Positions 1 through 64,000 of a stretch of 64,000 nucleotides of DNA are shown here, piece by piece. The position numbers were made by a program, and so were the translations under genes. The notes under the pieces were generated by a model. It had not been told where the DNA came from, ran no database searches, and saw only the letters and a program-made list of their open reading frames with translations. Origin of the DNA: Pirellula sp. SH-Sr6A (GTDB lineage: Bacteria; Planctomycetota; Planctomycetia; Pirellulales; Pirellulaceae). How positions within the stretch are numbered: the first letter of the stretch is position 1; each line of letters starts with the position of its first letter. The stretch spans positions 1,841,988-1,905,987 of the forward strand of contig NZ_CP011272.1 of the NCBI RefSeq assembly GCF_001610875.1. The letters run 5' to 3'.

Positions 1-609
1 TTGATCAAGAAGGGTTGGATGGAGCATCTCGAGGAGTACAAGAAGCATTGCATCGACCAAGCGATCACGATCTTGACAGCAGGTCACGACATCAAGTGCA
101 TGTTCACCACCCCCAAGCTCCTCGAGGCACTCGCATCGGGATTGGCGGACAAGGGTACCTCGATCCAGGAAGTCGGAATCACGGGCATCTTTTCAGGGGG
201 CACGGAGTTCACACCGCAATGGACACGGTTCTGCGTGGAAGAAATGCTCGGCGGGCCCGTCGAGGAGAGCGGTGTTTACATGACCCCCACATACGGTAAT
301 ACCTTGATGGGATTGGCTTGCTCGCGGCCCATCACCGCCGACGACGGCTATACGATTGCCTATTACGCTCCTCAACCGCGAGCGGTAGTCGAAGTAGTCG
401 ATTTCGACGACTACAACAAATTGGTCCCTTACGGTGAGACAGGGCGGGTCAAGCTGTACACGATGACCAAAGAGTTTTTTGTACCGGGTTTCATGGAACG
501 AGATGAGGGAGAGCGAGAACTTCCCTTCAACAAATATCCATGGGATGGTGTTAGCGGCGTAAGGCCCTATCGCGGCTTTGCATCGAGCACCACGGTGGGT
601 GTTTACTAA
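1..609 (+). CDS. acyl-adenylate ligase (LuxE / phenylacetate-CoA ligase-like), 5' partial
   Basis: The reading frame is open from the left edge, so the true start lies outside the window; 202 C-terminal residues remain. The stretch GIFSGGTEFTPQWTRF and the later GETGRVKLYTMTKEFF region resemble the C-terminal half of adenylate-forming enzymes of the phenylacetate-CoA ligase/LuxE group, which activate a carboxylic acid as an acyl-AMP. It is followed, after a 129-bp spacer with a strong hairpin, by an aldehyde-dehydrogenase-fold protein. That order suggests activation of a fatty or aromatic acid followed by reduction to an aldehyde. The substrate is unknown, and the family call rests on motif similarity only. 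Confidence 0.6.
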   Translation: MIKKGWMEHLEEYKKHCIDQAITILTAGHDIKCMFTTPKLLEALASGLADKGTSIQEVGITGIFSGGTEFTPQWTRFCVEEMLGGPVEESGVYMTPTYGNTLMGLACSRPITADDGYTIAYYAPQPRAVVEVVDFDDYNKLVPYGETGRVKLYTMTKEFFVPGFMERDEGERELPFNKYPWDGVSGVRPYRGFASSTTVGVY

Positions 610-659
610 TTTCTTCAGGTTGATCACGCGAGTGAGTCGCGGTTCATTCTTCTGTGCGT

Positions 660-686
660 CGAGCCTTGTTCTCCGAACGAGGCTCG
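660..686. other. intergenic hairpin
   Basis: Arms of 11 nt (660-670 and 676-686) pair with a single G-T wobble around a 5-nt loop. It sits between the ligase and the aldehyde-dehydrogenase-like gene. No T-run follows on either strand, so it is not a textbook intrinsic terminator. It may be an RNA-processing or stability element that separates expression of the two genes. Confidence 0.45.
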
Positions 687-738
687 ATGGCTTCTGCAGC
701 GGCATCCATCAAGAACAATCAAATTCGGAAGGTCAGGC

Positions 739-2178
739 ATGTTAACACTCAATCCGCTTCGCTGGGGTAAGCAATACAAGTCGTTGGAATTCCAGGACGT
801 CATCCATTTCGACACAGGGGAGCCAATTGCTCGCATTGGACAAGTCAACGGGTCCATGGTTCAAATGGACATCCGAAAGGCTGACAACGCGAGGAAGGCA
901 TTGCGCAAGCTGCCGATCGTCGATCTTATCGAGCGATGCAAGAAAGCGGCTTATCTGTTCGAACACGAGACGCTTCCATTGGGAGATGGCGTTCAATCGG
1001 TCGACGACTTCGTACATCAGCAGTCGGCCAGCACGGGACTTCCAGAGATCATGTGCCGCAACAACATGCAGAAGAACTGCTTTGTGTTGAGCAATATGGA
1101 CAAGATCCTGGATGCACTGACACGCGGTCTCAATCCTGAGATCTTCTCGCGCGGTTTCGGGGAAGAAGGACGCAATGTGATTGTAAGTTATCAATGCCAA
1201 ACTCCGGTGCTGGGTGCTGTTCTTCCGAACAACTCTCCTGGTGTTCACACCCTCTGGCTTCCCGCAGTTCCGCTCCAAGTGGGATTGGTACTCAAACCAG
1301 GATCGCAGGAGCCATGGACACCTTACCGCATGATCAGCGCGTTCATTGAAGCGGGGATTCCGGCCGAGGCATTTTGCTTGTATCCCGGCGGGCATGACGT
1401 CGGTTCCACCTTGTTGAGCAAGTGTTCGAGGAGCATGATTTTTGGAAGTGCGCAAACGGTCGAACAGTATTCCGGCAACCCACGCGTCCAAGCCCACGGT
1501 CCCGGCTTCTCGAAGATTTTGCTTGGAGATGACATCGTCGATGCTTGGGAAGATTATCTGGATGTGATGGTCGAAAGCGTGGTCATCAATTCAGGGCGAG
1601 GATGCATCAATGCGTCCGGTGTTTGGGCGTCTCGTCACACGAAGGAAATCGCGGAAGCGCTGGCTGCAAGACTTGGACCAGTCGATATCTCGTCACCGAC
1701 TGATCCGAAGGCCGCACTGGCAGCCTTCACGAACAAGAACATGGCGACGGGGACATGGGGAATGATCCAACAGGATTTGGCCGAATCGGGAGTGACCGAC
1801 ATGACCGCATCCTACGGTGAGCGACTGATTGAGAAAGAGCATTGCGCGTATCTTCGCCCGATGGTGGTGCATGCGGATTCTCCGCAGCGAGGCGTCGCGA
1901 TGAAAGAGTACATGTTCCCATTCGTATCGGTCGTACAATGTCCGCAAAAGGATATGATCAAATCGATTGGCCAGACGTTGGTGGGGACTGCCATCACGAA
2001 CGACGAGGCATGGATCGACGATCTGACCAACGCGATAAACATCGATCGGTTGAACATCGGACCTATTCCAACGAGTCGCTTGAATTGGCTGCAACCGCAC
2101 GAAGGGAATTTGATTGATTTCCTCTTCCGGTCGCGAGCCTATCAAGTCGCACCAACCCGCGTTCCTGCGGCGGTATAG
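739..2178 (+). CDS. aldehyde dehydrogenase-superfamily protein, probable acyl-thioester/aldehyde oxidoreductase
   Basis: A 479-residue protein with the aldehyde dehydrogenase fold. A nucleotide-binding stretch lies around residues 155-240 (GAVLPNNSPGVHTLW and the following region), and the nucleophile motif SGRGCINASG places the catalytic cysteine at residue 289. It would act in the cytoplasm with NAD(P)H. The adjacent LuxE-like ligase suggests a reductase of an activated acyl group rather than a simple aldehyde oxidase, but that is inference. Residues 1-110 are unlike ordinary ALDHs. The ATG at 739 lies in the clear after the spacer and gives a full-length product. A LuxC-type acyl-CoA reductase is the main alternative name. 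Confidence 0.7.
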   Translation: MLTLNPLRWGKQYKSLEFQDVIHFDTGEPIARIGQVNGSMVQMDIRKADNARKALRKLPIVDLIERCKKAAYLFEHETLPLGDGVQSVDDFVHQQSASTGLPEIMCRNNMQKNCFVLSNMDKILDALTRGLNPEIFSRGFGEEGRNVIVSYQCQTPVLGAVLPNNSPGVHTLWLPAVPLQVGLVLKPGSQEPWTPYRMISAFIEAGIPAEAFCLYPGGHDVGSTLLSKCSRSMIFGSAQTVEQYSGNPRVQAHGPGFSKILLGDDIVDAWEDYLDVMVESVVINSGRGCINASGVWASRHTKEIAEALAARLGPVDISSPTDPKAALAAFTNKNMATGTWGMIQQDLAESGVTDMTASYGERLIEKEHCAYLRPMVVHADSPQRGVAMKEYMFPFVSVVQCPQKDMIKSIGQTLVGTAITNDEAWIDDLTNAINIDRLNIGPIPTSRLNWLQPHEGNLIDFLFRSRAYQVAPTRVPAAV

Positions 2179-2188
2179 AATAGCAGGC

Positions 2189-2983
2189 ATGTTCAAAACC
2201 ATTTACTTTGGAAAGCTATCGGGGATCGGACTTTATCTCCATTGGACGTTTTGGCTTCTCATTCTTTACTTGTTTGTGAGTGAGCTTGGCCGCGGCCTTG
2301 GGCATGCGGTGGCAACGATCGGGTTCGTATTCACCGTATTCCTATGCGTGTTCCTGCACGAACTTGGGCACGCCTTTTCCGGCCGATGGTTCGGCGTTCA
2401 GACACACGACATCACCCTTTATCCCATTGGGGGTGTCGCGAGAATGCAGTCAAAGGATCTCACGCCGTTTGCTGAATTGGTCATCGCCGCATGCGGTCCC
2501 TTGGTCAATTTGGTAATTGCGCTGGCGATCGCGATGAGTTTTGTCGCTAAAGTAAATTGGGACAATGCGACGGACATTGGCTCTTTAGGGCCCTGGGAGC
2601 ATCTTTTCATCGTCAACGTCGCATTGTTCTGCTTCAATTTGCTCCCGGTCTATCCGATGGACGGGGGCCGAATTCTTCGCGCGATATTGAAATTCTTTGT
2701 CGCGAAGGATGTGGCCATTGAGTGGAGCGCTCGATTGGGGCAAGTCTTGTCTGCGGGGTTTGGACTGTACGGGCTGTTCACGCTTCAAATCTCCATCGTG
2801 ATCATTTTCACGATCATGTTTTTCGTTTGCAGCGCCGAGCTGTTTCAGGTCCGCCTCAAGCGGACGATGGACGCAGGTTCAAATCCGTGGACGCCCAGCC
2901 CTTGGGGAGATCCTCGGAATTCAAGAGATGGAGAGGGATCGGGTGATATCATCGACGCGGAAGACGTGCGCCGAATTCGCTAA
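2189..2983 (+). CDS. site-2 protease family (M50) membrane metalloprotease
   Basis: A 264-residue polytopic membrane protein. HELGH at residues 57-61 supplies the zinc ligands and catalytic glutamate, and NLLPVYPMDGGR (about 150-161) carries the third ligand, Asp158. Membrane segments are visible around 18-40, 42-65, 95-120, 137-155 and 195-225. The family cleaves substrates within the membrane, and such compact members without PDZ or CBS domains have poorly known substrates. I chose the ATG at 2189, 10 bp after the preceding stop codon; the longer in-frame start at 2114 would overlap the previous gene. The last four bases overlap the end of the convergent repeat protein. Confidence 0.85.
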   Translation: MFKTIYFGKLSGIGLYLHWTFWLLILYLFVSELGRGLGHAVATIGFVFTVFLCVFLHELGHAFSGRWFGVQTHDITLYPIGGVARMQSKDLTPFAELVIAACGPLVNLVIALAIAMSFVAKVNWDNATDIGSLGPWEHLFIVNVALFCFNLLPVYPMDGGRILRAILKFFVAKDVAIEWSARLGQVLSAGFGLYGLFTLQISIVIIFTIMFFVCSAELFQVRLKRTMDAGSNPWTPSPWGDPRNSRDGEGSGDIIDAEDVRRIR

Positions 2984-3657
2984 GAGTTCCCAGCCAGGAT
3001 TTCCATTGCGGAGCGTGCAGGCTCCCAATCGGGGTAGATTCGATTGGATTCCAGATAGCATTCGCGAGCAGCTCCGTCGTTGCCAAGGTGCCAGTAGCAT
3101 TGCCCGAGCGCTACGCAAGCTTGGTAGGAGAATGGATCGAGTCGAATGGCGCGTTTGCAATCCGCGGAGGCCTCCTCGATGTCCCCGCGTGTGAATCGGA
3201 TCCAAGCTCGCAGATAGTAGACATCGCCTCGCCCATCGGTTTCGTCGATGAGGTGACTCGCCAACTCCTCGGCACGCAGATAGTTCTCGTCCGCCAAGAG
3301 TTGTTCGACTTGATAAGCCGTTTTACGATGCCATGGGCTCTGAGTTCTCCTCGCGATTGCGCGGCGAGATTCGTCCGCGGATGTTCGAACGATTCGGGAC
3401 TCATCCCTTAGCAATCGACCGAGTGGTGTGTAGTGGTGCTCATTCCCCAAAAAGCAGAGAGCCCATGTCGCGGCCCTGCGACTTTGAACGTCGGTGGAGT
3501 CGAGCAATCGCAGCAAGGTCGCTGGCGAGTAATGCGCGGCGACTTGATCGATCCATCGAAGAGAATTGCGATTTTCTTCCGCAGAAATCACGACAGACAA
3601 TGGGTCCCCACAGGAATCCGCAAGATACTTTTCGTAGAATTGGAGCAGCTTGGTCAT
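2980..3657 (-). CDS. HEAT/TPR-repeat protein
   Basis: A 225-residue soluble protein. Residues about 40-105 look like HEAT-type helices (RRAATWALCFLG, RIVRTSADESRRAI). Residues 110-220 form TPR-like helix pairs, including DVYYLRAWIRFTRGDIEEA and YQACVALGQCYWHLGNDGAA. Such proteins are scaffolds for protein contacts and no enzyme motif is present. The ATG at 3657 fits the first helix; an upstream in-frame start at 3753 would add 32 residues of non-repetitive sequence. It is divergent from the next gene and convergent with the protease gene. Confidence 0.65.
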   Translation of the reverse strand: MTKLLQFYEKYLADSCGDPLSVVISAEENRNSLRWIDQVAAHYSPATLLRLLDSTDVQSRRAATWALCFLGNEHHYTPLGRLLRDESRIVRTSADESRRAIARRTQSPWHRKTAYQVEQLLADENYLRAEELASHLIDETDGRGDVYYLRAWIRFTRGDIEEASADCKRAIRLDPFSYQACVALGQCYWHLGNDGAARECYLESNRIYPDWEPARSAMEILAGNS

Positions 3658-3772
3658 GCTGGATCGTACGTAGACTGTTGGTGGGAGTACCTTGCATCTC
3701 CTGATGTCGCGATTCGACAAATCCACTCTACTTACGCAAAGATGTGGATGCAATATTCACGATCGGAGGAAG

Positions 3773-4906
3773 ATGATTATCGCGACTTCACTCACTAGAC
3801 ACTTGACAATCACCCTGCTCCTGACTGTCTTCTTCTCTCACTTCGCCTTGATTGGGTTGGGACAATCCAGAACGCACCCCTACTTAGGTGCATCGATGGT
3901 ATCCGTTCAACAACGTCTCTCGGCCCCAGCACAACCAGTGATGAGGAGTTCGTTTGAGTCCGCTGTTGCCTCGCTATCCTCGGCATATGACATCCCCATT
4001 TGGGTCGATCGCTTGGTCTCGAGAGATCGCATCGTCGAAGCGAAGATTGCCCCTGACGAATCGCTGGGTTCTCTTCTCGAAAAGATCGCCGATCAAGTCG
4101 ACGCAAGTGTTCTGATGGCAGAGGGAATCCTGGTGATTGCCCCTCAGAAAGAAGCCCAGGTTCTCCAACAGATCGTGTGGGAGCTACAACTCGCCAACCT
4201 TCCCAGTGGTTGGCGCAAATCGCTTGAAGAGTTCTCTTGGCCAGTTGGCACGCCGATGCGCGAAGTCGCCCGAATCATGTCGCTTCGATTAGGGTTTCGA
4301 GAAGACTGGATCGAGTTGTTGGAGCACGATCTGTGGCCCGCCTATCAGTTTCGCAAGGTACCAAAATGGAGCATCGCATTCTGCGTTCTTTCCAGCATGG
4401 ATCGGGCGTTGCTATGGAGCGATGGAACCATTCGCATCGAAGAACTGCCCCTCGAACGATCCACTCAGCAGGTCGAATGGACCTACACACCCAAACAAAT
4501 CGAAGAGCTGGGTAGCTCCTATTGCCGAGCTTGGAAGGAAAGCTGTCCCACCGCCTCCGTGGAACGAGTTTCCGATGGCGGTTGGCGGATCCAAGCCCTG
4601 CCCGAAGAACACCGACGATTGGTGCAGCCACTCGTTCCGAAAAAGAAATGGACAGCGCCAAAACCGGAGTCTGCCTTATATTCCGGCGTGGTTCAAGGAA
4701 AATTGGGAACTGCCATCCAGACGATAGGGCAATCGTTGAAGGTCGACTTCTTTCCGTTACCACTCCCCGACGCGGTCGCGAACCGAGAGATTCGAGTGGA
4801 ATACAAAAACGCTTCCGTGGAACAATTGCTCCGCGACTTAGGGAAAGCTGGAGGGGTCGAATTTATTCCCAGAGAGGGGCGAATGGAAATACGCATCCTG
4901 CCATAA
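3773..4906 (+). CDS. exported protein with STN/secretin-N-like modules, function unknown
   Basis: A 377-residue protein starting at an ATG behind GGAGGA (3765-3770). A hydrophobic N-terminus (about residues 8-30) predicts export. Two segments, about 65-125 and 315-377, have the pattern of short STN/secretin N-domains: a beta-alpha-beta stretch with IRVEYKNASVEQLLRDLGKAGGVEF near the end and a similar LGSLLEKIADQVDASVLM near the start. Such modules occur in secretins, TonB receptors and many planctomycete proteins built on the scheme 'function as if weight x mode'. There is no outer-membrane barrel here. The role is unknown and the domain reading is tentative. Confidence 0.55.
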   Translation: MIIATSLTRHLTITLLLTVFFSHFALIGLGQSRTHPYLGASMVSVQQRLSAPAQPVMRSSFESAVASLSSAYDIPIWVDRLVSRDRIVEAKIAPDESLGSLLEKIADQVDASVLMAEGILVIAPQKEAQVLQQIVWELQLANLPSGWRKSLEEFSWPVGTPMREVARIMSLRLGFREDWIELLEHDLWPAYQFRKVPKWSIAFCVLSSMDRALLWSDGTIRIEELPLERSTQQVEWTYTPKQIEELGSSYCRAWKESCPTASVERVSDGGWRIQALPEEHRRLVQPLVPKKKWTAPKPESALYSGVVQGKLGTAIQTIGQSLKVDFFPLPLPDAVANREIRVEYKNASVEQLLRDLGKAGGVEFIPREGRMEIRILP

Positions 4907-5034
4907 GATCTTCTCAGCATCGGCACAGAAATCCCCTGGATTCGTGATCGGTTCCTTGCTGCGAACCATTGGCATTGATTCTGTTACACTATTCCCAAAG
5001 ACAAATCCCTCTCCCAGTACTTGGAGTTCAGCAT

Positions 5035-6612
5035 ATGAAGACGCTGTTCTTTGGACTCTTGATTGCCACGAGTTCGTTGAGCCACACCGTGGCACAAGAT
5101 TCCTTGCATGGTTTACCTCTTGCGTTTCAAGATGATTTCGAAAGCGGATCGGGCAAATGGGAAACGACCGATCCCCAGAGTTGGTTTATCAAGAATGAAG
5201 ATGGAAACAAATCCTTTGCCATCAACAAGCGGATCAGCGACTACCAGCCCAAGGTAAGAAGCCCGCACAACATCGCGTTGATCAAGGACCTGGAAACCGA
5301 CGATGTGGTCATCACCTTCCGCGTGAAAAGCACGATGGACACAGGCAACCATCGCGACTGCTGCGTCTTTTTCGGTCATCGCGATCCCGAACACTTCTAC
5401 TATGTGCATTTGGGAGCCAAGCCAGATCCAGCGAGTGGTCAGATCATGATCGTCGACGGAGAGCCTAGGCGACCTTTGACCAAGAATGAAAAAACCGTCC
5501 CTTGGGATGATGCATGGCATCAGGTCAAGTTGGTCCGCAAAGCGGCTGCGGGTACGATCGAAGTTTATTTCGACGATATGGAAAAACCACACCTAAGCGT
5601 TGTCGATAAAACGTTCGGCAAGGGGCGTGTTGGAATCGGATCGTTCGATGACATGAATGCGTTCGATGACGTCCGTGTGTACGCGAAGAAGCAGGCGCCA
5701 GCGTCTGCAGAAAGGAAATTTCCAGCTAGACCCGAGCCAACGGTCGCTGACTTCGTCTATGGAAACGACTCCGAGCGTCAGCGATTTGATTTTTGGAAAG
5801 CAAAATCCGATAAGCCAACCCCTGTTGTTCTGCTGATCCATGGCGGTGGGTGGGTGAATGGCGACAAGAAGAGCTATGGTGCCAATATCATCAACAAGTA
5901 TCTGGACGCTGGCATCTCTGTTGCTTCGGTGAACTATCGTTTTATCGCGCAGGCGATGGAACAGCAGGTCGAGCCCCCTGTCAAAGCGCCAGTGACCGAC
6001 GCGGCGCGCGTCGTACAGACCTTGCGAAGCAAATCCAAGGAATGGAACATTGACCCTGCTCGCATCGGTGCAACGGGAGGTTCGGCGGGAGCGTGCACAT
6101 CTCTTTGGCTAGCCCTTCACGATGATCTGGCCGATCCGAAGAGCGCAGATCCGATTGCGCGCGAATCGACCCGTCTGACCTGTATTGGAGTAACCGGTGC
6201 CCAAACCTCGCTCGATCCCGTCCAACTGCGTCAGTGGATCGGCAATTCGATTTACGGCGGGCACGCCTTCGGGTTCGCGGCAAAGGGACGCACGAGACCG
6301 CAAGAGTTCGAGTTGCTTCTGGCCAATCGCGAGAAAGTCCTTCCGTGGATTCGCGAATACTCTCCCTATGAGTTGGTCAGCCAAGACGATCCGGCCATTT
6401 TCTTGGAATACCCGAATCAAAAGAAACCTCCTGTCTTCGGTGGAGATGAATCCGACCCAACCCATTCCGCCATGTATGGCATTGAATTCCAGAAGCACTG
6501 CAAAAAAGTGGGTGTTGCGTGCGAATTGGTTTTTCCGGGAAATAGCGATTCCCAGTTTACGAACATGCACGATTTCTTGATTCACCATTTGTCCCAAAAG
6601 GGTTCGGAATGA
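5035..6612 (+). CDS. secreted alpha/beta hydrolase with N-terminal LamG/DUF1080-like domain
   Basis: A 525-residue protein with a signal peptide ending near residue 21 (HTVAQ). Residues about 30-220 form a concanavalin-like jelly roll (DDFESGSGKWE, then FDDVRVYAK at its end). Residues 235-525 are an alpha/beta hydrolase of the acetyl-esterase/BD-FAE type, with the oxyanion loop HGGGW at 269-273 and the nucleophile motif GGSAG with Ser350. It probably removes ester groups from polysaccharides outside the cytoplasm. The start at 5035 follows a TTGGAG site and opens the signal peptide. Its stop overlaps the start of the PQQ-propeller gene, so the two are translationally coupled. Confidence 0.8.
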   Translation: MKTLFFGLLIATSSLSHTVAQDSLHGLPLAFQDDFESGSGKWETTDPQSWFIKNEDGNKSFAINKRISDYQPKVRSPHNIALIKDLETDDVVITFRVKSTMDTGNHRDCCVFFGHRDPEHFYYVHLGAKPDPASGQIMIVDGEPRRPLTKNEKTVPWDDAWHQVKLVRKAAAGTIEVYFDDMEKPHLSVVDKTFGKGRVGIGSFDDMNAFDDVRVYAKKQAPASAERKFPARPEPTVADFVYGNDSERQRFDFWKAKSDKPTPVVLLIHGGGWVNGDKKSYGANIINKYLDAGISVASVNYRFIAQAMEQQVEPPVKAPVTDAARVVQTLRSKSKEWNIDPARIGATGGSAGACTSLWLALHDDLADPKSADPIARESTRLTCIGVTGAQTSLDPVQLRQWIGNSIYGGHAFGFAAKGRTRPQEFELLLANREKVLPWIREYSPYELVSQDDPAIFLEYPNQKKPPVFGGDESDPTHSAMYGIEFQKHCKKVGVACELVFPGNSDSQFTNMHDFLIHHLSQKGSE

Positions 6613-7847
6613 TTTGGCGGAAACCGGTTTGCTTCGCGATTTCGGTATTCGTAGGCATGGTGATCACCCACGATGTGAATGGGGACTGGCCGGGCATTCT
6701 CGGCCCACAGCGAAACGGTCACGCGAGCCCCAACGAGACGTTGACGGAGAGTCCCAAAGCCAAGCTCTCCGTACGATGGGAGATCTCAGCCGGACAGGGA
6801 TTTGCTGGCGCCGCCATAGCGGGAGGCAAGGCATGCTTGTTTGATCGCGAGGGTGCAGATGATCGCGTTCGGTGCATCGAATTGTCTTCTGGTAAGGAAT
6901 TGTGGCAGCAGAAGCTACCAGCCTCGTATCGTGGCAGTATCAATCCGGACTCTGGTCCACGATGTGTACCCGCGATCGTCGGGACCCGTCTCCTGTTGGC
7001 TACAGCCTCCGGCGACGTAAGCTGCTTGGACTGGCAAACGGGGAGAAAGATTTGGCATCGCCCTCTCCGTAAGGAGTTCGGTGCAGAGGAGGGTTATTTT
7101 GGAGCGGGCTCGACTCCATGGATTGGCACCGATCGACTCATCGTCAACGTCGGATCCAAAAAGGCGGGTATCGTGTGTCTGAAACTGGAGGATGGATCGA
7201 CCCTATGGACAGCAACCAGTGCCGATGCCAGCTATGCCTCCCCTACTGCGATTGAGGTGGGTGGCGAATCGCAAGTCGTTGTCCCGACCCGGTTGACGAC
7301 CTATGGCTTGAACCCAGCGACCGGAGAAGTGCTTTGGGAGTTTCCATTCGGACAACGCGGCCCGACCGTGAATGCTGCGATGCCGATCGCTGTTGGAAAG
7401 GATGGGTATTTGCTCACAGCCAGCTACGGGATAGGGACAGTCTTATTTCGCCCCGGACGGAGCGACGCGAATGTTCTCAAGAAAGGGGATTTATTAAGCA
7501 GTCAATACGCAACTCCTCTTTTCCATAAAGGGTACGTATTCGGGTCGGAAGGGCGTGAAGATATGGGAGGAAGCTCCTATCGATGCGTGGATATCGGACA
7601 AGGAAAGGTAGTGTGGGAGAAAGAAGCCATGCCAATCTGCCACACGCTCGAAGTCGACCAAAAGCTACTTGTTTGCGGAATCGATGGTCAAATTTGGTGT
7701 ATCGCACCTTCGGAAAAAGGTTTTGAGCCCAAATGGGGGGCTCGATTGCCAGCGGGAACCTACCGTGCTTTGCCCGCGTTCTCGGGAGGGAGACTGCTTG
7801 TGAAATCCGATGAGTCTTGGATGGCGGTGGAGTTCACGGAGCGATGA
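6609..7847 (+). CDS. exported PQQ-like beta-propeller protein
   Basis: A 412-residue protein with a hydrophobic N-terminus (1-25). Repeated blades carry the PQQ/WD-like tryptophan-docking pattern, e.g. CIELSSGKELWQQKLP, DWQTGRKIWHRPL, LEDGSTLWTA and NPATGEVLWEFPF. It lacks the quinoprotein dehydrogenase active-site signature, so it is probably a non-catalytic propeller, of a kind abundant in planctomycetes and often annotated as PQQ-binding or outer-membrane-assembly-like. It shares an ATGA overlap with the hydrolase before it and another with the phosphatase after it. The three are therefore probably one transcriptional unit. Confidence 0.8.
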   Translation: MIWRKPVCFAISVFVGMVITHDVNGDWPGILGPQRNGHASPNETLTESPKAKLSVRWEISAGQGFAGAAIAGGKACLFDREGADDRVRCIELSSGKELWQQKLPASYRGSINPDSGPRCVPAIVGTRLLLATASGDVSCLDWQTGRKIWHRPLRKEFGAEEGYFGAGSTPWIGTDRLIVNVGSKKAGIVCLKLEDGSTLWTATSADASYASPTAIEVGGESQVVVPTRLTTYGLNPATGEVLWEFPFGQRGPTVNAAMPIAVGKDGYLLTASYGIGTVLFRPGRSDANVLKKGDLLSSQYATPLFHKGYVFGSEGREDMGGSSYRCVDIGQGKVVWEKEAMPICHTLEVDQKLLVCGIDGQIWCIAPSEKGFEPKWGARLPAGTYRALPAFSGGRLLVKSDESWMAVEFTER

Positions 7848-8392
7848 AAGTTCAGCCTTGGGTTGCTCAAGCCCTGTTCTGGCCCACGTTTGCATGGAAC
7901 TGGACGTTGGGACGTGTCCTGCGCATTCGCAATTGGTGGGATGTGATCGAGGACGTCGTTCTGTTAGGTGCGAGACCGCTGCGACGTGACATTCCAATTC
8001 TTGCCACGGAGTGGAACGTGACGGGCGTTGTCAACATGTGCGAGGAGTATTGCGGTCCTATCGACTTGTACGACCGATGGAAAATCGAGCAACTGTGGCT
8101 CCCGACCACGGACTTCAATCATCCCACCCTGGCTTCGGTTCAACGCGGTGTTGAGTTTATCCAAAAGCACGTCGAGTCTGGGGGGCGAGTCTATGTCCAC
8201 TGCAAAGCAGGCCGAGCCAGGAGTGCGACCGTCGTGTTATGCTGGTTGGTCAAGTATCGAGGAATGAGTCCCGACGAAGCCCAACAAAGGCTGCTTCAAA
8301 TGCGGCCTCATGTGAATTCTTCGTTGCCCGAACGGCCTGTAGTGCAAGAATTTTGTGCCGAACTTACGGCGCAATCCCGAGGAGCAATCTAG
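7844..8392 (+). CDS. dual-specificity phosphatase, PTPMT1-like (possible phosphatidylglycerophosphate phosphatase)
   Basis: A 182-residue protein with the Cys-based phosphatase loop HCKAGRARS (Cys120, Arg126) and a likely general acid at Asp90 (TTDF). The run GVVNMCEEY, then LPTTDF, then VYVHCKAGRARSATVV follows the mitochondrial phosphatase PTPMT1 closely, including the EEY loop. PTPMT1 dephosphorylates phosphatidylglycerophosphate during cardiolipin synthesis. By analogy this enzyme may do the same at the inner membrane; its N-terminus (about 8-28) is hydrophobic and aromatic. The start overlaps the previous stop (ATGA). Substrate assignment is inference; a protein phosphatase role cannot be excluded. 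Confidence 0.75.
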   Translation: MKVQPWVAQALFWPTFAWNWTLGRVLRIRNWWDVIEDVVLLGARPLRRDIPILATEWNVTGVVNMCEEYCGPIDLYDRWKIEQLWLPTTDFNHPTLASVQRGVEFIQKHVESGGRVYVHCKAGRARSATVVLCWLVKYRGMSPDEAQQRLLQMRPHVNSSLPERPVVQEFCAELTAQSRGAI

Positions 8393-8395
8393 ATC

Positions 8396-8419
8396 AGAGG
8401 AACCGGTTTTTGGTCCTCT
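8396..8419 (+). terminator. possible weak terminator or attenuator hairpin
   Basis: AGAGGAACC (8396-8404) pairs with GGTCCTCT (8412-8419) with one bulged A around a 7-nt loop, followed by a pyrimidine-rich TCCCTTTCT stretch. It lies between the phosphatase stop and the glutamate dehydrogenase start and probably separates the two units. Confidence 0.4.
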
Positions 8420-8444
8420 TCCCTTTCTAAGGAAAGTTAGCGAC

Positions 8445-9683
8445 ATGCGAGCGAGCGAATCGACGAATCTTTACTTTCAGCAAGCGGCAGATCATCTCAA
8501 GATGCCCGAATGGCTGAGAAAGCTTCTGCTGACGCCGAAACGTGAAGTCACAGTACAGGTCGCATTTGAACGCGACAACGGAATGATCGAAACGGTGCAA
8601 GGCTTCCGAGTTCAACACGACAATTCGCGTGGGCCGATGAAAGGTGGGCTTCGGTACCACCCCGCGGTCGACCTCGACGAAGTCCGCGCCTTGGCCGCAC
8701 TGATGACCTGGAAGACTGCCGTCGTGGAGCTTCCCTATGGCGGGGCGAAAGGGGGAATTGGGATCGACCCCAAAACCCTCTCAAAAAAAGAACTCGAACG
8801 GATGACGCGAGTCTTCGTCAACGAGATTCACGAGATCGTCGGACCCGATACCGATATCCCTGCCCCCGATATGGGGACCAACTTTGAGGTGATGTCCTGG
8901 TTTAGGAATCAGTGGGAGAAATACCATGGATTCAATCCGGCCGTCATCACCGGAAAACCTGTCGAAGAGTACGGGGCCAGGGGGCGAGAGGAAGCCACCG
9001 GCCGAGGCGTCGGAATCATGGCGGTGAAGCTATTAAAGAGATTGAATGTGCGGCCCGACCAATGCCGAACCGCCATTCAAGGCTTCGGCAATGTGGGATC
9101 GCATGCCGCGAAGTTTCTGGTGGAGTCCGCGTTTCCTGTCATTGCTGTCAGCGATTTAAGCGGAACGTACTTCAACGCAAAGGGCCTAAACATCTCCGAG
9201 ATGCTCTCGTATTCCATCAAGAACGGTAATCAGCTCACAGGTTATACCGGCGCCGAGCGATTGCCGGCAGAAGCTCTTCTCGAGCTCGACGTCGACCTAT
9301 TGATCCCAGCCGCGCTGGGGGACGTCATTCATAAGAAGAATGCAAAGTCGATCAAAGCAAAGACAATCATCGAGGCTGCGAATGGGCCTGTCGATCCAGA
9401 GGCCGACGAGATTTTAAAGGCTCGCAATATAACTATCCTTCCCGATATTCTCGCCAATGCTGGCGGGGTAACCGTAAGCTACTTCGAGTGGGTACAGAAT
9501 CGCCAACACTACCGATGGAGTTTGGATCGCGTTCGGCAGGAACTGGACCGAACGATGTCCGACGCTTTCGAAAACGTCTGGCAGCAAGCTTCCAATCAAC
9601 GAGTATCCTTGCGAACAGCCGCTTTCATGCTGGCGATTTCACGCGTTCAGCGAGCCACCGAACTGGCAGGTTCCTCCCTTTAG
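8445..9683 (+). CDS. gdhA: Glu/Leu/Phe/Val dehydrogenase, probable glutamate dehydrogenase
   Basis: A 412-residue enzyme, the usual length for the hexameric family. It carries GPMKGGLRYHP (residues 63-73) and PYGGAKGGI with catalytic Lys102, followed by the Rossmann motif IQGFGNVGSH. It would interconvert glutamate with 2-oxoglutarate and ammonia in the cytoplasm. The start at 8445 follows AAGGAAAG at good spacing; an earlier in-frame start would run into the upstream phosphatase gene. The preceding hairpin suggests its own promoter. Leucine dehydrogenase is a less likely alternative, as those proteins are shorter (about 350-370 residues). Confidence 0.88.
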   Translation: MRASESTNLYFQQAADHLKMPEWLRKLLLTPKREVTVQVAFERDNGMIETVQGFRVQHDNSRGPMKGGLRYHPAVDLDEVRALAALMTWKTAVVELPYGGAKGGIGIDPKTLSKKELERMTRVFVNEIHEIVGPDTDIPAPDMGTNFEVMSWFRNQWEKYHGFNPAVITGKPVEEYGARGREEATGRGVGIMAVKLLKRLNVRPDQCRTAIQGFGNVGSHAAKFLVESAFPVIAVSDLSGTYFNAKGLNISEMLSYSIKNGNQLTGYTGAERLPAEALLELDVDLLIPAALGDVIHKKNAKSIKAKTIIEAANGPVDPEADEILKARNITILPDILANAGGVTVSYFEWVQNRQHYRWSLDRVRQELDRTMSDAFENVWQQASNQRVSLRTAAFMLAISRVQRATELAGSSL

Positions 9684-9697
9684 CCCCCCCTACTACA

Positions 9698-10690
9698 ATG
9701 CCACTCCCCTCTCCGACCTGGTCTATTTCGTTTGTATTGCTCTTAGGTGCAACAGAGTGTTTCGCTCAAAACGAGCCATCGGATGCAACGAAGCCGGTAC
9801 CGCGTGTGCAGGCGATTCCGCAACCAGGGGAGGAAGCCTCGTTCCAGATCGATGGCCGAGAGGTCACTCGCTTGCACTATGGAAAAGAGCATCGAAGGGC
9901 CTTTCTCTTTCCCGTCTATGCCAGCCGGGACATCTCATTGACTCGAATCGGGCATCCTCACGACCCTTGGGGGCACAGTCATCACAATTCATTGTGGCTG
10001 GCACACTTTCAAGTGGAGGGGGTGGATTTCTGGGGAGACCGCGGTACCAAAGTAGGGCGAGTGGAGCTATCGAATCTACCGCGCGAAGCATTTCAGGACG
10101 GCGATGACTCCGCATCGGTCACGCTGTCTTTGAATTGGAAAACCGAACCCGAGGAGATCGTGCTGCTCCATGAGACTCGCAAAGTTTCGGTGCATCCCAT
10201 CGAAGATAGCAAGAGTTGGTTGTTAGTCATGGAATCCGTTTTCACATCACCCAAAGGACGCACTGTAACGTTGGGGGCTACTCCCTTCGGAATGGCAGCC
10301 GTCCGCATGGCCAAATCGATCGGAGTGCACGATGGCGGAGGTCGCATCTTGAACTCCGAAGGAAAAGTGAATGAAAAAGAGGTTTTTCGCCAACCCGCAA
10401 CGTGGGTCGATTACTCAGGAAGAATCGCCAACGATCCGGAGGGCTTCGCTGGGATCACTTTGCTTAACCATCCGAAGAATCCATCGCACCCGACTCCGTA
10501 CCATGTCCGGGACGACGGCTGGATGGGGGCATGTTTGAACCTCGACGGAGCGATCCAGGTCAGCAAGGAGAATCCATTGAAGATTCGCTACGGATATTGG
10601 ATACACGATGGCGTACCATCCATGGAAGCGATTGAGAAGATAGCCGATATCTTTCGCGAGCTCCCCCTACCAATCCTTGACGCTCCCTGA
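9698..10690 (+). CDS. exported DUF6807/PmoA-like protein
   Basis: A 330-residue protein with a signal peptide (1-24, ending ECFA). Typical family stretches follow: RAFLFPVYASRDISLTR, GHPHDPWGHSHHNSLW with its histidine cluster, and RYGYWIHDG near the end. The family is widespread in planctomycetes and Bacteroidota, is often misnamed 'methane oxygenase PmoA', and is of unknown function, possibly in sugar metabolism. The ATG at 9698 lies 14 bp after the glutamate dehydrogenase stop and starts the signal peptide; the longer in-frame reading overlaps that gene and is rejected. It is convergent with the glycosyltransferase gene. Confidence 0.8.
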   Translation: MPLPSPTWSISFVLLLGATECFAQNEPSDATKPVPRVQAIPQPGEEASFQIDGREVTRLHYGKEHRRAFLFPVYASRDISLTRIGHPHDPWGHSHHNSLWLAHFQVEGVDFWGDRGTKVGRVELSNLPREAFQDGDDSASVTLSLNWKTEPEEIVLLHETRKVSVHPIEDSKSWLLVMESVFTSPKGRTVTLGATPFGMAAVRMAKSIGVHDGGGRILNSEGKVNEKEVFRQPATWVDYSGRIANDPEGFAGITLLNHPKNPSHPTPYHVRDDGWMGACLNLDGAIQVSKENPLKIRYGYWIHDGVPSMEAIEKIADIFRELPLPILDAP

Positions 10691-10746
10691 CGCACCGGCA
10701 AATGCCAATGCGTTCTTCCAATCGACCGATCGGTTGCACCGAACGC

Positions 10747-11895
10747 TTACGCAAGAGACAGGAATAGACTCCTCATTCGCTCTAGAAATATCTCTTGAGT
10801 AAATTCTTGTTCGAAGCGTCGTCTACCCTCTGTTCCCATCATTCGTCGAAGCTCGGGTGAGTTTACCAGTTGCGTTAAAAACTCGGCAACCGCATTTGCA
10901 TCCTGGGTAGGAGCAAGAAACCCATTCTTGCCATGGGATACGATAGTTGGAATCCCTCTCCATCGCGTGCTGACGACCGGTAGGCTAAACGTCATCGCTT
11001 CGACGAGCACGCAGCCAAAGGATTCGCAACGGTAATAAGAGGGAAAGCAAAAGATGTCCGCTTGCGCGAACATATTCCACTTTTCCTGTCCCACCTTTTG
11101 TCCGTGCATCGTGACGTGCTCTTGCAACCGCTTCGATGCAATGTCCTGTTCCAATTGTTGTCGATACATCTCCGATCCAAAGCCACCGACAATATCCAAT
11201 CGAAACGGCGTTTGAGCTTCGAGGAGAATACGGCATGCGTCCAAGAGAACAGATACTCCCTTCTCCTCGGTTACGGTTCCGAGATACAGGATCCGAGACG
11301 GCTGAATGGCATCGACTTGACGGTCGCGTGGGAACTTATGAGCTTCATCCTTGGAGGCATTTGGAATGTAGACGATCCGTTTCGCCCCCAAAGTCGCACC
11401 GTCTGGCGGACCATATTCCGATAGCTCGATCGCAACATCTGGAGCCCCAAGAGCGCGGCGGATCCACCACTTCCAGGGGTTTTTAAGCTGAGAAATCAAT
11501 TCACTGCACCCGGCCGCTTGAAAGTGAAAAACGGTTGTCGGAAAAAGCCAGCGAGTGAAGAACAACAGAACAGCGTCCCTCACCAGAGGAACGAAGTTCG
11601 GACCGGCGGGTGGGTAGTACAGGATGGTCGGACGGAATCGAATTCGACACCAGACAATTCTCGCGATCAACTCGAACAGATGCCAAATCTTGCCAATCCG
11701 CACTTTCCCAATCTCACCAAGACTTTCAGAAAACTGCATTCTGACATGGTGTATTTCGACATCGGGCAAAGGACCTTCCACCAGCATTTGGATCATGATG
11801 GCTTGGCCGTGAAAGGGAGGGGGAGTTTGTCCCACAACCAAAACACGCACCGGTGGAGTGTTCGATCGACTTCCTAGCGGCTGTGAATGATCCAT
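10747..11895 (-). CDS. GT4-family glycosyltransferase
   Basis: A 382-residue GT-B fold enzyme. The C-terminal half has RILYLGTVTEEKGVSVLL, a GQKVG turn, and the EX7E motif in CESFGCVLVEAM, followed by LPVVSTRWRGIPTIV. These bind the nucleotide-sugar donor in the retaining GT4 family. It acts on the cytoplasmic side of the inner membrane. It is transcribed divergently from the rest of the polysaccharide cluster (335-bp divergent gap) and probably adds one sugar of the repeat unit. Donor and acceptor are unknown. Confidence 0.85.
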   Translation of the reverse strand: MDHSQPLGSRSNTPPVRVLVVGQTPPPFHGQAIMIQMLVEGPLPDVEIHHVRMQFSESLGEIGKVRIGKIWHLFELIARIVWCRIRFRPTILYYPPAGPNFVPLVRDAVLLFFTRWLFPTTVFHFQAAGCSELISQLKNPWKWWIRRALGAPDVAIELSEYGPPDGATLGAKRIVYIPNASKDEAHKFPRDRQVDAIQPSRILYLGTVTEEKGVSVLLDACRILLEAQTPFRLDIVGGFGSEMYRQQLEQDIASKRLQEHVTMHGQKVGQEKWNMFAQADIFCFPSYYRCESFGCVLVEAMTFSLPVVSTRWRGIPTIVSHGKNGFLAPTQDANAVAEFLTQLVNSPELRRMMGTEGRRRFEQEFTQEIFLERMRSLFLSLA

Positions 11896-12230
11896 GAATA
11901 GTGAAAGAAGGGGGAAAAGACATCCATGCTTTTAGAAAACTCCGTTCCAATTCCAAGCAGATCGGACAGGTGATCGCCAGAAAGACCAGGACCAGTGTAA
12001 TCGCAGATTTGACTTCTTCGATGCGAGCGAGTCTACAAAAACGGATCGAATCGACAAACCGGCCCTATAACACGTTCAGGATAAATCATGGTGGGAATGT
12101 ACTCGACATTGCGGAATGCGCGAACTAACATTCGACCCTTGAAAACCATGGAAATGCGAGCCCGTCGCGCCAAGGCAACAACACGCAAACTTATTTTAGT
12201 TCCTTCGAGTCTATTTGCTCCACTCATCTC
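11896..12230. other. divergent intergenic region of the polysaccharide cluster
   Basis: 335 bp between the divergent GT4 and WecB/TagA genes. The short open frames on both strands show no recognisable protein features and no Shine-Dalgarno site. I expect promoters for both directions here but see no convincing paired -35/-10 elements, apart from an isolated TATAAC-like hexamer near 12066. Confidence 0.4.
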
Positions 12231-13049
12231 GTGTTGCCCTCTGATTTGTCTACTCAAACACTTGCTCCATCTCCCGATGTCCACCTCGCTTGGCCAAGGC
12301 GGTTCCCTGTTCTGAATATTCACGTCAGCGCGACCACTTACGCGGAATTGACGGAGGTCATCTTGCAGGCGGCCTTGAATCGGCAATCGGCCATTGTCAG
12401 TTGCCATTCGGTGCATGCGGTTGTCACCGCTTCCGTATCCCGAGATCTATGTCAAAAGGTCAATTCCTTTGACGCGGTCACCCCGGACGGACAACCGGTA
12501 CGATGGTCGCTGCGATGGCTACATGGAATTCGGCTTCAAGACCGCGTCTACGGTCCCGAATTAACCCTGCGAGTTTGCGAAGAAGCCGCCAGAAAAAAGG
12601 TGGGGATCTACCTTTACGGGGGCACTTTTGAAGTCTTGGAAAAATTAACACACAAGTTGCAGACGCGCTATCCTGGCCTGGTTGTACACGGGGAAGCCCC
12701 CCCCTTCCGGGCGTTGACCGAACAGGAAGATCGAGCGGTCGTGGAACGCATCGAGAAGAGTGGAGCTGGGATCGTCTTCATCGGCTTGGGTTGTCCGAAG
12801 CAAGACGAGTTTGCATTCGCACATCGAAGTAGTATCCACGCGGTTCAGATCTGCGTTGGGGCCGCATTCGACTTCCACGCTGGCGTAAAAAAGATGGCCC
12901 CCCCTTGGATGCAGCGGAACGGTTTGGAATGGTTGTTCCGATTGTGCCAAGAACCGCGTCGATTGTGGTGGCGTTATCTCTCCGCAAACACCAGTTTTTT
13001 GTACCTTTTGTTGGGCCAGTTCTTGCGAGGTAAAAAGTCGCCCAACTAA
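12231..13049 (+). CDS. WecB/TagA/CpsF-family glycosyltransferase
   Basis: A 272-residue enzyme with all family signatures: TPDGQPVRW, IGLGCPKQDEF (the GxPKQE-type motif) and CVGAAFDFHAG. GT26 enzymes transfer N-acetyl-mannosaminuronate, N-acetylmannosamine or glucuronate to a lipid-linked sugar at the inner membrane. In this cluster it probably extends an undecaprenyl-linked intermediate. The GTG at 12231 is the longest start; about 30 N-terminal residues lie before the first conserved strand (FPVLNIHVSATTY), so a slightly later start is possible. A 50-bp gap separates it from the epimerase gene. Confidence 0.85.
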   Translation: MLPSDLSTQTLAPSPDVHLAWPRRFPVLNIHVSATTYAELTEVILQAALNRQSAIVSCHSVHAVVTASVSRDLCQKVNSFDAVTPDGQPVRWSLRWLHGIRLQDRVYGPELTLRVCEEAARKKVGIYLYGGTFEVLEKLTHKLQTRYPGLVVHGEAPPFRALTEQEDRAVVERIEKSGAGIVFIGLGCPKQDEFAFAHRSSIHAVQICVGAAFDFHAGVKKMAPPWMQRNGLEWLFRLCQEPRRLWWRYLSANTSFLYLLLGQFLRGKKSPN

Positions 13050-13099
13050 CATGGACGATTGGAAAATTCAACCTGATTGTCACTCCGAACCCAAATCGC

Positions 13100-14146
13100 A
13101 TGAACAATAAAGTCGTACTTGTCGCCGGTGGTGGTGGTTTCATTGGCGGTCATCTGGTCGCCAGCTTGTTAAATATCCCTGGCATCCAAGTCCGCTCTGT
13201 GGACTTGAAACCGCTCGACGAGTGGTATCAAGTCTTCCCGAACGCTGAAAACCTCTCCGCGGACTTGCAAAACAAATCCGACTGCGAGCGTGTTTGCGAG
13301 GGTGTGTCCGATGTGTACAACCTCGCGGCAGACATGGGAGGAATGGGATTCATCGAAAACAACAAAGCCTTGTGCATGTTGTCGGTTTTGATCAATACCC
13401 ATTTGCTCCAAGCTTCCGAGGCGGCGAAGGTAGAACGATTTTTCTTTGCCAGCTCTGCCTGTGTTTATAACGCTGACAAACAGTTGCGATTTGATCTGGA
13501 GCCTCTGAAAGAATCCGACGCGTACCCCGCGATGCCAGAGGATGGCTATGGCTGGGAAAAACTGTTCTCGGAGAGAATGTGCCGTCACTTCGAAGAAGAT
13601 TTCGGATTGAAGACGCGAGTGGCTCGCTTCCACAACGTTTATGGTCCGCACGGAACCTGGAGAGGCGGACGAGAGAAAGCACCTGCGGCGATTTGTCGAA
13701 AGGTGATCGAGGCCATCGCTAGCGGCGAGCATGAAATTTCGATTTGGGGGGATGGCAGACAGACCCGAAGTTTTACCTTTATCGATGACTGCATTCACGG
13801 CATTGATTTGATCATGCAGAGCAGTATCAACCAGCCGATCAATTTGGGTTCCAGTGAAATGGTGTCTATCAACCAGCTCGTGGATATCGTGGAGCGATTC
13901 TTCGGAGTTGAACTCCAACGTCATTACCAATTGGATGCACCCAAGGGAGTCAATGGGCGCAATAGCGATAATACTCTTATTAAGTCCCTATTCGATTGGG
14001 AGCCAAGCACCAGCCTTGTAAATGGTATGAGACAAACCTGCTCTTGGATCCGAGACGAGTACATTGCGGATCTCAGAAAAACTGGAAGCCATTCGGCGGA
14101 AATCGATCGGTTGCTCCAAGCGGACTTGGTCGGTTCCAACACTTAA
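13100..14146 (+). CDS. GDP-mannose 3,5-epimerase-like NAD-dependent epimerase
   Basis: A 348-residue extended SDR enzyme. GGGGFIGGH at residues 10-18 binds NAD. NLAADMGGMGFIENN, SSACVY (Cys121), DGYGWEK (Tyr150, Lys154) and GTWRGGREKAPAA (Lys193) follow plant GDP-mannose 3,5-epimerase throughout. The catalytic residues as I recall them for Arabidopsis (Cys145, Tyr174, Lys178, Lys217) all fall at a constant offset of 24. The expected reaction is GDP-D-mannose to GDP-L-galactose and/or GDP-L-gulose, giving an unusual L-sugar for the polysaccharide. The ATG at 13100 is immediately before the first beta strand. Confidence 0.82.
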   Translation: MNNKVVLVAGGGGFIGGHLVASLLNIPGIQVRSVDLKPLDEWYQVFPNAENLSADLQNKSDCERVCEGVSDVYNLAADMGGMGFIENNKALCMLSVLINTHLLQASEAAKVERFFFASSACVYNADKQLRFDLEPLKESDAYPAMPEDGYGWEKLFSERMCRHFEEDFGLKTRVARFHNVYGPHGTWRGGREKAPAAICRKVIEAIASGEHEISIWGDGRQTRSFTFIDDCIHGIDLIMQSSINQPINLGSSEMVSINQLVDIVERFFGVELQRHYQLDAPKGVNGRNSDNTLIKSLFDWEPSTSLVNGMRQTCSWIRDEYIADLRKTGSHSAEIDRLLQADLVGSNT

Positions 14147-14162
14147 ACGATTCACCTCCGGC

Positions 14163-15179
14163 ATGGAGCCGATGAGAAATATGTCACGTCGCAGTCCAAA
14201 GATCAGTCTCGGAATGCCCATTTATAATGGGGCAGAATTTTTGAGAGAGACGTTTGATTCTTTGCTCCAGCAAACATTCGGCGATTTCGAGCTTATCATT
14301 TCGGACAACGCATCGACCGACGAGACCTCGGACATTTGCCGAGACTACGCGCGGAGCGATCCTCGAATCCGCTACGAGCGATTAAGCGAAAATGCTGGAG
14401 CGATTGCCAACTTCAATCGACTCCCCACCCTTGCTTCTGGTGAATATTACAAATGGGTTGCTGCGGACGATCTTTGCATGCCCCGGTTTCTGGAATGCAC
14501 GCTGAAAACGATAGAATCCAACGCCGACGCAGTTTGGGTGCACTCGGATTTTGGAAAGATCGATCAGCACGGCAATGTCCTGACAGTAGAAGACGAAGCA
14601 GCCGAAGGTTTGGCGCATTCATCCCAGGCGAATCAACCGAGAATGCACCACGATTCTCCACGGCGACACAAGCGGTTTCAGGGAGTCTTGCTAGGCACTA
14701 CTTGGTGCGCAGACGTGTATGGCCTGATTCGCAAATCGGTTCTGGATAAAGCGTTTCCGATGCCAACCTGCTATGGGGCAGAAAAGGTATTGCTGGGGGA
14801 GCTTGCATTGCGGGGCAAATACTATCAAGTACCAGAGACCCTCTTTTACCAGCGTGTACACGCTAAAACGTCAGGCTCGATGACCACACGTGCCGAACAA
14901 GAGGCATACATGTCCCCCAAGAAAAAGCGGAGTCGTCTTTCTGGAACGCGATTGGCTTTGCTGAGGGGTCATATCCGTTCGATTGGTAATGTCCCGATGA
15001 GCCACTCCGAAAGGCTCCTGTGCATACTTGCGATCTTTCAATACCTGGCCCAGCTTCCAAAGTGGCCGACGTTGTTGCGATCGGAACTCTTGCATGAGCC
15101 AATTCGCAGGCCCACTTCGCATCCCAAAAAGTCCAGGCCATCGGAGGGCGAAGGAAGAAAGCTTTCGCCCCATCCATGA
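14163..15179 (+). CDS. GT2-family glycosyltransferase
   Basis: About 338 residues with a GT-A fold: KISLGMPIYNGAEFLRETFDSLLQQTF, then SDNASTDET (donor binding) and the metal-binding AADD. Family 2 enzymes are inverting transferases acting on the cytoplasmic face of the membrane. Starts at 14163, 14172 or 14181 are all possible; the true N-terminus must precede KISLGMP by a few residues. The reading frame extends upstream into the epimerase gene, which I reject. The stop overlaps the start of the methyltransferase gene (ATGA), so these two are coupled. Confidence 0.82.
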   Translation: MEPMRNMSRRSPKISLGMPIYNGAEFLRETFDSLLQQTFGDFELIISDNASTDETSDICRDYARSDPRIRYERLSENAGAIANFNRLPTLASGEYYKWVAADDLCMPRFLECTLKTIESNADAVWVHSDFGKIDQHGNVLTVEDEAAEGLAHSSQANQPRMHHDSPRRHKRFQGVLLGTTWCADVYGLIRKSVLDKAFPMPTCYGAEKVLLGELALRGKYYQVPETLFYQRVHAKTSGSMTTRAEQEAYMSPKKKRSRLSGTRLALLRGHIRSIGNVPMSHSERLLCILAIFQYLAQLPKWPTLLRSELLHEPIRRPTSHPKKSRPSEGEGRKLSPHP

Positions 15180-16456
15180 AAATTGCCGCGGCTATGACAC
15201 GGGAACGCTCCACTGCAGTCCATCTCAATGAAAACAAGATGGCATGCAACGCGTGCGGTTCCGCTTCGACCACCCCGTTTTTCTACCTGCCCGATCTCCC
15301 GGTCCATGTGGGGCATTTTTATGAAGATGCAAGCTCCGCGCAAATGGCTCCGCGAGGCGACGTGGAGCTTGCTTACTGCCATTCCTGCGGACACATTTTC
15401 AATCAGCTTTTTGATGCAAATCGCATCGACTATCGGCCGGGCTACGAAGTTTCCCTTTACCACTCCCCGTTGTTTCGAAGCTTCATGCAGTCGGTGGCAG
15501 AGCGACTGCAAAACATGTATCGATTACGAGGAAAGACCATCCTTGAAATTGGAGCCGGAAGCGGTTGGTTTCTAGAATTGCTTTGCCGATTGGGAGGAAA
15601 TCGAGGGATTGGTATCGACCCTACGATTCATCGCACGGGTATCCTCCAATCCGACGGTGTGCAGCTTGAAATGATCCGAGATCTGTTTGACCGACGTTTC
15701 CAGGCTCAATTCGATGCGTGGCAACCTGATTTCATCTGCTGCCTTTCGGTGTTAGAGCATATTGCACAACCGCGACGCCTTCTTCAGGATCTGCGTTCGA
15801 TGATTGGCCCCCGGAGAACCCGAAACTATTTCGAGATCTTCAATGCCGCCCGCGCCTTTCAGCGCCAGGAGGTATGGAGTATTCATTACGAACAATGCAG
15901 CTACTTCTCCGAAAGTTCTTTCCGTAGGCTATTCGAATCCTGCGGCTTTCAAGTTCTTGCGGGCGGGGGATGTTACGAAGGGGATCAGTATCTCTTCGTC
16001 GACTGCGAACCGAATTTTTCCCATTCCGATTTTGGAACCGATCACCTCGCGGTTCCTCAGTCAGCGGATTGCGCGGCACCTCAAGGATGTTGCCAATCTC
16101 TACCTCAAGAAATCTCCCGATTCGCGAGGTACTTTGTGGAACGATGCGAGACATGGAGCCAACGATTCGATTCGTTTCGGCAGCAAAACAAGCGTGTCAT
16201 ATTCTGGGGGACCGGTGGCAAAGGCGTCACCTTCTTGAACACTTGCCCCTCTGCGTCGTCGATAAAGTTTGTGGCGGAGATCAACCCGGCGAAACAAGGA
16301 AAGTTTGTTCCGGGCAGTGCGCAACAAATAGTCGCACCCGAGCATCTTGTCGAGATCCAACCCGACGTGATTATCATTTCCAATGCGATTTATGAGCAGG
16401 AAATACGTGAACAGGCCCGCCAATTGGGATTGCGCAGCGAACTCTACGTCGCGTGA
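15176..16456 (+). CDS. class I SAM methyltransferase with zinc-binding N-terminus, probable sugar C-methyltransferase
   Basis: A 426-residue protein with three parts. The N-terminal zinc-binding region has paired CxxC motifs (CNACGS and CHSCGH). A SAM-binding Rossmann domain carries ILEIGAGSGWFLELL. The C-terminal domain carries RVIFWGTGGKGVTFLN, as in the NDP-sugar C-methyltransferases such as TylC3-type enzymes. It probably adds a methyl group to a deoxy-ketosugar nucleotide used by this cluster, in the cytoplasm. The ATG at 15176 overlaps the previous stop; an alternative start at about 15239 (MACNACG) would still contain all domains. Confidence 0.78.
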   Translation: MKIAAAMTRERSTAVHLNENKMACNACGSASTTPFFYLPDLPVHVGHFYEDASSAQMAPRGDVELAYCHSCGHIFNQLFDANRIDYRPGYEVSLYHSPLFRSFMQSVAERLQNMYRLRGKTILEIGAGSGWFLELLCRLGGNRGIGIDPTIHRTGILQSDGVQLEMIRDLFDRRFQAQFDAWQPDFICCLSVLEHIAQPRRLLQDLRSMIGPRRTRNYFEIFNAARAFQRQEVWSIHYEQCSYFSESSFRRLFESCGFQVLAGGGCYEGDQYLFVDCEPNFSHSDFGTDHLAVPQSADCAAPQGCCQSLPQEISRFARYFVERCETWSQRFDSFRQQNKRVIFWGTGGKGVTFLNTCPSASSIKFVAEINPAKQGKFVPGSAQQIVAPEHLVEIQPDVIIISNAIYEQEIREQARQLGLRSELYVA

Positions 16457-16559
16457 CCGCCACATCCCTTCTTCGCCCTTGAATAATGTCGACAAACGTT
16501 GCGGTGCCAACTACTATCGTAGCTGATCTCATATCAAATCCGGGGGGCGTACCAGCATC

Positions 16560-18035
16560 ATGAATCCAAGCTCAGAACCCGATATTTCACCGACCGCCAT
16601 CGCCCGGACTTTGTATAGGCATCGAACGAAAGTCATCCTTTTGTTCCTCCTGTTTTTTGCTGCATTCTGCGCGATGGTGCTGTCCGCGAAACCGTTGTAT
16701 CGGTATGAGGCCAAACTCTTCCTCCGACTTGGCCGGGAAAGTGTCTTGCTCGACCCAACGGTTACCGCTCTGCAGACACAGACGTTAAGTATGCCGACGA
16801 CTCGCGAAAACGAGTTGAATTCGACAGTGGATCTTTTGACAAGTCGAATGCTCGTAGAACGCCTGGTCGATGAATTGAACCCAGACTCCATTTTGGAGAA
16901 TGCCCCCGAGAGCCAACAAGATGTGGCGCGAGCCTCCCAAAGCTCAGGATCAAATTGGTTGAAATCGCAACTTGCATTTCTTTCAAGGCCATCTCGGGAG
17001 AAGGCCATAGAGTTTGTAGAGTCGCGACTGGATGTTTCCGCGGTGAAGAACTCGAATGTCATCGGAATATCCTTCGAACATCCGTCGGCGGAGACAACGA
17101 GGCTGGTGGTCCAAAAACTGATCGAGCTCTACATGAAGGAGCATTTGAGGATTAACCGCGCACCGGGGGCATATGATTTCCTCTTGAAACAGACCGCTGC
17201 GGTCCAAGAACAACTGGCAAAGACAGAAGCCGAGTGGCGTGATCTCAAAAACGAATCCGGAGTTGCGGATGTTACCGAAGCAAAGCGACTCATGATCGAG
17301 AGCCTGGACGAGCTAGACGACGACCTCCGTATCGCGCAAGTTGAGTTATCGGCTTCCAAAGGCCGACTGACCTTGTTGCAAGAAAAACTCCAACGTATTC
17401 CCGAGATGCGAGAGACCTCGAGAGCCGATGGGCAGCTCGCCGCCGGGGCGGATTCCATACGAGGCCTGCTCTACGCTTTGGAACTGAAAGAAAAGGAACT
17501 ATCCGCGAAGTACACCGACCAACATCACCTGGTCAAAGAGGTGCGGAAACAAGTCGATGATTCACGCGACTTGCTCGCACGCGAAGTGGAGAATCGTCGT
17601 GAGTCCACAACGAGCACCAACAAAGTCTTCGAAGAAACAGAGCTGCTGTTGGTGAAAGAGGAAAGCGAGATGAAATCTTTTCAAGCGAAGATTGCGGCAT
17701 TAACGGAGCAGATTGAAACGACCAAATGCGATCTGCAGAAGTTAAATGATCTTGAACTGCGATTCGTGCAACTCGAACGAGATACTCGACTGCAGGACTC
17801 CAATTACAAACGCTATTCCGAGAGTTTGGAGCAAGCACGAATCGACCAAGAACTAGATCTGCAAAGGATCTCGAATATCAACGTGGTTCAGCCCGATAGA
17901 GCTCCGGACCGTCCCGTGGATTCAAAACTCTTGATCAAGCTCGTGGGTGGGTTTTTGGCAAGCTGCCTTGCAAGCTGCCTTATCGCGATTGGATTGGAGC
18001 GTCTGCGACCGCCATTCGAACCGAAGAACCTATGA
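16560..18035 (+). CDS. Wzz/GumC-type polysaccharide chain-length regulator
   Basis: A 491-residue inner-membrane protein with the polysaccharide co-polymerase layout. A first membrane helix (about 25-47) is followed by the YRYEAKLFLRLGRESV strand, a long periplasmic coiled coil (about 190-420), the proline-rich APDRPVDSK stretch and a second helix (about 458-478). There is no C-terminal BY-kinase domain, so a separate kinase or none is expected. It controls chain length of the exported polymer together with the following polymerase-like protein. Confidence 0.82.
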   Translation: MNPSSEPDISPTAIARTLYRHRTKVILLFLLFFAAFCAMVLSAKPLYRYEAKLFLRLGRESVLLDPTVTALQTQTLSMPTTRENELNSTVDLLTSRMLVERLVDELNPDSILENAPESQQDVARASQSSGSNWLKSQLAFLSRPSREKAIEFVESRLDVSAVKNSNVIGISFEHPSAETTRLVVQKLIELYMKEHLRINRAPGAYDFLLKQTAAVQEQLAKTEAEWRDLKNESGVADVTEAKRLMIESLDELDDDLRIAQVELSASKGRLTLLQEKLQRIPEMRETSRADGQLAAGADSIRGLLYALELKEKELSAKYTDQHHLVKEVRKQVDDSRDLLAREVENRRESTTSTNKVFEETELLLVKEESEMKSFQAKIAALTEQIETTKCDLQKLNDLELRFVQLERDTRLQDSNYKRYSESLEQARIDQELDLQRISNINVVQPDRAPDRPVDSKLLIKLVGGFLASCLASCLIAIGLERLRPPFEPKNL

Positions 18036-18078
18036 AGTCTGCCAATGCGGAAGTAGATAAGGTGCAGTCGGTCCATAC

Positions 18079-19455
18079 ATGAGAGAGGATGACTCCAACA
18101 TTAGTCTCGACGAGTCCGACACCAGAAAGCCCCAGAGTGTGGGCGAACACCTGTGGTTGGTTTTGTTGATGATCAACTTGTTCGGGCTTGCCTTGCTGGG
18201 GCGAGGTTGGGCGAACCTTGGGATTCCTCCATTGTTCGTTGGTGAATTGGTGTTGGTTCTGGGTGCGTTCGTTGTATTCCTTTCGGGGTATTGGAATCTT
18301 TTCTTTCAGTCGCGACTTATCTGGCCGCTGTGGGTACTGATGGTGTGGGGGGCCTACCGAACTCTCCCTTACCTTGGCCAGTATGGATTCCATGCGCTTC
18401 GAGATGCCGTTCTTCTGGGCTACGCACTCTTTGCAATTCTTACGTTTGTCTATATCTGCTCGAAACCAGAACGTCTCAGTATTCTCGTGCGCGGGTATGC
18501 GCGCTTCGCAACTTGGTTCTTGGTGTTGATTCCGTTGATATGGATTCCATCGCAGTTTTTGCAGGATAAATTACCGGCCAATCCGATCACCTTCCTGTTT
18601 TTGAATGCAAAAGGGGGAGATACCGGTGTGCATCTCGCAGGCGTGATGGCCTTTTGGGCAGTTGGAATAGGAGCGGCACCTTCGTTCAGACTCCTGATCC
18701 TCTTCTGCTTTACCTTTGCGTGGGTGGCTGCGGTCAATCGCGGAGGATTGCTTTCGTTCCTTCTTGCGATTTCATTTGTCTGTTGTTTCAGGCCGTACAA
18801 CGTCGTCGTCTGGCGGTTCGCCTTGCTCGGAGCCACCACTTTATTGCTCCTCCTGGTCATCGACTTTCGAATTCAGATTCCCGGTCGAGAGCGGAAGATC
18901 GATGCGACCCAATTCATCGAGAACGTCACGAGCGTCGCCAGCAAAACAAAAAGCGGGGATTTGGATGGGACAAAAGAGTGGAGGCTGATGTGGTGGTCTG
19001 AGATCGTCGACTACACCATTTTTGGTCGTTACTATTGGGTGGGCAAAGGGTTTGGGGTGAATCTGGCAGACGACGATGGATTTCAAGTCTCATCGGACGG
19101 CTCGCTTCGAAGTCCGCACAACGGTCATTTGAACGTCCTCGCTCGTTCCGGGGTGCCCGGATTCGTGATGTGGTGCACCGCTCTGGGAGCTTGGTTCATC
19201 GCAATGGTCACTGAGTTGCGTCGCAGTCTTATCCATCGCGAGCGGAATTGGACTAATTTGCTATTGTTTCTAACCGCCTATTGGATTGCGTTCAGCGTCA
19301 ACGCGACTTTCGACGTCTTCTTAGAAGGACCGATGGGAGGAATCTGGTACTGGACCCTTTATGGAATCGGAATGGCCGCTATCTGGATCCATCGCCATTG
19401 CCCGGAAGCTCTTGACCTCTCTGCCCAGCCAAATTTATTTCCAAACTGCCGATGA
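18079..19455 (+). CDS. O-antigen polymerase/ligase-like polytopic membrane protein
   Basis: A 458-residue protein with roughly ten to twelve hydrophobic helices and one large extracytoplasmic loop (about residues 265-345), containing GKGFGVNLADD and SPHNGHLNVLARSGVPG. The HN-containing motif in that loop is typical of the Wzy/WaaL superfamily, which joins lipid-linked glycans. Its position right after the Wzz-like gene favours a polymerase. It is the last gene of the polysaccharide cluster; 81 bp later nuoA begins. Confidence 0.75.
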   Translation: MREDDSNISLDESDTRKPQSVGEHLWLVLLMINLFGLALLGRGWANLGIPPLFVGELVLVLGAFVVFLSGYWNLFFQSRLIWPLWVLMVWGAYRTLPYLGQYGFHALRDAVLLGYALFAILTFVYICSKPERLSILVRGYARFATWFLVLIPLIWIPSQFLQDKLPANPITFLFLNAKGGDTGVHLAGVMAFWAVGIGAAPSFRLLILFCFTFAWVAAVNRGGLLSFLLAISFVCCFRPYNVVVWRFALLGATTLLLLLVIDFRIQIPGRERKIDATQFIENVTSVASKTKSGDLDGTKEWRLMWWSEIVDYTIFGRYYWVGKGFGVNLADDDGFQVSSDGSLRSPHNGHLNVLARSGVPGFVMWCTALGAWFIAMVTELRRSLIHRERNWTNLLLFLTAYWIAFSVNATFDVFLEGPMGGIWYWTLYGIGMAAIWIHRHCPEALDLSAQPNLFPNCR

Positions 19456-19479
19456 CAAATAGTCGCTCCTTCCTACAAT
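19452..19479 (+). promoter_or_regulatory. candidate promoter for the nuo operon
   Basis: ATGACA (19452-19457) and TACAAT (19474-19479) resemble sigma-70 -35 and -10 boxes with 16-bp spacing, in the gap before nuoA. Planctomycete promoter consensus is poorly established, so this is tentative. Confidence 0.35.
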
Positions 19480-19490
19480 ACAGGAGGAAG

Positions 19491-19510
19491 TTTGTGAAAT
19501 TTTTCACAAA
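19491..19510. promoter_or_regulatory. CRP/FNR-like palindrome upstream of nuoA
   Basis: TTTGTGAAATTTTTCACAAA is a perfect inverted repeat with 9-nt arms and contains the exact CRP-type half-sites TGTGA and TCACA separated by 6 bp. It ends 26 bp before the nuoA start and about 12 bp downstream of the candidate -10 box. In that position a bound protein would more likely repress than activate, unless a different promoter is used. It could alternatively act as an RNA hairpin. Confidence 0.6.
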
Positions 19511-19536
19511 GTCAGAGCTCTGCAGGATTCGGAAAC

Positions 19537-19917
19537 GTGGCGAACTACCTACCGATTTTGATCTATCTCGTTGCCGTGATTGGATTTGCGGCCGTCTCGC
19601 TGTTGCTGCCACACCTGGTGGCCCCTCGTAAACCGACGCGGGTGAAGGACATGCCCTACGAGTCTGGAATGGACCCGGTGGGGGATGCCCGCAAGCCGTT
19701 TGATGTCAAGTTTTACTTGATGGCGATTCTCTTTTTGGTCTTCGATATTGAATTGATCTTCCTCTATCCGTGGGCAGTTTCGCTGCTTGCACCGGATGGA
19801 GTTCCCGCCGAGTTCCGCCCCGCAGTCTTGGGAGTGCTCATGGTTCTCCTGGCGACGCTCGGGTTGGCTTATGTGGTTGCTTACCGCAAAGGAGTATTCG
19901 ATTGGCGACGGAAGTAA
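19537..19917 (+). CDS. nuoA: NADH-quinone oxidoreductase subunit A
   Basis: A 126-residue membrane subunit of complex I with three transmembrane helices (about 3-24, 60-85 and 92-115). The conserved loop [21 protein letters not shown] precedes the second helix; its acidic and YESG residues lie near the quinone entry site. It uses a GTG start. It opens a contiguous set of fourteen nuo genes and overlaps nuoB by 16 bp. The CRP-like palindrome just upstream may control the operon. Confidence 0.92.
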
Positions 19918-20504
19918 ACAAAACGCTGGGCGACAATGTTTTCTTGACCACGCTGGACGCTGCGGCCTCTTGGGCGCGTGCCAACAGCCTTTGGCCGATG
20001 CCTTTCGCGACAGCTTGCTGTGGCATTGAGTTGATGAGCACGGCTGCGAGTCGGCACGATTTGTCACGGTTCGGCAGCGAAGTGATGCGTTTCACTCCCC
20101 GGCAATGCGATTTGATGATTGTCGCGGGTCGAGTGGTGATGAAGATGCTTCCGGTCCTGCAGAGGATTTGGTTGCAAATGCCTGAACCGAAGTGGTGTAT
20201 CTCCATGGGAGCATGTGCGTGCACCGGGGGAGTCTTCGACACCTACGCGGTAGTTCAGGGCGTCGATCGTTTTATTCCTGTGGACGTGTATGTCCCTGGA
20301 TGTCCTCCGCGCCCGGAGCAATTGATTCGCGCGATCATCGATTTGCAGGACAAGATCAAATCGGGCGGGACGATCAACGCGCGCGAGTTCAAGCTTCGTG
20401 TGTTACCAGAGGGTCCTCAACGCTTTGATGAGGACGAATTGATCCGAATCCGGGAACGGAACGGATTGAAATTGGAAACCCCAAAATACGATCCCATCCA
20501 CTAG
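19902..20504 (+). CDS. nuoB: NADH-quinone oxidoreductase subunit B
   Basis: A 200-residue hydrophilic subunit holding the terminal 4Fe-4S cluster N2, with ligands in [15 protein letters not shown] and PGCPPRPE. It passes electrons to quinone at the interface with NuoD and NuoH. The longer open frame starting at 19770 lies inside nuoA and has unrelated composition. I place the start at TTG 19902, seven bases after GGAG (19891-19894), which gives a 16-bp overlap with nuoA and the expected N-terminus. The TTG start should reduce its initiation rate relative to nuoA. Confidence 0.9.
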
Positions 20505-20520
20505 GACTGTCGCCGGCCGG

Positions 20521-20552
20521 GATGGTTTTCAGCGTCCGCGGGGAAAATCATC
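20521..20552 (+). other. hairpin in the nuoB-nuoC gap
   Basis: GATGGTTTTC (20521-20530) pairs with GAAAATCATC (20543-20552) with one wobble around a 12-nt loop. A 10-nt direct repeat, GCGGGGAAAA, occurs at 20538-20547 and 20561-20570. This is one of the longer gaps in the operon and may be an RNA-processing or stability site. Confidence 0.35.
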
Positions 20553-20576
20553 CGGAATCGGCGGGGAAAAGAAAAC

Positions 20577-21089
20577 ATGGCAGAATCTGTACCATCATCC
20601 AGCATCCAGGAACGGCTTGGGAGCGAGCTCCCCAATAAGCTTTTGGCTTGGTCGACTTTCCAGGATCAAGTTCGAGCGGTTGTACCCGCAGCGGAGATCC
20701 TCGGCACCTTGCAAGCGTGCAAGAGACTTGGCTTTAACCAGCTCACCGATCTGACTTGCGTCGATTTGCTGGAGTATGGAAGCGGTGCAGATCGTTTTGA
20801 AGTTGTTTATTTGTTGTTGAATGTCGATACGGGCGAGCGATTGACGGTCAAAACGCATGTCAATGACCCAGATCCCAAGCTTCCGTCGGCCACTCCGGTT
20901 TGGTTCGGTGCGGATTGGCTCGAACGGGAGGTGTATGACATGTACGGCATCGTGTTCGAAGGTCACCCGAACTTCAAACGACTCTTGCTTCCGCAGGAGT
21001 TCCAGTCCTTTCCTATGCGAAAGGACTATCCCGTGAAAGGTCGCGGAGAGCGACACAATTTCCCAGTGATCACGCGAGCGGAAAGCTAA
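20577..21089 (+). CDS. nuoC: NADH-quinone oxidoreductase subunit C
   Basis: A 170-residue peripheral-arm subunit. The family signature is seen in ERLTVKTHVNDPDPKLPS and in WLEREVYDMYGIVFEGHPNFKRLLLP, close to the end. It forms a structural contact with NuoD. Unlike in E. coli, nuoC and nuoD are separate genes here, with a 14-bp gap. The C-terminal FPMRKDYPVKG motif is intact. The start is ATG after a 72-bp spacer with a hairpin. Confidence 0.92.
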   Translation: MAESVPSSSIQERLGSELPNKLLAWSTFQDQVRAVVPAAEILGTLQACKRLGFNQLTDLTCVDLLEYGSGADRFEVVYLLLNVDTGERLTVKTHVNDPDPKLPSATPVWFGADWLEREVYDMYGIVFEGHPNFKRLLLPQEFQSFPMRKDYPVKGRGERHNFPVITRAES

Positions 21090-21103
21090 ACGAGGACTCC
21101 TCC

Positions 21104-22324
21104 ATGCCACTAGAATTGATGGACCGCCCTGATTTGGACGCCGGTCACAAAGAAGGGTTTTGGACGCTCAACTTTGGGCCTCAGCACCCAGCGACGCACA
21201 CAACACTTCGATTGGTGTTGCAGCTCGATGGTGAAATGGTGATGGACGCCGAGCCGGACATCGGATTCTTGCATAGTGGTTTCGAGAAGCTCGGCGAGGT
21301 ACTGGACTTCAATCAGTACGTCACCATTGTCGACCGGATGAACTACATTTCTCCGCTCGCAAACGAAATCGCTTGGCACCACTCCGTCGAGAAGTTGCTC
21401 GGGATCGAATTGACCCCGCGATGCAAATACATTCGAACCATCTTTGCCGAGTTGATGCGAATTCACGACCATCTCCTGTGCACAGGCACCTGTGTCTTGG
21501 ACTTGGGTGGCGCCACGGCATTCATGTATGCGTTCAATGAACGCGAGTATATCTACGAGATTTGCGAACGCGCATCAGGCCAGCGCTTTCACACGTCCTA
21601 CACGCGCGTCGGGGGTCTGCTCTACGACGTGACGGACGACTGGATTGAGATGGTGCGCAAGTTCTGTAGGAGTTTCAAAAAGGCCTACCGCGACTTCTCC
21701 GGACTGGTGATGAAAAATCGGATTTTCGTCGAGCGAACGCAAGGAGTCGGTGTTCTGACGTATGAGGATGCGATCGTTGGTGGTGCGACGGGTCCGGTAG
21801 CACGTGCGAGCGGGGTCGTCCGCGATTTACGCCGCGACGAACCCTATCTCGCGTATGACGATTTCGATTTCGATGTCTGTGCAGCGCAAGGGGGCGACTG
21901 CTACGCTCGCTTCCAAGTTCGCATGCTGGAGATGCTAGAGAGTCTCAAGATCATCGAGCAGGCTATTGAGAATTTGCCGTCGGGTCCGATCTATGCGGAG
22001 GGGACGGGCAAGGAAGGTTTGCCGGACAAACGAGAAGTGTATCGAAGTATCGAAGGTTTGATCCATCACTTCGAGAACATCATGCCCAACAGACAAATGC
22101 CTGCACCGAAGGAGTCCGTCTACGCAGCGACCGAGTCGCCCAACGGTGAACTTGGTTATTACATTGTGGGGGACGGATCATTCCGGGCCTACCGAGCGAG
22201 GACGCGTCCCCCCTCTTTGCTCCATTTCTCACTTTTCCCACGGATGATCCGAGGCTGCATGTTGAGCGACGTCGCCGCGGTATTGGGAAGTATCAACATC
22301 ATTGCTGCGGAGCTAGACCGATGA
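21104..22324 (+). CDS. nuoD: NADH-quinone oxidoreductase subunit D
   Basis: A 406-residue subunit homologous to the [NiFe]-hydrogenase large subunit, forming much of the quinone site with NuoB. FGPQHPATHTTLRLVLQLDGE, PDIGFLHSGFEKLGE and the C-terminal LRDVAA-like stretch GCMLSDVAAVLGSINIIAAELDR are all present. The conserved HxxH region and the tyrosine used for quinone contact fall in the expected N-terminal part. It overlaps nuoE by 4 bp (ATGA), so the two are translationally coupled. Confidence 0.93.
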   Translation: MPLELMDRPDLDAGHKEGFWTLNFGPQHPATHTTLRLVLQLDGEMVMDAEPDIGFLHSGFEKLGEVLDFNQYVTIVDRMNYISPLANEIAWHHSVEKLLGIELTPRCKYIRTIFAELMRIHDHLLCTGTCVLDLGGATAFMYAFNEREYIYEICERASGQRFHTSYTRVGGLLYDVTDDWIEMVRKFCRSFKKAYRDFSGLVMKNRIFVERTQGVGVLTYEDAIVGGATGPVARASGVVRDLRRDEPYLAYDDFDFDVCAAQGGDCYARFQVRMLEMLESLKIIEQAIENLPSGPIYAEGTGKEGLPDKREVYRSIEGLIHHFENIMPNRQMPAPKESVYAATESPNGELGYYIVGDGSFRAYRARTRPPSLLHFSLFPRMIRGCMLSDVAAVLGSINIIAAELDR

Positions 22325-22797
22325 GCGAATTGAGTTCGAATGCCAAGAAAGTGATCGAAGATCACATCGGACGATATCCGAGCAAACAGGCAGTCACATT
22401 GCCGGCGTTGCATATCGTTCAGGAAGAGACTGGCTGTGTCAGCAATCGCGCAATGAAAGAGATCGCGGAGATTCTCGGGCTTTCCCCCGCGCAGATCCAC
22501 GACACGATGTCTTTCTATGGATTCTTTCGGACCGAGGAAGATCCCGTTGGTAAAGTCCGGGTTTGGATTTGCCGCTCTTTGCCGTGCATGCTCCGCGGCG
22601 GTGAAGAGTTGCTGGCTGAACTTTGTGAGCGATGGGGTGTTCAACCAGGCGGCACCACCGCGGATGGGCAGATCACCTTGGAGTTGGCCGAATGCTTGGG
22701 CGCCTGCGACGGCGCTCCCTGCATGCTGGTCAACGATGAGTTGAGTTTGCGAGTCGATGCCGACGAAGTGGAAAAACAAGTGCGAGGAAACGGATGA
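22321..22797 (+). CDS. nuoE: NADH-quinone oxidoreductase subunit E
   Basis: A 158-residue subunit carrying the 2Fe-2S cluster N1a, with ligands in CRSLPC (Cys-x4-Cys) and CLGACDGAP (Cys-x3-Cys). It sits on NuoF at the NADH-oxidising end of complex I. The N-terminal helical part (KVIEDHIGRYPSKQAVTLPAL) is typical. It overlaps both neighbours by 4 bp. Confidence 0.92.
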   Translation: MSELSSNAKKVIEDHIGRYPSKQAVTLPALHIVQEETGCVSNRAMKEIAEILGLSPAQIHDTMSFYGFFRTEEDPVGKVRVWICRSLPCMLRGGEELLAELCERWGVQPGGTTADGQITLELAECLGACDGAPCMLVNDELSLRVDADEVEKQVRGNG

Positions 22798-24128
22798 GCA
22801 ACACGGAATTCAAACCCGTTCTGCTGGGAAGAATCGGGCGGCCGAACAGCCAGTCGCTGGAGTCATATCGCGCCGATGGCGGTTACCAAGCGTTGGCAAA
22901 AGCTTTGTCGATGCCGAATACCGATGTGATCGAGGTCGTGAAGGCATCGGGGCTCCGGGGACGCGGGGGGGCAGGCTTTCCGACGGGGCTCAAGTGGACG
23001 TTTTTGCCCAAGGACGTCAACGGACCCATTTATCTCTGCATCAACGGGGATGAGAGCGAGCCTGGAACTTTCAACAATCGCGTATTGATTGAAGAGGATC
23101 CGCATCAAGTCCTCGAAGGCATCGTGATCAGCAGTTTCGCTACCCGCGCAACCACAGCGTACTTTTATCTTCGCTACGAATACGGTCGTTGCTATCGTGT
23201 TTTGAAACAAGCGATCGATGAGATGTATGCCAACAATCTCCTTGGCAAAAACATCCTCGGATCCAACTACAGCCTGGACATACACTTGCACCGAGGTGCT
23301 TGCGCCTACATCTGTGGAGAAGAGACCGGTTTGATCGAAAGTCTCGAAGGCAAACGAGCTTGGCCGCGTATCAAGCCACCGTTTCCTGCGATCGAAGGGG
23401 CATTTCGACGTCCGACCGTTGTCAACAATGTTGAGACGATGGCGTGCATTCCGCATATTCTGCAGCACGGGCCGGAGTGGTTTATGTCGATGGGCATCCC
23501 AAAGGATCCGAACAATCCTCGGGATGCAGGATCGTATGGTCCCAAGCTTTATTGCATCAGCGGGCATGTTAACAAGCCTGGGCTGGTCGAGCTCCCCATG
23601 GGGATCTCTGCTCGCGACTTGATCGACCAACATGCCGGAGGCGTTTGGAAGGGTCGAAAAGCGAAAGCCGTGGTTCCTGGCGGGATCAGCATGGGCTTTA
23701 TGACCGAGAAAGAACTCGACACTCCGCTCGACTTCAGTGGTCCAGGTCGAGTCGGATGTTTGGGTCTTGGGACAGCTGCCGTCATTGTCATCGACGATCA
23801 GACCAGCATGGTGGATGTTCTTTACAATGCTTGCCGATTTTTCGCGCACGAGTCCTGCGGCCAATGCACGCCGTGCCGCGAAGGAACCGCTTGGTCGACC
23901 AAGATTCTCGAGCGCATCCGCGCAGGGCACGGGAAGCTGAGCGACATCGATTTGTTGCTGGAGATTTCGTCGTCGATCGGAACGATTCCAGGCTCGACCA
24001 TCTGCGGATTGGCAGACGGGGCTGCTTGGCCTATCAAAACAGCGATCCATAAATTCCGCCCCGAGTTTGAAGAGTACATCACCAGCGGTCGCAAGAGCGA
24101 AAGCCGGCTGATGGCGAGTGCTCATTAA
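22794..24128 (+). CDS. nuoF: NADH-quinone oxidoreductase subunit F (NADH-binding, FMN)
   Basis: A 444-residue flavoprotein subunit. GLRGRGGAGFPTGLKW binds FMN, and NGDESEPGTFNNR and GAYICGEET-like GACAYICGEETGLIES bind NADH/FMN. ESCGQCTPCREGT plus STICGLADGAAWP supply the four cysteines of cluster N3. It oxidises NADH and passes electrons to the chain of iron-sulfur clusters. Its presence, with NuoE and NuoG, shows that this is a true NADH dehydrogenase rather than the 11-subunit form. Confidence 0.95.
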   Translation: MSNTEFKPVLLGRIGRPNSQSLESYRADGGYQALAKALSMPNTDVIEVVKASGLRGRGGAGFPTGLKWTFLPKDVNGPIYLCINGDESEPGTFNNRVLIEEDPHQVLEGIVISSFATRATTAYFYLRYEYGRCYRVLKQAIDEMYANNLLGKNILGSNYSLDIHLHRGACAYICGEETGLIESLEGKRAWPRIKPPFPAIEGAFRRPTVVNNVETMACIPHILQHGPEWFMSMGIPKDPNNPRDAGSYGPKLYCISGHVNKPGLVELPMGISARDLIDQHAGGVWKGRKAKAVVPGGISMGFMTEKELDTPLDFSGPGRVGCLGLGTAAVIVIDDQTSMVDVLYNACRFFAHESCGQCTPCREGTAWSTKILERIRAGHGKLSDIDLLLEISSSIGTIPGSTICGLADGAAWPIKTAIHKFRPEFEEYITSGRKSESRLMASAH

Positions 24129-24175
24129 TCCCCAAACATTTTCCCCGTTCACCTTCTATTCACGAAAGCAATCCT

Positions 24176-25891
24176 GTGCCAAAGGTCATCGTTAACGATA
24201 TCGAAGTCGACGCAGATCCCAAGGACAATTGCATCCTCGCAGCGCGCAAAGCGGGTGTCGAAATCCCCCACTACTGCTGGCACGAGGCATTGTCGGTAGT
24301 GGCTTCTTGCCGAATGTGTTTGGTGGAAGTCGGCGAAAAGAAGCCGGACGGTACCGTCGCGATGGGTCCCAAATTGGTCCCGGGTTGCCAAACGCCCATC
24401 AAAGAAGGAACGGTAATCAAAACCAATACACCCAAAGTCAAAACCTCGCAACAAATGACTTTGGAGCTCCTTCTCCTCAATCACCCTCTCGATTGCTCCA
24501 TCTGTGATCAAGCGGGAGAGTGCTACCTCCAGGACTACACGTACAAGTACGGCAAAGCACACTCCCGGTTGGATGAACCCAAACTGCAACGGGAAGACAA
24601 GTATCACATCGGTGAACAAATCGCTTTGTTCACCGATCGCTGCGTCATGTGCACGCGATGTGTACGTTTTACTCGCGAAGTGGCAGGAACAGCGGAACTA
24701 CAAGTCGTCGCACGGGGAAGCCATGAAGAGATCGACGTCTTCCCCGAGACGCCTTGCAACAACAAGCTGGCAGGAAACGTCGTGGATCTCTGTCCCGTGG
24801 GCGCCCTGTGCAGCAAAGATTTCTTGTATAAGAAGCGCGTTTGGTGGCTCAAGCATGCCGACGGCATTTGCACTGGTTGCTCGACCGGATGCAGCGTTCA
24901 TATCGATCAAAACGAAGACAAAGTGTATCGATTGCGACCACGTGAGAACCCGCTTGCCCAAGGGCACTTCATGTGCGACGAGGGACGGTTCGGATTCAAG
25001 TACATCCATGATGAACGCCGCATCCTCGCTCCTAAGGTCTCCAAGGCGAACGCTGGTGCAGCGAATGGTTCCTCTGTTGCCAGTTCGACCGCGTTCGGCG
25101 GAGCGGGAACCCAATTCGCGGATCCATGGAAAGATGTTCTTGCAACCACTCGATCCAAAATCAAGGAAGCGATCAAAACCGACGCGAGAGGATTCGTGGC
25201 CGTTCTATCGCCCTTCATGACGGTTGAAGAGGCATATTTACTGGCGTCCTACTTGAAGCAGCTGGATGCGCGGGTGCGATTGGTAATGGGTCCAGTTCCA
25301 ATGATTGGTTCCGATGACATGTATCCGAAAGGGCCGAAGGGAGAGGCCCCGGAAGCCGGAAAGGTCAAGTTCACCATCCGTGCCGAGAAGTGCCCGAATC
25401 GATTGGGAGTGGAGGCGATTCTTCGGCATTTCGAAGGCGAGGTCATTTCGGTGGCACAAGTCGCAGCGAAGGCAGACGCAACCGCTTGGTATTTCGTCGG
25501 TGGCTATCAGCATGGCTGGGTAACCGAGTCCATCGATCGGGGAGTCGGGAGCCCATCCCTTCTGATCGTCCAAGACCTTTTCCCGTCACCGCTGAGCGAG
25601 CGTGCAGACATTGTTTTGCCATCAGGAAGCTTCGCGGAACGCGAGGGTACCTATGTCAACCACAGCGGACTAGCGCAAGCGGTCCACGCGGCGATTCGCT
25701 CCCCAGGGGACGCGAGAGCCGACAGTCGCATCCTAATGGAGTTGACGGAGCGAACCGGTCTGTTCCATGCGACTACCCTTCGAAAGGAGATCGGAAAAGC
25801 GATTCGAACCCTTTCGGCGCTCAGCGCAGGGGATCTCGGAGAGCACGGAGTCAAGATGGGTGTGGCAGCCAAGGAAGCCGTAATGGCTTAG
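24176..25891 (+). CDS. nuoG: NADH-quinone oxidoreductase subunit G, short form retaining the N7 ligands
   Basis: A 571-residue subunit starting at GTG. Iron-sulfur ligands by position: 2Fe-2S Cys34, 45, 48 and 71; N5-type His103, Cys107, 110 and 116; 4Fe-4S Cys156, 159, 162 and 206; and an extra Cys232-x2-Cys235-x3-Cys239-x27-Cys267 set matching the N7 pattern known from E. coli and Thermus. The molybdopterin-oxidoreductase-like region that follows is only about 300 residues, so the protein is much shorter than E. coli NuoG (about 900). No internal frameshift is apparent. It is the largest peripheral-arm subunit and follows nuoF after 47 bp. Confidence 0.92.
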   Translation: MPKVIVNDIEVDADPKDNCILAARKAGVEIPHYCWHEALSVVASCRMCLVEVGEKKPDGTVAMGPKLVPGCQTPIKEGTVIKTNTPKVKTSQQMTLELLLLNHPLDCSICDQAGECYLQDYTYKYGKAHSRLDEPKLQREDKYHIGEQIALFTDRCVMCTRCVRFTREVAGTAELQVVARGSHEEIDVFPETPCNNKLAGNVVDLCPVGALCSKDFLYKKRVWWLKHADGICTGCSTGCSVHIDQNEDKVYRLRPRENPLAQGHFMCDEGRFGFKYIHDERRILAPKVSKANAGAANGSSVASSTAFGGAGTQFADPWKDVLATTRSKIKEAIKTDARGFVAVLSPFMTVEEAYLLASYLKQLDARVRLVMGPVPMIGSDDMYPKGPKGEAPEAGKVKFTIRAEKCPNRLGVEAILRHFEGEVISVAQVAAKADATAWYFVGGYQHGWVTESIDRGVGSPSLLIVQDLFPSPLSERADIVLPSGSFAEREGTYVNHSGLAQAVHAAIRSPGDARADSRILMELTERTGLFHATTLRKEIGKAIRTLSALSAGDLGEHGVKMGVAAKEAVMA

Positions 25892-25982
25892 AGGACCATT
25901 GCCGCTACCGTATCGGAAAGCGAGCGATGGATAGGCGAACGAATGAATCATCGATATCGAATCAATCACAAGAACTGAACTC

Positions 25983-27176
25983 ATGGATTTGTACCAGACC
26001 TTAACCGACATGTGGCCGTCGCTCTGGCCAACGTTAGCGGCGATCGGCGTGATCCTCGCGTTCGTCCCAGTCCTGGGGCTCTACATGACGTTCATCGAAC
26101 GGAAGATTGCAGCTTATGTGCAAGATCGTGTGGGACCAAACCGGGTCGGTCCATTCGGTTTGTTCCAAGCCATTGCGGACGGGATCAAGATCTTTCTGAA
26201 GGAACAGATCATTCCCGACCACGTCTACACCTTCTTGTACTTTGTCGCTCCCACGATCAGTTTGATGACAGCCATGTTCGCATTGGTCGTCATGCCCTTT
26301 GGGCCTGTTCCGGTCGACTACAAAGAGGGGTTCCGATTCGTCGTCGCTCCAGGCATCGATACCGGAATCATTTTCATGTTCGCCATCAGTTCGTTATCCG
26401 CGTATGGGATCATTCTGGGCGGTTGGGCTTCCAACAACAAGTACTCGCTTTACGGTGCGATTCGTTCTTGTGCTCAGTTCATCAGCTATGAAATTCCGCT
26501 TGGGCTTTCCATCATCGGTGTGATCGCAATTTCCGGATCGTTGAATTTGGAGAAGATTGTCGCGACGCAAGGTGGATCGATCTGGGACTGGAACGTCTTT
26601 TGGCAACCGCTGGCATTCATCGTTTTCTTTACCAGTGCATTGGCCGAAACAAACCGCCTCCCCTTCGATTTGCCCGAATGCGAGCAGGAACTCGTCGGCG
26701 GTTTCCACACCGAATACGGCGGAATCAAATTTGTGCTCTTTTTCTTGGCGGAGTACACCCACATTGTTACGGTGAGCTTCCTCACGGCCCTCTTGTTCTT
26801 GGGAGGATGGCATTTCCCGGGATTGACCGGTCCGGTGGATGCTTCTTTAGGAGGAATGTTGCTTCGTACGTTCGTACTGGTAGCAAAAGTAGGTGGCGTG
26901 GTTGCATTCATTATGCTCCTCCGATGGGCCCTGCCTCGGTTTCGATTTGACCAACTCATGGGTCTGGCTTGGAAAGGCCTCATTCCCCTCGGATTGATCA
27001 ATTTGGTCTTGGTGGCCATCGTGTTAACCCTAGAGCTGCCTAAGCACTTGCTCGCTGGAACCGCGTTGCTTCTTTTCGTCGCCGCCGTGTTCAGCAGTTA
27101 CCAATTGCAGCGATCCATGAATCAAAACGCGAATGCCCGGCGATTGAACCAAGGCGTACAAGGAGTTTCGGCATGA
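25983..27176 (+). CDS. nuoH: NADH-quinone oxidoreductase subunit H
   Basis: A 397-residue membrane subunit with about eight helices that links the quinone site to the proton channels. ERKIAAYVQDRVGPNRVGPFGLFQAIADGIK and ETNRLPFDLPECEQELVGGFHTEYGG are the family's charged loops; the latter lies near the quinone channel. The length is slightly above the E. coli protein (325) because of a C-terminal extension. It overlaps nuoI by 4 bp. Confidence 0.94.
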   Translation: MDLYQTLTDMWPSLWPTLAAIGVILAFVPVLGLYMTFIERKIAAYVQDRVGPNRVGPFGLFQAIADGIKIFLKEQIIPDHVYTFLYFVAPTISLMTAMFALVVMPFGPVPVDYKEGFRFVVAPGIDTGIIFMFAISSLSAYGIILGGWASNNKYSLYGAIRSCAQFISYEIPLGLSIIGVIAISGSLNLEKIVATQGGSIWDWNVFWQPLAFIVFFTSALAETNRLPFDLPECEQELVGGFHTEYGGIKFVLFFLAEYTHIVTVSFLTALLFLGGWHFPGLTGPVDASLGGMLLRTFVLVAKVGGVVAFIMLLRWALPRFRFDQLMGLAWKGLIPLGLINLVLVAIVLTLELPKHLLAGTALLLFVAAVFSSYQLQRSMNQNANARRLNQGVQGVSA

Positions 27177-27790
27177 CGACCAAACGCGAGAAGACAGTCA
27201 AGTGGGGGGAAGAGCCCAAGATTGGTTGGGTCGAAGCCATGTACTTACCGGCAGTCATGTCGGGGGTCGCAACGGCGGTTCGTCACGCTTTTTCGGGTAA
27301 GCCCATGACACGGCAGTATCCCGAAGTCGAGCCGGAAATCCCCCCCAACTATAGAGGGGTACATCGACTCAACCGAGATGAAGCGGGGCGAGTGAAATGC
27401 GTAGCATGCTACATGTGCCAAACCGCTTGCCCGGCCAACTGTATCGAGATTATCGCCGCGCCTGCACTCAAGGACGATCCCCACTGGAAGGATCGCGACA
27501 AGTATCCGGCTACGTTCACTATCGATGAGCTCCGTTGCATTTACTGCGGCATGTGCGAGGAAGCTTGTCCGGTCGATGCGATTGAGCTGACGAGCATCTA
27601 CGATCTGACGGGTCTATCCCGTGAGGAAATGGTCTTCGACAAGGAAAAGCTTTTATCCGTCTTTGACAAAACGGTTCAGAGCGGAAAGGATCCGGTTCGC
27701 ACCCATCGGGGCTCGCTAGGACCGGCATCCGAAGAGGCTCAGACGGCTTCGCAAGGCCCCCCACCTCCCGGTCGTGGCCGACATGGCTAG
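27173..27790 (+). CDS. nuoI: NADH-quinone oxidoreductase subunit I
   Basis: A 205-residue subunit with two 4Fe-4S ferredoxin motifs, CVACYMCQTACPANC and CIYCGMCEEACPVDA (clusters N6a and N6b). It conducts electrons towards NuoB. Conserved RYP-like and FRG-type residues are present upstream (RGVHRLNRDEAGRVKC). The C-terminal 40 residues are a proline- and glycine-rich extension not seen in E. coli. Confidence 0.93.
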   Translation: MTTKREKTVKWGEEPKIGWVEAMYLPAVMSGVATAVRHAFSGKPMTRQYPEVEPEIPPNYRGVHRLNRDEAGRVKCVACYMCQTACPANCIEIIAAPALKDDPHWKDRDKYPATFTIDELRCIYCGMCEEACPVDAIELTSIYDLTGLSREEMVFDKEKLLSVFDKTVQSGKDPVRTHRGSLGPASEEAQTASQGPPPPGRGRHG

Positions 27791-27843
27791 CCGTCGCCCC
27801 CAGAAGATCGCACTGTTCCATCATTTTCATAAACGAGTCCAAC

Positions 27844-28734
27844 GTGCTTAACGAGCTCAACCTGTTAGAGACCTTCGAGCAGAGCCAAATGCTTTTTGCC
27901 AACTTCCTGGCACAAAGCGATGCGTTGTCCGAGATCGCCTCGGACGCCACCGATGCGATTTCGCCATCGGCATGGAACTGGGGAATGCTTATCCCCGTGT
28001 TCTTGGGAGCCGTCGGCTATCTATTGATTCAGGAAGGGTTGGTTCGGTCCAAGAGTTTGGTAGCGGCGGGGCTAGCTGCGTGGACCGTTTCCGCGGGAAT
28101 CGCGGCAGCCTGGATGCCAGTCTCCTTAGATAGTTACATTCTCTATGCGTTCTGCGCCCTCGCGACAGGAGGAGGCGTGGCATTCCTCACCGCGCGTCAA
28201 CCGGTCCATGCGGCTCTTGGGTTCACCACCGCGGTTCTTTCCACGGCGGGCGTTTTGTTCATGCAGTCGGCTTTGTTCATCGCCGCGGCAACCATGATCG
28301 TTTACGCGGGTGCGACCATCATCATCTTTTTGTTTGTGTTGATGTTTGCACAGCAATCCGATCTGCGTTCCTACGATCTCAATCTGACCAATCCCTATTT
28401 GGCGACATCGATCGGCGTCGTCATGTTGGTGGCCGTTCTCGTGTGTGTACTCGAACCGGGGGCTATCCCAGCACGACGGTTCGACACTTCGCGGCCTTAC
28501 AGCGCGGCGACATTTGGTGCAGCGGAGGGCAGTATGCCGATGACTGAAGCGGCTGGAACGCCCCGTTCGAACGATAACTTTGCGATAGCGATTCCGGATT
28601 CGACGGCGGAACTCGGTCGATCGCTCTACACAGATTACTTGGCTGCGGTGGAACTTGCCGGAGCTGTTCTATTGGTTGCGACCATCGGTGCCATCGCCTT
28701 GGCGACCAGACCTGCCCCGGAGGTGAATGGATGA
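27844..28734 (+). CDS. nuoJ: NADH-quinone oxidoreductase subunit J
   Basis: A 296-residue membrane subunit, longer than E. coli NuoJ (184). An N-terminal part of about 80 residues with one extra helix (WGMLIPVFLGAVGYLLIQEG) precedes the normal five-helix core, which contains MIVYAGATIIIFLFVLM (the pi-bulge helix region). A hydrophilic loop of about 60 residues separates the last two helices. The start is GTG, and the stop overlaps the nuoK start. Confidence 0.88.
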   Translation: MLNELNLLETFEQSQMLFANFLAQSDALSEIASDATDAISPSAWNWGMLIPVFLGAVGYLLIQEGLVRSKSLVAAGLAAWTVSAGIAAAWMPVSLDSYILYAFCALATGGGVAFLTARQPVHAALGFTTAVLSTAGVLFMQSALFIAAATMIVYAGATIIIFLFVLMFAQQSDLRSYDLNLTNPYLATSIGVVMLVAVLVCVLEPGAIPARRFDTSRPYSAATFGAAEGSMPMTEAAGTPRSNDNFAIAIPDSTAELGRSLYTDYLAAVELAGAVLLVATIGAIALATRPAPEVNG

Positions 28735-29219
28735 ACGATTCCATCATGTTGAGTTTGTTGGTCTTCGCGGGTGTATTGTTCTCGCTAGGATTCGTAGGTT
28801 TTCTAACCCGTCGCTCCCTGATCCTCATGTTCCTGTCGCTGGAAATGATGTTGGCAGGAGTGAGCATCAATTTGATCACGTTCGCCAAGCACCACGGAAA
28901 TTTCCAAGGCCAAGTGATGTCGATCATGGTCCTTTCGATCGCCGCATGTGAAGCGGCCATTGCTCTCGCGCTGGTCGTATCGTTGTACCGACGCAAAGCG
29001 ACTTTGGACGTGAAGGAATGGGACGAATTGAGTGAAACCATCGTCCCTGATGAACCGGAGTTGCTAACGAAGATTTCACACACAGAAATGCACTTCCCAA
29101 CCTTGACCCCCTCTGGATTGGATCCAATGCAATCTCCCATTCCCGCCGACTATAAAGCGGAAATCGGTGCCGTGAACGTTTCATCGGACAAGAAGTCGGA
29201 GACGGTAACCCATGCCTAG
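28731..29219 (+). CDS. nuoK: NADH-quinone oxidoreductase subunit K, with C-terminal extension
   Basis: A 162-residue membrane subunit. The first 100 residues contain the three helices and the conserved glutamates (LSLEMMLAGVSINL, and SIAACEAAIALALVVSLYRR) that belong to the proton path. About 60 further hydrophilic residues follow, which are absent in E. coli NuoK (100 residues). The gene overlaps nuoJ by 4 bp and nuoL by 8 bp. Confidence 0.9.
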   Translation: MNDSIMLSLLVFAGVLFSLGFVGFLTRRSLILMFLSLEMMLAGVSINLITFAKHHGNFQGQVMSIMVLSIAACEAAIALALVVSLYRRKATLDVKEWDELSETIVPDEPELLTKISHTEMHFPTLTPSGLDPMQSPIPADYKAEIGAVNVSSDKKSETVTHA

Positions 29220-31161
29220 TACACTTGCCTGGATCGTTCCGCTCTCACCGTTGGTTGGCTGCATCGTTTGCGTTTTCCTCGCCATGCGAGGGGACAAGAA
29301 AATCGCGCATATTCCTGCTGTGCTTTCCCTACTCCTTGCGGCTATCGCGAGCGTCGCCCTGGTCGTTCAGCAAGGCCAAGGGGAATTGGGAACAGCAACG
29401 TACAACGGCTATCAGTATCTGGAGATCGGCAGTCTCAAACTCGACATTGCCCTCAAGGTCGACACTCTCTGCCTAACACTCCTTTGCGTGGTTACTTGTA
29501 TCTCCACTTTGATCGCGTTCTATTCGCGAGACTACATGCACGGAGATGGCGGGTATGCGCGGTTCTTCGCCGTCTTCTGCGCCTTCGTCTTCTGCATGAC
29601 GATGCTCGTACTTTCCCACAATCTCTTGATGATGTACGCGTTTTGGGAAGGCGTCGGAACCTGTTCGTATTTGCTCATCGGTTTTTGGTACAGGCGACCG
29701 AGCGCTGCGAGAGCGGCCACGAAGGCATTCTTGGTCAACCGGATCGCCGATTGTGGGTTCCTCTTCGGAATCTTGCTACTGGGCTATGCCATTGGACAAT
29801 TACCAGGTGAAGCGTCGAGTGGTACCTTCGCTCGACTCAACTTCGACAACATTTTCAACGTCCTTCCCGACTTGGCATCTCGGTATCCCGATTTGCTGGT
29901 GTGGATCGGGTTGTTGTTGATGATCGGCGCGATCGGGAAGTCCGCTCAGTTCCCCTTCCACGTGTGGTTGCCTGATGCAATGGAAGGCCCCACTCCAGTC
30001 TCCGCATTGATCCACGCTGCGACGATGGTCACGGCTGGCGTGTATTTGATGGCCCGACTTTCCCCGCTCATGGAATACACTCCTTGGGTTCTTTCGATCG
30101 TCGGTTGGTTAGGGGGCATCACCGCTCTGATCGCGGCCATCATGGCACTGTTCCAAGACGATTTGAAGCGAGTCCTTGCCTACTCGACCGTCAGTCAGCT
30201 CGGGTACCTATTCATGGCGCTCTCGGTGGGTGCGATCAAAGACCTCATGACATTGGCCGTCACGGCAGCCATGTTCCACCTCGTGACCCACGCCTTCTTC
30301 AAAGCATTGCTCTTCTTGGCTGCCGGAAACGTCATGCACTCCATGGGTGACGTGATCGATATGAACAAGTTCGGTGGACTGAAGCGAATCATGCCGAAGA
30401 CCCACATACTGTTCGCAATCGGAGCCGCTGCCCTGGCGGGCTTGTTTCCTCTCGCTGGTTTCTTCAGCAAGGACGGAATCCTGGCGATCCTTTACGATGC
30501 CAGCTCCGATGGCGAGTATGGATTCCAGTTCAAGGTCTTGTTGGTGATCGGTTTCGTAACCGCTTTGATGACTGCGATTTACACTGCCAAGGCTTACTTC
30601 CGAACGTTCCATGGAAAGGAAGTGGTTCCGGAGGAAGCGGGGCATCATGCTCATGAGTCAACGGGAGTGATGTTGGCACCGATGGCGATTCTCGCCGTTG
30701 GAGCCGTTGTCGCGGGTGTTGCCTTAGGACCTACGCAGTACTTGTCGAAGTACATTGAAAAGACACCCGGTCTCCATGGACACGAACACCATGAAGCGCT
30801 TTGGCTCATGTTGCTGTCGGGGGCGATCGGAATTGTCGGAGTGGTGATCGGCGCGATGCTCGCAAAACGCCATCCAGGAGGGACCGAGGTGGCACCTTCC
30901 CCGCTAGCGACCGCAGGTCAGAACCGACTTTATATCGATTGGGCGTATCGCCAATTCATCGTGATGCCGCTGGAGTTCTTCTCCGGAGTCTTGTCGTGGC
31001 TCGACGAAAATTTGGTCGACGCACTCGTCATGAAGATCGCCGAGGCACCTCGCATCGTCGGTTTGGCGGGTCAAAGGTATCAAAATGGGCGGGTCCCCGC
31101 GTATACCTTCATGACGGCAGTCGGTGTTGCAGCGTTGGCGATCTGGATTATCTCACGTTAG
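29212..31161 (+). CDS. nuoL: NADH-quinone oxidoreductase subunit L
   Basis: A 649-residue antiporter-like subunit at the distal end of the membrane arm. WEGVGTCSYLLIGFWY, KSAQFPFHVWLPDAMEGPTPVSALIHAATMV and KRVLAYSTVSQLGYLF are hallmark helices, including the lysines of the proton channel. The C-terminal lateral helix region is present, carrying FEEVL-like QFIVMPLEFFSGVLSWLDENL. It overlaps nuoK by 8 bp. Confidence 0.94.
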   Translation: MPSTLAWIVPLSPLVGCIVCVFLAMRGDKKIAHIPAVLSLLLAAIASVALVVQQGQGELGTATYNGYQYLEIGSLKLDIALKVDTLCLTLLCVVTCISTLIAFYSRDYMHGDGGYARFFAVFCAFVFCMTMLVLSHNLLMMYAFWEGVGTCSYLLIGFWYRRPSAARAATKAFLVNRIADCGFLFGILLLGYAIGQLPGEASSGTFARLNFDNIFNVLPDLASRYPDLLVWIGLLLMIGAIGKSAQFPFHVWLPDAMEGPTPVSALIHAATMVTAGVYLMARLSPLMEYTPWVLSIVGWLGGITALIAAIMALFQDDLKRVLAYSTVSQLGYLFMALSVGAIKDLMTLAVTAAMFHLVTHAFFKALLFLAAGNVMHSMGDVIDMNKFGGLKRIMPKTHILFAIGAAALAGLFPLAGFFSKDGILAILYDASSDGEYGFQFKVLLVIGFVTALMTAIYTAKAYFRTFHGKEVVPEEAGHHAHESTGVMLAPMAILAVGAVVAGVALGPTQYLSKYIEKTPGLHGHEHHEALWLMLLSGAIGIVGVVIGAMLAKRHPGGTEVAPSPLATAGQNRLYIDWAYRQFIVMPLEFFSGVLSWLDENLVDALVMKIAEAPRIVGLAGQRYQNGRVPAYTFMTAVGVAALAIWIISR

Positions 31162-31176
31162 GCGATTCGAACAGAT

Positions 31177-32832
31177 ATGAACTATCTCATTCCATTCACC
31201 ATCCTGTTCCCACTCGCCGCGGGCATTGCCATTTTCGTGGCGGGCTCGAGAGGCAAGGGAATGGCTCCTGTTGGAGTCGTAGCGACGGGCATCACGCTGT
31301 TGCTGAGTATCTTGATCGTCTACCAAACTTTTGAAGGACTCGAGTCAGAGCGGACTGCGTCTGCTCCCGTGATCCCTGCGATTTCGTATTCACCCGATTG
31401 GATGAAGATCGATTTGCCAATCTCGATTTCGGGTGAGCAAGTCCATTGGAAGCTTGGCTTCGGGGCAGATGGGATCGGCGCATTGATGGTCTTTCTGACC
31501 GGGCTTGTCTTTGCCGCGGCAAGCGTTTTCGCATTGGGTCAGATCAAGCATCGTGTGCATCAATACCTCGCACTTCTGTTGGTAACGGAATCGCTCCTGC
31601 TCGGAGTCTTCCTCGCCATGGACCTTGTGACTTTCTACATCTTTTTCGAAGCGGTACTCCTTCCCTTGATGATGTTGATCAACGGCTGGGGCGATCCGAA
31701 ACTGGCATTGAAAGCATCTCGTAAATTCTTGTTGTTCACGCTGGCAGGAAGCGTGCCGATGGTGATCGGATTCATCGGTCTCGCATTGCAGGCCAACGGT
31801 CAAGGGATGCCTTCCGGTGTTGATTTTCAATCGCTTTCGGCGTTTGCGTTGCAGCAGCAAGAAAATGCACTCGAAGTAGGGCCCGTTTTGCTCAACGACT
31901 ATGTTGGAAGACAAAGCTGGATTGTTTGGCTTTTGCTCCTCGGGTTCGGCATCAAGCTCGCGGTATTACCTTTACACACATGGTTGCCTTCCACCTACGC
32001 CGTTTCCCATCCGAATACTACCGCTGTCATCGCTTCGGTGGTGGCAAAGCTGGGAGTCTTTGGGATCGTTCGCGTCGTCCTGCCGCTGACACCGATGGGG
32101 TTGGCCTTTGAAGCGCAGATGCTTTTCGGGACGCTGGGAGCGGTCGCGATCGTCTACGGGGCGTTAGTTGCCTTGTCCCAAACCGACCTCCGCAAAGTGT
32201 TCGCGTACAGTTCGATCAGCCACATGGGCTTTATTACGGTTGGTTTGATGAGCCTCAACATGGATGGCATTTCGGGTGCAGCGATCCAAATGTTCAACCA
32301 TGGTGTGATTACCTGCTCCATGTTTTTGATCCTTGGATTGCTCGAACAACGTCGCAGCGGTTTGAATTTCCGCATGGAAGATTTGGGAATGGCGGCGTTG
32401 TACCCTCGCATCGCTGTTCTGCTTGTCTTCTTCACTCTTGCGGGAGCGGGACTGCCAGGCCTTAACGGGTTTGTCGGCGAGTTGCTGGCGATGATGGGAA
32501 TGACGCGTGTGAGCGCGGCGATCACAGCGGTCGCAGTACTCGGAACCGTCTTGGGGGCTTGGTATGGTCTCCGCATTGTCCAACGGCTTCTTTTCGGCAG
32601 CGACGGCGCGGGCCGCTCTAAGAATGCGGAGGACGTAACAACCGATTGCAATGCCAGCGAGTTGGCAACCTTGGTCTGCATGGCACTGCTTTGCCTCTAT
32701 ATCGGTGTAAGACCAGCAGGTCCGATGAAGATGATCGAATCGGATGTGAAGCGATTGGTAAAGGTGACGGAACCTGCATCCAAAAAAGCTCACCCGCAAA
32801 TGGATACCCTAGCCCAGAGCCCGTCGAACTAG
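31177..32832 (+). CDS. nuoM: NADH-quinone oxidoreductase subunit M
   Basis: A 551-residue antiporter-like subunit with about fourteen helices. FYIFFEAVLLPLMMLI, KLAVLPLHTWLPSTYAVSHPNTTAV and RKVFAYSSISHMGF are the conserved channel helices. It is one of three proton-pumping antiporter-like subunits, next to NuoL in the membrane arm. It follows nuoL after 15 bp. Confidence 0.94.
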   Translation: MNYLIPFTILFPLAAGIAIFVAGSRGKGMAPVGVVATGITLLLSILIVYQTFEGLESERTASAPVIPAISYSPDWMKIDLPISISGEQVHWKLGFGADGIGALMVFLTGLVFAAASVFALGQIKHRVHQYLALLLVTESLLLGVFLAMDLVTFYIFFEAVLLPLMMLINGWGDPKLALKASRKFLLFTLAGSVPMVIGFIGLALQANGQGMPSGVDFQSLSAFALQQQENALEVGPVLLNDYVGRQSWIVWLLLLGFGIKLAVLPLHTWLPSTYAVSHPNTTAVIASVVAKLGVFGIVRVVLPLTPMGLAFEAQMLFGTLGAVAIVYGALVALSQTDLRKVFAYSSISHMGFITVGLMSLNMDGISGAAIQMFNHGVITCSMFLILGLLEQRRSGLNFRMEDLGMAALYPRIAVLLVFFTLAGAGLPGLNGFVGELLAMMGMTRVSAAITAVAVLGTVLGAWYGLRIVQRLLFGSDGAGRSKNAEDVTTDCNASELATLVCMALLCLYIGVRPAGPMKMIESDVKRLVKVTEPASKKAHPQMDTLAQSPSN

Positions 32833-32854
32833 TTGAAAGAGATCGAGAGAGAAC

Positions 32855-34300
32855 GTGGATACACTAACGACGTTTAAAGCATCGCTCGCTTGGATGGCAC
32901 CCGCGATCACCATGATCTTGGGTGGCTCGCTCCTATTGGGAGCATCCATGGTGCTCAAGGGAGGACCGCATCGAGATGTGCATGGCCAGCGGAACGGCAT
33001 GGCGATCCTTTCCCTCCTCATTCTTGTGGTTGCGGGTTTCCTTGGCAGTATGCGCCAACTTCCGGACAATTTGGGAAGTGGATTGTTCCGGTTCGACCAC
33101 ATCGCCATTTCGTCCGAACGATTGGCACTCCTCGGCGGATTCCTATTGATCATGCTGTCGTGGTCGACCGCTCCCAAGCAGTTTTTGGGAGAGTATTACG
33201 GTTGTCTGATCATCATGCTCGGGGCCATTCCGGTCGTGGGAGCGGCGAACGATATCGTGACGCTCTTCCTTGGATTGGAACTCATCAGCATCCCAACCTA
33301 TATCCTGCTGGGCATTTCCAAAAACGATAACGCTGGTGCGGAAGCGACCTTGAAGTACTTCATGTTGAGTGCTTTCTCCTCGGCGTTCTTTTTGATGGGT
33401 GCCAGTTATCTCTACGGAGTGAGCGGTTCGACGAACCTACAAGTGATCCATTACATCATGGGCGCGGAGAGTGGGAAACTCATCTCCTTCGCCATCATTT
33501 TGGTCCTCTGCGGACTGGCATTTCGAATCACTGCGGTGCCGTTTCACTTTTATGCCCCAGACGTGTTCGAAGGTACCAGTCTTACCATGGCGGGGATCAT
33601 GAGCTATCTGCCTAAGGTAGCTGGATTTGTTGCGATGATTCGGGTCCTGGTCTCCTCATGGAGTCCTGAGAATTTGGCGACGATCGTCCCGGTGTTGTTA
33701 CTCCTGTCCGCGGTGACCATGTTGGTCGGTAACTTGATGGCGGCGGCCCAAAGCAACCTAAGGCGCCTGTTGGCATATTCCAGCATCGCCCACACCGGCT
33801 ATTTGATGCTTGCTATGACTGCGTTGATTCGCGAGAACGCCCAATCCAATATCATCTTCTCGTATTTGGCTGCCTATGCCGCCATGACCATTGGACTGTT
33901 CGCTTGTCTTGGGGAGATCGAAGCAGCCGGGGGCAAGTCGCAATTGATTGGCGACCTTTCAGGCATGTTCTACCGTCGCCCAGCTGCATCCATCGGGATG
34001 ACGGTTTGCTTGATCAGCATGATTGGTCTTCCATTCACAGCCGGTTTCTGGGCAAAGTTTCTTGTCTTCATGGGGGCTACGGCAGCCGGCATGGAGGATC
34101 CGGTCAGTCTCGGCATGGGGGTTTTCATGGCCGTCAATGCAGTGGTCGCTGCCGGGTATTATTGGCGAGTATTGAGCAAGCTGTTCGAAAGAAGCGACGC
34201 TCATGTGCCCCTCCGCGTCTTCCGTCCGAGCCTGTTTATCACCTACACTATCTGCGTCGTTTTGACATTGGTCTGGTTCTTCGTACCGTCGGTCATGTAA
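32855..34300 (+). CDS. nuoN: NADH-quinone oxidoreductase subunit N
   Basis: A 481-residue antiporter-like subunit starting at GTG. LGLELISIPTYILLGI, ITAVPFHFYAPDVFEGTSLTMAGIMS and RRLLAYSSIAHTGYLMLA identify NuoN and carry the channel lysines and histidine. It completes the operon, so all fourteen subunits are encoded in canonical order between 19.5 and 34.3 kb. The fabI gene follows after 63 bp. Confidence 0.94.
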   Translation: MDTLTTFKASLAWMAPAITMILGGSLLLGASMVLKGGPHRDVHGQRNGMAILSLLILVVAGFLGSMRQLPDNLGSGLFRFDHIAISSERLALLGGFLLIMLSWSTAPKQFLGEYYGCLIIMLGAIPVVGAANDIVTLFLGLELISIPTYILLGISKNDNAGAEATLKYFMLSAFSSAFFLMGASYLYGVSGSTNLQVIHYIMGAESGKLISFAIILVLCGLAFRITAVPFHFYAPDVFEGTSLTMAGIMSYLPKVAGFVAMIRVLVSSWSPENLATIVPVLLLLSAVTMLVGNLMAAAQSNLRRLLAYSSIAHTGYLMLAMTALIRENAQSNIIFSYLAAYAAMTIGLFACLGEIEAAGGKSQLIGDLSGMFYRRPAASIGMTVCLISMIGLPFTAGFWAKFLVFMGATAAGMEDPVSLGMGVFMAVNAVVAAGYYWRVLSKLFERSDAHVPLRVFRPSLFITYTICVVLTLVWFFVPSVM

Positions 34301-34363
34301 ATCTCGACCGCACGATTCGATATTGAAATACACCTCCTCCCGAGCGATTTTGGAATACACAAC

Positions 34364-35185
34364 ATGAAGTTATTTGAAGGCAAAAAAGGGCTTATTCTCG
34401 GTGTTGCAAACGATCGCTCCATCGCTTGGGCTGTGGCCAAGGAAATCCTCGATCAAGGGGGAGTGTGCGGATTTTCTCACCTTCCTGACAAAGCAGATGA
34501 TGAGAAGAAAAAGAATCGCATGCGCGTTTCGAAGTGCGTAGACGCTTACCCAGCCCAAACCGCGTTCCTGGAACCACTGGACGTTCAAGACGACGAGCAA
34601 GTCGCGTCGTTCATGAAAATGGCAGGCGAGAAACTGGGCAAGATTGATTTCTTGCTGCACTCCATCGCATTCGCCGATCGCGACGATCTCTCGCGCGATA
34701 CCGTGGAAACGAGCCGAGCGGGCTTCAAGTTGGCGATGGACGTAAGCGTCTACAGCTTGATCTCCGTTACCAATTACGCTCGTCCACTCTTCAATGCCGA
34801 CGCATCGGTCTTGACCATGACCTATTTCGGTGGAGAGAAATGTGTTCCTGGTTATAACGTTATGGGTATTTGCAAAGCGGCTCTCGATGCGACCGTACGC
34901 TACTTGGCAAACGATCTGGGACCTCACGGTCATCGCGTCAACGCTGTCAGCGCGGGCCCTCTGAAGACCCTGGCTGGCGTCGCCGCAGGCGTCGGGGAAA
35001 TGCAAGATTATTACGGTTACGTCGCACCGCTCGCACGCTGCGTGACCCATGAAGAAGTAGGTCGCTCTGGAGCTTACTTGCTCAGCAACTATTCATCCGG
35101 CATCACGGGTGAAATCCTGCACGTCGACGCTGGATACAACATCATGGGCAGCCCAGGACGATTGTTGTACGAATTCAAGAAGTAG
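34364..35185 (+). CDS. fabI: enoyl-[acyl-carrier-protein] reductase (FabI)
   Basis: A 273-residue SDR enzyme of the final fatty-acid elongation step, reducing trans-2-enoyl-ACP with NADH in the cytoplasm. KGLILGVANDRSIAWAVAKE binds the cofactor. The two active-site tyrosines of FabI are seen in MTYFGGEK and PGYNVMGICKAALD, with the lysine six residues after the second. The glycine just after TYF is where triclosan-resistant FabI variants differ elsewhere. It is the last gene before a bidirectional hairpin. Confidence 0.92.
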   Translation: MKLFEGKKGLILGVANDRSIAWAVAKEILDQGGVCGFSHLPDKADDEKKKNRMRVSKCVDAYPAQTAFLEPLDVQDDEQVASFMKMAGEKLGKIDFLLHSIAFADRDDLSRDTVETSRAGFKLAMDVSVYSLISVTNYARPLFNADASVLTMTYFGGEKCVPGYNVMGICKAALDATVRYLANDLGPHGHRVNAVSAGPLKTLAGVAAGVGEMQDYYGYVAPLARCVTHEEVGRSGAYLLSNYSSGITGEILHVDAGYNIMGSPGRLLYEFKK

Positions 35186-35203
35186 TGGGTAATGACATGG
35201 AGT

Positions 35204-35230
35204 CCGGAACGGATCGAAAATGCGTTCCGG
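35204..35230. terminator. bidirectional terminator hairpin between convergent genes
   Basis: CCGGAACG (35204-35211) pairs perfectly with CGTTCCGG (35223-35230) around an 11-nt A-rich loop. It lies between fabI and the convergent gene that ends at 35232. The downstream T content is modest on both sides. Confidence 0.55.
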
Positions 35231-35231
35231 C

Positions 35232-36194
35232 TTATGGCATCTTTGACCGATTGCCGATGCTCTTCAGAACCCAATCGCTGAGCGAAATGCGGAGTTTGTC
35301 CTTTTGCTTGGCGATTTCGCGATTCATTTTTTCTACCAGTTTTTGATCGTAGTCCTCGAGCTTTTCGTCGAGGACTTCGCGAATCCCCTTCCCTACCAAC
35401 TCGGCCGCATCGCCACCAATTTTGCTGATGCGGTCGACTTCGAACTCCTTCAATCGCACATTGGCCTGCGTCACGTGGGGTGAGAACTCCACATCCGGGG
35501 GAAACCGAAGCGAGTTGACGTGCATGAGAATCTGAACATCCACTAGCATCTCCACACGGCACCGACCGTCGGCGGACAGGCTGTACCACTGAATATCTCG
35601 CTGCCACTGGCTAACACGACCGAAGAGCTTGAGCGGAGCCTCGATCCGGCAACTGACGTCGATTCGCCCAGGAATGGTGAAGTCGATTTTTGACACATCG
35701 ACCAGGAGCTCTTTTTCTGGATCCAGAAACTCGATCGTGTAGCGAGTCCACGTGCCGTGCCGAACCGATTTCCACTTGCGCTTCGTCTCGATCTTGAACC
35801 CCTCGCGATGGATGTGAAGCCCGTCCATCACTTCCTTCTTCTGATTCCACTTTCGATTGTCCTCGTAGTTCGGCGGAAGATTTTTTAGAACAAGCCACTT
35901 CACCCAAGTACTGATCTCCTGCTTCTCGTCCGCGCTGACCGGGATCGCAACATCATCCATTTCGTCTGGCAACTGGAAGGTGTGAGGACGAAGCGTTTCG
36001 GACGCAGGTATGGATGTATCGAGGATGTCATCCAAGCTAGGTGGCTCGCGACCGGTTTGAGCCAAAGCAGGTTCGCACCACCCGATCGCTCCAAAGCATG
36101 CAATCCGTGCGAGAAGTCCCAATCGGCTGGGAATGCCCCGTTTAGTAGCAAGAACTAACTGAGCAGCAAGAACTAACTTTCGATTCGGACTCAT
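35232..36194 (-). CDS. exported protein of unknown function
   Basis: A 320-residue protein with a long positively charged, then hydrophobic N-terminus (about 1-46, ending CEPALAQ), consistent with export. The rest is a mixed alpha/beta region rich in charged residues. Beta-strand-like stretches include SKIDFTIPGRIDVSCRIEAPLKLFG and CRVEMLVDVQILMHV, and the C-terminal helix is amphipathic (DEKLEDYDQKLVEKM). No enzymatic motif is recognised. It is divergent from the cytochrome gene, with 80 bp between the two starts. Confidence 0.6.
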   Translation of the reverse strand: MSPNRKLVLAAQLVLATKRGIPSRLGLLARIACFGAIGWCEPALAQTGREPPSLDDILDTSIPASETLRPHTFQLPDEMDDVAIPVSADEKQEISTWVKWLVLKNLPPNYEDNRKWNQKKEVMDGLHIHREGFKIETKRKWKSVRHGTWTRYTIEFLDPEKELLVDVSKIDFTIPGRIDVSCRIEAPLKLFGRVSQWQRDIQWYSLSADGRCRVEMLVDVQILMHVNSLRFPPDVEFSPHVTQANVRLKEFEVDRISKIGGDAAELVGKGIREVLDEKLEDYDQKLVEKMNREIAKQKDKLRISLSDWVLKSIGNRSKMP

Positions 36195-36274
36195 CGCCTT
36201 CGTTCTCTCAGATTGGGTTTACAATAGGGGGAATAAATCCCCAGCGATCCCCGATTCCCCTCCGGATCATAGAA

Positions 36275-39200
36275 GTGAAGCGAATGCACGCACAAGAGCA
36301 GCCATCCTGCTGTCCCCTCAGGTCCACCCAATGGATCCGTGATGAAATCCGTTGGCTAGCTTTCCGACGTCTTTGCTGGCTAAGCATTGTTTTCGCATTC
36401 GCTGAGGGGATTCTGCAGCCCACCGCGAAGGGCTGGCAAAGTGACGAACAGATACCAGAGCCTGCCGAACGAGCCCGAATCACACGAAATTGGATGGAGC
36501 GAGCCCATGTTCAAGGTGATACGCTTCGGGGTGCCGCCATCTTCGCCAGTGCAAAGGTGGCTTGCGCGAGCTGCCATGCCCTTGGCGAAGTAGGAGGCAA
36601 ACTGGGGCCAGAGTTGCTATCGGTAGCGAAAAAACGAACTCCCGAGCAACTGGTAGAAAGCGTGTTGTGGCCCAATTTGACGATTGAGCCCGAGTATGTT
36701 CCGTACAAATACTTGCTGGAAGACGACCGCGTCGTATCGGGCTATCGAACGAACAGCGAAGAGGATGCCATCCTCCTGATCCGCGATCCGGCCAAGAACG
36801 AAATCATTTCCTTTGCCAAGGACGAAATCGTTCAATCGGGTCCGTCCCGGTCTCTGATGCCACATGGTTTACTCGATGCATTGCCTCAGGATAAGCGAGT
36901 CGATTTGATTCGGTTCGTGATCGCATTACGGGACTTGAATGATTCAGAACGCCTTGCGGCCCAACGTGCTATTCAGTCGGCAACACACCATGCCCTCTCC
37001 ACATTCACCTGGAACCGCGAACCACTTCGTCGCGATGCGCACCCATACGCGGATCACTTGGTAAATCGTGATCGCGTTTACGATTTCTATGCCAAGCAGG
37101 CGAACGCATTTCGAAACCTAGACACCGGCTTGGACTTGTTACAAGCCTATCCCGGACTCGATGGGGGAACGTACGGTCACTGGGGAAATCAAAACGAAGA
37201 AACATGGCGAGGTAATGAATGGGAGTCGATTCGTAAACATCGGCTTCAAGCGACCGTATTTTTCCATCCCTCTCGCACCCTTGCACGAGCCGTATGCTTT
37301 CGCTTGGGCCATACCGACGCTTGGTCGGTATGCTACGACCCCGATTCCATGGGGTTTGTGAGTTGCTGGCAGAATGGTTTTCTGCGCTTCTCGTCGGTGC
37401 GACATGGCTTTATGGACGGTGCTCGAATGGAGGGCGAGGAACGAGAGTTGCCACCCAAATCGGGGCCGTTGCGCGAAGTGCTCCAGCTATCGGACCGATC
37501 GAACGTCCGCTACTTAGGCTATCGCTATCGTGGAGATCAAGTTCAGTTTCTCTTATTGGTCGACGGTGAGGAATACATCGATGAGATGCAAATCGTCAAA
37601 GGGGAATTGCAGAGGAAGCTTCGAAAGGAGCGACACGCGAACACTTCGGACTTTAAACCACCGAATAGGAGATGGCCCGAATCGGTCGAGACCACAGTTC
37701 AGAATGGGTTGGGAGAGGGCTATGTGGTCGATACGATCTCGCTTCCGTTCGAAAACCCATGGGGCATCCCTTTGTTCATCGCCGATCATGCATTTCTAAG
37801 CGATGGTTCAGCTTTGTTATGCACCATGCACGGAGATGTCTTGCGCGCGGAGGGATTCACGTCGACGAATCCCACGTTACCCAATGCAGATACGTTACCC
37901 AATGCAAGCACGGTTCGATGGACACGTGTCGCATCCGGTCTGCATCATCCGTTAGGAATGTGGATCGATTCCGAGGGGATCTTTGTGCTAGGCCGCAATC
38001 AGATCACGCGGTTGCACGACGAAAACGCGGACGGCGAATTTGATCGGTACGAATGCTTCAGCCATGCGTACATCACCTCTCCAAACGGGCACGACTACAT
38101 CTGTGGGTTAGTACGAGATCGCGAAGGAAACTTCTATACGGTCTCTGGCAATCAGGGGCTTGTCCGCATCGCACCCAATGGCCAGAGTGCCGACGTCATC
38201 GCGACCGGTTTCCGCAATCCGGATGGGCTTGGGATATTGCCAGACGGTTCTCTGACCGTGCCTTGCTCGGAAGGGGACTGGACACCTGCGTCGATGATTC
38301 ATCTTGTCCCTGCCATCGAGAAAACGTCCGCCCTCCCTCGGTCGCCCCGCTTTTTTGGTTACCGCGGCCCGCAACCAGGCAAAACGGTTGAAAAACCACT
38401 GCTCTATCTCCCGCGAGGGGTCGACAACAGCAGCGGGGGGCAACTTTGGGTGGATAGTCCCAGAATGGGGCCATTGGATCAGCACTTACTTCACACCTCC
38501 TATGGAACCGGCACGGCATGGATGATTCTGAGCGACCGCGTATCAGGTTTCGACCAATCCGCCGCAGTCCGATTGCCTGGCGAGTATCGGTCGGGTGTCC
38601 ACCGCGCCAAGGTCCACCCGGCGGATGGTTCGGTCTATCTTTCCGGGATGAGCGGCTGGGGAACCTATACCCCGGATGCAGGTTGTTTCGAGCGTCTTCG
38701 TTACACGGGAAGGCCCGTGCAGATGCCGATTGGGTTTCACGTTCGACAAAACGGGATAGAGATACGATTCTCGGAGCCAATCGATCGTGAGAAAGCGAGC
38801 GATCCGGTGCACCATTTTGTTCAAGGGTGGAACTACCGGTATTCCCCCGGCTACGGTTCGCCAGAGCTTTCCATCAGCCAACCGCGCAGCGTCGGGCACG
38901 ATCGACTCCGAATCGAATCAGTTGTCGTGAGCGACGATGGACGGGAGATATTTTTGGAGCTCCCTGAGCTTCAGAAGTGCAGCCAACTCTACTGGAACTA
39001 TGCGGTGGGAGGTGAGGACGCCCTGGAGATGTTCGCTACCGTTCACGCGATGGACGCGCCTCGGATGGACGTTTCCTCTGGTGCGCGAATGTCAAGCAAA
39101 GAGTGGTTGCCCCATCCCTTGGAACGGGACATCGAGTGGCTTCAAAGATCGATTCCCAATCCCTGGGGCAAACAACGCAAGGACTCAAGTCCCATTTTGA

Positions 39201-39559
39201 TCGCCGCGTCCGACAATCTTCAATTCGCTCAACGATCGCTTCAAGCCAAACCGGGCGAATGGTTGCAACTTACGTTCAAGAACCCCGATGTTGTCCCGCA
39301 CAATTGGGTACTGCTGCGTCCGAATAGTCTGGACCGAGTCGGAGCGCTGGCCAATCAAGTCGTCTCGGATCCCGATGCGTACCTTTACCATTACGTACCC
39401 AAATCCCCGGATGTCTTGTGCTATACCGACATTGTCGAACCGAAGTCGGAATTTACCATAACCTTTCAAGCCCCGATGGAGCCGGGTCGATATCCGTATC
39501 TTTGCACTTTCCCTGGGCATTGGATGGTGATGAACGGAGAACTGATTATCGCGCCCTAG
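36275..39559 (+). CDS. secreted cytochrome c / DUF6797 / beta-propeller / cupredoxin fusion protein
   Basis: A 1094-residue exported protein (GTG start; ATG at 36284 is also possible). Order of parts: a signal region (about 25-54); a class I cytochrome c-type domain with the haem motif CASCH (97-101); a DUF6797 region (about 255-480); a membrane-bound-dehydrogenase type propeller (about 500-870); and a C-terminal azurin-like domain with His1009, Cys1077, His1082 and Met1086, the last three in the azurin-type CTFPGH pattern. The combination of haem and type 1 copper suggests an electron-transfer dehydrogenase working outside the cytoplasm, with an unknown, possibly sugar, substrate. The domain limits are estimates. 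Confidence 0.78.
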   Translation: MKRMHAQEQPSCCPLRSTQWIRDEIRWLAFRRLCWLSIVFAFAEGILQPTAKGWQSDEQIPEPAERARITRNWMERAHVQGDTLRGAAIFASAKVACASCHALGEVGGKLGPELLSVAKKRTPEQLVESVLWPNLTIEPEYVPYKYLLEDDRVVSGYRTNSEEDAILLIRDPAKNEIISFAKDEIVQSGPSRSLMPHGLLDALPQDKRVDLIRFVIALRDLNDSERLAAQRAIQSATHHALSTFTWNREPLRRDAHPYADHLVNRDRVYDFYAKQANAFRNLDTGLDLLQAYPGLDGGTYGHWGNQNEETWRGNEWESIRKHRLQATVFFHPSRTLARAVCFRLGHTDAWSVCYDPDSMGFVSCWQNGFLRFSSVRHGFMDGARMEGEERELPPKSGPLREVLQLSDRSNVRYLGYRYRGDQVQFLLLVDGEEYIDEMQIVKGELQRKLRKERHANTSDFKPPNRRWPESVETTVQNGLGEGYVVDTISLPFENPWGIPLFIADHAFLSDGSALLCTMHGDVLRAEGFTSTNPTLPNADTLPNASTVRWTRVASGLHHPLGMWIDSEGIFVLGRNQITRLHDENADGEFDRYECFSHAYITSPNGHDYICGLVRDREGNFYTVSGNQGLVRIAPNGQSADVIATGFRNPDGLGILPDGSLTVPCSEGDWTPASMIHLVPAIEKTSALPRSPRFFGYRGPQPGKTVEKPLLYLPRGVDNSSGGQLWVDSPRMGPLDQHLLHTSYGTGTAWMILSDRVSGFDQSAAVRLPGEYRSGVHRAKVHPADGSVYLSGMSGWGTYTPDAGCFERLRYTGRPVQMPIGFHVRQNGIEIRFSEPIDREKASDPVHHFVQGWNYRYSPGYGSPELSISQPRSVGHDRLRIESVVVSDDGREIFLELPELQKCSQLYWNYAVGGEDALEMFATVHAMDAPRMDVSSGARMSSKEWLPHPLERDIEWLQRSIPNPWGKQRKDSSPILIAASDNLQFAQRSLQAKPGEWLQLTFKNPDVVPHNWVLLRPNSLDRVGALANQVVSDPDAYLYHYVPKSPDVLCYTDIVEPKSEFTITFQAPMEPGRYPYLCTFPGHWMVMNGELIIAP

Positions 39560-39643
39560 TGTTTTCCGTTCAGTCCACGCGTACCTTCCCGCAGTGCCCA
39601 CAGTGCATCGGCTCCTGTCCTGCAATTCTATCCTGCGGAATGG

Positions 39644-40384
39644 TCAAAGCCCCCCGAAGCGTCGATGTCGTTTGCTATAGTCTTCGATGGCATCCAAAAA
39701 GTCGTGTCGAGAGAACTCCGGCCAAGCCCTTTTGGTAATCCACAGTTCGGAGTAGCTGATTTGCCAGAGCAAGTAGTTACTGAGGCGAAGCTCGCCGCTC
39801 GTTCGAATGAGCAGGTCGGGGTCGGGTAGATCCGCTGTGTACAGATGTTTGGAAATCGTAGACTCGTCGATTTGATCGGGAGTACATGCCCCCTCATGTA
39901 CCTTTTGAGCGATCGCGCGAACTGCATCGGTGATCTCTTGCCTGCTTCCGTAGTTGATGGCCAAACAAAGGTGCAGACCCGTCAAATGGGCGCTTTTCGC
40001 AATCGCGCGATCCATCTCGTCGAGCACATCTTCGGGAAGACCGTCGCGGCGTCCGATCACCGAAAGGCGGATATTCTTTTCCACGAGCGTCTTCGACTCT
40101 TGGATCAAGAACTGTTTGAGCAGCCCCATGAGAAAATCCAGTTCCTCTTTGGGGCGTTTCCAATTCTCGCTGGAGAAACAATAAAGCGTTAGTACTTGAA
40201 CGCCGAGTTCCACGCAAACCTCGCAAGCCCTTCGGACCGACTGGGCTCCCTGCCGGTGCCCTTCAATGCGTGGCAATCCTCGAGCCTGGGCCCATCTACC
40301 ATTTCCATCCATGATGATGGCAACATGCTTTGGGATGACCAACTCGGTCGTCGTCGAAGGTTTCTTGCGTCGAAAAAATGACAT
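39644..40384 (-). CDS. uppS: isoprenyl (undecaprenyl) diphosphate synthase
   Basis: A 246-residue cis-prenyltransferase. VAIIMDGNGRWAQARG holds the catalytic Asp26, and SSENWKRP and RTSGELRLSNYLLWQISYSELW follow the family exactly. It makes the C55 lipid carrier for cell-wall and surface polysaccharide units from farnesyl diphosphate and isopentenyl diphosphate. The ATG at 40384 gives the expected length; an upstream TTG at 40420 would add 12 residues and overlap the preceding gene. It lies 11 bp downstream of the exonuclease/phosphatase-family gene on the same strand. Confidence 0.93.
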   Translation of the reverse strand: MSFFRRKKPSTTTELVIPKHVAIIMDGNGRWAQARGLPRIEGHRQGAQSVRRACEVCVELGVQVLTLYCFSSENWKRPKEELDFLMGLLKQFLIQESKTLVEKNIRLSVIGRRDGLPEDVLDEMDRAIAKSAHLTGLHLCLAINYGSRQEITDAVRAIAQKVHEGACTPDQIDESTISKHLYTADLPDPDLLIRTSGELRLSNYLLWQISYSELWITKRAWPEFSRHDFLDAIEDYSKRHRRFGGL

Positions 40385-40395
40385 CGAGGGAGGGG

Positions 40396-41607
40396 TTACG
40401 GTAATTGAACGTCCAGCCAAACGAGATGGTGGTCGGATGCCTCCTTTATGTCAACCTCCAATGATTTCATCTCCTCGAGGGTTGGCCAAAAGACCCCACC
40501 TCCTGTGATTTTCAGTGTTTGAGAAGGGAGAACGAAATCGACTCGGAGGTTTCCTGGTTCTCGATCATTGAAGTCCCCGGTGTCGTGCTGAGGATCCCCT
40601 TTTTGTTCCACATTCGCACGTTTCTGGAGTTGCGATGCCTCGACGCCGCCGCGACTGCTGGGGATGAAACCGGATTGAATCCTAGGAGACTCGAGCAATT
40701 GCTTGATGGCGGGAGCGGTTCCGGACCCATCGTTCGGATCGGCGTTGAGATCCCCTAAGATCACAAACGGGTCGTCTGCAGTTGCTCCTCCACTTCGGCC
40801 GAGGTCATCGATCAAATAATCCGTGTTGGCAGCGATGTCATGCAGGAATCGTATTTCATCGTGATTGCGGCATCCGTTTCGATCTTCCGGCCCGTCGAAG
40901 ACAGGAGGCGTCGGATGAGCCGCCAAGATCTGTATTCGCTTCGCACCGATGGAAACAGGAACAAGCCAGTGGGATTTCGAGCTCAGTCGCAATCGATTCC
41001 AAATATCGTCCGAATGGTAGGGCTTCCAGGTGTTGGCCTTTCGATCCCCTACGCCGGGTCGCAACGCATCGGGAAGATCCCGCCACAGAAACTTCTGATA
41101 AGTCCTGGCTGCTTCGGTTTGGATGGGATACCTACTAAAGATCACCATCCCGTATTGTCCTGGAAAGGCACCATAGCCCCAGGCATCGTCTGGCCCGTCC
41201 GAAGCCCCGTCGCCATTTAAATCCATACCCGATGGGACACCCGTATTTACGGACCCGACAAATTGATAGGGGTATGGGCGATGGGGTCGGTCGCGATTCG
41301 TGAGGATGGATTCGCTATTGAGATACTGTTCGCGTAGCAAGGTGGCCGTTTTCCCACCGTCGTAATCGACTTCGTTGGCCAGCAACACATCGGGGCTGAC
41401 CCATTGCACGATCGCTGCGATCTTCTTGGCCTGCGCGTCCCCCTCCTGAAGACCCTTTAGTAAATCACCGGGCGCTTTCCGATTCAGCGCCATATTGAAA
41501 GTCGCGATACGAACGCTTCCTTCTTTTGGAGGGTCGATCGCGAAGAGGGAGGAACTGGGGAGCATGAAGGCGAATGAATAGAAGATCTCGCGTGCGAATC
41601 GGATCAT
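40396..41607 (-). CDS. exported endonuclease/exonuclease/phosphatase-family protein
   Basis: A 403-residue protein with a predicted signal peptide (about 1-27). The fold's markers are VRIATFNMALN near the start, a metal-binding glutamate in LLANEVDYDGG, the ILAAHPTPP region and FVILGDLNADPNDGSGT, followed by ASDHHLVWLDV near the end. The superfamily cleaves phosphodiester bonds with Mg2+; secreted members may take up phosphate from DNA or lipids. AGGA lies seven bases before the ATG at 41607. The upstream leader carries a terminator 31 bp before the start. Confidence 0.78.
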   Translation of the reverse strand: MIRFAREIFYSFAFMLPSSSLFAIDPPKEGSVRIATFNMALNRKAPGDLLKGLQEGDAQAKKIAAIVQWVSPDVLLANEVDYDGGKTATLLREQYLNSESILTNRDRPHRPYPYQFVGSVNTGVPSGMDLNGDGASDGPDDAWGYGAFPGQYGMVIFSRYPIQTEAARTYQKFLWRDLPDALRPGVGDRKANTWKPYHSDDIWNRLRLSSKSHWLVPVSIGAKRIQILAAHPTPPVFDGPEDRNGCRNHDEIRFLHDIAANTDYLIDDLGRSGGATADDPFVILGDLNADPNDGSGTAPAIKQLLESPRIQSGFIPSSRGGVEASQLQKRANVEQKGDPQHDTGDFNDREPGNLRVDFVLPSQTLKITGGGVFWPTLEEMKSLEVDIKEASDHHLVWLDVQLP

Positions 41608-41638
41608 AAAGTTCCTATGCCAAATTCCAATCGACCAC

Positions 41639-41680
41639 AAAAAGAACCAGGCCCCGACGTTTTACGACGCCGAGGCCTGG
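41639..41680 (-). terminator. intrinsic terminator in the leader of the minus-strand gene pair
   Basis: On the minus strand, a hairpin with arms 41674-41680 and 41647-41653 (CCAGGCC/GGCCTGG, extended inwards with mismatches) is followed directly by TTCTTTTT (41646-41639). On the plus strand no T-run follows. It lies 31 bp before the exonuclease/phosphatase-family start, so it either ends a separate RNA or acts as an attenuator. Confidence 0.68.
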
Positions 41681-41749
41681 CTTAGGACTAATACCGCTCG
41701 ATGCACAAGGGCCGGGAGGATTTCCAACCGCGACCTTTGTCGATCGAGT

Positions 41750-41805
41750 GGGGTGGAGGCTGCCTGTCACTAGCAGCCCGCCGGCAGACTAGGACGCCTC
41801 ACCCC
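41750..41805 (-). ncRNA. candidate structured leader RNA with competing hairpins
   Basis: Two mutually exclusive folds are visible on the minus strand. One pairs 41750-41760 with 41796-41805 (GGGGTGGAGGC/GCCTCACCCC, one bulge), extended by 41761-41764 with 41783-41786. The other pairs 41758-41763 with 41773-41778 (GGCTGC/GCAGCC). Together with the downstream terminator and the tiny upstream ORF, this is the layout of an attenuator or terminated regulatory RNA. The extent of the RNA is unknown. Confidence 0.5.
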
Positions 41806-41830
41806 CATGGCCAGTACAGAATGATGTCAC
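41789..41830 (-). CDS. candidate 13-codon leader peptide
   Basis: A GTG at 41830 lies six bases after GGAGG in an 11-base perfect complement of the 16S rRNA tail, AAAGGAGGTGA (41844-41834). The ORF reads MTSFCTGHGGEAS and stops at TAG (41791-41789). Its start overlaps the stop of an upstream open frame (TGGTGA). The peptide has no known family. Its ribosome binding site is among the strongest in the window, yet the product is tiny, as expected of a leader peptide. The same frame stays open after the TAG until just before the next gene. Translation is unproven. Confidence 0.35.
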   Translation of the reverse strand: MTSFCTGHGGEAS

Positions 41831-41845
41831 CAGTCACCTCCTTTC

Positions 41846-42170
41846 ACAAGCAGCCAGACCTGCGAATCCTCGAAGCCGAGAACCGGGATTTGCAGGTTCA
41901 GAAACATGCAGCCGCGACGCGTTTCGCAGCACTGCTCCCATTTTATTTCATCCGACCACCAGAAATCAAGAATAGGTTGCGTTATGATTTGAAAAACCTC
42001 GAGCGCGGTCCTGCGGTTTGCCAAGCGAACTGGGCCGTACCGCGTGCGAGCGAAGGCCTTGCACCAAATCTCTCCCTGGCGTGCAGGCAGTAAGGTCCGC
42101 GGTGGACTTTTTCTATTTGGTTGTCTCCTCGATTTAGACCTGCGTGGTCTTGGATTGTTCTGCAACGGAT
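41846..42170. other. intergenic region before the transglutaminase gene
   Basis: About 325 bp with open frames on both strands but no recognisable domain. The minus-strand frame of 112 codons ending at 41827 runs into the leader-peptide ribosome binding site and could be part of the same transcript. I see no clear promoter pair. Confidence 0.35.
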
Positions 42171-45100
42171 ATGGGAATTCGAGTTGCCCTGCATCATCAA
42201 ACTGTCTACGAGTACGATCGGGATGTTCAATTAGGACCTCAAATCGTTCGCCTCCGACCGGCCCCTCATTGCCGGACCCCGGTACTGAGCTACTCGATGA
42301 AGGTGGTGCCCCAAGATCACTTCTGCAATTGGCAACAGGATCCTCAAGGGAACTACATCGCTCGCCTCGTCTTCCCGAAGAAAACGCAAACGTTTTCCAT
42401 TGCCGTCGACTTGATCGCGGATATGACCTCCATCAATCCGTTCGATTTCTTTTTAGAAGCGTACGCGGAGTCGTTCCCTTTCGCTTACGAACCGTGGCTG
42501 CTTAAGGAGCTAGCCCCTTTTTTGATCCAGATCGATTCGAAGCCTGAGCTCGAGGCACTCGATCAATGGCTGGCGAAGGGGAAGATTGCCAAGTTGCGGA
42601 CAATCGACTTGATCACCGAAATCAATCATCGCCTGCAGGAAGATATCCGTTACGAAATTCGTCTGGAGCCCGGCGTGCAATCTCCGCTGGAGACCTTGCA
42701 ACGAAGCTCGGGATCTTGTCGCGATTCGGCTTGGCTATTGGTTCACTTGTTCCGACGCTTAGGTCTGGCAGCGCGGTTTGCGTCTGGCTACCTCATCCAA
42801 TTGGCGACCGATGTCAAATCGCTGGATGGACCGTCCGGCCCAGACAAGGACTTCACCGATCTGCACGCTTGGGCAGAAGTCTATCTGCCTGGCGCCGGAT
42901 GGATCGGACTCGACCCTACTAGCGGATTGCTTTGCGGCGAAGGTCACTTGCCGGTGGCTTGTACCCCTGACCCTTTCACCGCCGCACCCGTGACCGGGTT
43001 GGTAGAACCGGCCGAATGTAAATTCCACTTCGAAATGTCGGTCCAACGTTTGGTCGAAGACCCAAGAACGACCAAGCCCTACACGCAGGATCAATGGGAA
43101 CGCATTCATCAGTTGGGACTCCGTGTCGACGAGCAATTGAAACAAGATGATGTCCGTTTGACATTCGGAGGAGAACCGACCTTCGTATCCATGGACGACA
43201 TGGATGGCCCGGAATGGAACTCCGATGCGGTGGGACCGACCAAACGAGTGCTCTCAGGGCAACTCATCAAACGCCTTCGAGAGGTATTTTCCCCAGGTGC
43301 GTTTCTCCACTACGGGGAAGGGAAATGGTACCCAGGCGAGTCGCTTCCTCGCTGGGCTTTGACCTGCATGTGGCGTTTAGACGGCCAACCCATTTGGCAA
43401 AATACCGAATGGATCGCTGACGAATCACGTAACTACGGATTCACCTTCAAACAAGCGAGACTCTTCTCCGAATGTTTGGCCGAGATGCTAGGCGTCGATC
43501 CGAAATGGCTGATGCCCGCCTACGAAGACGTGTACTATTATCTCTGGAGAGAACAACGTCTCCCGATCAACATCAAACCCTGGGACCCTCGACTCGAGGA
43601 CGAGGAAGAGCGGAGCCGGCTCTCGCGCGTTTTCACGCGAGGACTCAACAAACCGGTAGGGGTGATTTTGCCCATTCGTCGGCAATGGTGGCAAGGCCAA
43701 GGTAAGTGGGCCAGTGGCCCATGGCCGGTCCGTCCAGAGAAACTCTTATTGCTCCCCGGAGACTCCTCGGTCGGACTGCGATTACCTCTCGACACACTCC
43801 CCTTTTCTCCTGCCACGGGGATGCATGGAGTGATTCCGGCCGACCCCTTTTCACAACGACCTCCTTTGCCCTCACCCGTTCCTGTTGTCTCACAAGTCAA
43901 ACAAGATCGGCACGAACTGGAACACCGCCCCAACCGAATGGGCTGGGGATCGGTTGTACCGGTCGAAATGGACGAAGATCATTGGTGGTCCGAACAGCAA
44001 GCCGCCAAACGTGAACAAGACCCTGCACCGGAGCATGTCGTGCGCACCGCCTTGTGCGTCGAACCTCGCGAAGGCCGACTGTATGTGTTCATGCCCCCAA
44101 CGGAAACACTCGAAGACTATCTCGACCTCCTCTGGTCGATCGAGCAGGTGGCCATCGATCTCGAGATACCGGTTGTTATCGAAGGATACTTGCCTCCGAG
44201 AGACCACCGCGTGCAGATGATCAAAGTGACGCCTGACCCGGGGGTGATCGAGGTCAACATCCATCCCGCGAGCTCGTGGACCGAACTGGTCGACAACACG
44301 ACCAAACTCTACGACGAGGCGAGACAATGCCGTTTAGCGACGGAAAAATTTGATCTGGATGGCAAGCATACCGGCACAGGAGGTGGCAATCACATCGTGA
44401 TGGGCGGTCCGACTCCTTGGGATAGTCCATTTCTTCGAGCTCCCCACGTCCTTCGGTCCCTCATCGCGTTTTGGATCAATCATCCCTCGCTGAGCTATTT
44501 GTTCAGCAATCGATTTATCGGCCCCACGAGTCAAGCGCCGCGAGCCGACGAAGGTAGACACGATGCGATTTACGAGTTGCAGACCGCGTTGGAGCAAATC
44601 CCTAAGCGAGGTGAGGACTGTCCCCCTTGGTTGGTCGATCGGATTCTCCGAAACTTGCTTATCGATTTGACCGGCAACACCCATCGCGCGGAAATCTGCA
44701 TCGACAAGCTCTATTCTCCCGACAGTTCCACCGGACGGCTTGGACTGGTCGAGCTCCGTGGATTCGAGATGCCCCCCCATGCCCAAATGAGCTTGGCCAC
44801 CCAATTGCTCGTTCGGTGCTTGGTCGCCACATTCTGGCGGCAGGAGTACAGCGAGCCTTTGGTCCGTTGGGATAACGATCTTCATGATCGCTACATGCTC
44901 CCGCATTACCTTTGGAAGGACTTTCAATCGGTGCTACACACTTTGCAGTCCGCAGGCTGGAACTGGGAAGAGACGTGGTTTGCATCGCACTACGAGTTCC
45001 GTTTCCCACCTATCGGGATGGTCGAGTACGACAACGTCGGCATCCACTTGCGAACCGCCATCGAGCCATGGTATGTCATGGGTGAAGAGCCTGCAGGAGG

Positions 45101-45548
45101 AGGCACGGTCCGTTTTGTCGACTCGAGCGTGGAGCGACTAGAGGTCAAAGCCTTGGGTCTCGATCCCGCTCGCCATCGCCTTCTATGCAATGGACTTCAG
45201 CTACCTGTTCAGCCAACGGGGGGTCCGAGCGAGTATGTGTGCGGAGTGCGTTATCGCGCATGGCAACCCCCGAGCTGCCTGCATCCGACCATCGCCGTCC
45301 ACACTCCGTTGGTGTTCGAATTGTGGGATGTATCGGGCGGACGATCGCTGGGAGGTTGTACCTACCATGTGGGGCATCCGGGCGGACGGAACTACGCCAC
45401 ATTCCCAGTCAACGCGTTGGAAGCCGAAGCTCGCCGGACAGCGCGATTTATCAAAGTGGGGCAGAGTACGGGACCGATCCACCCCAAGATGCCTCGCCCC
45501 AATCCTGAGTTTCCATCAACATTGGACCTCCGCCGGGAACGCTTCTAG
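42171..45548 (+). CDS. transglutaminase-like protein fused to DUF2126
   Basis: A 1125-residue cytoplasmic protein. Residues 1-90 form the bacterial transglutaminase N-domain (RVALHHQTVYEYDRDVQLGP). The transglutaminase core follows, with Cys183 in SGSCRDS, His232 in DLHAWAE and Asp248 in LDPTSG. From about residue 310 the DUF2126 region begins (LTFGGEPTFVSMDDMDGPEWN) and runs to near the C-terminus. Such fusions are widespread and often stand near other proteins of a peptide or amide-forming system with circularly-permuted ATP-grasp and alpha-E proteins, but none are adjacent here. I chose ATG 42171; an in-frame GTG at 42144 would add nine residues. Confidence 0.85.
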   Translation: MGIRVALHHQTVYEYDRDVQLGPQIVRLRPAPHCRTPVLSYSMKVVPQDHFCNWQQDPQGNYIARLVFPKKTQTFSIAVDLIADMTSINPFDFFLEAYAESFPFAYEPWLLKELAPFLIQIDSKPELEALDQWLAKGKIAKLRTIDLITEINHRLQEDIRYEIRLEPGVQSPLETLQRSSGSCRDSAWLLVHLFRRLGLAARFASGYLIQLATDVKSLDGPSGPDKDFTDLHAWAEVYLPGAGWIGLDPTSGLLCGEGHLPVACTPDPFTAAPVTGLVEPAECKFHFEMSVQRLVEDPRTTKPYTQDQWERIHQLGLRVDEQLKQDDVRLTFGGEPTFVSMDDMDGPEWNSDAVGPTKRVLSGQLIKRLREVFSPGAFLHYGEGKWYPGESLPRWALTCMWRLDGQPIWQNTEWIADESRNYGFTFKQARLFSECLAEMLGVDPKWLMPAYEDVYYYLWREQRLPINIKPWDPRLEDEEERSRLSRVFTRGLNKPVGVILPIRRQWWQGQGKWASGPWPVRPEKLLLLPGDSSVGLRLPLDTLPFSPATGMHGVIPADPFSQRPPLPSPVPVVSQVKQDRHELEHRPNRMGWGSVVPVEMDEDHWWSEQQAAKREQDPAPEHVVRTALCVEPREGRLYVFMPPTETLEDYLDLLWSIEQVAIDLEIPVVIEGYLPPRDHRVQMIKVTPDPGVIEVNIHPASSWTELVDNTTKLYDEARQCRLATEKFDLDGKHTGTGGGNHIVMGGPTPWDSPFLRAPHVLRSLIAFWINHPSLSYLFSNRFIGPTSQAPRADEGRHDAIYELQTALEQIPKRGEDCPPWLVDRILRNLLIDLTGNTHRAEICIDKLYSPDSSTGRLGLVELRGFEMPPHAQMSLATQLLVRCLVATFWRQEYSEPLVRWDNDLHDRYMLPHYLWKDFQSVLHTLQSAGWNWEETWFASHYEFRFPPIGMVEYDNVGIHLRTAIEPWYVMGEEPAGGGTVRFVDSSVERLEVKALGLDPARHRLLCNGLQLPVQPTGGPSEYVCGVRYRAWQPPSCLHPTIAVHTPLVFELWDVSGGRSLGGCTYHVGHPGGRNYATFPVNALEAEARRTARFIKVGQSTGPIHPKMPRPNPEFPSTLDLRRERF

Positions 45549-45633
45549 TGGGCTCATGGATGGGGCGTGTTGCCGGATCGGGAAAGTCGGGTAGATTGGA
45601 CGGCTTTCTTGATCCACCTATGCGGAGTCGACC

Positions 45634-46368
45634 TTGGACATTCGAATTGCAGAGAACGCGAGCGAGTTGGGTAAGAATGCAGGCTTGCTCGCAGCAGAAA
45701 TTCTTCGAGGTGCTTTGAAATCGCAACCGCGAGCCCGCGTCATCGTTGCCACCGGAGCCAGCCAATTCGAAACCTTGGCCACCCTGACGAGCGAACCTGG
45801 GATCGATTGGAACCGTGTGGATGGTTTCCACTTGGATGAATACATTGGCCTCAGTGCAGATCATCCTGCCAGCTTCTGCGGGTACTTGCGAGATCGCTTT
45901 GTTACCAAGGTTCCGATCGGATCCTTTCACTATCTGAATGGATTGGGAGATCCCGCGCACGTCATCGCGGGGGCGAGCCAAGCATTGCGCGCCGCCCCTA
46001 TCGATCTCGCGTTGATCGGCATAGGTGAGAATGGTCACTTGGCGTTTAATGACCCTCCCGCGGATTTTGAGACGACCGAGCAGTACCATATTGTTTCCCT
46101 CGACGAGGCATGTCGACAGCAACAGGTAGGAGAAGGTTGGTTCGCTTCGCTCGCCGATGTTCCAACCCGCGCATTCAGCATGACGATCTCCGCAATCCTC
46201 GCATCCAAAGCGATTGTTTGCAGTGTTCCGGATGAACGAAAGGCCATCGCGGTTCGGAACGCTCTCGAAGGGCCTCTTACACCTGACGTCCCCGCCTCCA
46301 TTCTTCGCAATCACCCAAATCTGACGCTTGTGCTGGACAAAGCGAGCGCATCGAGACTCTCGAAGTAG
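45634..46368 (+). CDS. nagB: glucosamine-6-phosphate deaminase family
   Basis: A 244-residue enzyme with HLDEYIGLSADHPASF and the signature GIGENGHLAFNDPP, which hold the catalytic residues. It converts glucosamine-6-phosphate to fructose-6-phosphate and ammonia, feeding amino sugars into glycolysis. It is somewhat shorter than E. coli NagB (266). The start is TTG at 45634, giving MDIRIAENASE. The 6-phosphogluconolactonase family shares this fold, but the LAFNDPP stretch favours the deaminase. Confidence 0.85.
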   Translation: MDIRIAENASELGKNAGLLAAEILRGALKSQPRARVIVATGASQFETLATLTSEPGIDWNRVDGFHLDEYIGLSADHPASFCGYLRDRFVTKVPIGSFHYLNGLGDPAHVIAGASQALRAAPIDLALIGIGENGHLAFNDPPADFETTEQYHIVSLDEACRQQQVGEGWFASLADVPTRAFSMTISAILASKAIVCSVPDERKAIAVRNALEGPLTPDVPASILRNHPNLTLVLDKASASRLSK

Positions 46369-46591
46369 CCGCAAGTTCTGAAAATATTGGTCCGCGGGGC
46401 GTTACAGGTGTCATTGCTAGCCCTCGTCGGAAAGTGAAGGCGACAGATCATTGTCGAAGGGTCGCCGGTCGATACCTTTGCGTGTCGGATGGATACCGTG
46501 TGTCCTGTTCAACTCTGTTGCCGACAACGCACTTGTTTTGACCCAATCCCGTTGCACCGGATGCAACCACAACGAAGAAAAGGAGTCTCCA

Positions 46592-46816
46592 ATGCTGGTA
46601 CTCTCGCGACATCGAGATGAAAGCATCATGATCGGCGACGACGTGGTCGTCACCATCGTGGACATTCGTGGGGATAAAGTGCGGCTTGGTATCGAAGCCC
46701 CAAACGATATTCCTGTTCACCGTCAGGAAGTCTATGAGGCGATCAAACGTGAAAATCGCAAAGCGAGTCACATCCAACCAGCCGAACTCCGCGGCTTGAA
46801 GGATGATCGTTCCTAG
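46592..46816 (+). CDS. csrA: carbon storage regulator CsrA
   Basis: A 74-residue RNA-binding protein. MLVLSRHRDESIMIGDDVVVTIVDIRGDKVRLGIEAP is a near-canonical CsrA N-terminus, and the conserved C-terminal helix carries VHRQEVYEAIKREN. It binds GGA motifs in mRNA leaders and controls translation or stability. The start at 46592 follows AAAAGGAG; this ribosome binding site itself contains a GGA motif, so autoregulation is possible. The gene is followed by a very strong terminator. No flagellar gene is adjacent here. Confidence 0.93.
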   Translation: MLVLSRHRDESIMIGDDVVVTIVDIRGDKVRLGIEAPNDIPVHRQEVYEAIKRENRKASHIQPAELRGLKDDRS

Positions 46817-46951
46817 GACGGTTCGAAGATGTTTGGGGCCGGGACCAGCAAGCCGTCGGCCTCAGACACCTTCAAAACCATCGTTCCCATAGCTGCTCCG
46901 GCGGCAAAGTTTCTTTGATCGGAATCTTTGCGGCCCTGCAGTAGATACGCG

Positions 46952-47013
46952 AGAGGCCTCGCGTAGGCTGCCGACTGGGTCGGTTTCGTCTACGCGAGGC
47001 CTCTTCCTTTTCC
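46952..47013 (+). terminator. very strong intrinsic terminator after csrA
   Basis: Perfect 15-bp arms, AGAGGCCTCGCGTAG (46952-46966) and CTACGCGAGGCCTCT (46990-47004), enclose a 23-nt loop and are followed by TCCTTTTCC. It lies 136 bp after csrA. The remainder of 46817-47203 shows no gene I can support. Confidence 0.78.
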
Positions 47014-47203
47014 ACACCCCACGCCCATCCCTGCCACATCCATCGCCTAAATCCATCTGGCTCCCCTCCCTCGGACTTGCTAGAGTCCCCTCCATAGCGT
47101 GACGAAACCGTGGGATTGCCCTCGCGGCTGAACAGCTGTTTGGAAACAGTCAAAACTTCGACACGCGGCCAAGCTACTCAGGACGGCAAGGAGCAATGCA
47201 ATC

Positions 47204-47473
47204 ATGGCTAACAATCTAGGATTGTTTCAGTGGATCCGCGAAGGGGTTCGACAATCGGTACTGCTGGGTGTCACCGACGCTCTGGAATCCATCGGTTCTC
47301 CCGATGATTCCAATAAACTACACCCCGCTTTGATGTCCCTCTCCTCGTCACCCGCAGGCCATCTGCAATCCGCCGAGAACGGGGAGGTCGCAGCGCGTCG
47401 AAATAATGCTTCTCCTCGCAAACGTCTCGGGCGTTCCCTCAAAGAAATGGACCCGACGAAACCAGCGACCTAA
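47204..47473 (+). CDS. small protein of unknown function
   Basis: An 89-residue protein starting at ATG 47204, with AAGGAG ten bases upstream. Its N-terminal half is amphipathic (LGLFQWIREGVRQSVLLGVTDALESIG), and the C-terminal half is polar and basic (RRNNASPRKRLGRSLKEM). No family is recognised. The clean ribosome binding site and placement after the csrA terminator support a real gene with its own promoter. The open frame of the next gene overlaps its end. Confidence 0.6.
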   Translation: MANNLGLFQWIREGVRQSVLLGVTDALESIGSPDDSNKLHPALMSLSSSPAGHLQSAENGEVAARRNNASPRKRLGRSLKEMDPTKPAT

Positions 47474-47549
47474 TCGCCCACCCACGTTCCGTCTCCATTT
47501 GATTTCTCGCGATTCCCCAACCTTGGTCCCACCGAGGGTCGTCATCACT

Positions 47550-48248
47550 ATGCAACCGTTCCCGCTTGCTCATTCAAGACGAACGATTGCAACGGCTCTC
47601 TCGTGTGCCCTGAGCATGCTTTGCATCGGTTGCAACCTAATGGAACGAACCACCCTCTCGGTCCCTTCCATTCCTCTCAGCAAAAAAACAGTTCTCTCGA
47701 ATCCTCTTCAAGTCCCGACGCAGGATTCGGAATTCCTGTGGAATCAAGTCATCGACACCGTCGAGGACTATTTCGATCGCAATCGGAGTGAAATCAGACC
47801 GGTTCGCGATGGTGTTCAATGGATCGAAGGTCGTATCGAGACCTATCCACAGATTAGTGCAACGTACTTAGAACCATGGCGAAAGGATGCACTCGAGGGC
47901 TATCAACGCCTTCAAAGCACTCTTCAAACCATGCGGCGCACTGCGATCATTCGAATGACCCCCGTGAATGAAGGATTCTCGATCGCGATCGAAGTCATCA
48001 AAGAGATCGAGGACGTCAATCGCTCGCTCCTTTCCTCCGATGGGTCCGCCACCTCCCGACACGATGGATCGATCGTTCGGGCCGACCCAGGCTTGCTCGG
48101 AGCCCCGATCACACAAGGCTGGATTCGACAAGAGAACGATACGGACCTCGAACAAAGGCTGCTACGCGAAATCTTGGGCCGCGCTACCAACGTCCGTCCC
48201 CCACGAACACGCGTGATGGACCGAATATTCAGTTCAAACCCACGGTAA
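47550..48248 (+). CDS. possible lipoprotein of unknown function
   Basis: A 232-residue protein. A hydrophobic N-terminus (about 10-28) ends in MLCIGCN, a loose lipobox with a cysteine at -3 in place of the usual leucine, so lipidation is uncertain. The rest is charged and helix-rich, with EDYFDRNRSEIRPVRDGVQWIEGRIETYP. No enzyme motif is visible. I use the ATG at 47550 because it starts the signal sequence; an in-frame ATG at 47406 would overlap the previous gene. Confidence 0.55.
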   Translation: MQPFPLAHSRRTIATALSCALSMLCIGCNLMERTTLSVPSIPLSKKTVLSNPLQVPTQDSEFLWNQVIDTVEDYFDRNRSEIRPVRDGVQWIEGRIETYPQISATYLEPWRKDALEGYQRLQSTLQTMRRTAIIRMTPVNEGFSIAIEVIKEIEDVNRSLLSSDGSATSRHDGSIVRADPGLLGAPITQGWIRQENDTDLEQRLLREILGRATNVRPPRTRVMDRIFSSNPR

Positions 48249-48268
48249 CGGATCCACCGTTTTGAATC

Positions 48269-48292
48269 CCGTCGCTCCCCAGGACGCGACGG
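48269..48292. terminator. weak terminator hairpin between convergent genes
   Basis: CCGTCGC (48269-48275) pairs with GCGACGG (48286-48292) around a 10-nt loop in the 122-bp gap between the lipoprotein-like gene and the convergent M24 peptidase. No T-run follows. Confidence 0.35.
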
Positions 48293-48370
48293 CGAACCGG
48301 GACGAAACAGTGAACCGGCGTGGCAGAGTGGTTTGCCTCATCATCGGTTAGCCGTTCGCTACGGAATGGG

Positions 48371-49522
48371 CTATTTCCAATCCAGCCCTTCGTGAAGGTG
48401 ATTCAAACTCCTGCAACCGTTCGACTCGACGACGACAATGTCTTCGACGCGTATCCCACCAATCGCTTTGCAATAGAGTCCCGGCTCAATGGTCACCACA
48501 TCGCCAACGAGCAGTGTTGGACCTCCCATTGCCAGCAACGGAGGTTCGTGAACCTCTAATCCGAGACCGTGCCCCGTACCATGAGTCATGGCCGTATACG
48601 AATCGGGAGCATCGGCAGGAGGCAGTCCCATCGAATAACCGTCTTGCTCCATCGAGCGAATCGTCGCTTCGTGGACTTGCTGACCCGTTACCCCGGCCCG
48701 AACTGCGGACGTCGCTGCCCCCTTGGCTCGCACGACCGTCGAATGCATCCGGGCGAGCGTTTCAGAAATCACCCCATGCACCACGGTCCGTGTGCAATCA
48801 CCGTTGTACAACGTCTTTTTGTCTCGAGGGAAAATGTCGACGATGACCGGTTCCGCGGTTCGTAGATAGCCATGACCATGGTCGTGGCAATCGGCGCCGA
48901 CAGGGCCCCCGGCCACAATGGACGTCGGATTGGAGAATCCCAACTCGAGGAGCCATACGTCGATGAGCGATTGCAGTCGTTCGGAAGTGAGGGGACCACC
49001 ATCGTGGTAAAGGATTCCGTCGCGATCCGCTTCGGCGCAAGCTACTGTGCTGCACGCCCGTTCCATGACTTTCTCAGTCTGCTGCTGCGCGAAGTAGATT
49101 TTTTCAATCTCTTCCGCCGTCTTTTGACGTCTCTCGAGGATCCCCCAATCGAGATCGCATTGGACCTCAAGCCCCGCCTCGCGAAGCATGTGAACATAAA
49201 TCATCGGGATCGATCGATCGACGATTACCGACTCAAGTTTGCGGCGGCGCAGGAACTCCGCAGCGGACTGCGCTGTCGCTGTCTCGCGATCCCCAGACAA
49301 TCCGCCCTTGGGAGCGAAATCGTTGGGAGACCAACAATGGGTCGCCCGCGAATGCTTCTTAGCGCGGTCCAACTCAATATCGCGCAAGATGAAATGGCGC
49401 TCGGATAACTCACCGTCGCTCAACTCAATCCAAACCACAGGGTCACCCACTAAAAACCCAGCGGTACGGTAGAGCCCGGCGTTCAAAACTGGAACCCCGG
49501 CCATCATCTTTGCGATTGGCAT
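48371..49522 (-). CDS. M24-family metallopeptidase (Xaa-Pro aminopeptidase-like)
   Basis: A 383-residue cytoplasmic peptidase. The pita-bread domain carries five metal ligands: Asp in VDIFPRD, Asp in GDCTRT, His in HGTGHGLGLEVHE, Glu in VTIEPGLY and Glu in IRVEDIVV. These bind two metal ions to cut N-terminal residues next to proline. The N-terminal 150 residues form the creatinase-like N-domain. It is transcribed ahead of nothing else on its strand. The gene upstream on the same strand starts 477 bp away and may be in the same transcript. Confidence 0.85.
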   Translation of the reverse strand: MPIAKMMAGVPVLNAGLYRTAGFLVGDPVVWIELSDGELSERHFILRDIELDRAKKHSRATHCWSPNDFAPKGGLSGDRETATAQSAAEFLRRRKLESVIVDRSIPMIYVHMLREAGLEVQCDLDWGILERRQKTAEEIEKIYFAQQQTEKVMERACSTVACAEADRDGILYHDGGPLTSERLQSLIDVWLLELGFSNPTSIVAGGPVGADCHDHGHGYLRTAEPVIVDIFPRDKKTLYNGDCTRTVVHGVISETLARMHSTVVRAKGAATSAVRAGVTGQQVHEATIRSMEQDGYSMGLPPADAPDSYTAMTHGTGHGLGLEVHEPPLLAMGGPTLLVGDVVTIEPGLYCKAIGGIRVEDIVVVESNGCRSLNHLHEGLDWK

Positions 49523-49528
49523 TCTTCC

Positions 49529-49999
49529 CTACGCTCCCTTGATGCGATCCACAATGATCAGAAGATGCTGAGCGGCTTGGACCGATCCCACAAGCTTCAC
49601 AAACTCAACAGCTGCTTCCAAATGCTTCAGGTTCAAATTGGGTCCGGACTCGTCCGACGCGACAGTTGTGGAAGCGACTCCCTCCGACTTGCGACGCGGC
49701 GTCGGGGCGGCGGATTCCGCTCGCTTCATCTGACTCTTTACATTGGCAACATCCGCCGCTGTCACGCTGTATTTTTCAAGCGCCGTAACAACATCTTTAT
49801 TGCGAGCTTCAGGTTTTTCTTCGAGGAAACTACGAATACGCTGCGCTTTACTAGGTTCTTTGCTCATGGTGTCCGGCCGGTTTGAAGGTACAGTTTTTAC
49901 TTCGGTTTTTTCAGAACGCGACTCTGCGTCCCGAACCAAATGTTCGGGCACGCGGTCCATTAACTCATCGAGAGTTACAACTCGTTCAACGTCTATCAT
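49529..49999 (-). CDS. small conserved protein of unknown function
   Basis: A 156-residue hydrophilic protein with a helix-rich core around residues 50-90 (KAQRIRSFLEEKPEARNKDVVTALEKYSV) and a hydrophobic C-terminal helix (AAVEFVKLVGSVQAAQHLLII). No domain name is certain; the arrangement of helices suggests a DNA- or protein-binding role. A shorter start at 49867 (MSKEPSKAQ) is a strong alternative because the conserved part begins there. It ends 6 bp before the peptidase start at 49522 on the same strand, so an operon is likely. Confidence 0.6.
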   Translation of the reverse strand: MIDVERVVTLDELMDRVPEHLVRDAESRSEKTEVKTVPSNRPDTMSKEPSKAQRIRSFLEEKPEARNKDVVTALEKYSVTAADVANVKSQMKRAESAAPTPRRKSEGVASTTVASDESGPNLNLKHLEAAVEFVKLVGSVQAAQHLLIIVDRIKGA

Positions 50000-50258
50000 C
50001 TACGAGATCCCATTCATAAAATGACATCGAATCAACCAGTTTTAATGCCAAGCGATCGTTGGCATGTGTAGACGTGCGATCAAGGTCCCGCCAATGTGAG
50101 GAATCACATACTTCCATCACATCTACAACAAGCCATCATCGGATGAAACACACCAACGCTCCCTCTAAAGAAGCGGTGTGCTCGGGTCTACATCCGAGTC
50201 GGAGGTCAAGTCTTAAAAGCGTGCTCGACCGTTTCTCTTTGGCATGACCTAAACGGAT

Positions 50259-50825
50259 GTGAGTCGACCGGACTTATACGCCGGCTCGAAATCACTACCG
50301 CATGATAGATCTTTCCTTGAAAACGTCAATGATCGACGGGGCGGAATTCTCTTGTTCCAGGTACTCCACGCGTTCCGGACTGCTATGTCAAACGGACCGG
50401 ATTTGGCCTATGATCAAGGAAAAATAGTAGCAGGAATAACACCCCGTCCTAGTGGCGTGGTGAGTTTGCACAGTCGCGATTCCTTACACACACGGAGTGA
50501 ATGCGTCGAAATGGCCAAATCGCGTTGGTTGGAACATGAAGAGCCAGGTAGCCAGGATGTAAAGAATGAGATCCTGCGCCTCCTCTGGTCCCTCAACAAA
50601 GGGGAAAGTGTCTGTCCCACCGACGTTGCGCGTGCATTCGGTCCGAGATGGCGTCAGTACGTATCGCTCGTCAAAGAAGTTGCAACCGATATGTCGCGTG
50701 ACGATCAGCTCGACGTCATCCAGAACGGGGAACTGATCGACGTGGATGAACGGGAACTTGATTCCATCAAAGGCCCTATTCGACTTCGGCTCCCGCTGCG
50801 TCCCTCCGCAGTAGATAACGACTAA
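50259..50825 (+). CDS. DUF3253-containing protein
   Basis: An open frame of 188 residues from GTG 50259. The C-terminal half, from about residue 100, is a DUF3253 domain: ILRLLWSLNKGESVCPTDVARAFGP, then WRQYVSLVKEVATDM and a closing GPIRLRL. This is a winged-helix-like module of unknown role found in small bacterial proteins. The N-terminal 80 residues look non-conserved, so the true start may be ATG 50511 or 50385; neither has a good ribosome binding site. The HTTM partner gene follows after 22 bp. Confidence 0.6.
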   Translation: MSRPDLYAGSKSLPHDRSFLENVNDRRGGILLFQVLHAFRTAMSNGPDLAYDQGKIVAGITPRPSGVVSLHSRDSLHTRSECVEMAKSRWLEHEEPGSQDVKNEILRLLWSLNKGESVCPTDVARAFGPRWRQYVSLVKEVATDMSRDDQLDVIQNGELIDVDERELDSIKGPIRLRLPLRPSAVDND

Positions 50826-50847
50826 AAGTAAAAGCCGGCATCAGATC

Positions 50848-51609
50848 ATGAAGATCGGAATCAGCGACAATCGATCCCACGCGGACGCTAAGCTCGAGGA
50901 AACGGAAAGCCTTCCGAAACCCTGGTGCTACATTTTGTTCCTTTTGGTTGCAGGGCATCTGTTGGCGGTCTTTTCCGAGCCCTTTCATTTCTTCGCTCGC
51001 AGTGAAATCCAAACGGCCTCCGACGCGACGGCGCTTCGAAACATCGTTCGACCGTATTCACAGTGGATGTTCTTGGATCACGGTTACTTTTTCTTCGCGC
51101 CCAATCCAGGTCCCGGTCACTTGCTCCGAATCGTTGCATCGGACGATCCCGTCCCCCCCCTTCCAGACGACCGAAGATCCACTCCACTCGATGAAGCAGA
51201 ACGACTCGATGGCGACGGGGCACTGGCACGAATGCTGCCCGATCGATCGACCCACTGGCCCCGATTGCTTTACCACCGATACTTTATGCTCTCGGAATTC
51301 TATTACTCACGTTATGCGCCGAGGGCGATCTCTCGCGAGCTTTCAGCAGATGCTGCCTTTGCGTCTCGCTGGGAACAGGATCGGGAGCTTTACGGTGCAC
51401 TCCGACAATCGATTGAAAAACACTTTCGGAACAAAAACAATTCACCCTTTCTTCGTATCGATCGCGTCGAACGCTCTCTGCCTTCTCCCGACATCATCCT
51501 GAAGCAAGGAATTCGACTATCCGATCGCCGTTGGCTGTCGATTTTGCCGGAATCGATGGACCTAGAGGCGATCTCTACCAGTCAACCGAATGCAGAGGTT
51601 CGACCGTGA
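50848..51609 (+). CDS. membrane-anchored partner of HTTM protein, unknown function
   Basis: A 253-residue protein with one membrane helix near residues 27-45 (CYILFLLVAGHLLAVFSE), then a FAPNPGPGH-containing segment (YFFFAPNPGPGHLLRIV) and a charged C-terminal region. Its stop overlaps the start of the HTTM gene (GTGA), so the two are translationally coupled and probably form one complex. The FAPNP segment recurs in proteins encoded beside HTTM genes as far as I recall, but the function is unknown. Confidence 0.65.
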   Translation: MKIGISDNRSHADAKLEETESLPKPWCYILFLLVAGHLLAVFSEPFHFFARSEIQTASDATALRNIVRPYSQWMFLDHGYFFFAPNPGPGHLLRIVASDDPVPPLPDDRRSTPLDEAERLDGDGALARMLPDRSTHWPRLLYHRYFMLSEFYYSRYAPRAISRELSADAAFASRWEQDRELYGALRQSIEKHFRNKNNSPFLRIDRVERSLPSPDIILKQGIRLSDRRWLSILPESMDLEAISTSQPNAEVRP

Positions 51610-52595
51610 GCAGCGATCGTGAACCCGAATGGCTGCGCCCTGTAAGGCGATTCTTTTTTGAACCCTACGCTGCCGACACCCTGGCTGTGATTCGCGTCGC
51701 GAGCGGTTTGATGATCGCCTACATGCATGCGATCTGGCTCCTAGGAAGCGACGACTTCTTCGGCCCCAATGCGTTGGTGAGTCTCGATGTTTGGAACCAA
51801 TTACATCGTGGCCCCATCCCGGACTGGAAGTGGAGCTATCTAGCTATCACGGATAGCCTTCTCATGGCTCGACTCCATGAAGTGGCTGGAATTATCGCGG
51901 GCCTACTCGCAGCTTGCGGACTCTTCACCCGCACTGCTTTGATCCTCGCCTGGTTCTTGACGCTGATGACAGTACATCGATTGACAGGCTTCCTATTCGG
52001 CCTGGATCAAATCGTCCTGATGCTGACCGGGTACCTTTGCCTAGCACAATCGAATCGCGTGGCGAGCCTGGATCGCCTCCTCGTGCAACAAGCCCCCTCG
52101 TTCGCGAGAAGCCGGGCGGTCCGATTTGTCACTGGCTGGCATGGTGACACGGAAAGCGCTTACGCGATCAGTTGGAAGAATCGGCTGGCTACCCGATTGA
52201 TCCAGATCCACCTATGCGTCATCTATTTGTTTGGTGGCCTTGGTAAACTGCGCGGCGAAATGTGGTGGGACGGAAGTGCGATGTGGTACTCCGCCGCCGC
52301 CTACGAATACCAGTCGTTGGACATGACCTGGATCGGCTTTTACCCGTTTTTCGGGGCCGCTCTCACCCACCTTACGTTGTTTTGGGAAGTGGGTTACTTT
52401 GCGATCATCTGGCCGCGATGGACCCGGCCCATCGCGATAGCCATCGCCTGGGGCGTTCACGGCTCCATCGCAATTTATCTTGGGATGATCACCTTTGGAA
52501 CCATGATGATCATCGCGAATCTCGCCTTCGTGAATCCGATGACTATGCGCCGAATTTTCCAAGCCGCCCAGCGTTGGAAAGGGCCAGCGTCATAA
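51606..52595 (+). CDS. HTTM-domain membrane protein (vitamin K-dependent carboxylase-like)
   Basis: A 329-residue polytopic membrane protein with about six to eight helices. The segments LAVIRVASGLMIAYMHAIWLL, AGIIAGLLAACGLFTRTALIL, IQIHLCVIYLFGGLGKLRGEMWWDGSAMWYS and WEVGYFAIIWPR are those of the HTTM domain, shared with the membrane part of vitamin K-dependent gamma-carboxylase. No carboxylase C-terminal domain is present. The GTG at 51606 overlaps the previous stop. Its last 53 bp overlap the end of the convergent apgM gene. Confidence 0.78.
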   Translation: MSSDREPEWLRPVRRFFFEPYAADTLAVIRVASGLMIAYMHAIWLLGSDDFFGPNALVSLDVWNQLHRGPIPDWKWSYLAITDSLLMARLHEVAGIIAGLLAACGLFTRTALILAWFLTLMTVHRLTGFLFGLDQIVLMLTGYLCLAQSNRVASLDRLLVQQAPSFARSRAVRFVTGWHGDTESAYAISWKNRLATRLIQIHLCVIYLFGGLGKLRGEMWWDGSAMWYSAAAYEYQSLDMTWIGFYPFFGAALTHLTLFWEVGYFAIIWPRWTRPIAIAIAWGVHGSIAIYLGMITFGTMMIIANLAFVNPMTMRRIFQAAQRWKGPAS

Positions 52596-53748
52596 GGTAT
52601 TGCGCCTCGAAATGCCCTAGCCCACCGGTGATGCAGGTCGATTCGTTAAACGTCGTATGAGGATCAGGACGGCAACAATCCGATACCAGCAACGTCGGTA
52701 CCGGATGCCACGAATGACTCTTGAGATAGCTCGGAGTGCTGTGGTCACCGGTCACGATAAAAACGGTTGGGTTCAGCTTTTGAATGCGAGGCATGATTCC
52801 ATCAAGCTCTTCAATCCGTTTGACCTTCTCACTGAAGTTCCCATCTTCGCCGGTGCTATCCGTATATTTGAAGTGAATAAAGAAGAAGTCGTAATCCTGC
52901 CAAGCCTTCTCAAGGGTATCGATTTGTTCTGCTAAGGTCTGGGCTTTCCCAATAACATCCATGCCCACCAGCCGAGCAAGCCCCTTGTACATGGGGTAAA
53001 CAGCGATAGCAGCCGCCTTCAAACCATAAACTTCTTGATAGGATGGCAGAGCCGGTTTGCTTGCGAAACCGCGCATCGTATGAAAGTTTGCTTTGGGATG
53101 CCCAGCCAGGATTTTGCGTGCCTGTGCGAGAAACTCCTTGGCTACCTCCGCCGTCTTCTGACTCGCGGCATCGTTGGCACGGGGATCCAAGGGAGGAACA
53201 CCGGTCTTCTGCGGGTCGGTATCCGCCACGTTACCACTCAAGCCTGCCCCGCGCAAAACGACGACGAATCGGTGCTCTTTGACTGGCTCCACAAAGACTT
53301 CCACGCCAGGGATCTTGATTTGGCGCAAGGAAATCGCGAGTGGAGCGCTCTCCTCCGAGCTGATCCGACCAGCCCTCCGGTCAGAAATATTTCCTGCTGC
53401 GTCCAAGGTGCAGAAATTGCAACGGATGGCGACATCCCCTTCTTTCAACTCGAATCCAATGCCGGTCGCTTCCAACGCACCGCGACCAATTTGGTACGCG
53501 AGCGGGTCGTAACCGAAGAGTCCCAAGTGTCCGGGGCCACTGCCGGGAGCAATGCCAGGTTTGACGGGAATGCTCGCCCCCTGCACCCCTACCTCGGCCA
53601 ATGCAGAAAGATTGGGAATGCTGGCGGTTTCTAATTCCGTTTTGCCACCCGGGGTCATCGGCAGCCCCCCCAATCCATCCGCGACCAGCATCACGATCTT
53701 GCTATCGTTGCCCAGCTGTAGTTCACGTGTCAGATCGTGCATGTTCAT
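52543..53748 (-). CDS. apgM: 2,3-bisphosphoglycerate-independent phosphoglycerate mutase, archaeal type
   Basis: A 401-residue enzyme of the alkaline-phosphatase superfamily. KIVMLVADGLGGLPM binds metal, and APGSGPGHLGLFGYDP carries the catalytic serine. FIVTGDHSTPSYLKSHSWHPVPTLL supplies the second set of metal ligands. It interconverts 3- and 2-phosphoglycerate in glycolysis and gluconeogenesis. I chose ATG 53748 behind GAGGGATCC; longer frames to 53898 run through non-conserved sequence and toward the divergent oxidoreductase gene. Confidence 0.88.
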   Translation of the reverse strand: MNMHDLTRELQLGNDSKIVMLVADGLGGLPMTPGGKTELETASIPNLSALAEVGVQGASIPVKPGIAPGSGPGHLGLFGYDPLAYQIGRGALEATGIGFELKEGDVAIRCNFCTLDAAGNISDRRAGRISSEESAPLAISLRQIKIPGVEVFVEPVKEHRFVVVLRGAGLSGNVADTDPQKTGVPPLDPRANDAASQKTAEVAKEFLAQARKILAGHPKANFHTMRGFASKPALPSYQEVYGLKAAAIAVYPMYKGLARLVGMDVIGKAQTLAEQIDTLEKAWQDYDFFFIHFKYTDSTGEDGNFSEKVKRIEELDGIMPRIQKLNPTVFIVTGDHSTPSYLKSHSWHPVPTLLVSDCCRPDPHTTFNESTCITGGLGHFEAQYLMTLALSNAGRLGKFGA

Positions 53749-53902
53749 GGTTTTGGATCCCTCGAAAGTTCTATGAAATGTGATGGCAGTATTCAAACAG
53801 ATATCCAGTGAATGGCAAGATGGATTCGGACCGCGACTCTTTCCCTGAAGTCGCTTCCTGGGTATGGTGCAGGCGTTTTCCAATCCGAATAAGGGCACAA
53901 AT

Positions 53903-55063
53903 ATGTTTCAATCCAGGGCCGCGGTGGTTGGCACGGGCTTCATTGGGCCCGTCCATATCGAGGGGCTTCTACGTGCAGGTGTGAGAGTACAAGGGGTGCT
54001 GGGTACCTCCCCTGAAAAAAGCCAGTCCATCGCCTCCCGTTTCGGCCTTCCGCGTGCGTATACCCATTATCACGAATTGCTCGAGGACCCCGCAGTCGAT
54101 GTGGTGCATATCACCAGCCCGAATCGATTCCATTTTCAGCAAACCGTCGAAGCCCTCCAGGCGGGAAAACATGTTCTCTGCGAAAAGCCATTGGCGATGG
54201 ACTCGCGGGAAAGTGCCCTGCTCGTCGAACATGCCCAAAAATCCGGCTTGAAAACCGGTGTGAACTACAACGTCCGCTTCTACCCTCTTTGCATCGAGGC
54301 TGCTGAGCAAGTCCGGCGAGGGGAACTGGGTGACCTTTTTCATGTCACTGGAAGCTATGTTCAAGATTGGCTGCATCAACCGACCGACTTCAATTGGCGA
54401 GTCCTCCAAAGCGAGGGAGGTGCTCTTCGAGCCATCGCCGATATCGGAACCCACTGGCTGGACTTGATCCAATCGATCTCCGGTCAGAGTGTCGTCGCGG
54501 TCTGCGCCGATTTGCAAACTGTCTTCCCTACTCGCACCCGACCTGCGGGTGGAACGGAAACGTTTACGAGCAAGCTTGCTGCACCGAAGCGGGATGGAAT
54601 CGATGTCGCTATCGACACCGAAGACTATGGGGCACTCCTGTTTCGATTGGAAAGTGGAGCGCGAGGATCTATGCACGTCTCGCAGGTCACCGCGGGGCAC
54701 AAGAACTGTATTCGGTTTGAAATGGCGGGATCCAAAAAGTCGATCGCCTGGAACAGCCAAACCCCCAACGAACTTTGGGTAGGACACCGCTCAAATCCCA
54801 ACAGCATTCTGCCTCGCGATCCGTCGCTTTTATCGGATCGCGCTGCCCAGCACGCCCAATACCCGGGTGGACACAATGAAGGCTTTCCCGATACGTTTAA
54901 GCAGCTGTTTCGGTCGTTCTATGCGTCGATCGAAACCCCGGAGTCACCGATGCACCCCACCCCTAGTTTCGAGGACGGACATCGCGAAATACTCCTTTGT
55001 GAAGCGATTCATCAAAGTGCGCAGGAACAACGCTGGATAGAAGTCGGAAGCAAATGTCAGTAA
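53903..55063 (+). CDS. Gfo/Idh/MocA-family oxidoreductase
   Basis: A 386-residue NAD(P)-dependent dehydrogenase. RAAVVGTGFIGPVHIEGL binds the cofactor, the catalytic-lysine motif HVLCEKPLAMD follows at about residues 94-104, and the C-terminal domain carries IADIGTHWLDL. Members oxidise or reduce sugars, inositols and similar ring compounds. The substrate cannot be read from sequence. The start is ATG 53903, after AAGGG. The last 10 bp overlap the start of the next gene, so the two are probably cotranscribed. Confidence 0.87.
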   Translation: MFQSRAAVVGTGFIGPVHIEGLLRAGVRVQGVLGTSPEKSQSIASRFGLPRAYTHYHELLEDPAVDVVHITSPNRFHFQQTVEALQAGKHVLCEKPLAMDSRESALLVEHAQKSGLKTGVNYNVRFYPLCIEAAEQVRRGELGDLFHVTGSYVQDWLHQPTDFNWRVLQSEGGALRAIADIGTHWLDLIQSISGQSVVAVCADLQTVFPTRTRPAGGTETFTSKLAAPKRDGIDVAIDTEDYGALLFRLESGARGSMHVSQVTAGHKNCIRFEMAGSKKSIAWNSQTPNELWVGHRSNPNSILPRDPSLLSDRAAQHAQYPGGHNEGFPDTFKQLFRSFYASIETPESPMHPTPSFEDGHREILLCEAIHQSAQEQRWIEVGSKCQ

Positions 55064-56139
55064 CGGATAATCAATGCGTTCAGTGGTTGGAACACGACCA
55101 GTCGCCGGTTCGAACGGCCGCCCTCGAGTTGCTTAGCGGTAGCTTCAGCACCAACTCCCGTTGGTGCGAAGCGATTTTTCACGCATGGGACCGCTTTGGC
55201 ACCACCGACGCCTTCCCGGAATTCCCGCTTCTCACCCACCTTGAGATCCCAACGGAAATCGTACCGGAAGCGATCGAACGGGCGACTCGCATGGTCGCAG
55301 GAAAACCGATTATCGATCGCGGTTGCCGCTCGGCCGGGAAACTGATCGAGGCCATCTCCGTATCCAGCCCCAATCATTTCAAGGAACATCTCGACCGAAT
55401 TGCAGATTTGAAAACCGCCTCGAAGATTTTCTTCCGGGTGGATATCGAGCGCATGAAGCACCGTGTGGAACTCTTGGAACGGGAGCCGGCCATCGAACCT
55501 CTCGCTGTTTGGTTTCATCGGGATGCCCCCCCAGATCTCCCCTATGGTATCTACCCTCACTTGGAAGCCGGCTACCTTCGCGGGCAAGCCGACGATGCGC
55601 TGCGACTTGGCTTTGAACAGCTGAAAAGCGAATCCCAAAAGCCATTCGTTCTGGAAGCCTGTTTTGAACTGGCCTCCCGGTATCGACTCCTGGGTTATGA
55701 AACGTGGTTTGCCGATGGACTCGACGAAGAAAACACGGCCATCGCCGACGCCTCCGCCATCGCCCTAGCTCGATGCCGGAACGATCAAGTCCTTTCGCTG
55801 ATCGCAGATCGATTCGCAGGTTACTCCAAATCTGGACAGCTTCGGAGCATCGATGTGTTACGCCGCAGCCGTTTGCCCAAAACCCCGGAGCTACTTCGGT
55901 TTCTAAAACCCCACGCTCAGGGGACATCGGTTCGGAGCGCGTTGTGCGTCGCAGAAATATTGCAGTTCGACTTTGCGGCACTTGAGGATTGGTTGGAGGC
56001 TCTTATGGTCATCGATGACTCCTCGTTGGCGCGTATCCGTCCTCTACTCTGTTTGGCAGGACCTTTGAGCTTGGAACTTCCTGAGTCGGATCGCGCCCGT
56101 GCCCTCCACCTAGTCCGCACTCGAGTCGCAGTCGCTTGA
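55054..56139 (+). CDS. helical-repeat protein of unknown function
   Basis: A 361-residue soluble protein made largely of helices. HEAT-like pairs are seen in RTAALELLSGSFSTN, EACFELASRYRLLGYE, DASAIALARCRNDQVLSLIADRFAGY and SVRSALCVAEILQFDFAALEDWL. No catalytic motif or export signal is present. It overlaps the oxidoreductase gene by 10 bp and may scaffold or regulate it. It ends one base before the convergent moaA. Confidence 0.55.
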   Translation: MSVTDNQCVQWLEHDQSPVRTAALELLSGSFSTNSRWCEAIFHAWDRFGTTDAFPEFPLLTHLEIPTEIVPEAIERATRMVAGKPIIDRGCRSAGKLIEAISVSSPNHFKEHLDRIADLKTASKIFFRVDIERMKHRVELLEREPAIEPLAVWFHRDAPPDLPYGIYPHLEAGYLRGQADDALRLGFEQLKSESQKPFVLEACFELASRYRLLGYETWFADGLDEENTAIADASAIALARCRNDQVLSLIADRFAGYSKSGQLRSIDVLRRSRLPKTPELLRFLKPHAQGTSVRSALCVAEILQFDFAALEDWLEALMVIDDSSLARIRPLLCLAGPLSLELPESDRARALHLVRTRVAVA

Positions 56140-56140
56140 G

Positions 56141-57142
56141 CTAACCACCAATCTGATACATGGCCCGCTCAGGTTGCTGGAATTGGGAATCGGAAATGCC
56201 GTGGGATGCGTGCTTGGAACGCACACAATCCAATGCGAGGGTATGGATCTGCGCGACGCTCGCATTCTCTCGGCATAGACGCCCAACGTCCCACTCCTCC
56301 CTTCCAAAGAGGCAGTTCCGAAATTTACCGTCGGCAGTCAGGCGAAGACGGTCGCATTGCTCACAGAAGGGAGAGGAAACGGGGTCGATGAATCCAACGA
56401 CTCCCAATTGGTTTGCAATTCGATAGTCGGTTGAGGGCTGCGAGGACTCCGTGCGGGTTATTGGCTCGATCGAACCGAACCGTTGCTGAAGCAATGCCCG
56501 CAATTCAGCCCCGGATACCACCTGCTGCCGACTCCACTGCCGATCGGCATCGAGAGGCATGAACTCGATAAACCGCAACACCAGACCTCTCTCTAGTGCA
56601 AATTCCACAAGGGGCAGGATGTCGTCGAAATTGATGTCCCGCATGATGAGGGCATTCAATCGAACAGAAGCCTTCGTCCGAATGGCCCCTTCGATCCCAG
56701 CCAAAACGCGATGTACTCCCTCGCGCCGTGTCAATCGATGAAAGGTTTCCTCCTGCAGCGTATCCAGCGAGATATTGAAATGGGAAAGCCCTGCTTCCAC
56801 CAAGGAACTTGCGGATTCCTCCAGCATCATCCCATTGGTCGTCATTGCGATCTTCTCGATCTCAGGAATCGATCGTAACTGGGAAACGAGCTGTGGCAGC
56901 TGAGGACGCATCAATGGCTCTCCACCCGTGATGCGTAGCTTTCGAATGCTAGATCCGGCCAACGCCGTTACCACCTTCGTTATATGTTCGAAGGAAAGGA
57001 GCCGATGCTGCGGTAAGAATCCGGCTACTTGTTCGGGCATGCAATATCGGCATCGAATATTGCACGCATCGGTCACGCTGATGCGAAGCGACTGGTGCAC
57101 ACGACCAAAGCGGTCGATCAAAGGGGGGAATGGACCACTCAT
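56141..57142 (-). CDS. moaA: GTP 3',8-cyclase (MoaA)
   Basis: A 333-residue radical SAM enzyme for the first step of molybdenum cofactor synthesis. The N-terminal cluster uses Cys27, Cys31 and Cys34 (DACNIRCRYCMPEQ), and the C-terminal cluster uses CEQC-x13-C. The protein ends in the double glycine (YQIGG) that the family needs for activity. It starts inside the moaE stop (ATGA) and follows it in the same operon. No moaC, moaD or moeA gene is in this window. Confidence 0.94.
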   Translation of the reverse strand: MSGPFPPLIDRFGRVHQSLRISVTDACNIRCRYCMPEQVAGFLPQHRLLSFEHITKVVTALAGSSIRKLRITGGEPLMRPQLPQLVSQLRSIPEIEKIAMTTNGMMLEESASSLVEAGLSHFNISLDTLQEETFHRLTRREGVHRVLAGIEGAIRTKASVRLNALIMRDINFDDILPLVEFALERGLVLRFIEFMPLDADRQWSRQQVVSGAELRALLQQRFGSIEPITRTESSQPSTDYRIANQLGVVGFIDPVSSPFCEQCDRLRLTADGKFRNCLFGREEWDVGRLCRENASVAQIHTLALDCVRSKHASHGISDSQFQQPERAMYQIGG

Positions 57143-57630
57143 GTCGTTTCACCCGAGGACGATGCCGAATCGGGCGAAGAACTAGATGCCGAATCGGGGG
57201 CAGAATGGGGCGAAGATCCAGGTACCGGATGAACCCACTGTGGGGCTTGCGCGGCGAACCATTCTTTTTTCCAAATCGGAACGCGTTTCTTCAGTTCGTC
57301 GATCAACCATCGGCCTGCCTCAAACGCTTCAGCTCGGTGTGGGGTGCTAACGACGACTGCAACGCTTGGTTCTTTGATCTCGACAATACCGATCCGATGG
57401 ACCAAACAAAGCTTCTCAAGGGGCCAACGGGCATGGGCCTCCCGTGAAAGCTCCTCCATCTTAGCCAAGGCCATCTCGGTATAAGCCTGGTACTCCAAAT
57501 AGGCCGTTTCGCGGCCATCGGTCCAACGACGCGTCGTCCCGACAAATGCGACCGTCGCTCCGCACGATTCGTCGAGCGAGAGTTCCAGCAATTTCGCAAT
57601 GGGGATCGGATCCTGTGTGATTTCAATCAT
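57139..57630 (-). CDS. moaE: molybdopterin synthase catalytic subunit MoaE, with low-complexity tail
   Basis: A 163-residue enzyme that converts cyclic pyranopterin monophosphate to molybdopterin with MoaD. VHRIGIVEIKEPSVAVVVS, PHRAEAFEAGRWLID and the lysine-rich ELKKRVPIWKKEWF (catalytic pair likely Lys114/Lys121) are conserved. From about residue 138 the C-terminus becomes a Ser/Pro/Asp/Ala tail with repeated units, encoded by a direct DNA repeat. The core is of normal length, so the tail is an addition. Its stop overlaps the moaA start, and the cyanophycinase-like gene ends 18 bp upstream. Confidence 0.92.
   Translation of the reverse strand: MIEITQDPIPIAKLLELSLDESCGATVAFVGTTRRWTDGRETAYLEYQAYTEMALAKMEELSREAHARWPLEKLCLVHRIGIVEIKEPSVAVVVSTPHRAEAFEAGRWLIDELKKRVPIWKKEWFAAQAPQWVHPVPGSSPHSAPDSASSSSPDSASSSGETT
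57161..57208. repeat. direct repeat encoding the MoaE tail
   Basis: GATGCCGAATCGGG occurs at 57161-57174 and again at 57185-57198, a 24-nt period in frame with moaE. It encodes the Ser/Pro/Asp/Ala-rich units at the C-terminus and is likely the product of slippage. Confidence 0.7.
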
Positions 57631-57647
57631 GGGATCCGATTGTCAAC

Positions 57648-58616
57648 TCACTCTCCGAAAAGATCTAGATCTCGAAGATCGATTTCGTCCCCTGGCAGCA
57701 TTTTGGTCGCTTCGATCGATGCCAGAGTTTCGGGAACAAACGATGCCGTGGAAATCAATTGCTCATTGGGCTTCAACCGTTGGGTGCGATACACATAAAC
57801 CGATCCGTCCCCCACAATCTTCGCCTTGCGCCCCCCGATCAACATGCCTGTCCCTTCATCGATCCCAATCCCGGTCCGGTCTGGATGAGATTGAACGGCC
57901 TTGGCCAACCTTTGAAACCGCTTCTTTTGGGAAAAATGTTGGTCCACGATCGCCTTGGGGAGCATCGGAAACCCATGCGAGATCTTCGGCTCAGCCCAAC
58001 CGCCCGCGATCATCAAACTCGAAGCGATCGCGGCCCCGGCACTGGTCCCGCCTACGATTCCTCCGCGAGAAACTACCGACATTAACGCCGACTCAATCGG
58101 CGTCCCAGCATAGCGTTCTGCCAGCCGGCTTTGATCCCCGCCGCTGATCCACACAGCCGAGGCATTGCTCAAACTCTCGACCGAACGGGTGTCGTGCATC
58201 GCCGTATTGCGATCCGGGGCATGAAGAATCTCAACACTCTGCCACTGGAATCCACTCCAGTAATTGACCCAATGCGTGAAATCTCCTAGGTCGGATAGAG
58301 CGGAAGCGGTCGGAATAAGGACCAATCTCCCATTGCGACCAAGCCCCTCTTCGTGAAAGACCTCGCGAATCTGCTGGGGCAGTACGCCCCCTCCGCACAA
58401 CAAGATTCGTCCTCGAACCTCTTTCTGAACCCGCACGTCGATCGACTCGGATTCAAGTCGGGGTGGCAATCGGGACGCAACCGTGAACTCCGGTGCAACC
58501 ACTAGTTCGGTCGCGTCTTGACCAAAACAAGTCGTTGTGCTCGCGATGAATGGTATCCCAATAGAGGGAACAACCGCCGCGAACGATGCGATAATCTTCC
58601 TGACTAAACTTGGCAT
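57648..58616 (-). CDS. secreted cyanophycinase-like peptidase (S51 family)
   Basis: A 322-residue protein with a signal peptide (about 1-32). GGTSAGAAI carries the nucleophilic serine of the S51 fold, with VDQHFSQKKRFQRLA, and GIGIDEGTGMLI near the other active-site residues. Cyanophycinases cut the Asp-Arg polymer cyanophycin to dipeptides; an exported form could use polymer released by other cells. No cyanophycin synthetase is in this window. It is followed by moaE and moaA on the same strand after 18 bp. Confidence 0.8.
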   Translation of the reverse strand: MPSLVRKIIASFAAVVPSIGIPFIASTTTCFGQDATELVVAPEFTVASRLPPRLESESIDVRVQKEVRGRILLCGGGVLPQQIREVFHEEGLGRNGRLVLIPTASALSDLGDFTHWVNYWSGFQWQSVEILHAPDRNTAMHDTRSVESLSNASAVWISGGDQSRLAERYAGTPIESALMSVVSRGGIVGGTSAGAAIASSLMIAGGWAEPKISHGFPMLPKAIVDQHFSQKKRFQRLAKAVQSHPDRTGIGIDEGTGMLIGGRKAKIVGDGSVYVYRTQRLKPNEQLISTASFVPETLASIEATKMLPGDEIDLRDLDLFGE

Positions 58617-58647
58617 CTATCTTCTCGCCCTAGGTAGGTGTTTGGCT

Positions 58648-58669
58648 GGGGAGGGGGAGGTTGGGGTGG
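58648..58669 (+). other. G-rich tract upstream of the cyanophycinase-like gene
   Basis: GGGG, GGGGG, GG, GGGG and GG runs lie on the plus strand within 22 bp, in the 123-bp gap before the minus-strand gene that starts at 58616. A G-quadruplex is conceivable; only three runs have four or more Gs. Confidence 0.35.
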
Positions 58670-58739
58670 TAGTATAGTCCATCCGGTGCCGGGCGGGGAA
58701 AGACCAATCGCCGCCTAATCAAAAGGATGGCAAAAAAAT

Positions 58740-59672
58740 TTAAGCGAGCGGCAACTGGCTTTGCGCTTGCGATAGCCGGTCGTGGAGCTCAATCAACTTC
58801 ACCAGATAGGGTGCTGTCGCCTCTGGCCCCAACGTCTCCAGCCATCGGCAAGACGCATAACCGCGAGCGACCGATTGATATTGCTCGATCCATCGCTCCC
58901 GCACCGGCATTTGCTCCGAGGAAATAGGCCACACCGACCTTGGGCGCATCCGTTCGCTCAGGCCACATCTCCAAGGCTTTGCGGTGAGTCGGGCACGAAA
59001 ACAACTTTGATTCATGCACATCTTGACGTACAGGGGATCCGCTCCCACGCACCGAAAGAATTCACCGACCGCTCCCTCCGACGGCACAAACGTCCCCTGA
59101 GTCGCAATCAATCGAAACCCATTGGGAGTCTCATAAACTCGCACTCCCCACCCCGGATGCTGCTCTAAGAATTTCAACACGCGCTGCCGCACGACGAGAT
59201 ACCGCCGATCGACATGCTCCCCTAACTTTTCCTGCGAAGGAGGAGTCATCTCTCGTTTTTCTGGCGAGAACAATGCGAACCAAGAAACGATCCTGTCCAC
59301 AATCCCCAGTGCCCCGTTTCCACTGCGCCCCATCCGACCCGGCATGTCCACGTCGGCAATCAATACGTCCGGAGTATTTAGGCACAATGCGCCATAACTG
59401 TTTCGCGTAACGACATACCCCTCTCCTTCGTCGATGATCTCCTCCCGTATCGGAAATCCATCGGCACCGTTGTACGGAACCTTCCGCTCCCGTAGCGAGA
59501 CAACTTGAGGTTCTCGCGGCCAGCGAACAGCGGCTTCGTGCACACGGCGCTGAGCATGCAATAACGCATCGGACTCGCTGGTATCAGACCAACCGAATCG
59601 ACGAATCGTGACCTTCGACTCCCCCGAAGTCACTATGACTTTCGCTTCCGCCCAATGATGAGGTATGTGCAT
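58740..59672 (-). CDS. conserved protein with DxD motif, function unknown
   Basis: A 310-residue protein from ATG 59672. The middle has NSYGALCLNTPDVLIADVDMPG with an aspartate pair typical of metal-dependent nucleotidyl or phosphotransfer enzymes. WGVRVYETPNGFRLIAT follows about 75 residues later, then NQSCFRARLTAKPWRCGL. The pattern faintly recalls archaeo-eukaryotic primase-type domains, but the histidine usual in the second motif is not seen. No signal peptide. An in-frame TTG at 59768 is less likely to be the start. It is divergent from the 1227-residue protein. Confidence 0.55.
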   Translation of the reverse strand: MHIPHHWAEAKVIVTSGESKVTIRRFGWSDTSESDALLHAQRRVHEAAVRWPREPQVVSLRERKVPYNGADGFPIREEIIDEGEGYVVTRNSYGALCLNTPDVLIADVDMPGRMGRSGNGALGIVDRIVSWFALFSPEKREMTPPSQEKLGEHVDRRYLVVRQRVLKFLEQHPGWGVRVYETPNGFRLIATQGTFVPSEGAVGEFFRCVGADPLYVKMCMNQSCFRARLTAKPWRCGLSERMRPRSVWPISSEQMPVRERWIEQYQSVARGYASCRWLETLGPEATAPYLVKLIELHDRLSQAQSQLPLA

Positions 59673-59832
59673 GAATGAAGGGTGACCAATGCTAGCAATG
59701 TCTGATTCGTGGTTGTCCGAATTCCCGGCGATTCGTCGGCATATTCTAGGATTTGCAGTAGGATGCAAACCCCGTCGATCGGTATCTTATCGAATGGTAC
59801 CGTTCTCCTAAAAGCGACAATCTGAACTGGCA

Positions 59833-62800
59833 ATGATGGATCATTGGCACAAGCAGCTCAATCAGGATGACTTCACGCGCCCTCGGATGGCTGCGTGTCG
59901 AATGTTCGTGAGCTGTTTGCTCATTTGGATTGCTTGCTCTTCCTATTCCGCCTCCTCGCCCGTTCCCGCTCAAACAGGCGTTTCCCTGAACGCGTCGACT
60001 CCGACCGTCGAATCGGTCGGCTTGCGATTGACTTGGGGGTCGCCGCAGCTCTCGGATTTTTCCGTGGAATGGCACCCCTCGGACAGCAAAGTGGAGCCGA
60101 TCCGCCAACTGGGTATCAATGCAGAGGATTCCGGATCTTGGCGCCCATCTCCCGACACGCCCCTGAGATTGAACGACTCCAACACCTTCTTCGGCGGAGG
60201 CGATTTTCTTTGGAATTCCAAACCCCAGTCGACCCTCAAACTGATCGTCCAAAGTCAGCGTGTCCAAGACCGTGAGAAGTCCTCTCCCACCATCAAAGAA
60301 ATCGAATGGAATTGGGCTTCTCTTCTCGATTCCTTGCAAAGTGGGCCGATCGAACTCTCTTTGCACGATGGGGCAACCTTGCGAATGGATCGCATTCCAG
60401 GTGACACGTTGCGAGTACGGAGCGATCGCACGTCGTGGGTTTTTCGTGCAGGCGAGCCGTTGGAATTAAGCGTCATTCCTACAGCGCTGCCTTGGCGCGA
60501 TCAAATGGGGAAGTTCGAAGCCAAACTTGTGCGTGCTGGCAGCGATGAAGTCCTTTGGGAGACAGAACAGTCCGTCCCCCTCAACGGTTTGGGTTCCGGT
60601 GATCCGATCGCCATCCGTACCGTCGCGCCCGATTTGACAGGTGTCTTGGAGTTGCGTTGCAGTCTCGAACCCAAACGATTTCTTTCGAATTGGCCCCACT
60701 CCAAAAGCAAAGTGCAGCGAGTTGTTCAATTCGTTACCTTCGACGACAAACCCGAAGATGCCAGTGTGTCGAAGAAGAGTTCGCAACCCGCATGGGACTG
60801 GCGAGGCCATTCGTTCTGGCAAACCTCCACCAGTCGCCCCATTCAACACTCCGATGCTCGGAGGAATCAAGCGACCGATCGATGGCGAGCAACCAAGAAG
60901 TGGTTTTCCAAAGGGGATGCGAACCGGCTCGATCCGTTTCTGGTTCCACCCAACGAGTCGATTCGAATCCCCCTCCAAGTCGCCGATTCGCGAACTCCAC
61001 TCATCGTCCATGTCGGCATCGAAGGATGGTGGCAGCAAGCCCACATCCGTGTGTGGGAGTCGACAGATCACTCCGATGTCCGAGCTGGGGGAGGGAATGC
61101 GCGAAGCGGAACGATGCGTTTGCTCATTGAGCGTCCATGGCGACCGAGAATAGACGAACTGGGACGAATGCTGGAGTCGAGCCAAGTAACCGAGGAAGCC
61201 GAATCGCTGCGCTCGATCGCCTTCCTGCCTTCTCAAAAAGTAGTGGTCGTCGAAATCGCGAACCGCTCTCTCACCGAATCGATTCGCATTGGAAACATGT
61301 GGGCTCAGTCCGGCTGGGTCGATCCGATCCATGCGAATACCGCCCTCGATGGCTCAATGGGTCGCGCCGATTCCCGTTTGGTTACGGAATACTTGACCGT
61401 CGACGACTGGCGAACCCTTCTCGATCTCGGCAAAAACATCACGGGTGAGGCATCTGACAGCTGGGAGTCCATGGATATTGCACTGAGAACTTGGTTCGCC
61501 TCCGCCAAGAATCGCGGGGTTGGGCAGGTCTCGATTCCGGTTCTTTCCAAAGGTTCGAGCCTCTACCCAACGCGAAAGCTCATTTCGAAACCTTGGCTGC
61601 AAACTGGACTTTTCTCGGACAAGGGAAACGATCCGATCGACAAAGATGTCGTTCGTTATCTCTACCGTTTGGGGCAGGAATTCGATATCGCGATCCTGCC
61701 TTCCTTCGAGCTGAATTTTCCGCTCGGCGAATTTCTCCATTTCGCGAGAGAGGACATGGAATCCCTGCTCTTCGTCGCGGGCAATGGCAATCCGGTCACC
61801 GCTCGGCGCAACCCACTCTCCCCTGCGACGGCGCGTTGTTTGCAAGAATTCTGGCTGGAGTTTGAGAACATGTACCGCGACGAACCGGGCTATGCTGGTT
61901 ACGCCGTATGGATTGATACCGAAAGCCACTTGACCATCCCTCGACAATGGCAATTGCTTGCAGACCCCATCCTGGATCTGTTTGCTTCCGGAACGCCAGG
62001 AAATGTTCCTCGCACGCGTGCCGAGCGCATGAAGGTCTTTGAAACGATCCACGAAAAGACATTCGAGGCTTGGCAGTTTCAGCAGGTCATCACGACGATA
62101 GAAGGCCTCGGACGCGACTTGCAAAGGATCTTCGTCCCCAACACCTTCGCCGCGGGAGGCATCAAACCCAAGCGAATCGAAATCGTTCCGATCGAACCGG
62201 GTAACGACCTAGCAGGTCGGGACATGTTGGTGGACTGGTGGATGATCGGCCCAACGAACAAAACGTTTCGCGTTCCAGCATTCGGCAATCTCGATCGTCA
62301 CTACTTGCTCGGACATCCCCAAGTTCCACCCCTGCCCTGGTTTGCTTCGGCGAATGTAGTGCCTCGCGTTCAAGGCCAACCGGCCATGGAACGGATCAAG
62401 ATATGGCAGCGTAGCGACGCCAAGAACCAAGTGCGCGAAGCCTTCATCATCAATGCAACACCATGGGATTGCCAATTGGAATTTTCCTGGACCGTACCGC
62501 CGAGCGACCTACAGCGAATTCCTATCGATCGTTATCCATCGGGCGAAGGATCGTCCTCGATGGCTCCCGATGCTCTGACGTCCTGCCCCTACAGCGCGTC
62601 CCTTCTTCGCTGGACCGGAGACGGAGCGTCCATCCAGCAGTGGCGAGTAAATCAGGAGGGAACGATCGAGCGAGTGGACCAAATGCTCCGATCGATGGAT
62701 CAATCGGTGACGAACTTGAGCTCCGCACACACAGCAACGGGTCTCCTTGAAAACGAAGACTTTGAACTTCCTCCCAAGTCGAAGGGAAACGAAATCGCTT

Positions 62801-63516
62801 CGGGATGGGCCGCATCGATGAACCCAAAGGCTCCTGTCGCGTGGAGTGATCGCGCCGGGTTTGGTGCAGGAGCTGGCTTACAAATTCGTTTTCAATCCCC
62901 TGGAGAGATCGCGTGGTTGCAATCGACTACCTTCGAATCCGATCGCAACCGACTCCGCCTCCAGCTTCACGTCGCGGAAGCCCAAGGAAAGATCGAACAA
63001 GGGTCGGCAACCCTTCTTCTATGGAATCCCAACGCCGCTCGCTTCGAAACAGGGCCGACCAAACCGATTCAGCCCCGCTCCGATTTCTCCGACGGAAAAT
63101 GGCGTGAGTGGGTGGCCGACTTTACCAGCGAGCTGTCAGCCAAATGGAGCGACAACACGCCGAGAATCTACAAACTGCAACTCGATCTGTCAGGGCAGGG
63201 AGAAATTGCGATCGATTCCGTTCGAGTTAGCAGCGATTTCCTTATCGAATCGGAGAGAGCCGATCTTCGCAATCGCGCGTTCGCAGCCAAACGCGCTTGG
63301 GTGGACGGAAATGGAGACCCGGCGATTCGATTGCTTGAAGGAACTTGGGCCCGTCTCTTACGTCTGCATCCCGCTGCCTTAGCTCTTCAATTCCCCGAGA
63401 AAATCACACAAGCGGCGAAACAAAACACATCACCGAAGTCGGGATCGAGACCATCCGACGCTCCACTGCCCAGTAAAGCGGCAGCCCGACGATGGCGAAT
63501 CTTCGATCGCCAATAG
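59833..63516 (+). CDS. large exported protein of unknown function
   Basis: A 1227-residue protein. A hydrophobic stretch at about 22-42 (CRMFVSCLLIWIACSSYSAS) suggests a signal peptide. The N-terminal 480 residues are beta-rich and domain-like. A section at roughly 500-800 has the alternating strand-helix pattern of a TIM barrel, with YPTRKLISKPWLQTGLF and AILPSFELNFPLGEF. The last 250 residues are a jelly-roll-like region (FELPPKSKGNEIASGWAAS). This is compatible with a glycoside hydrolase-like enzyme, but I recognise no catalytic signature. It is the longest protein in the window. Confidence 0.55.
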   Translation: MMDHWHKQLNQDDFTRPRMAACRMFVSCLLIWIACSSYSASSPVPAQTGVSLNASTPTVESVGLRLTWGSPQLSDFSVEWHPSDSKVEPIRQLGINAEDSGSWRPSPDTPLRLNDSNTFFGGGDFLWNSKPQSTLKLIVQSQRVQDREKSSPTIKEIEWNWASLLDSLQSGPIELSLHDGATLRMDRIPGDTLRVRSDRTSWVFRAGEPLELSVIPTALPWRDQMGKFEAKLVRAGSDEVLWETEQSVPLNGLGSGDPIAIRTVAPDLTGVLELRCSLEPKRFLSNWPHSKSKVQRVVQFVTFDDKPEDASVSKKSSQPAWDWRGHSFWQTSTSRPIQHSDARRNQATDRWRATKKWFSKGDANRLDPFLVPPNESIRIPLQVADSRTPLIVHVGIEGWWQQAHIRVWESTDHSDVRAGGGNARSGTMRLLIERPWRPRIDELGRMLESSQVTEEAESLRSIAFLPSQKVVVVEIANRSLTESIRIGNMWAQSGWVDPIHANTALDGSMGRADSRLVTEYLTVDDWRTLLDLGKNITGEASDSWESMDIALRTWFASAKNRGVGQVSIPVLSKGSSLYPTRKLISKPWLQTGLFSDKGNDPIDKDVVRYLYRLGQEFDIAILPSFELNFPLGEFLHFAREDMESLLFVAGNGNPVTARRNPLSPATARCLQEFWLEFENMYRDEPGYAGYAVWIDTESHLTIPRQWQLLADPILDLFASGTPGNVPRTRAERMKVFETIHEKTFEAWQFQQVITTIEGLGRDLQRIFVPNTFAAGGIKPKRIEIVPIEPGNDLAGRDMLVDWWMIGPTNKTFRVPAFGNLDRHYLLGHPQVPPLPWFASANVVPRVQGQPAMERIKIWQRSDAKNQVREAFIINATPWDCQLEFSWTVPPSDLQRIPIDRYPSGEGSSSMAPDALTSCPYSASLLRWTGDGASIQQWRVNQEGTIERVDQMLRSMDQSVTNLSSAHTATGLLENEDFELPPKSKGNEIASGWAASMNPKAPVAWSDRAGFGAGAGLQIRFQSPGEIAWLQSTTFESDRNRLRLQLHVAEAQGKIEQGSATLLLWNPNAARFETGPTKPIQPRSDFSDGKWREWVADFTSELSAKWSDNTPRIYKLQLDLSGQGEIAIDSVRVSSDFLIESERADLRNRAFAAKRAWVDGNGDPAIRLLEGTWARLLRLHPAALALQFPEKITQAAKQNTSPKSGSRPSDAPLPSKAAARRWRIFDRQ

Positions 63517-63531
63517 CGGTCGTTTTGGAAC

Positions 63532-63822
63532 TTACAGGACGCTCTGTTCGGTGGTTTGTTCTAGCTGAGAAGGAAAGATCGCGCCGACGATCATCGCAGC
63601 CATCGAAGAGGTATGGATGATCCAGCAGCCTTCGTTCGACAAAATCGTTCGAAGTGTCCCCCACGCGACCAAGAGGAGGGCTCCAAAAAAGACCCGCTCC
63701 GCGATGCGACGAAAGCCAGCATCTTCCGTTCCCCTCGCCAACCACAATGAAGTGACTGCAACCAAGGGAATAACCCAGGGATAGCTACCCGCCAACACTT
63801 CGAAAAAGTGAGGTGCATGCAT
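63532..63822 (-). CDS. small membrane protein of unknown function
   Basis: A 96-residue protein with three predicted helices (about 14-30, 42-62 and 72-86). No family is recognised. It starts at ATG 63822 (MHAPHFFEV); an upstream TTG at 63846 would add eight residues. It ends 15 bp after the large exported protein, in convergent orientation. Confidence 0.5.
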   Translation of the reverse strand: MHAPHFFEVLAGSYPWVIPLVAVTSLWLARGTEDAGFRRIAERVFFGALLLVAWGTLRTILSNEGCWIIHTSSMAAMIVGAIFPSQLEQTTEQSVL

Positions 63823-63934
63823 TTGTTCGGCTTCCTTGCCAATCAAGCGTTTGAATCAACTCAAAAGAAGTCTCTCTTTTTTCAAAAAAAGATTCAAGAT
63901 CAGTCGAGTCCACTTCTTCGCGCGGTTTCCCCTG

Positions 63935-64000
63935 TCATCCAAGCTGACCGATCAAAAGGGTGTAACCATCCAGATCCTGTACCCGTAATTCCCCTGCGGG
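63935..64000 (-). CDS. glyoxalase/bleomycin-resistance-like protein, 3' end only
   Basis: The last 21 codons of a minus-strand gene enter at the right edge: PAGELRVQDLDGYTLLIGQLG then TGA. This matches the C-terminal strand of the vicinal oxygen chelate/glyoxalase fold, with a typical VQDLDGYTLLIGQ ending. Function cannot be assigned from so little. Confidence 0.5.
   Translation of the reverse strand, partial: PAGELRVQDLDGYTLLIGQLG

Follow-up and report, generated by a model that had tools for sequence, protein, structure and literature searches.

A probable planctomycete RNA gene with a micro-ORF, its fold probably set by translation, and perhaps a cis leader in some lineages

The dual-function RNAs SgrS/SgrT, SR1/SR1P, and VcdRP are terminated small RNAs carrying a small ORF, as the element described here would be. 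Leader-peptide attenuators such as those of trp and tna share with it a short ORF, a strong Shine-Dalgarno sequence, and mutually exclusive hairpins so placed that a ribosome at the ORF end would choose between them. Yfr6, or Downstream-peptide RNA, of cyanobacteria resembles it in RNA size (approximately 250 nt), a short ORF, and the pattern of synonymous changes and multiples-of-three indels, as given in the relevant part of the source (PMC2864571). In a table row of the same source, the Rhodopirellula-1 motif is listed as a predicted RNA motif in Planctomycetes and also for Proteobacteria, with the second mark 'y' (PMC2864571).

The window, i.e., the whole stretch of DNA that was analyzed, comprises 64,000 nucleotides from Pirellula sp. 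SH-Sr6A (NZ_CP011272.1, positions 1,841,988 to 1,905,987). A small unit on its minus strand (approximately 41969-41639) consists of a -35/-10 promoter, a 5' hairpin, a complement of the 16S tail, a GTG-initiated ORF, competing hairpins, and an intrinsic terminator. The predicted RNA is approximately 295 nt long, from an inferred start near 41933 to 41639, and the downstream gene begins with an ATG at 41607. An initial annotation of this DNA had placed a set of features on the minus strand within about 200 bp (41636..41845), and all of them were present there. That interval contains the ORF, the hairpins, and the terminator, and omits the promoter (41969-41940) and the 5' hairpin (41930-41911). 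Upstream, a divergent gene (42144-45548, plus strand) combines a DUF2126 amidoligase-like domain with transglutaminase-like domains, and an ORF at 45634-46368 (plus strand) resembles a glucosamine-6-phosphate deaminase-like protein, as judged by eye. The features of the element, with the evidence for each in brackets, are the following:

41964..41969, minus strand: -35 hexamer TTGATT (promoter scan; genus comparison)
41940..41945, minus strand: -10 hexamer TAAAAT (promoter scan; genus comparison; start site near 41933 inferred)
41911..41930, minus strand: P5, hairpin at the 5' end, loop with a conserved ACGC (covariation, shuffle test)
41834..41844, minus strand: AAAGGAGGTGA, 11-nt perfect complement of the 16S 3' tail, the Shine-Dalgarno sequence (compared with the 16S of the same genome)
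41789..41830, minus strand: micro-ORF with GTG start, 13 codons VTSFCTGHGGEAS, and TAG stop (read from the sequence; conserved across loci)
41796..41805, minus strand: 5' strand of P2 (end of the micro-ORF), pairs with 41760-41750 (covariation, fold)
41776..41785, minus strand: P3, hairpin right after the stop with a GGCG loop, GCC GGCG GGC (covariation)
41773..41779, minus strand: strand s2, common to P3 and the alternative hairpin (covariation, fold calculation)
41750..41763, minus strand: strand s3 and 3' strand of P2, partner of either s2 or the ORF end (covariation, fold calculation)
41697..41748, minus strand: P8, 3' hairpin CTCGAT...ATCGAG with CCTCC at 41719-41715 inside (arms in the window; same-genus alignment)
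41639..41682, minus strand: intrinsic terminator with TTCTTTTT (scan; strict terminator-like sites after the stop across loci)

The element is present in a single copy in its genome. With BLASTN, it was detected in 25 of 60 genomes: 23 of the 27 in the genus, counting its own, and 2 of the 33 outside it. A first covariance model, built from 20 loci, matched 160 of 199 family genomes and 128 of 396 order genomes; a second, built from 49 loci, matched 245 of 397 class genomes and 39 of 392 phylum genomes, 36 of those 39 belonging to the class. Loci used in the models match by construction, and the second model (R2), whose automatic structure is poor (11 pairs), works mainly as a sequence profile. 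Conservation in related genomes, on which the initial annotation had staked its reading, is thus clear, as BLASTN and the covariance models match many planctomycete genomes. Each matching family genome had one match, except G162, where two like-reading matches lie at contig ends. A dispersed repeat element, which had also been considered for this locus, was ruled out because of the one copy in the genome and one per genome in relatives. To our knowledge, few single-copy RNA genes span much of a bacterial class.

Nine relatives without a match were searched again, and none gained one (matches in 21 of the 30 genomes of that search). Some relatives lack a detectable copy although they are well assembled, among them G069, G088, G101, and G052, and in such genomes the gene can be lost or diverged beyond the model. 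Three matches fell outside the class: L195 and L196, both weak, have the look of relatives, and L197 was dropped, its sequence looking protein-coding by eye. A pattern scan of named genomes returned 18 contigs, all planctomycete by title or genus, including Rhodopirellula, Roseimaritima, and Neorhodopirellula. For the comparisons below, 137 of 139 loci were kept, 135 of them with distinct cores; besides L197, L146 was removed (the L078 locus, cut at a contig end).

No Rfam 15 family matched the window or the loci of eight relatives at the gathering score. The subthreshold matches Scr3202 (E 1.7) and ctRNA_p42d (E 2.9) both lie over the terminator hairpin and were taken as chance. tmRNA was rejected, as the window has no model match and the tmRNA of the genome is elsewhere (C1:1953514-1953873); 6S RNA likewise had no model match in the window or in the eight relatives' loci. 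A 6S-like match just below the Rfam cut-off was seen at L239 (G037:C6:86620-86838), with 0 of 11 genomes above the cut-off. No published description of the element was found among the literature matches listed.

The predicted transcription signals are conserved. In all 23 same-genus loci, the TTG[AT]TT -35 hexamer, an 18-nt spacer, and a -10 hexamer are kept, and the gap from the -10 hexamer to the 5' hairpin is 7-9 nt. The intrinsic terminator, initially placed at 41680-41639, was located at 41682-41639. A strict terminator-like site lies 3' of the micro-ORF stop in 100 of 134 loci, compared with 1 in one shuffle of each (three loci with too little sequence were left out). Plain scans of 4 kb gave three promoter-like and four terminator-like sites, near chance (shuffle means 2.1 and 4.2); therefore, the case for both signals is one of conservation. 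The 215-nt RNA folds better than 200 of 200 dinucleotide shuffles (z -4.01). By sequence, the element has some of the marks of a dual-function small RNA, namely a predicted promoter and terminator of its own, an intergenic position, and a conserved small ORF. The initially proposed alternative, a regulatory RNA that ends at a terminator and carries a tiny ORF, is supported by the conserved promoter, terminator, and ORF and by the covarying helices described below.

The 16S gene of the same genome (Rfam RF00177 over L240 15-1515) ends in ...TGGATCACCTCCTTT, and the 11-base complement of the 16S tail that had been noted at 41844-41834 is therefore exact. The 11-mer occurs seven times in the genome, one copy being the complement of the 16S gene itself, and a start codon lies 10-23 nt from its first base only here (14 nt) and at L244 (18 nt). 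Pairing of the Shine-Dalgarno sequence with a downstream strand is only slightly above shuffles (8.28 vs. 7.25) and was kept out of the core claim. In L100, L118, and other loci outside the genus, a second CUAGU was observed just before GAAAGGAGG, upstream of the Shine-Dalgarno sequence; it is complementary to ACUAG in the ORF and to the upstream ACUAGA, and a further alternative pairing is possible.

The exact 11-nt complement could suit a decoy for ribosomes or the 16S tail, in which the long Shine-Dalgarno sequence would hold 30S subunits and GATCACC, itself a copy of the 16S tail, would control access in some loci. GATCACC is found downstream in 21 of 137 loci (0.5 in shuffles), but it is a minority feature, absent from the window, and a decoy would have no need of conserved codons or a stop. 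We regard such a decoy as very improbable.

The 13-codon ORF of the initial annotation, GTG-initiated six bases on, was recovered at 41830-41789, with its start 6 nt past GGAGG and 3 nt past the 11-mer. An ORF of 10-18 codons, starting 9-18 nt from the first G of the Shine-Dalgarno core, was called in all 137 loci; the caller takes the right Shine-Dalgarno sequence, and as it favors RGG-like ends, mere presence is weak evidence. An earlier caller had returned ORFs in 133 of the 137 loci, several with misplaced starts. The start codons are GTG (115), TTG (20), and ATG (2), and the stops TAG (60), TAA (41), and TGA (36). The distance from the start to GGTG is 27 nt in 94 of 115 anchored main-type loci and differs from that value by a multiple of three in 19 of the other 21; the two out-of-frame loci, L107 and L210, were mis-anchored on inspection (117 loci used, 2 of them without an anchor, and 20 of distant families left out). 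Counted by frame, the first stop lies within codons 10-18 in 137 loci for frame 0 (the called frame), in 14 for frame 1, and in 11 for frame 2.

Among 104 loci, Arg is conserved in 89 through five codons (CGA 57, CGG 17, AGG 8, AGA 6, CGT 1), Gln is written as CAA (41) or CAG (37), and the second Gly with four codons. The commonest peptide end is SQRGGxA-stop, with a literal QR in 87 of 137 loci; small indels spoil the QRGG end in L073 and L114. Through a 2-nt difference, the peptides of families f21 and f23 end in NQRWL or NQGRLA; other orders read the ORF end in another frame, and the peptide end is thus not universal. Judged by in-frame length changes and synonymous Arg, Gln, Gly, and stop changes, the micro-ORF is conserved as an ORF.

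A purely structural RNA, its ORF an accident of conserved sequence, would account for the overlap of ORF codons with paired strands and for the change of codon 7 (Gly/Ser/Cys), which tracks base pairing. It would leave unexplained the length changes in multiples of three, the synonymous Arg changes at first and third codon positions, and the exchange of TAA, TAG, and TGA, and we find it hardly credible.

The helices were assessed by covariation and shuffling. P5 covaries strongly: both partners have changed in 4 of its 7 pairs, a level that none of 500 shuffles reached, and the stem is at least 7 bp long in 115 of 137 loci (average of 16 loci in shuffles). P3 has 99.3% of cells paired and changes on both sides in all three core pairs. 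For P2 and P3 together, 94.6% of cells are paired, and two-sided changes occur in 7 of 9 pairs; no shuffle of 500 was as high on four of five measures, and one was on the fifth. The two mutually exclusive hairpins reported initially (41750-41805) were found in the window as 41779-41773/41763-41757 vs. 41805-41796/41760-41750, and both competing helices are kept across loci. The alternative helix s2:s3 is paired in 92.3% of cells, and its covariation is weaker, only modest (on the five measures, it was equaled by 10, 39, 4, 39, and 12 of 500 shuffles); its run is at least 6 bp in 100 of 137 loci, with a mean of 6.27 vs. 4.83 in shuffles. P8 occurs in compensated forms in same-genus loci (CTTTCC/GGAAAG and AGCTTGT/ACAAGCT). 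CTCG..CGAG was present in 19 of 137 loci vs. 5 in shuffles, which is no proof, as the tested region also contains the terminator. A start-codon helix, P0, covaries within the genus and was rejected as a general feature, its run over 137 loci being no longer than in shuffles (4.83 vs. 4.76).

Fold calculations were made for 134 loci (three with P3 under 3 bp were left out). In the free RNA, the mean pairing probability was 0.60 for s1:s2 and 0.49 for the ORF end with s3. With a ribosome modeled at the stop, the mean for s2:s3 rose from 0.13 to 0.66 (above 0.5 in 99 of 134 loci), compared with 0.28 when s3 was shuffled; the way this ribosome-bound state is built forces s1:s2 to zero. A full flip (s1:s2 above 0.5 in the free RNA, s2:s3 above 0.5 with the ribosome at the stop) was calculated for 75 of 134 loci. 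The window copy does not flip: its free s1:s2 and ORF:s3 values are 0.76 and 0.66, and s2:s3 reaches only 0.19 at the stop. The arrangement of leader-peptide attenuators, a short ORF beside mutually exclusive hairpins, is thus present by comparison and fold calculation and weak in the window; in these models, a translation-set fold switch is better supported for the family than for the window copy.

Taken together, the element is probably a planctomycete gene of dual nature, RNA and micro-ORF, with a fold set by translation, and perhaps a cis leader in some lineages. We assign a probability of roughly 0.5 to the specific reading that this is a single-copy small RNA gene also encoding a translated micropeptide of 10-18 residues, and that its fold reports translation of its own micro-ORF. 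The exceptional Shine-Dalgarno sequence would draw a ribosome to the GTG or TTG start, and 10-18 codons would be read before the stop. In the ribosome-free RNA, s1 (the strand after the stop) would be paired to s2 and the ORF end to s3. Once a ribosome sits on the stop, it would cover s1 and the ORF end, leaving s2 to pair with s3 by the logic of leader-peptide attenuators. The RNA may thus report translation of its own micro-ORF through a change of fold. The output is the weakest step of this explanation.

A plain mini-mRNA, with the peptide of 10-18 residues as the product and hairpins that only tune translation and protect the RNA, is an unlikely alternative. The synonymous changes that keep Arg, Gln, and Gly, the in-frame length changes, and the very strong Shine-Dalgarno sequence would all suit it, but the peptide end shifts frame between orders while the RNA strands persist, and the conserved helices past the stop would be unnecessary for making a peptide.

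The gene neighborhood was examined for a possible target. The pair of an exonuclease/phosphatase-family (EEP) gene and uppS, of which the initial annotation had taken the element to be an attenuator, follows it only in the closest clade (the window, L027, and L028; the contig of L026 ends). Downstream ORFs of at least 80 codons were taken by length without a gene finder: among 98 loci of the window's order, 17 of them from one genus, 94 had an ORF in reach, the nearest on the same strand in 46 and on the opposite strand in 48. Because downstream neighbors mostly differ in this order, the element is not simply an EEP-uppS attenuator, and that general function was rejected on context, the downstream gene elsewhere in the order differing or pointing the other way.

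The commonest downstream family was uppP (PF02673), the gene for undecaprenyl-diphosphate phosphatase, which was nearest in 8 of the 94 loci. It is present in 102 of 110 genomes searched, in one copy in nearly all, and lay within 4 kb of the element in 10 of the 76 genomes matched for both (our own count, the element position lacking for a few), compared with about 0.1 genome expected by chance (our own estimate). These 10 genomes represent six genera of the window's family, and, except in G129 with its contig end, uppP lies downstream in the orientation of the element. A gene resembling undecaprenyl phosphate (C55-P) translocases (PF04018) lies beside uppP and the element in four of the six genera; in L114, L147, L263, and L266, two lipid-carrier recycling genes thus stand side by side near the element. 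As for the initially suggested connection of uppS, and so of lipid-carrier supply, to translation, EEP-uppS is next to the element in the closest clade only, and the lipid-carrier part is kept alive by the six genera with uppP no more than 4 kb away.

In families f21 and f23, which belong to orders other than the window's, the gene directly after the element, on its own strand, encodes DAHP synthase, with which the aromatic pathway begins; this holds for 8 of 8 f21 loci and 5 of 7 f23 loci (L180-L194, 13 of 15). A scan for shared families round 60 loci gave no near-over-far excess (9 vs. 10 clusters in at least three loci); its DAHP synthase cluster had 4 loci near and 0 far. In L260 and L277 (genus g70), a gene resembling tryptophanyl-tRNA synthetases by eye lies approximately 1 kb downstream on the same strand. 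Overall, no neighbor of the element is constant across the window's order; two other families have a constant one, and in part of the window's own family a lipid-carrier gene recurs beside it.

A cis role is kept alive by these recurring genes, and the conserved DAHP synthase and enriched uppP speak against a purely stand-alone role everywhere. A cis leader (attenuator) with a lineage-dependent target (DAHP synthase in f21/f23, uppP in six genera, EEP-uppS in the window's clade) would explain them, the translocase-like gene included. Set against it are the near-even strands of the nearest ORFs in the window's order and the finding that, when 60 loci were taken with flanks of up to 10 kb, only 3 had uppP; the uppP cases may also reflect shared ancestry. 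The DAHP synthase start lies 203-496 nt past the micro-ORF stop in the 12 loci, of 13, in which it could be placed, a strict terminator-like site was found in only 6 of 15 f21/f23 loci, and some micro-ORFs of these families have a Trp codon and others none, with no consistent aromatic codon. As a general account, the cis leader seems quite unlikely.

Under the preferred reading, of a small RNA whose fold reports translation of its micro-ORF, action in trans, through RNA stability, or on its own initiation would be likely in most of the window's order, because no gene follows in a constant position there. In lineages with DAHP synthase or uppP next on the same strand, the element may also act as a cis leader. 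A bolder version, which we hold as doubtful, is a planctomycete-wide RNA sensor of translation: the ribosome on the micro-ORF would throw a three-strand switch, and the whole would be a movable module placed before DAHP synthase, before uppP or uppS, or alone in trans. If so, an attenuator would be able to work without a gene to attenuate. If translation of the micro-ORF sets the fold, the logic of attenuation would be uncoupled from a gene next to it, and DAHP synthase and the lipid-carrier genes, as recurring neighbors, would give a first hint at the pathways. For Planctopirus limnophila, a saturated transposon library is described in which insertions lie 11 bp apart on average (PMC10632474); if this species carries the gene, its essentiality could be read from those existing data.

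Compared with the trp and tna attenuators, the element lacks a constant downstream gene in the window's order and a run of codons for one amino acid, whereas its f21/f23 copies and those attenuators both have a conserved downstream gene. It differs from dual-function small RNAs in that its ORF is only 10-18 codons long and is embedded in the conserved fold, its stop immediately followed by competing helices. The Rhodopirellula-1 motif is, like the element, a planctomycete predicted RNA; compared through its table row, which gives no Rfam accession, identity is neither shown nor excluded (PMC2864571). The Yfr6/Downstream-peptide motif forms a 5' UTR upstream of ORFs with 17-100 residues (PMC2864571), whereas in the present element the ORF lies inside the structured core.
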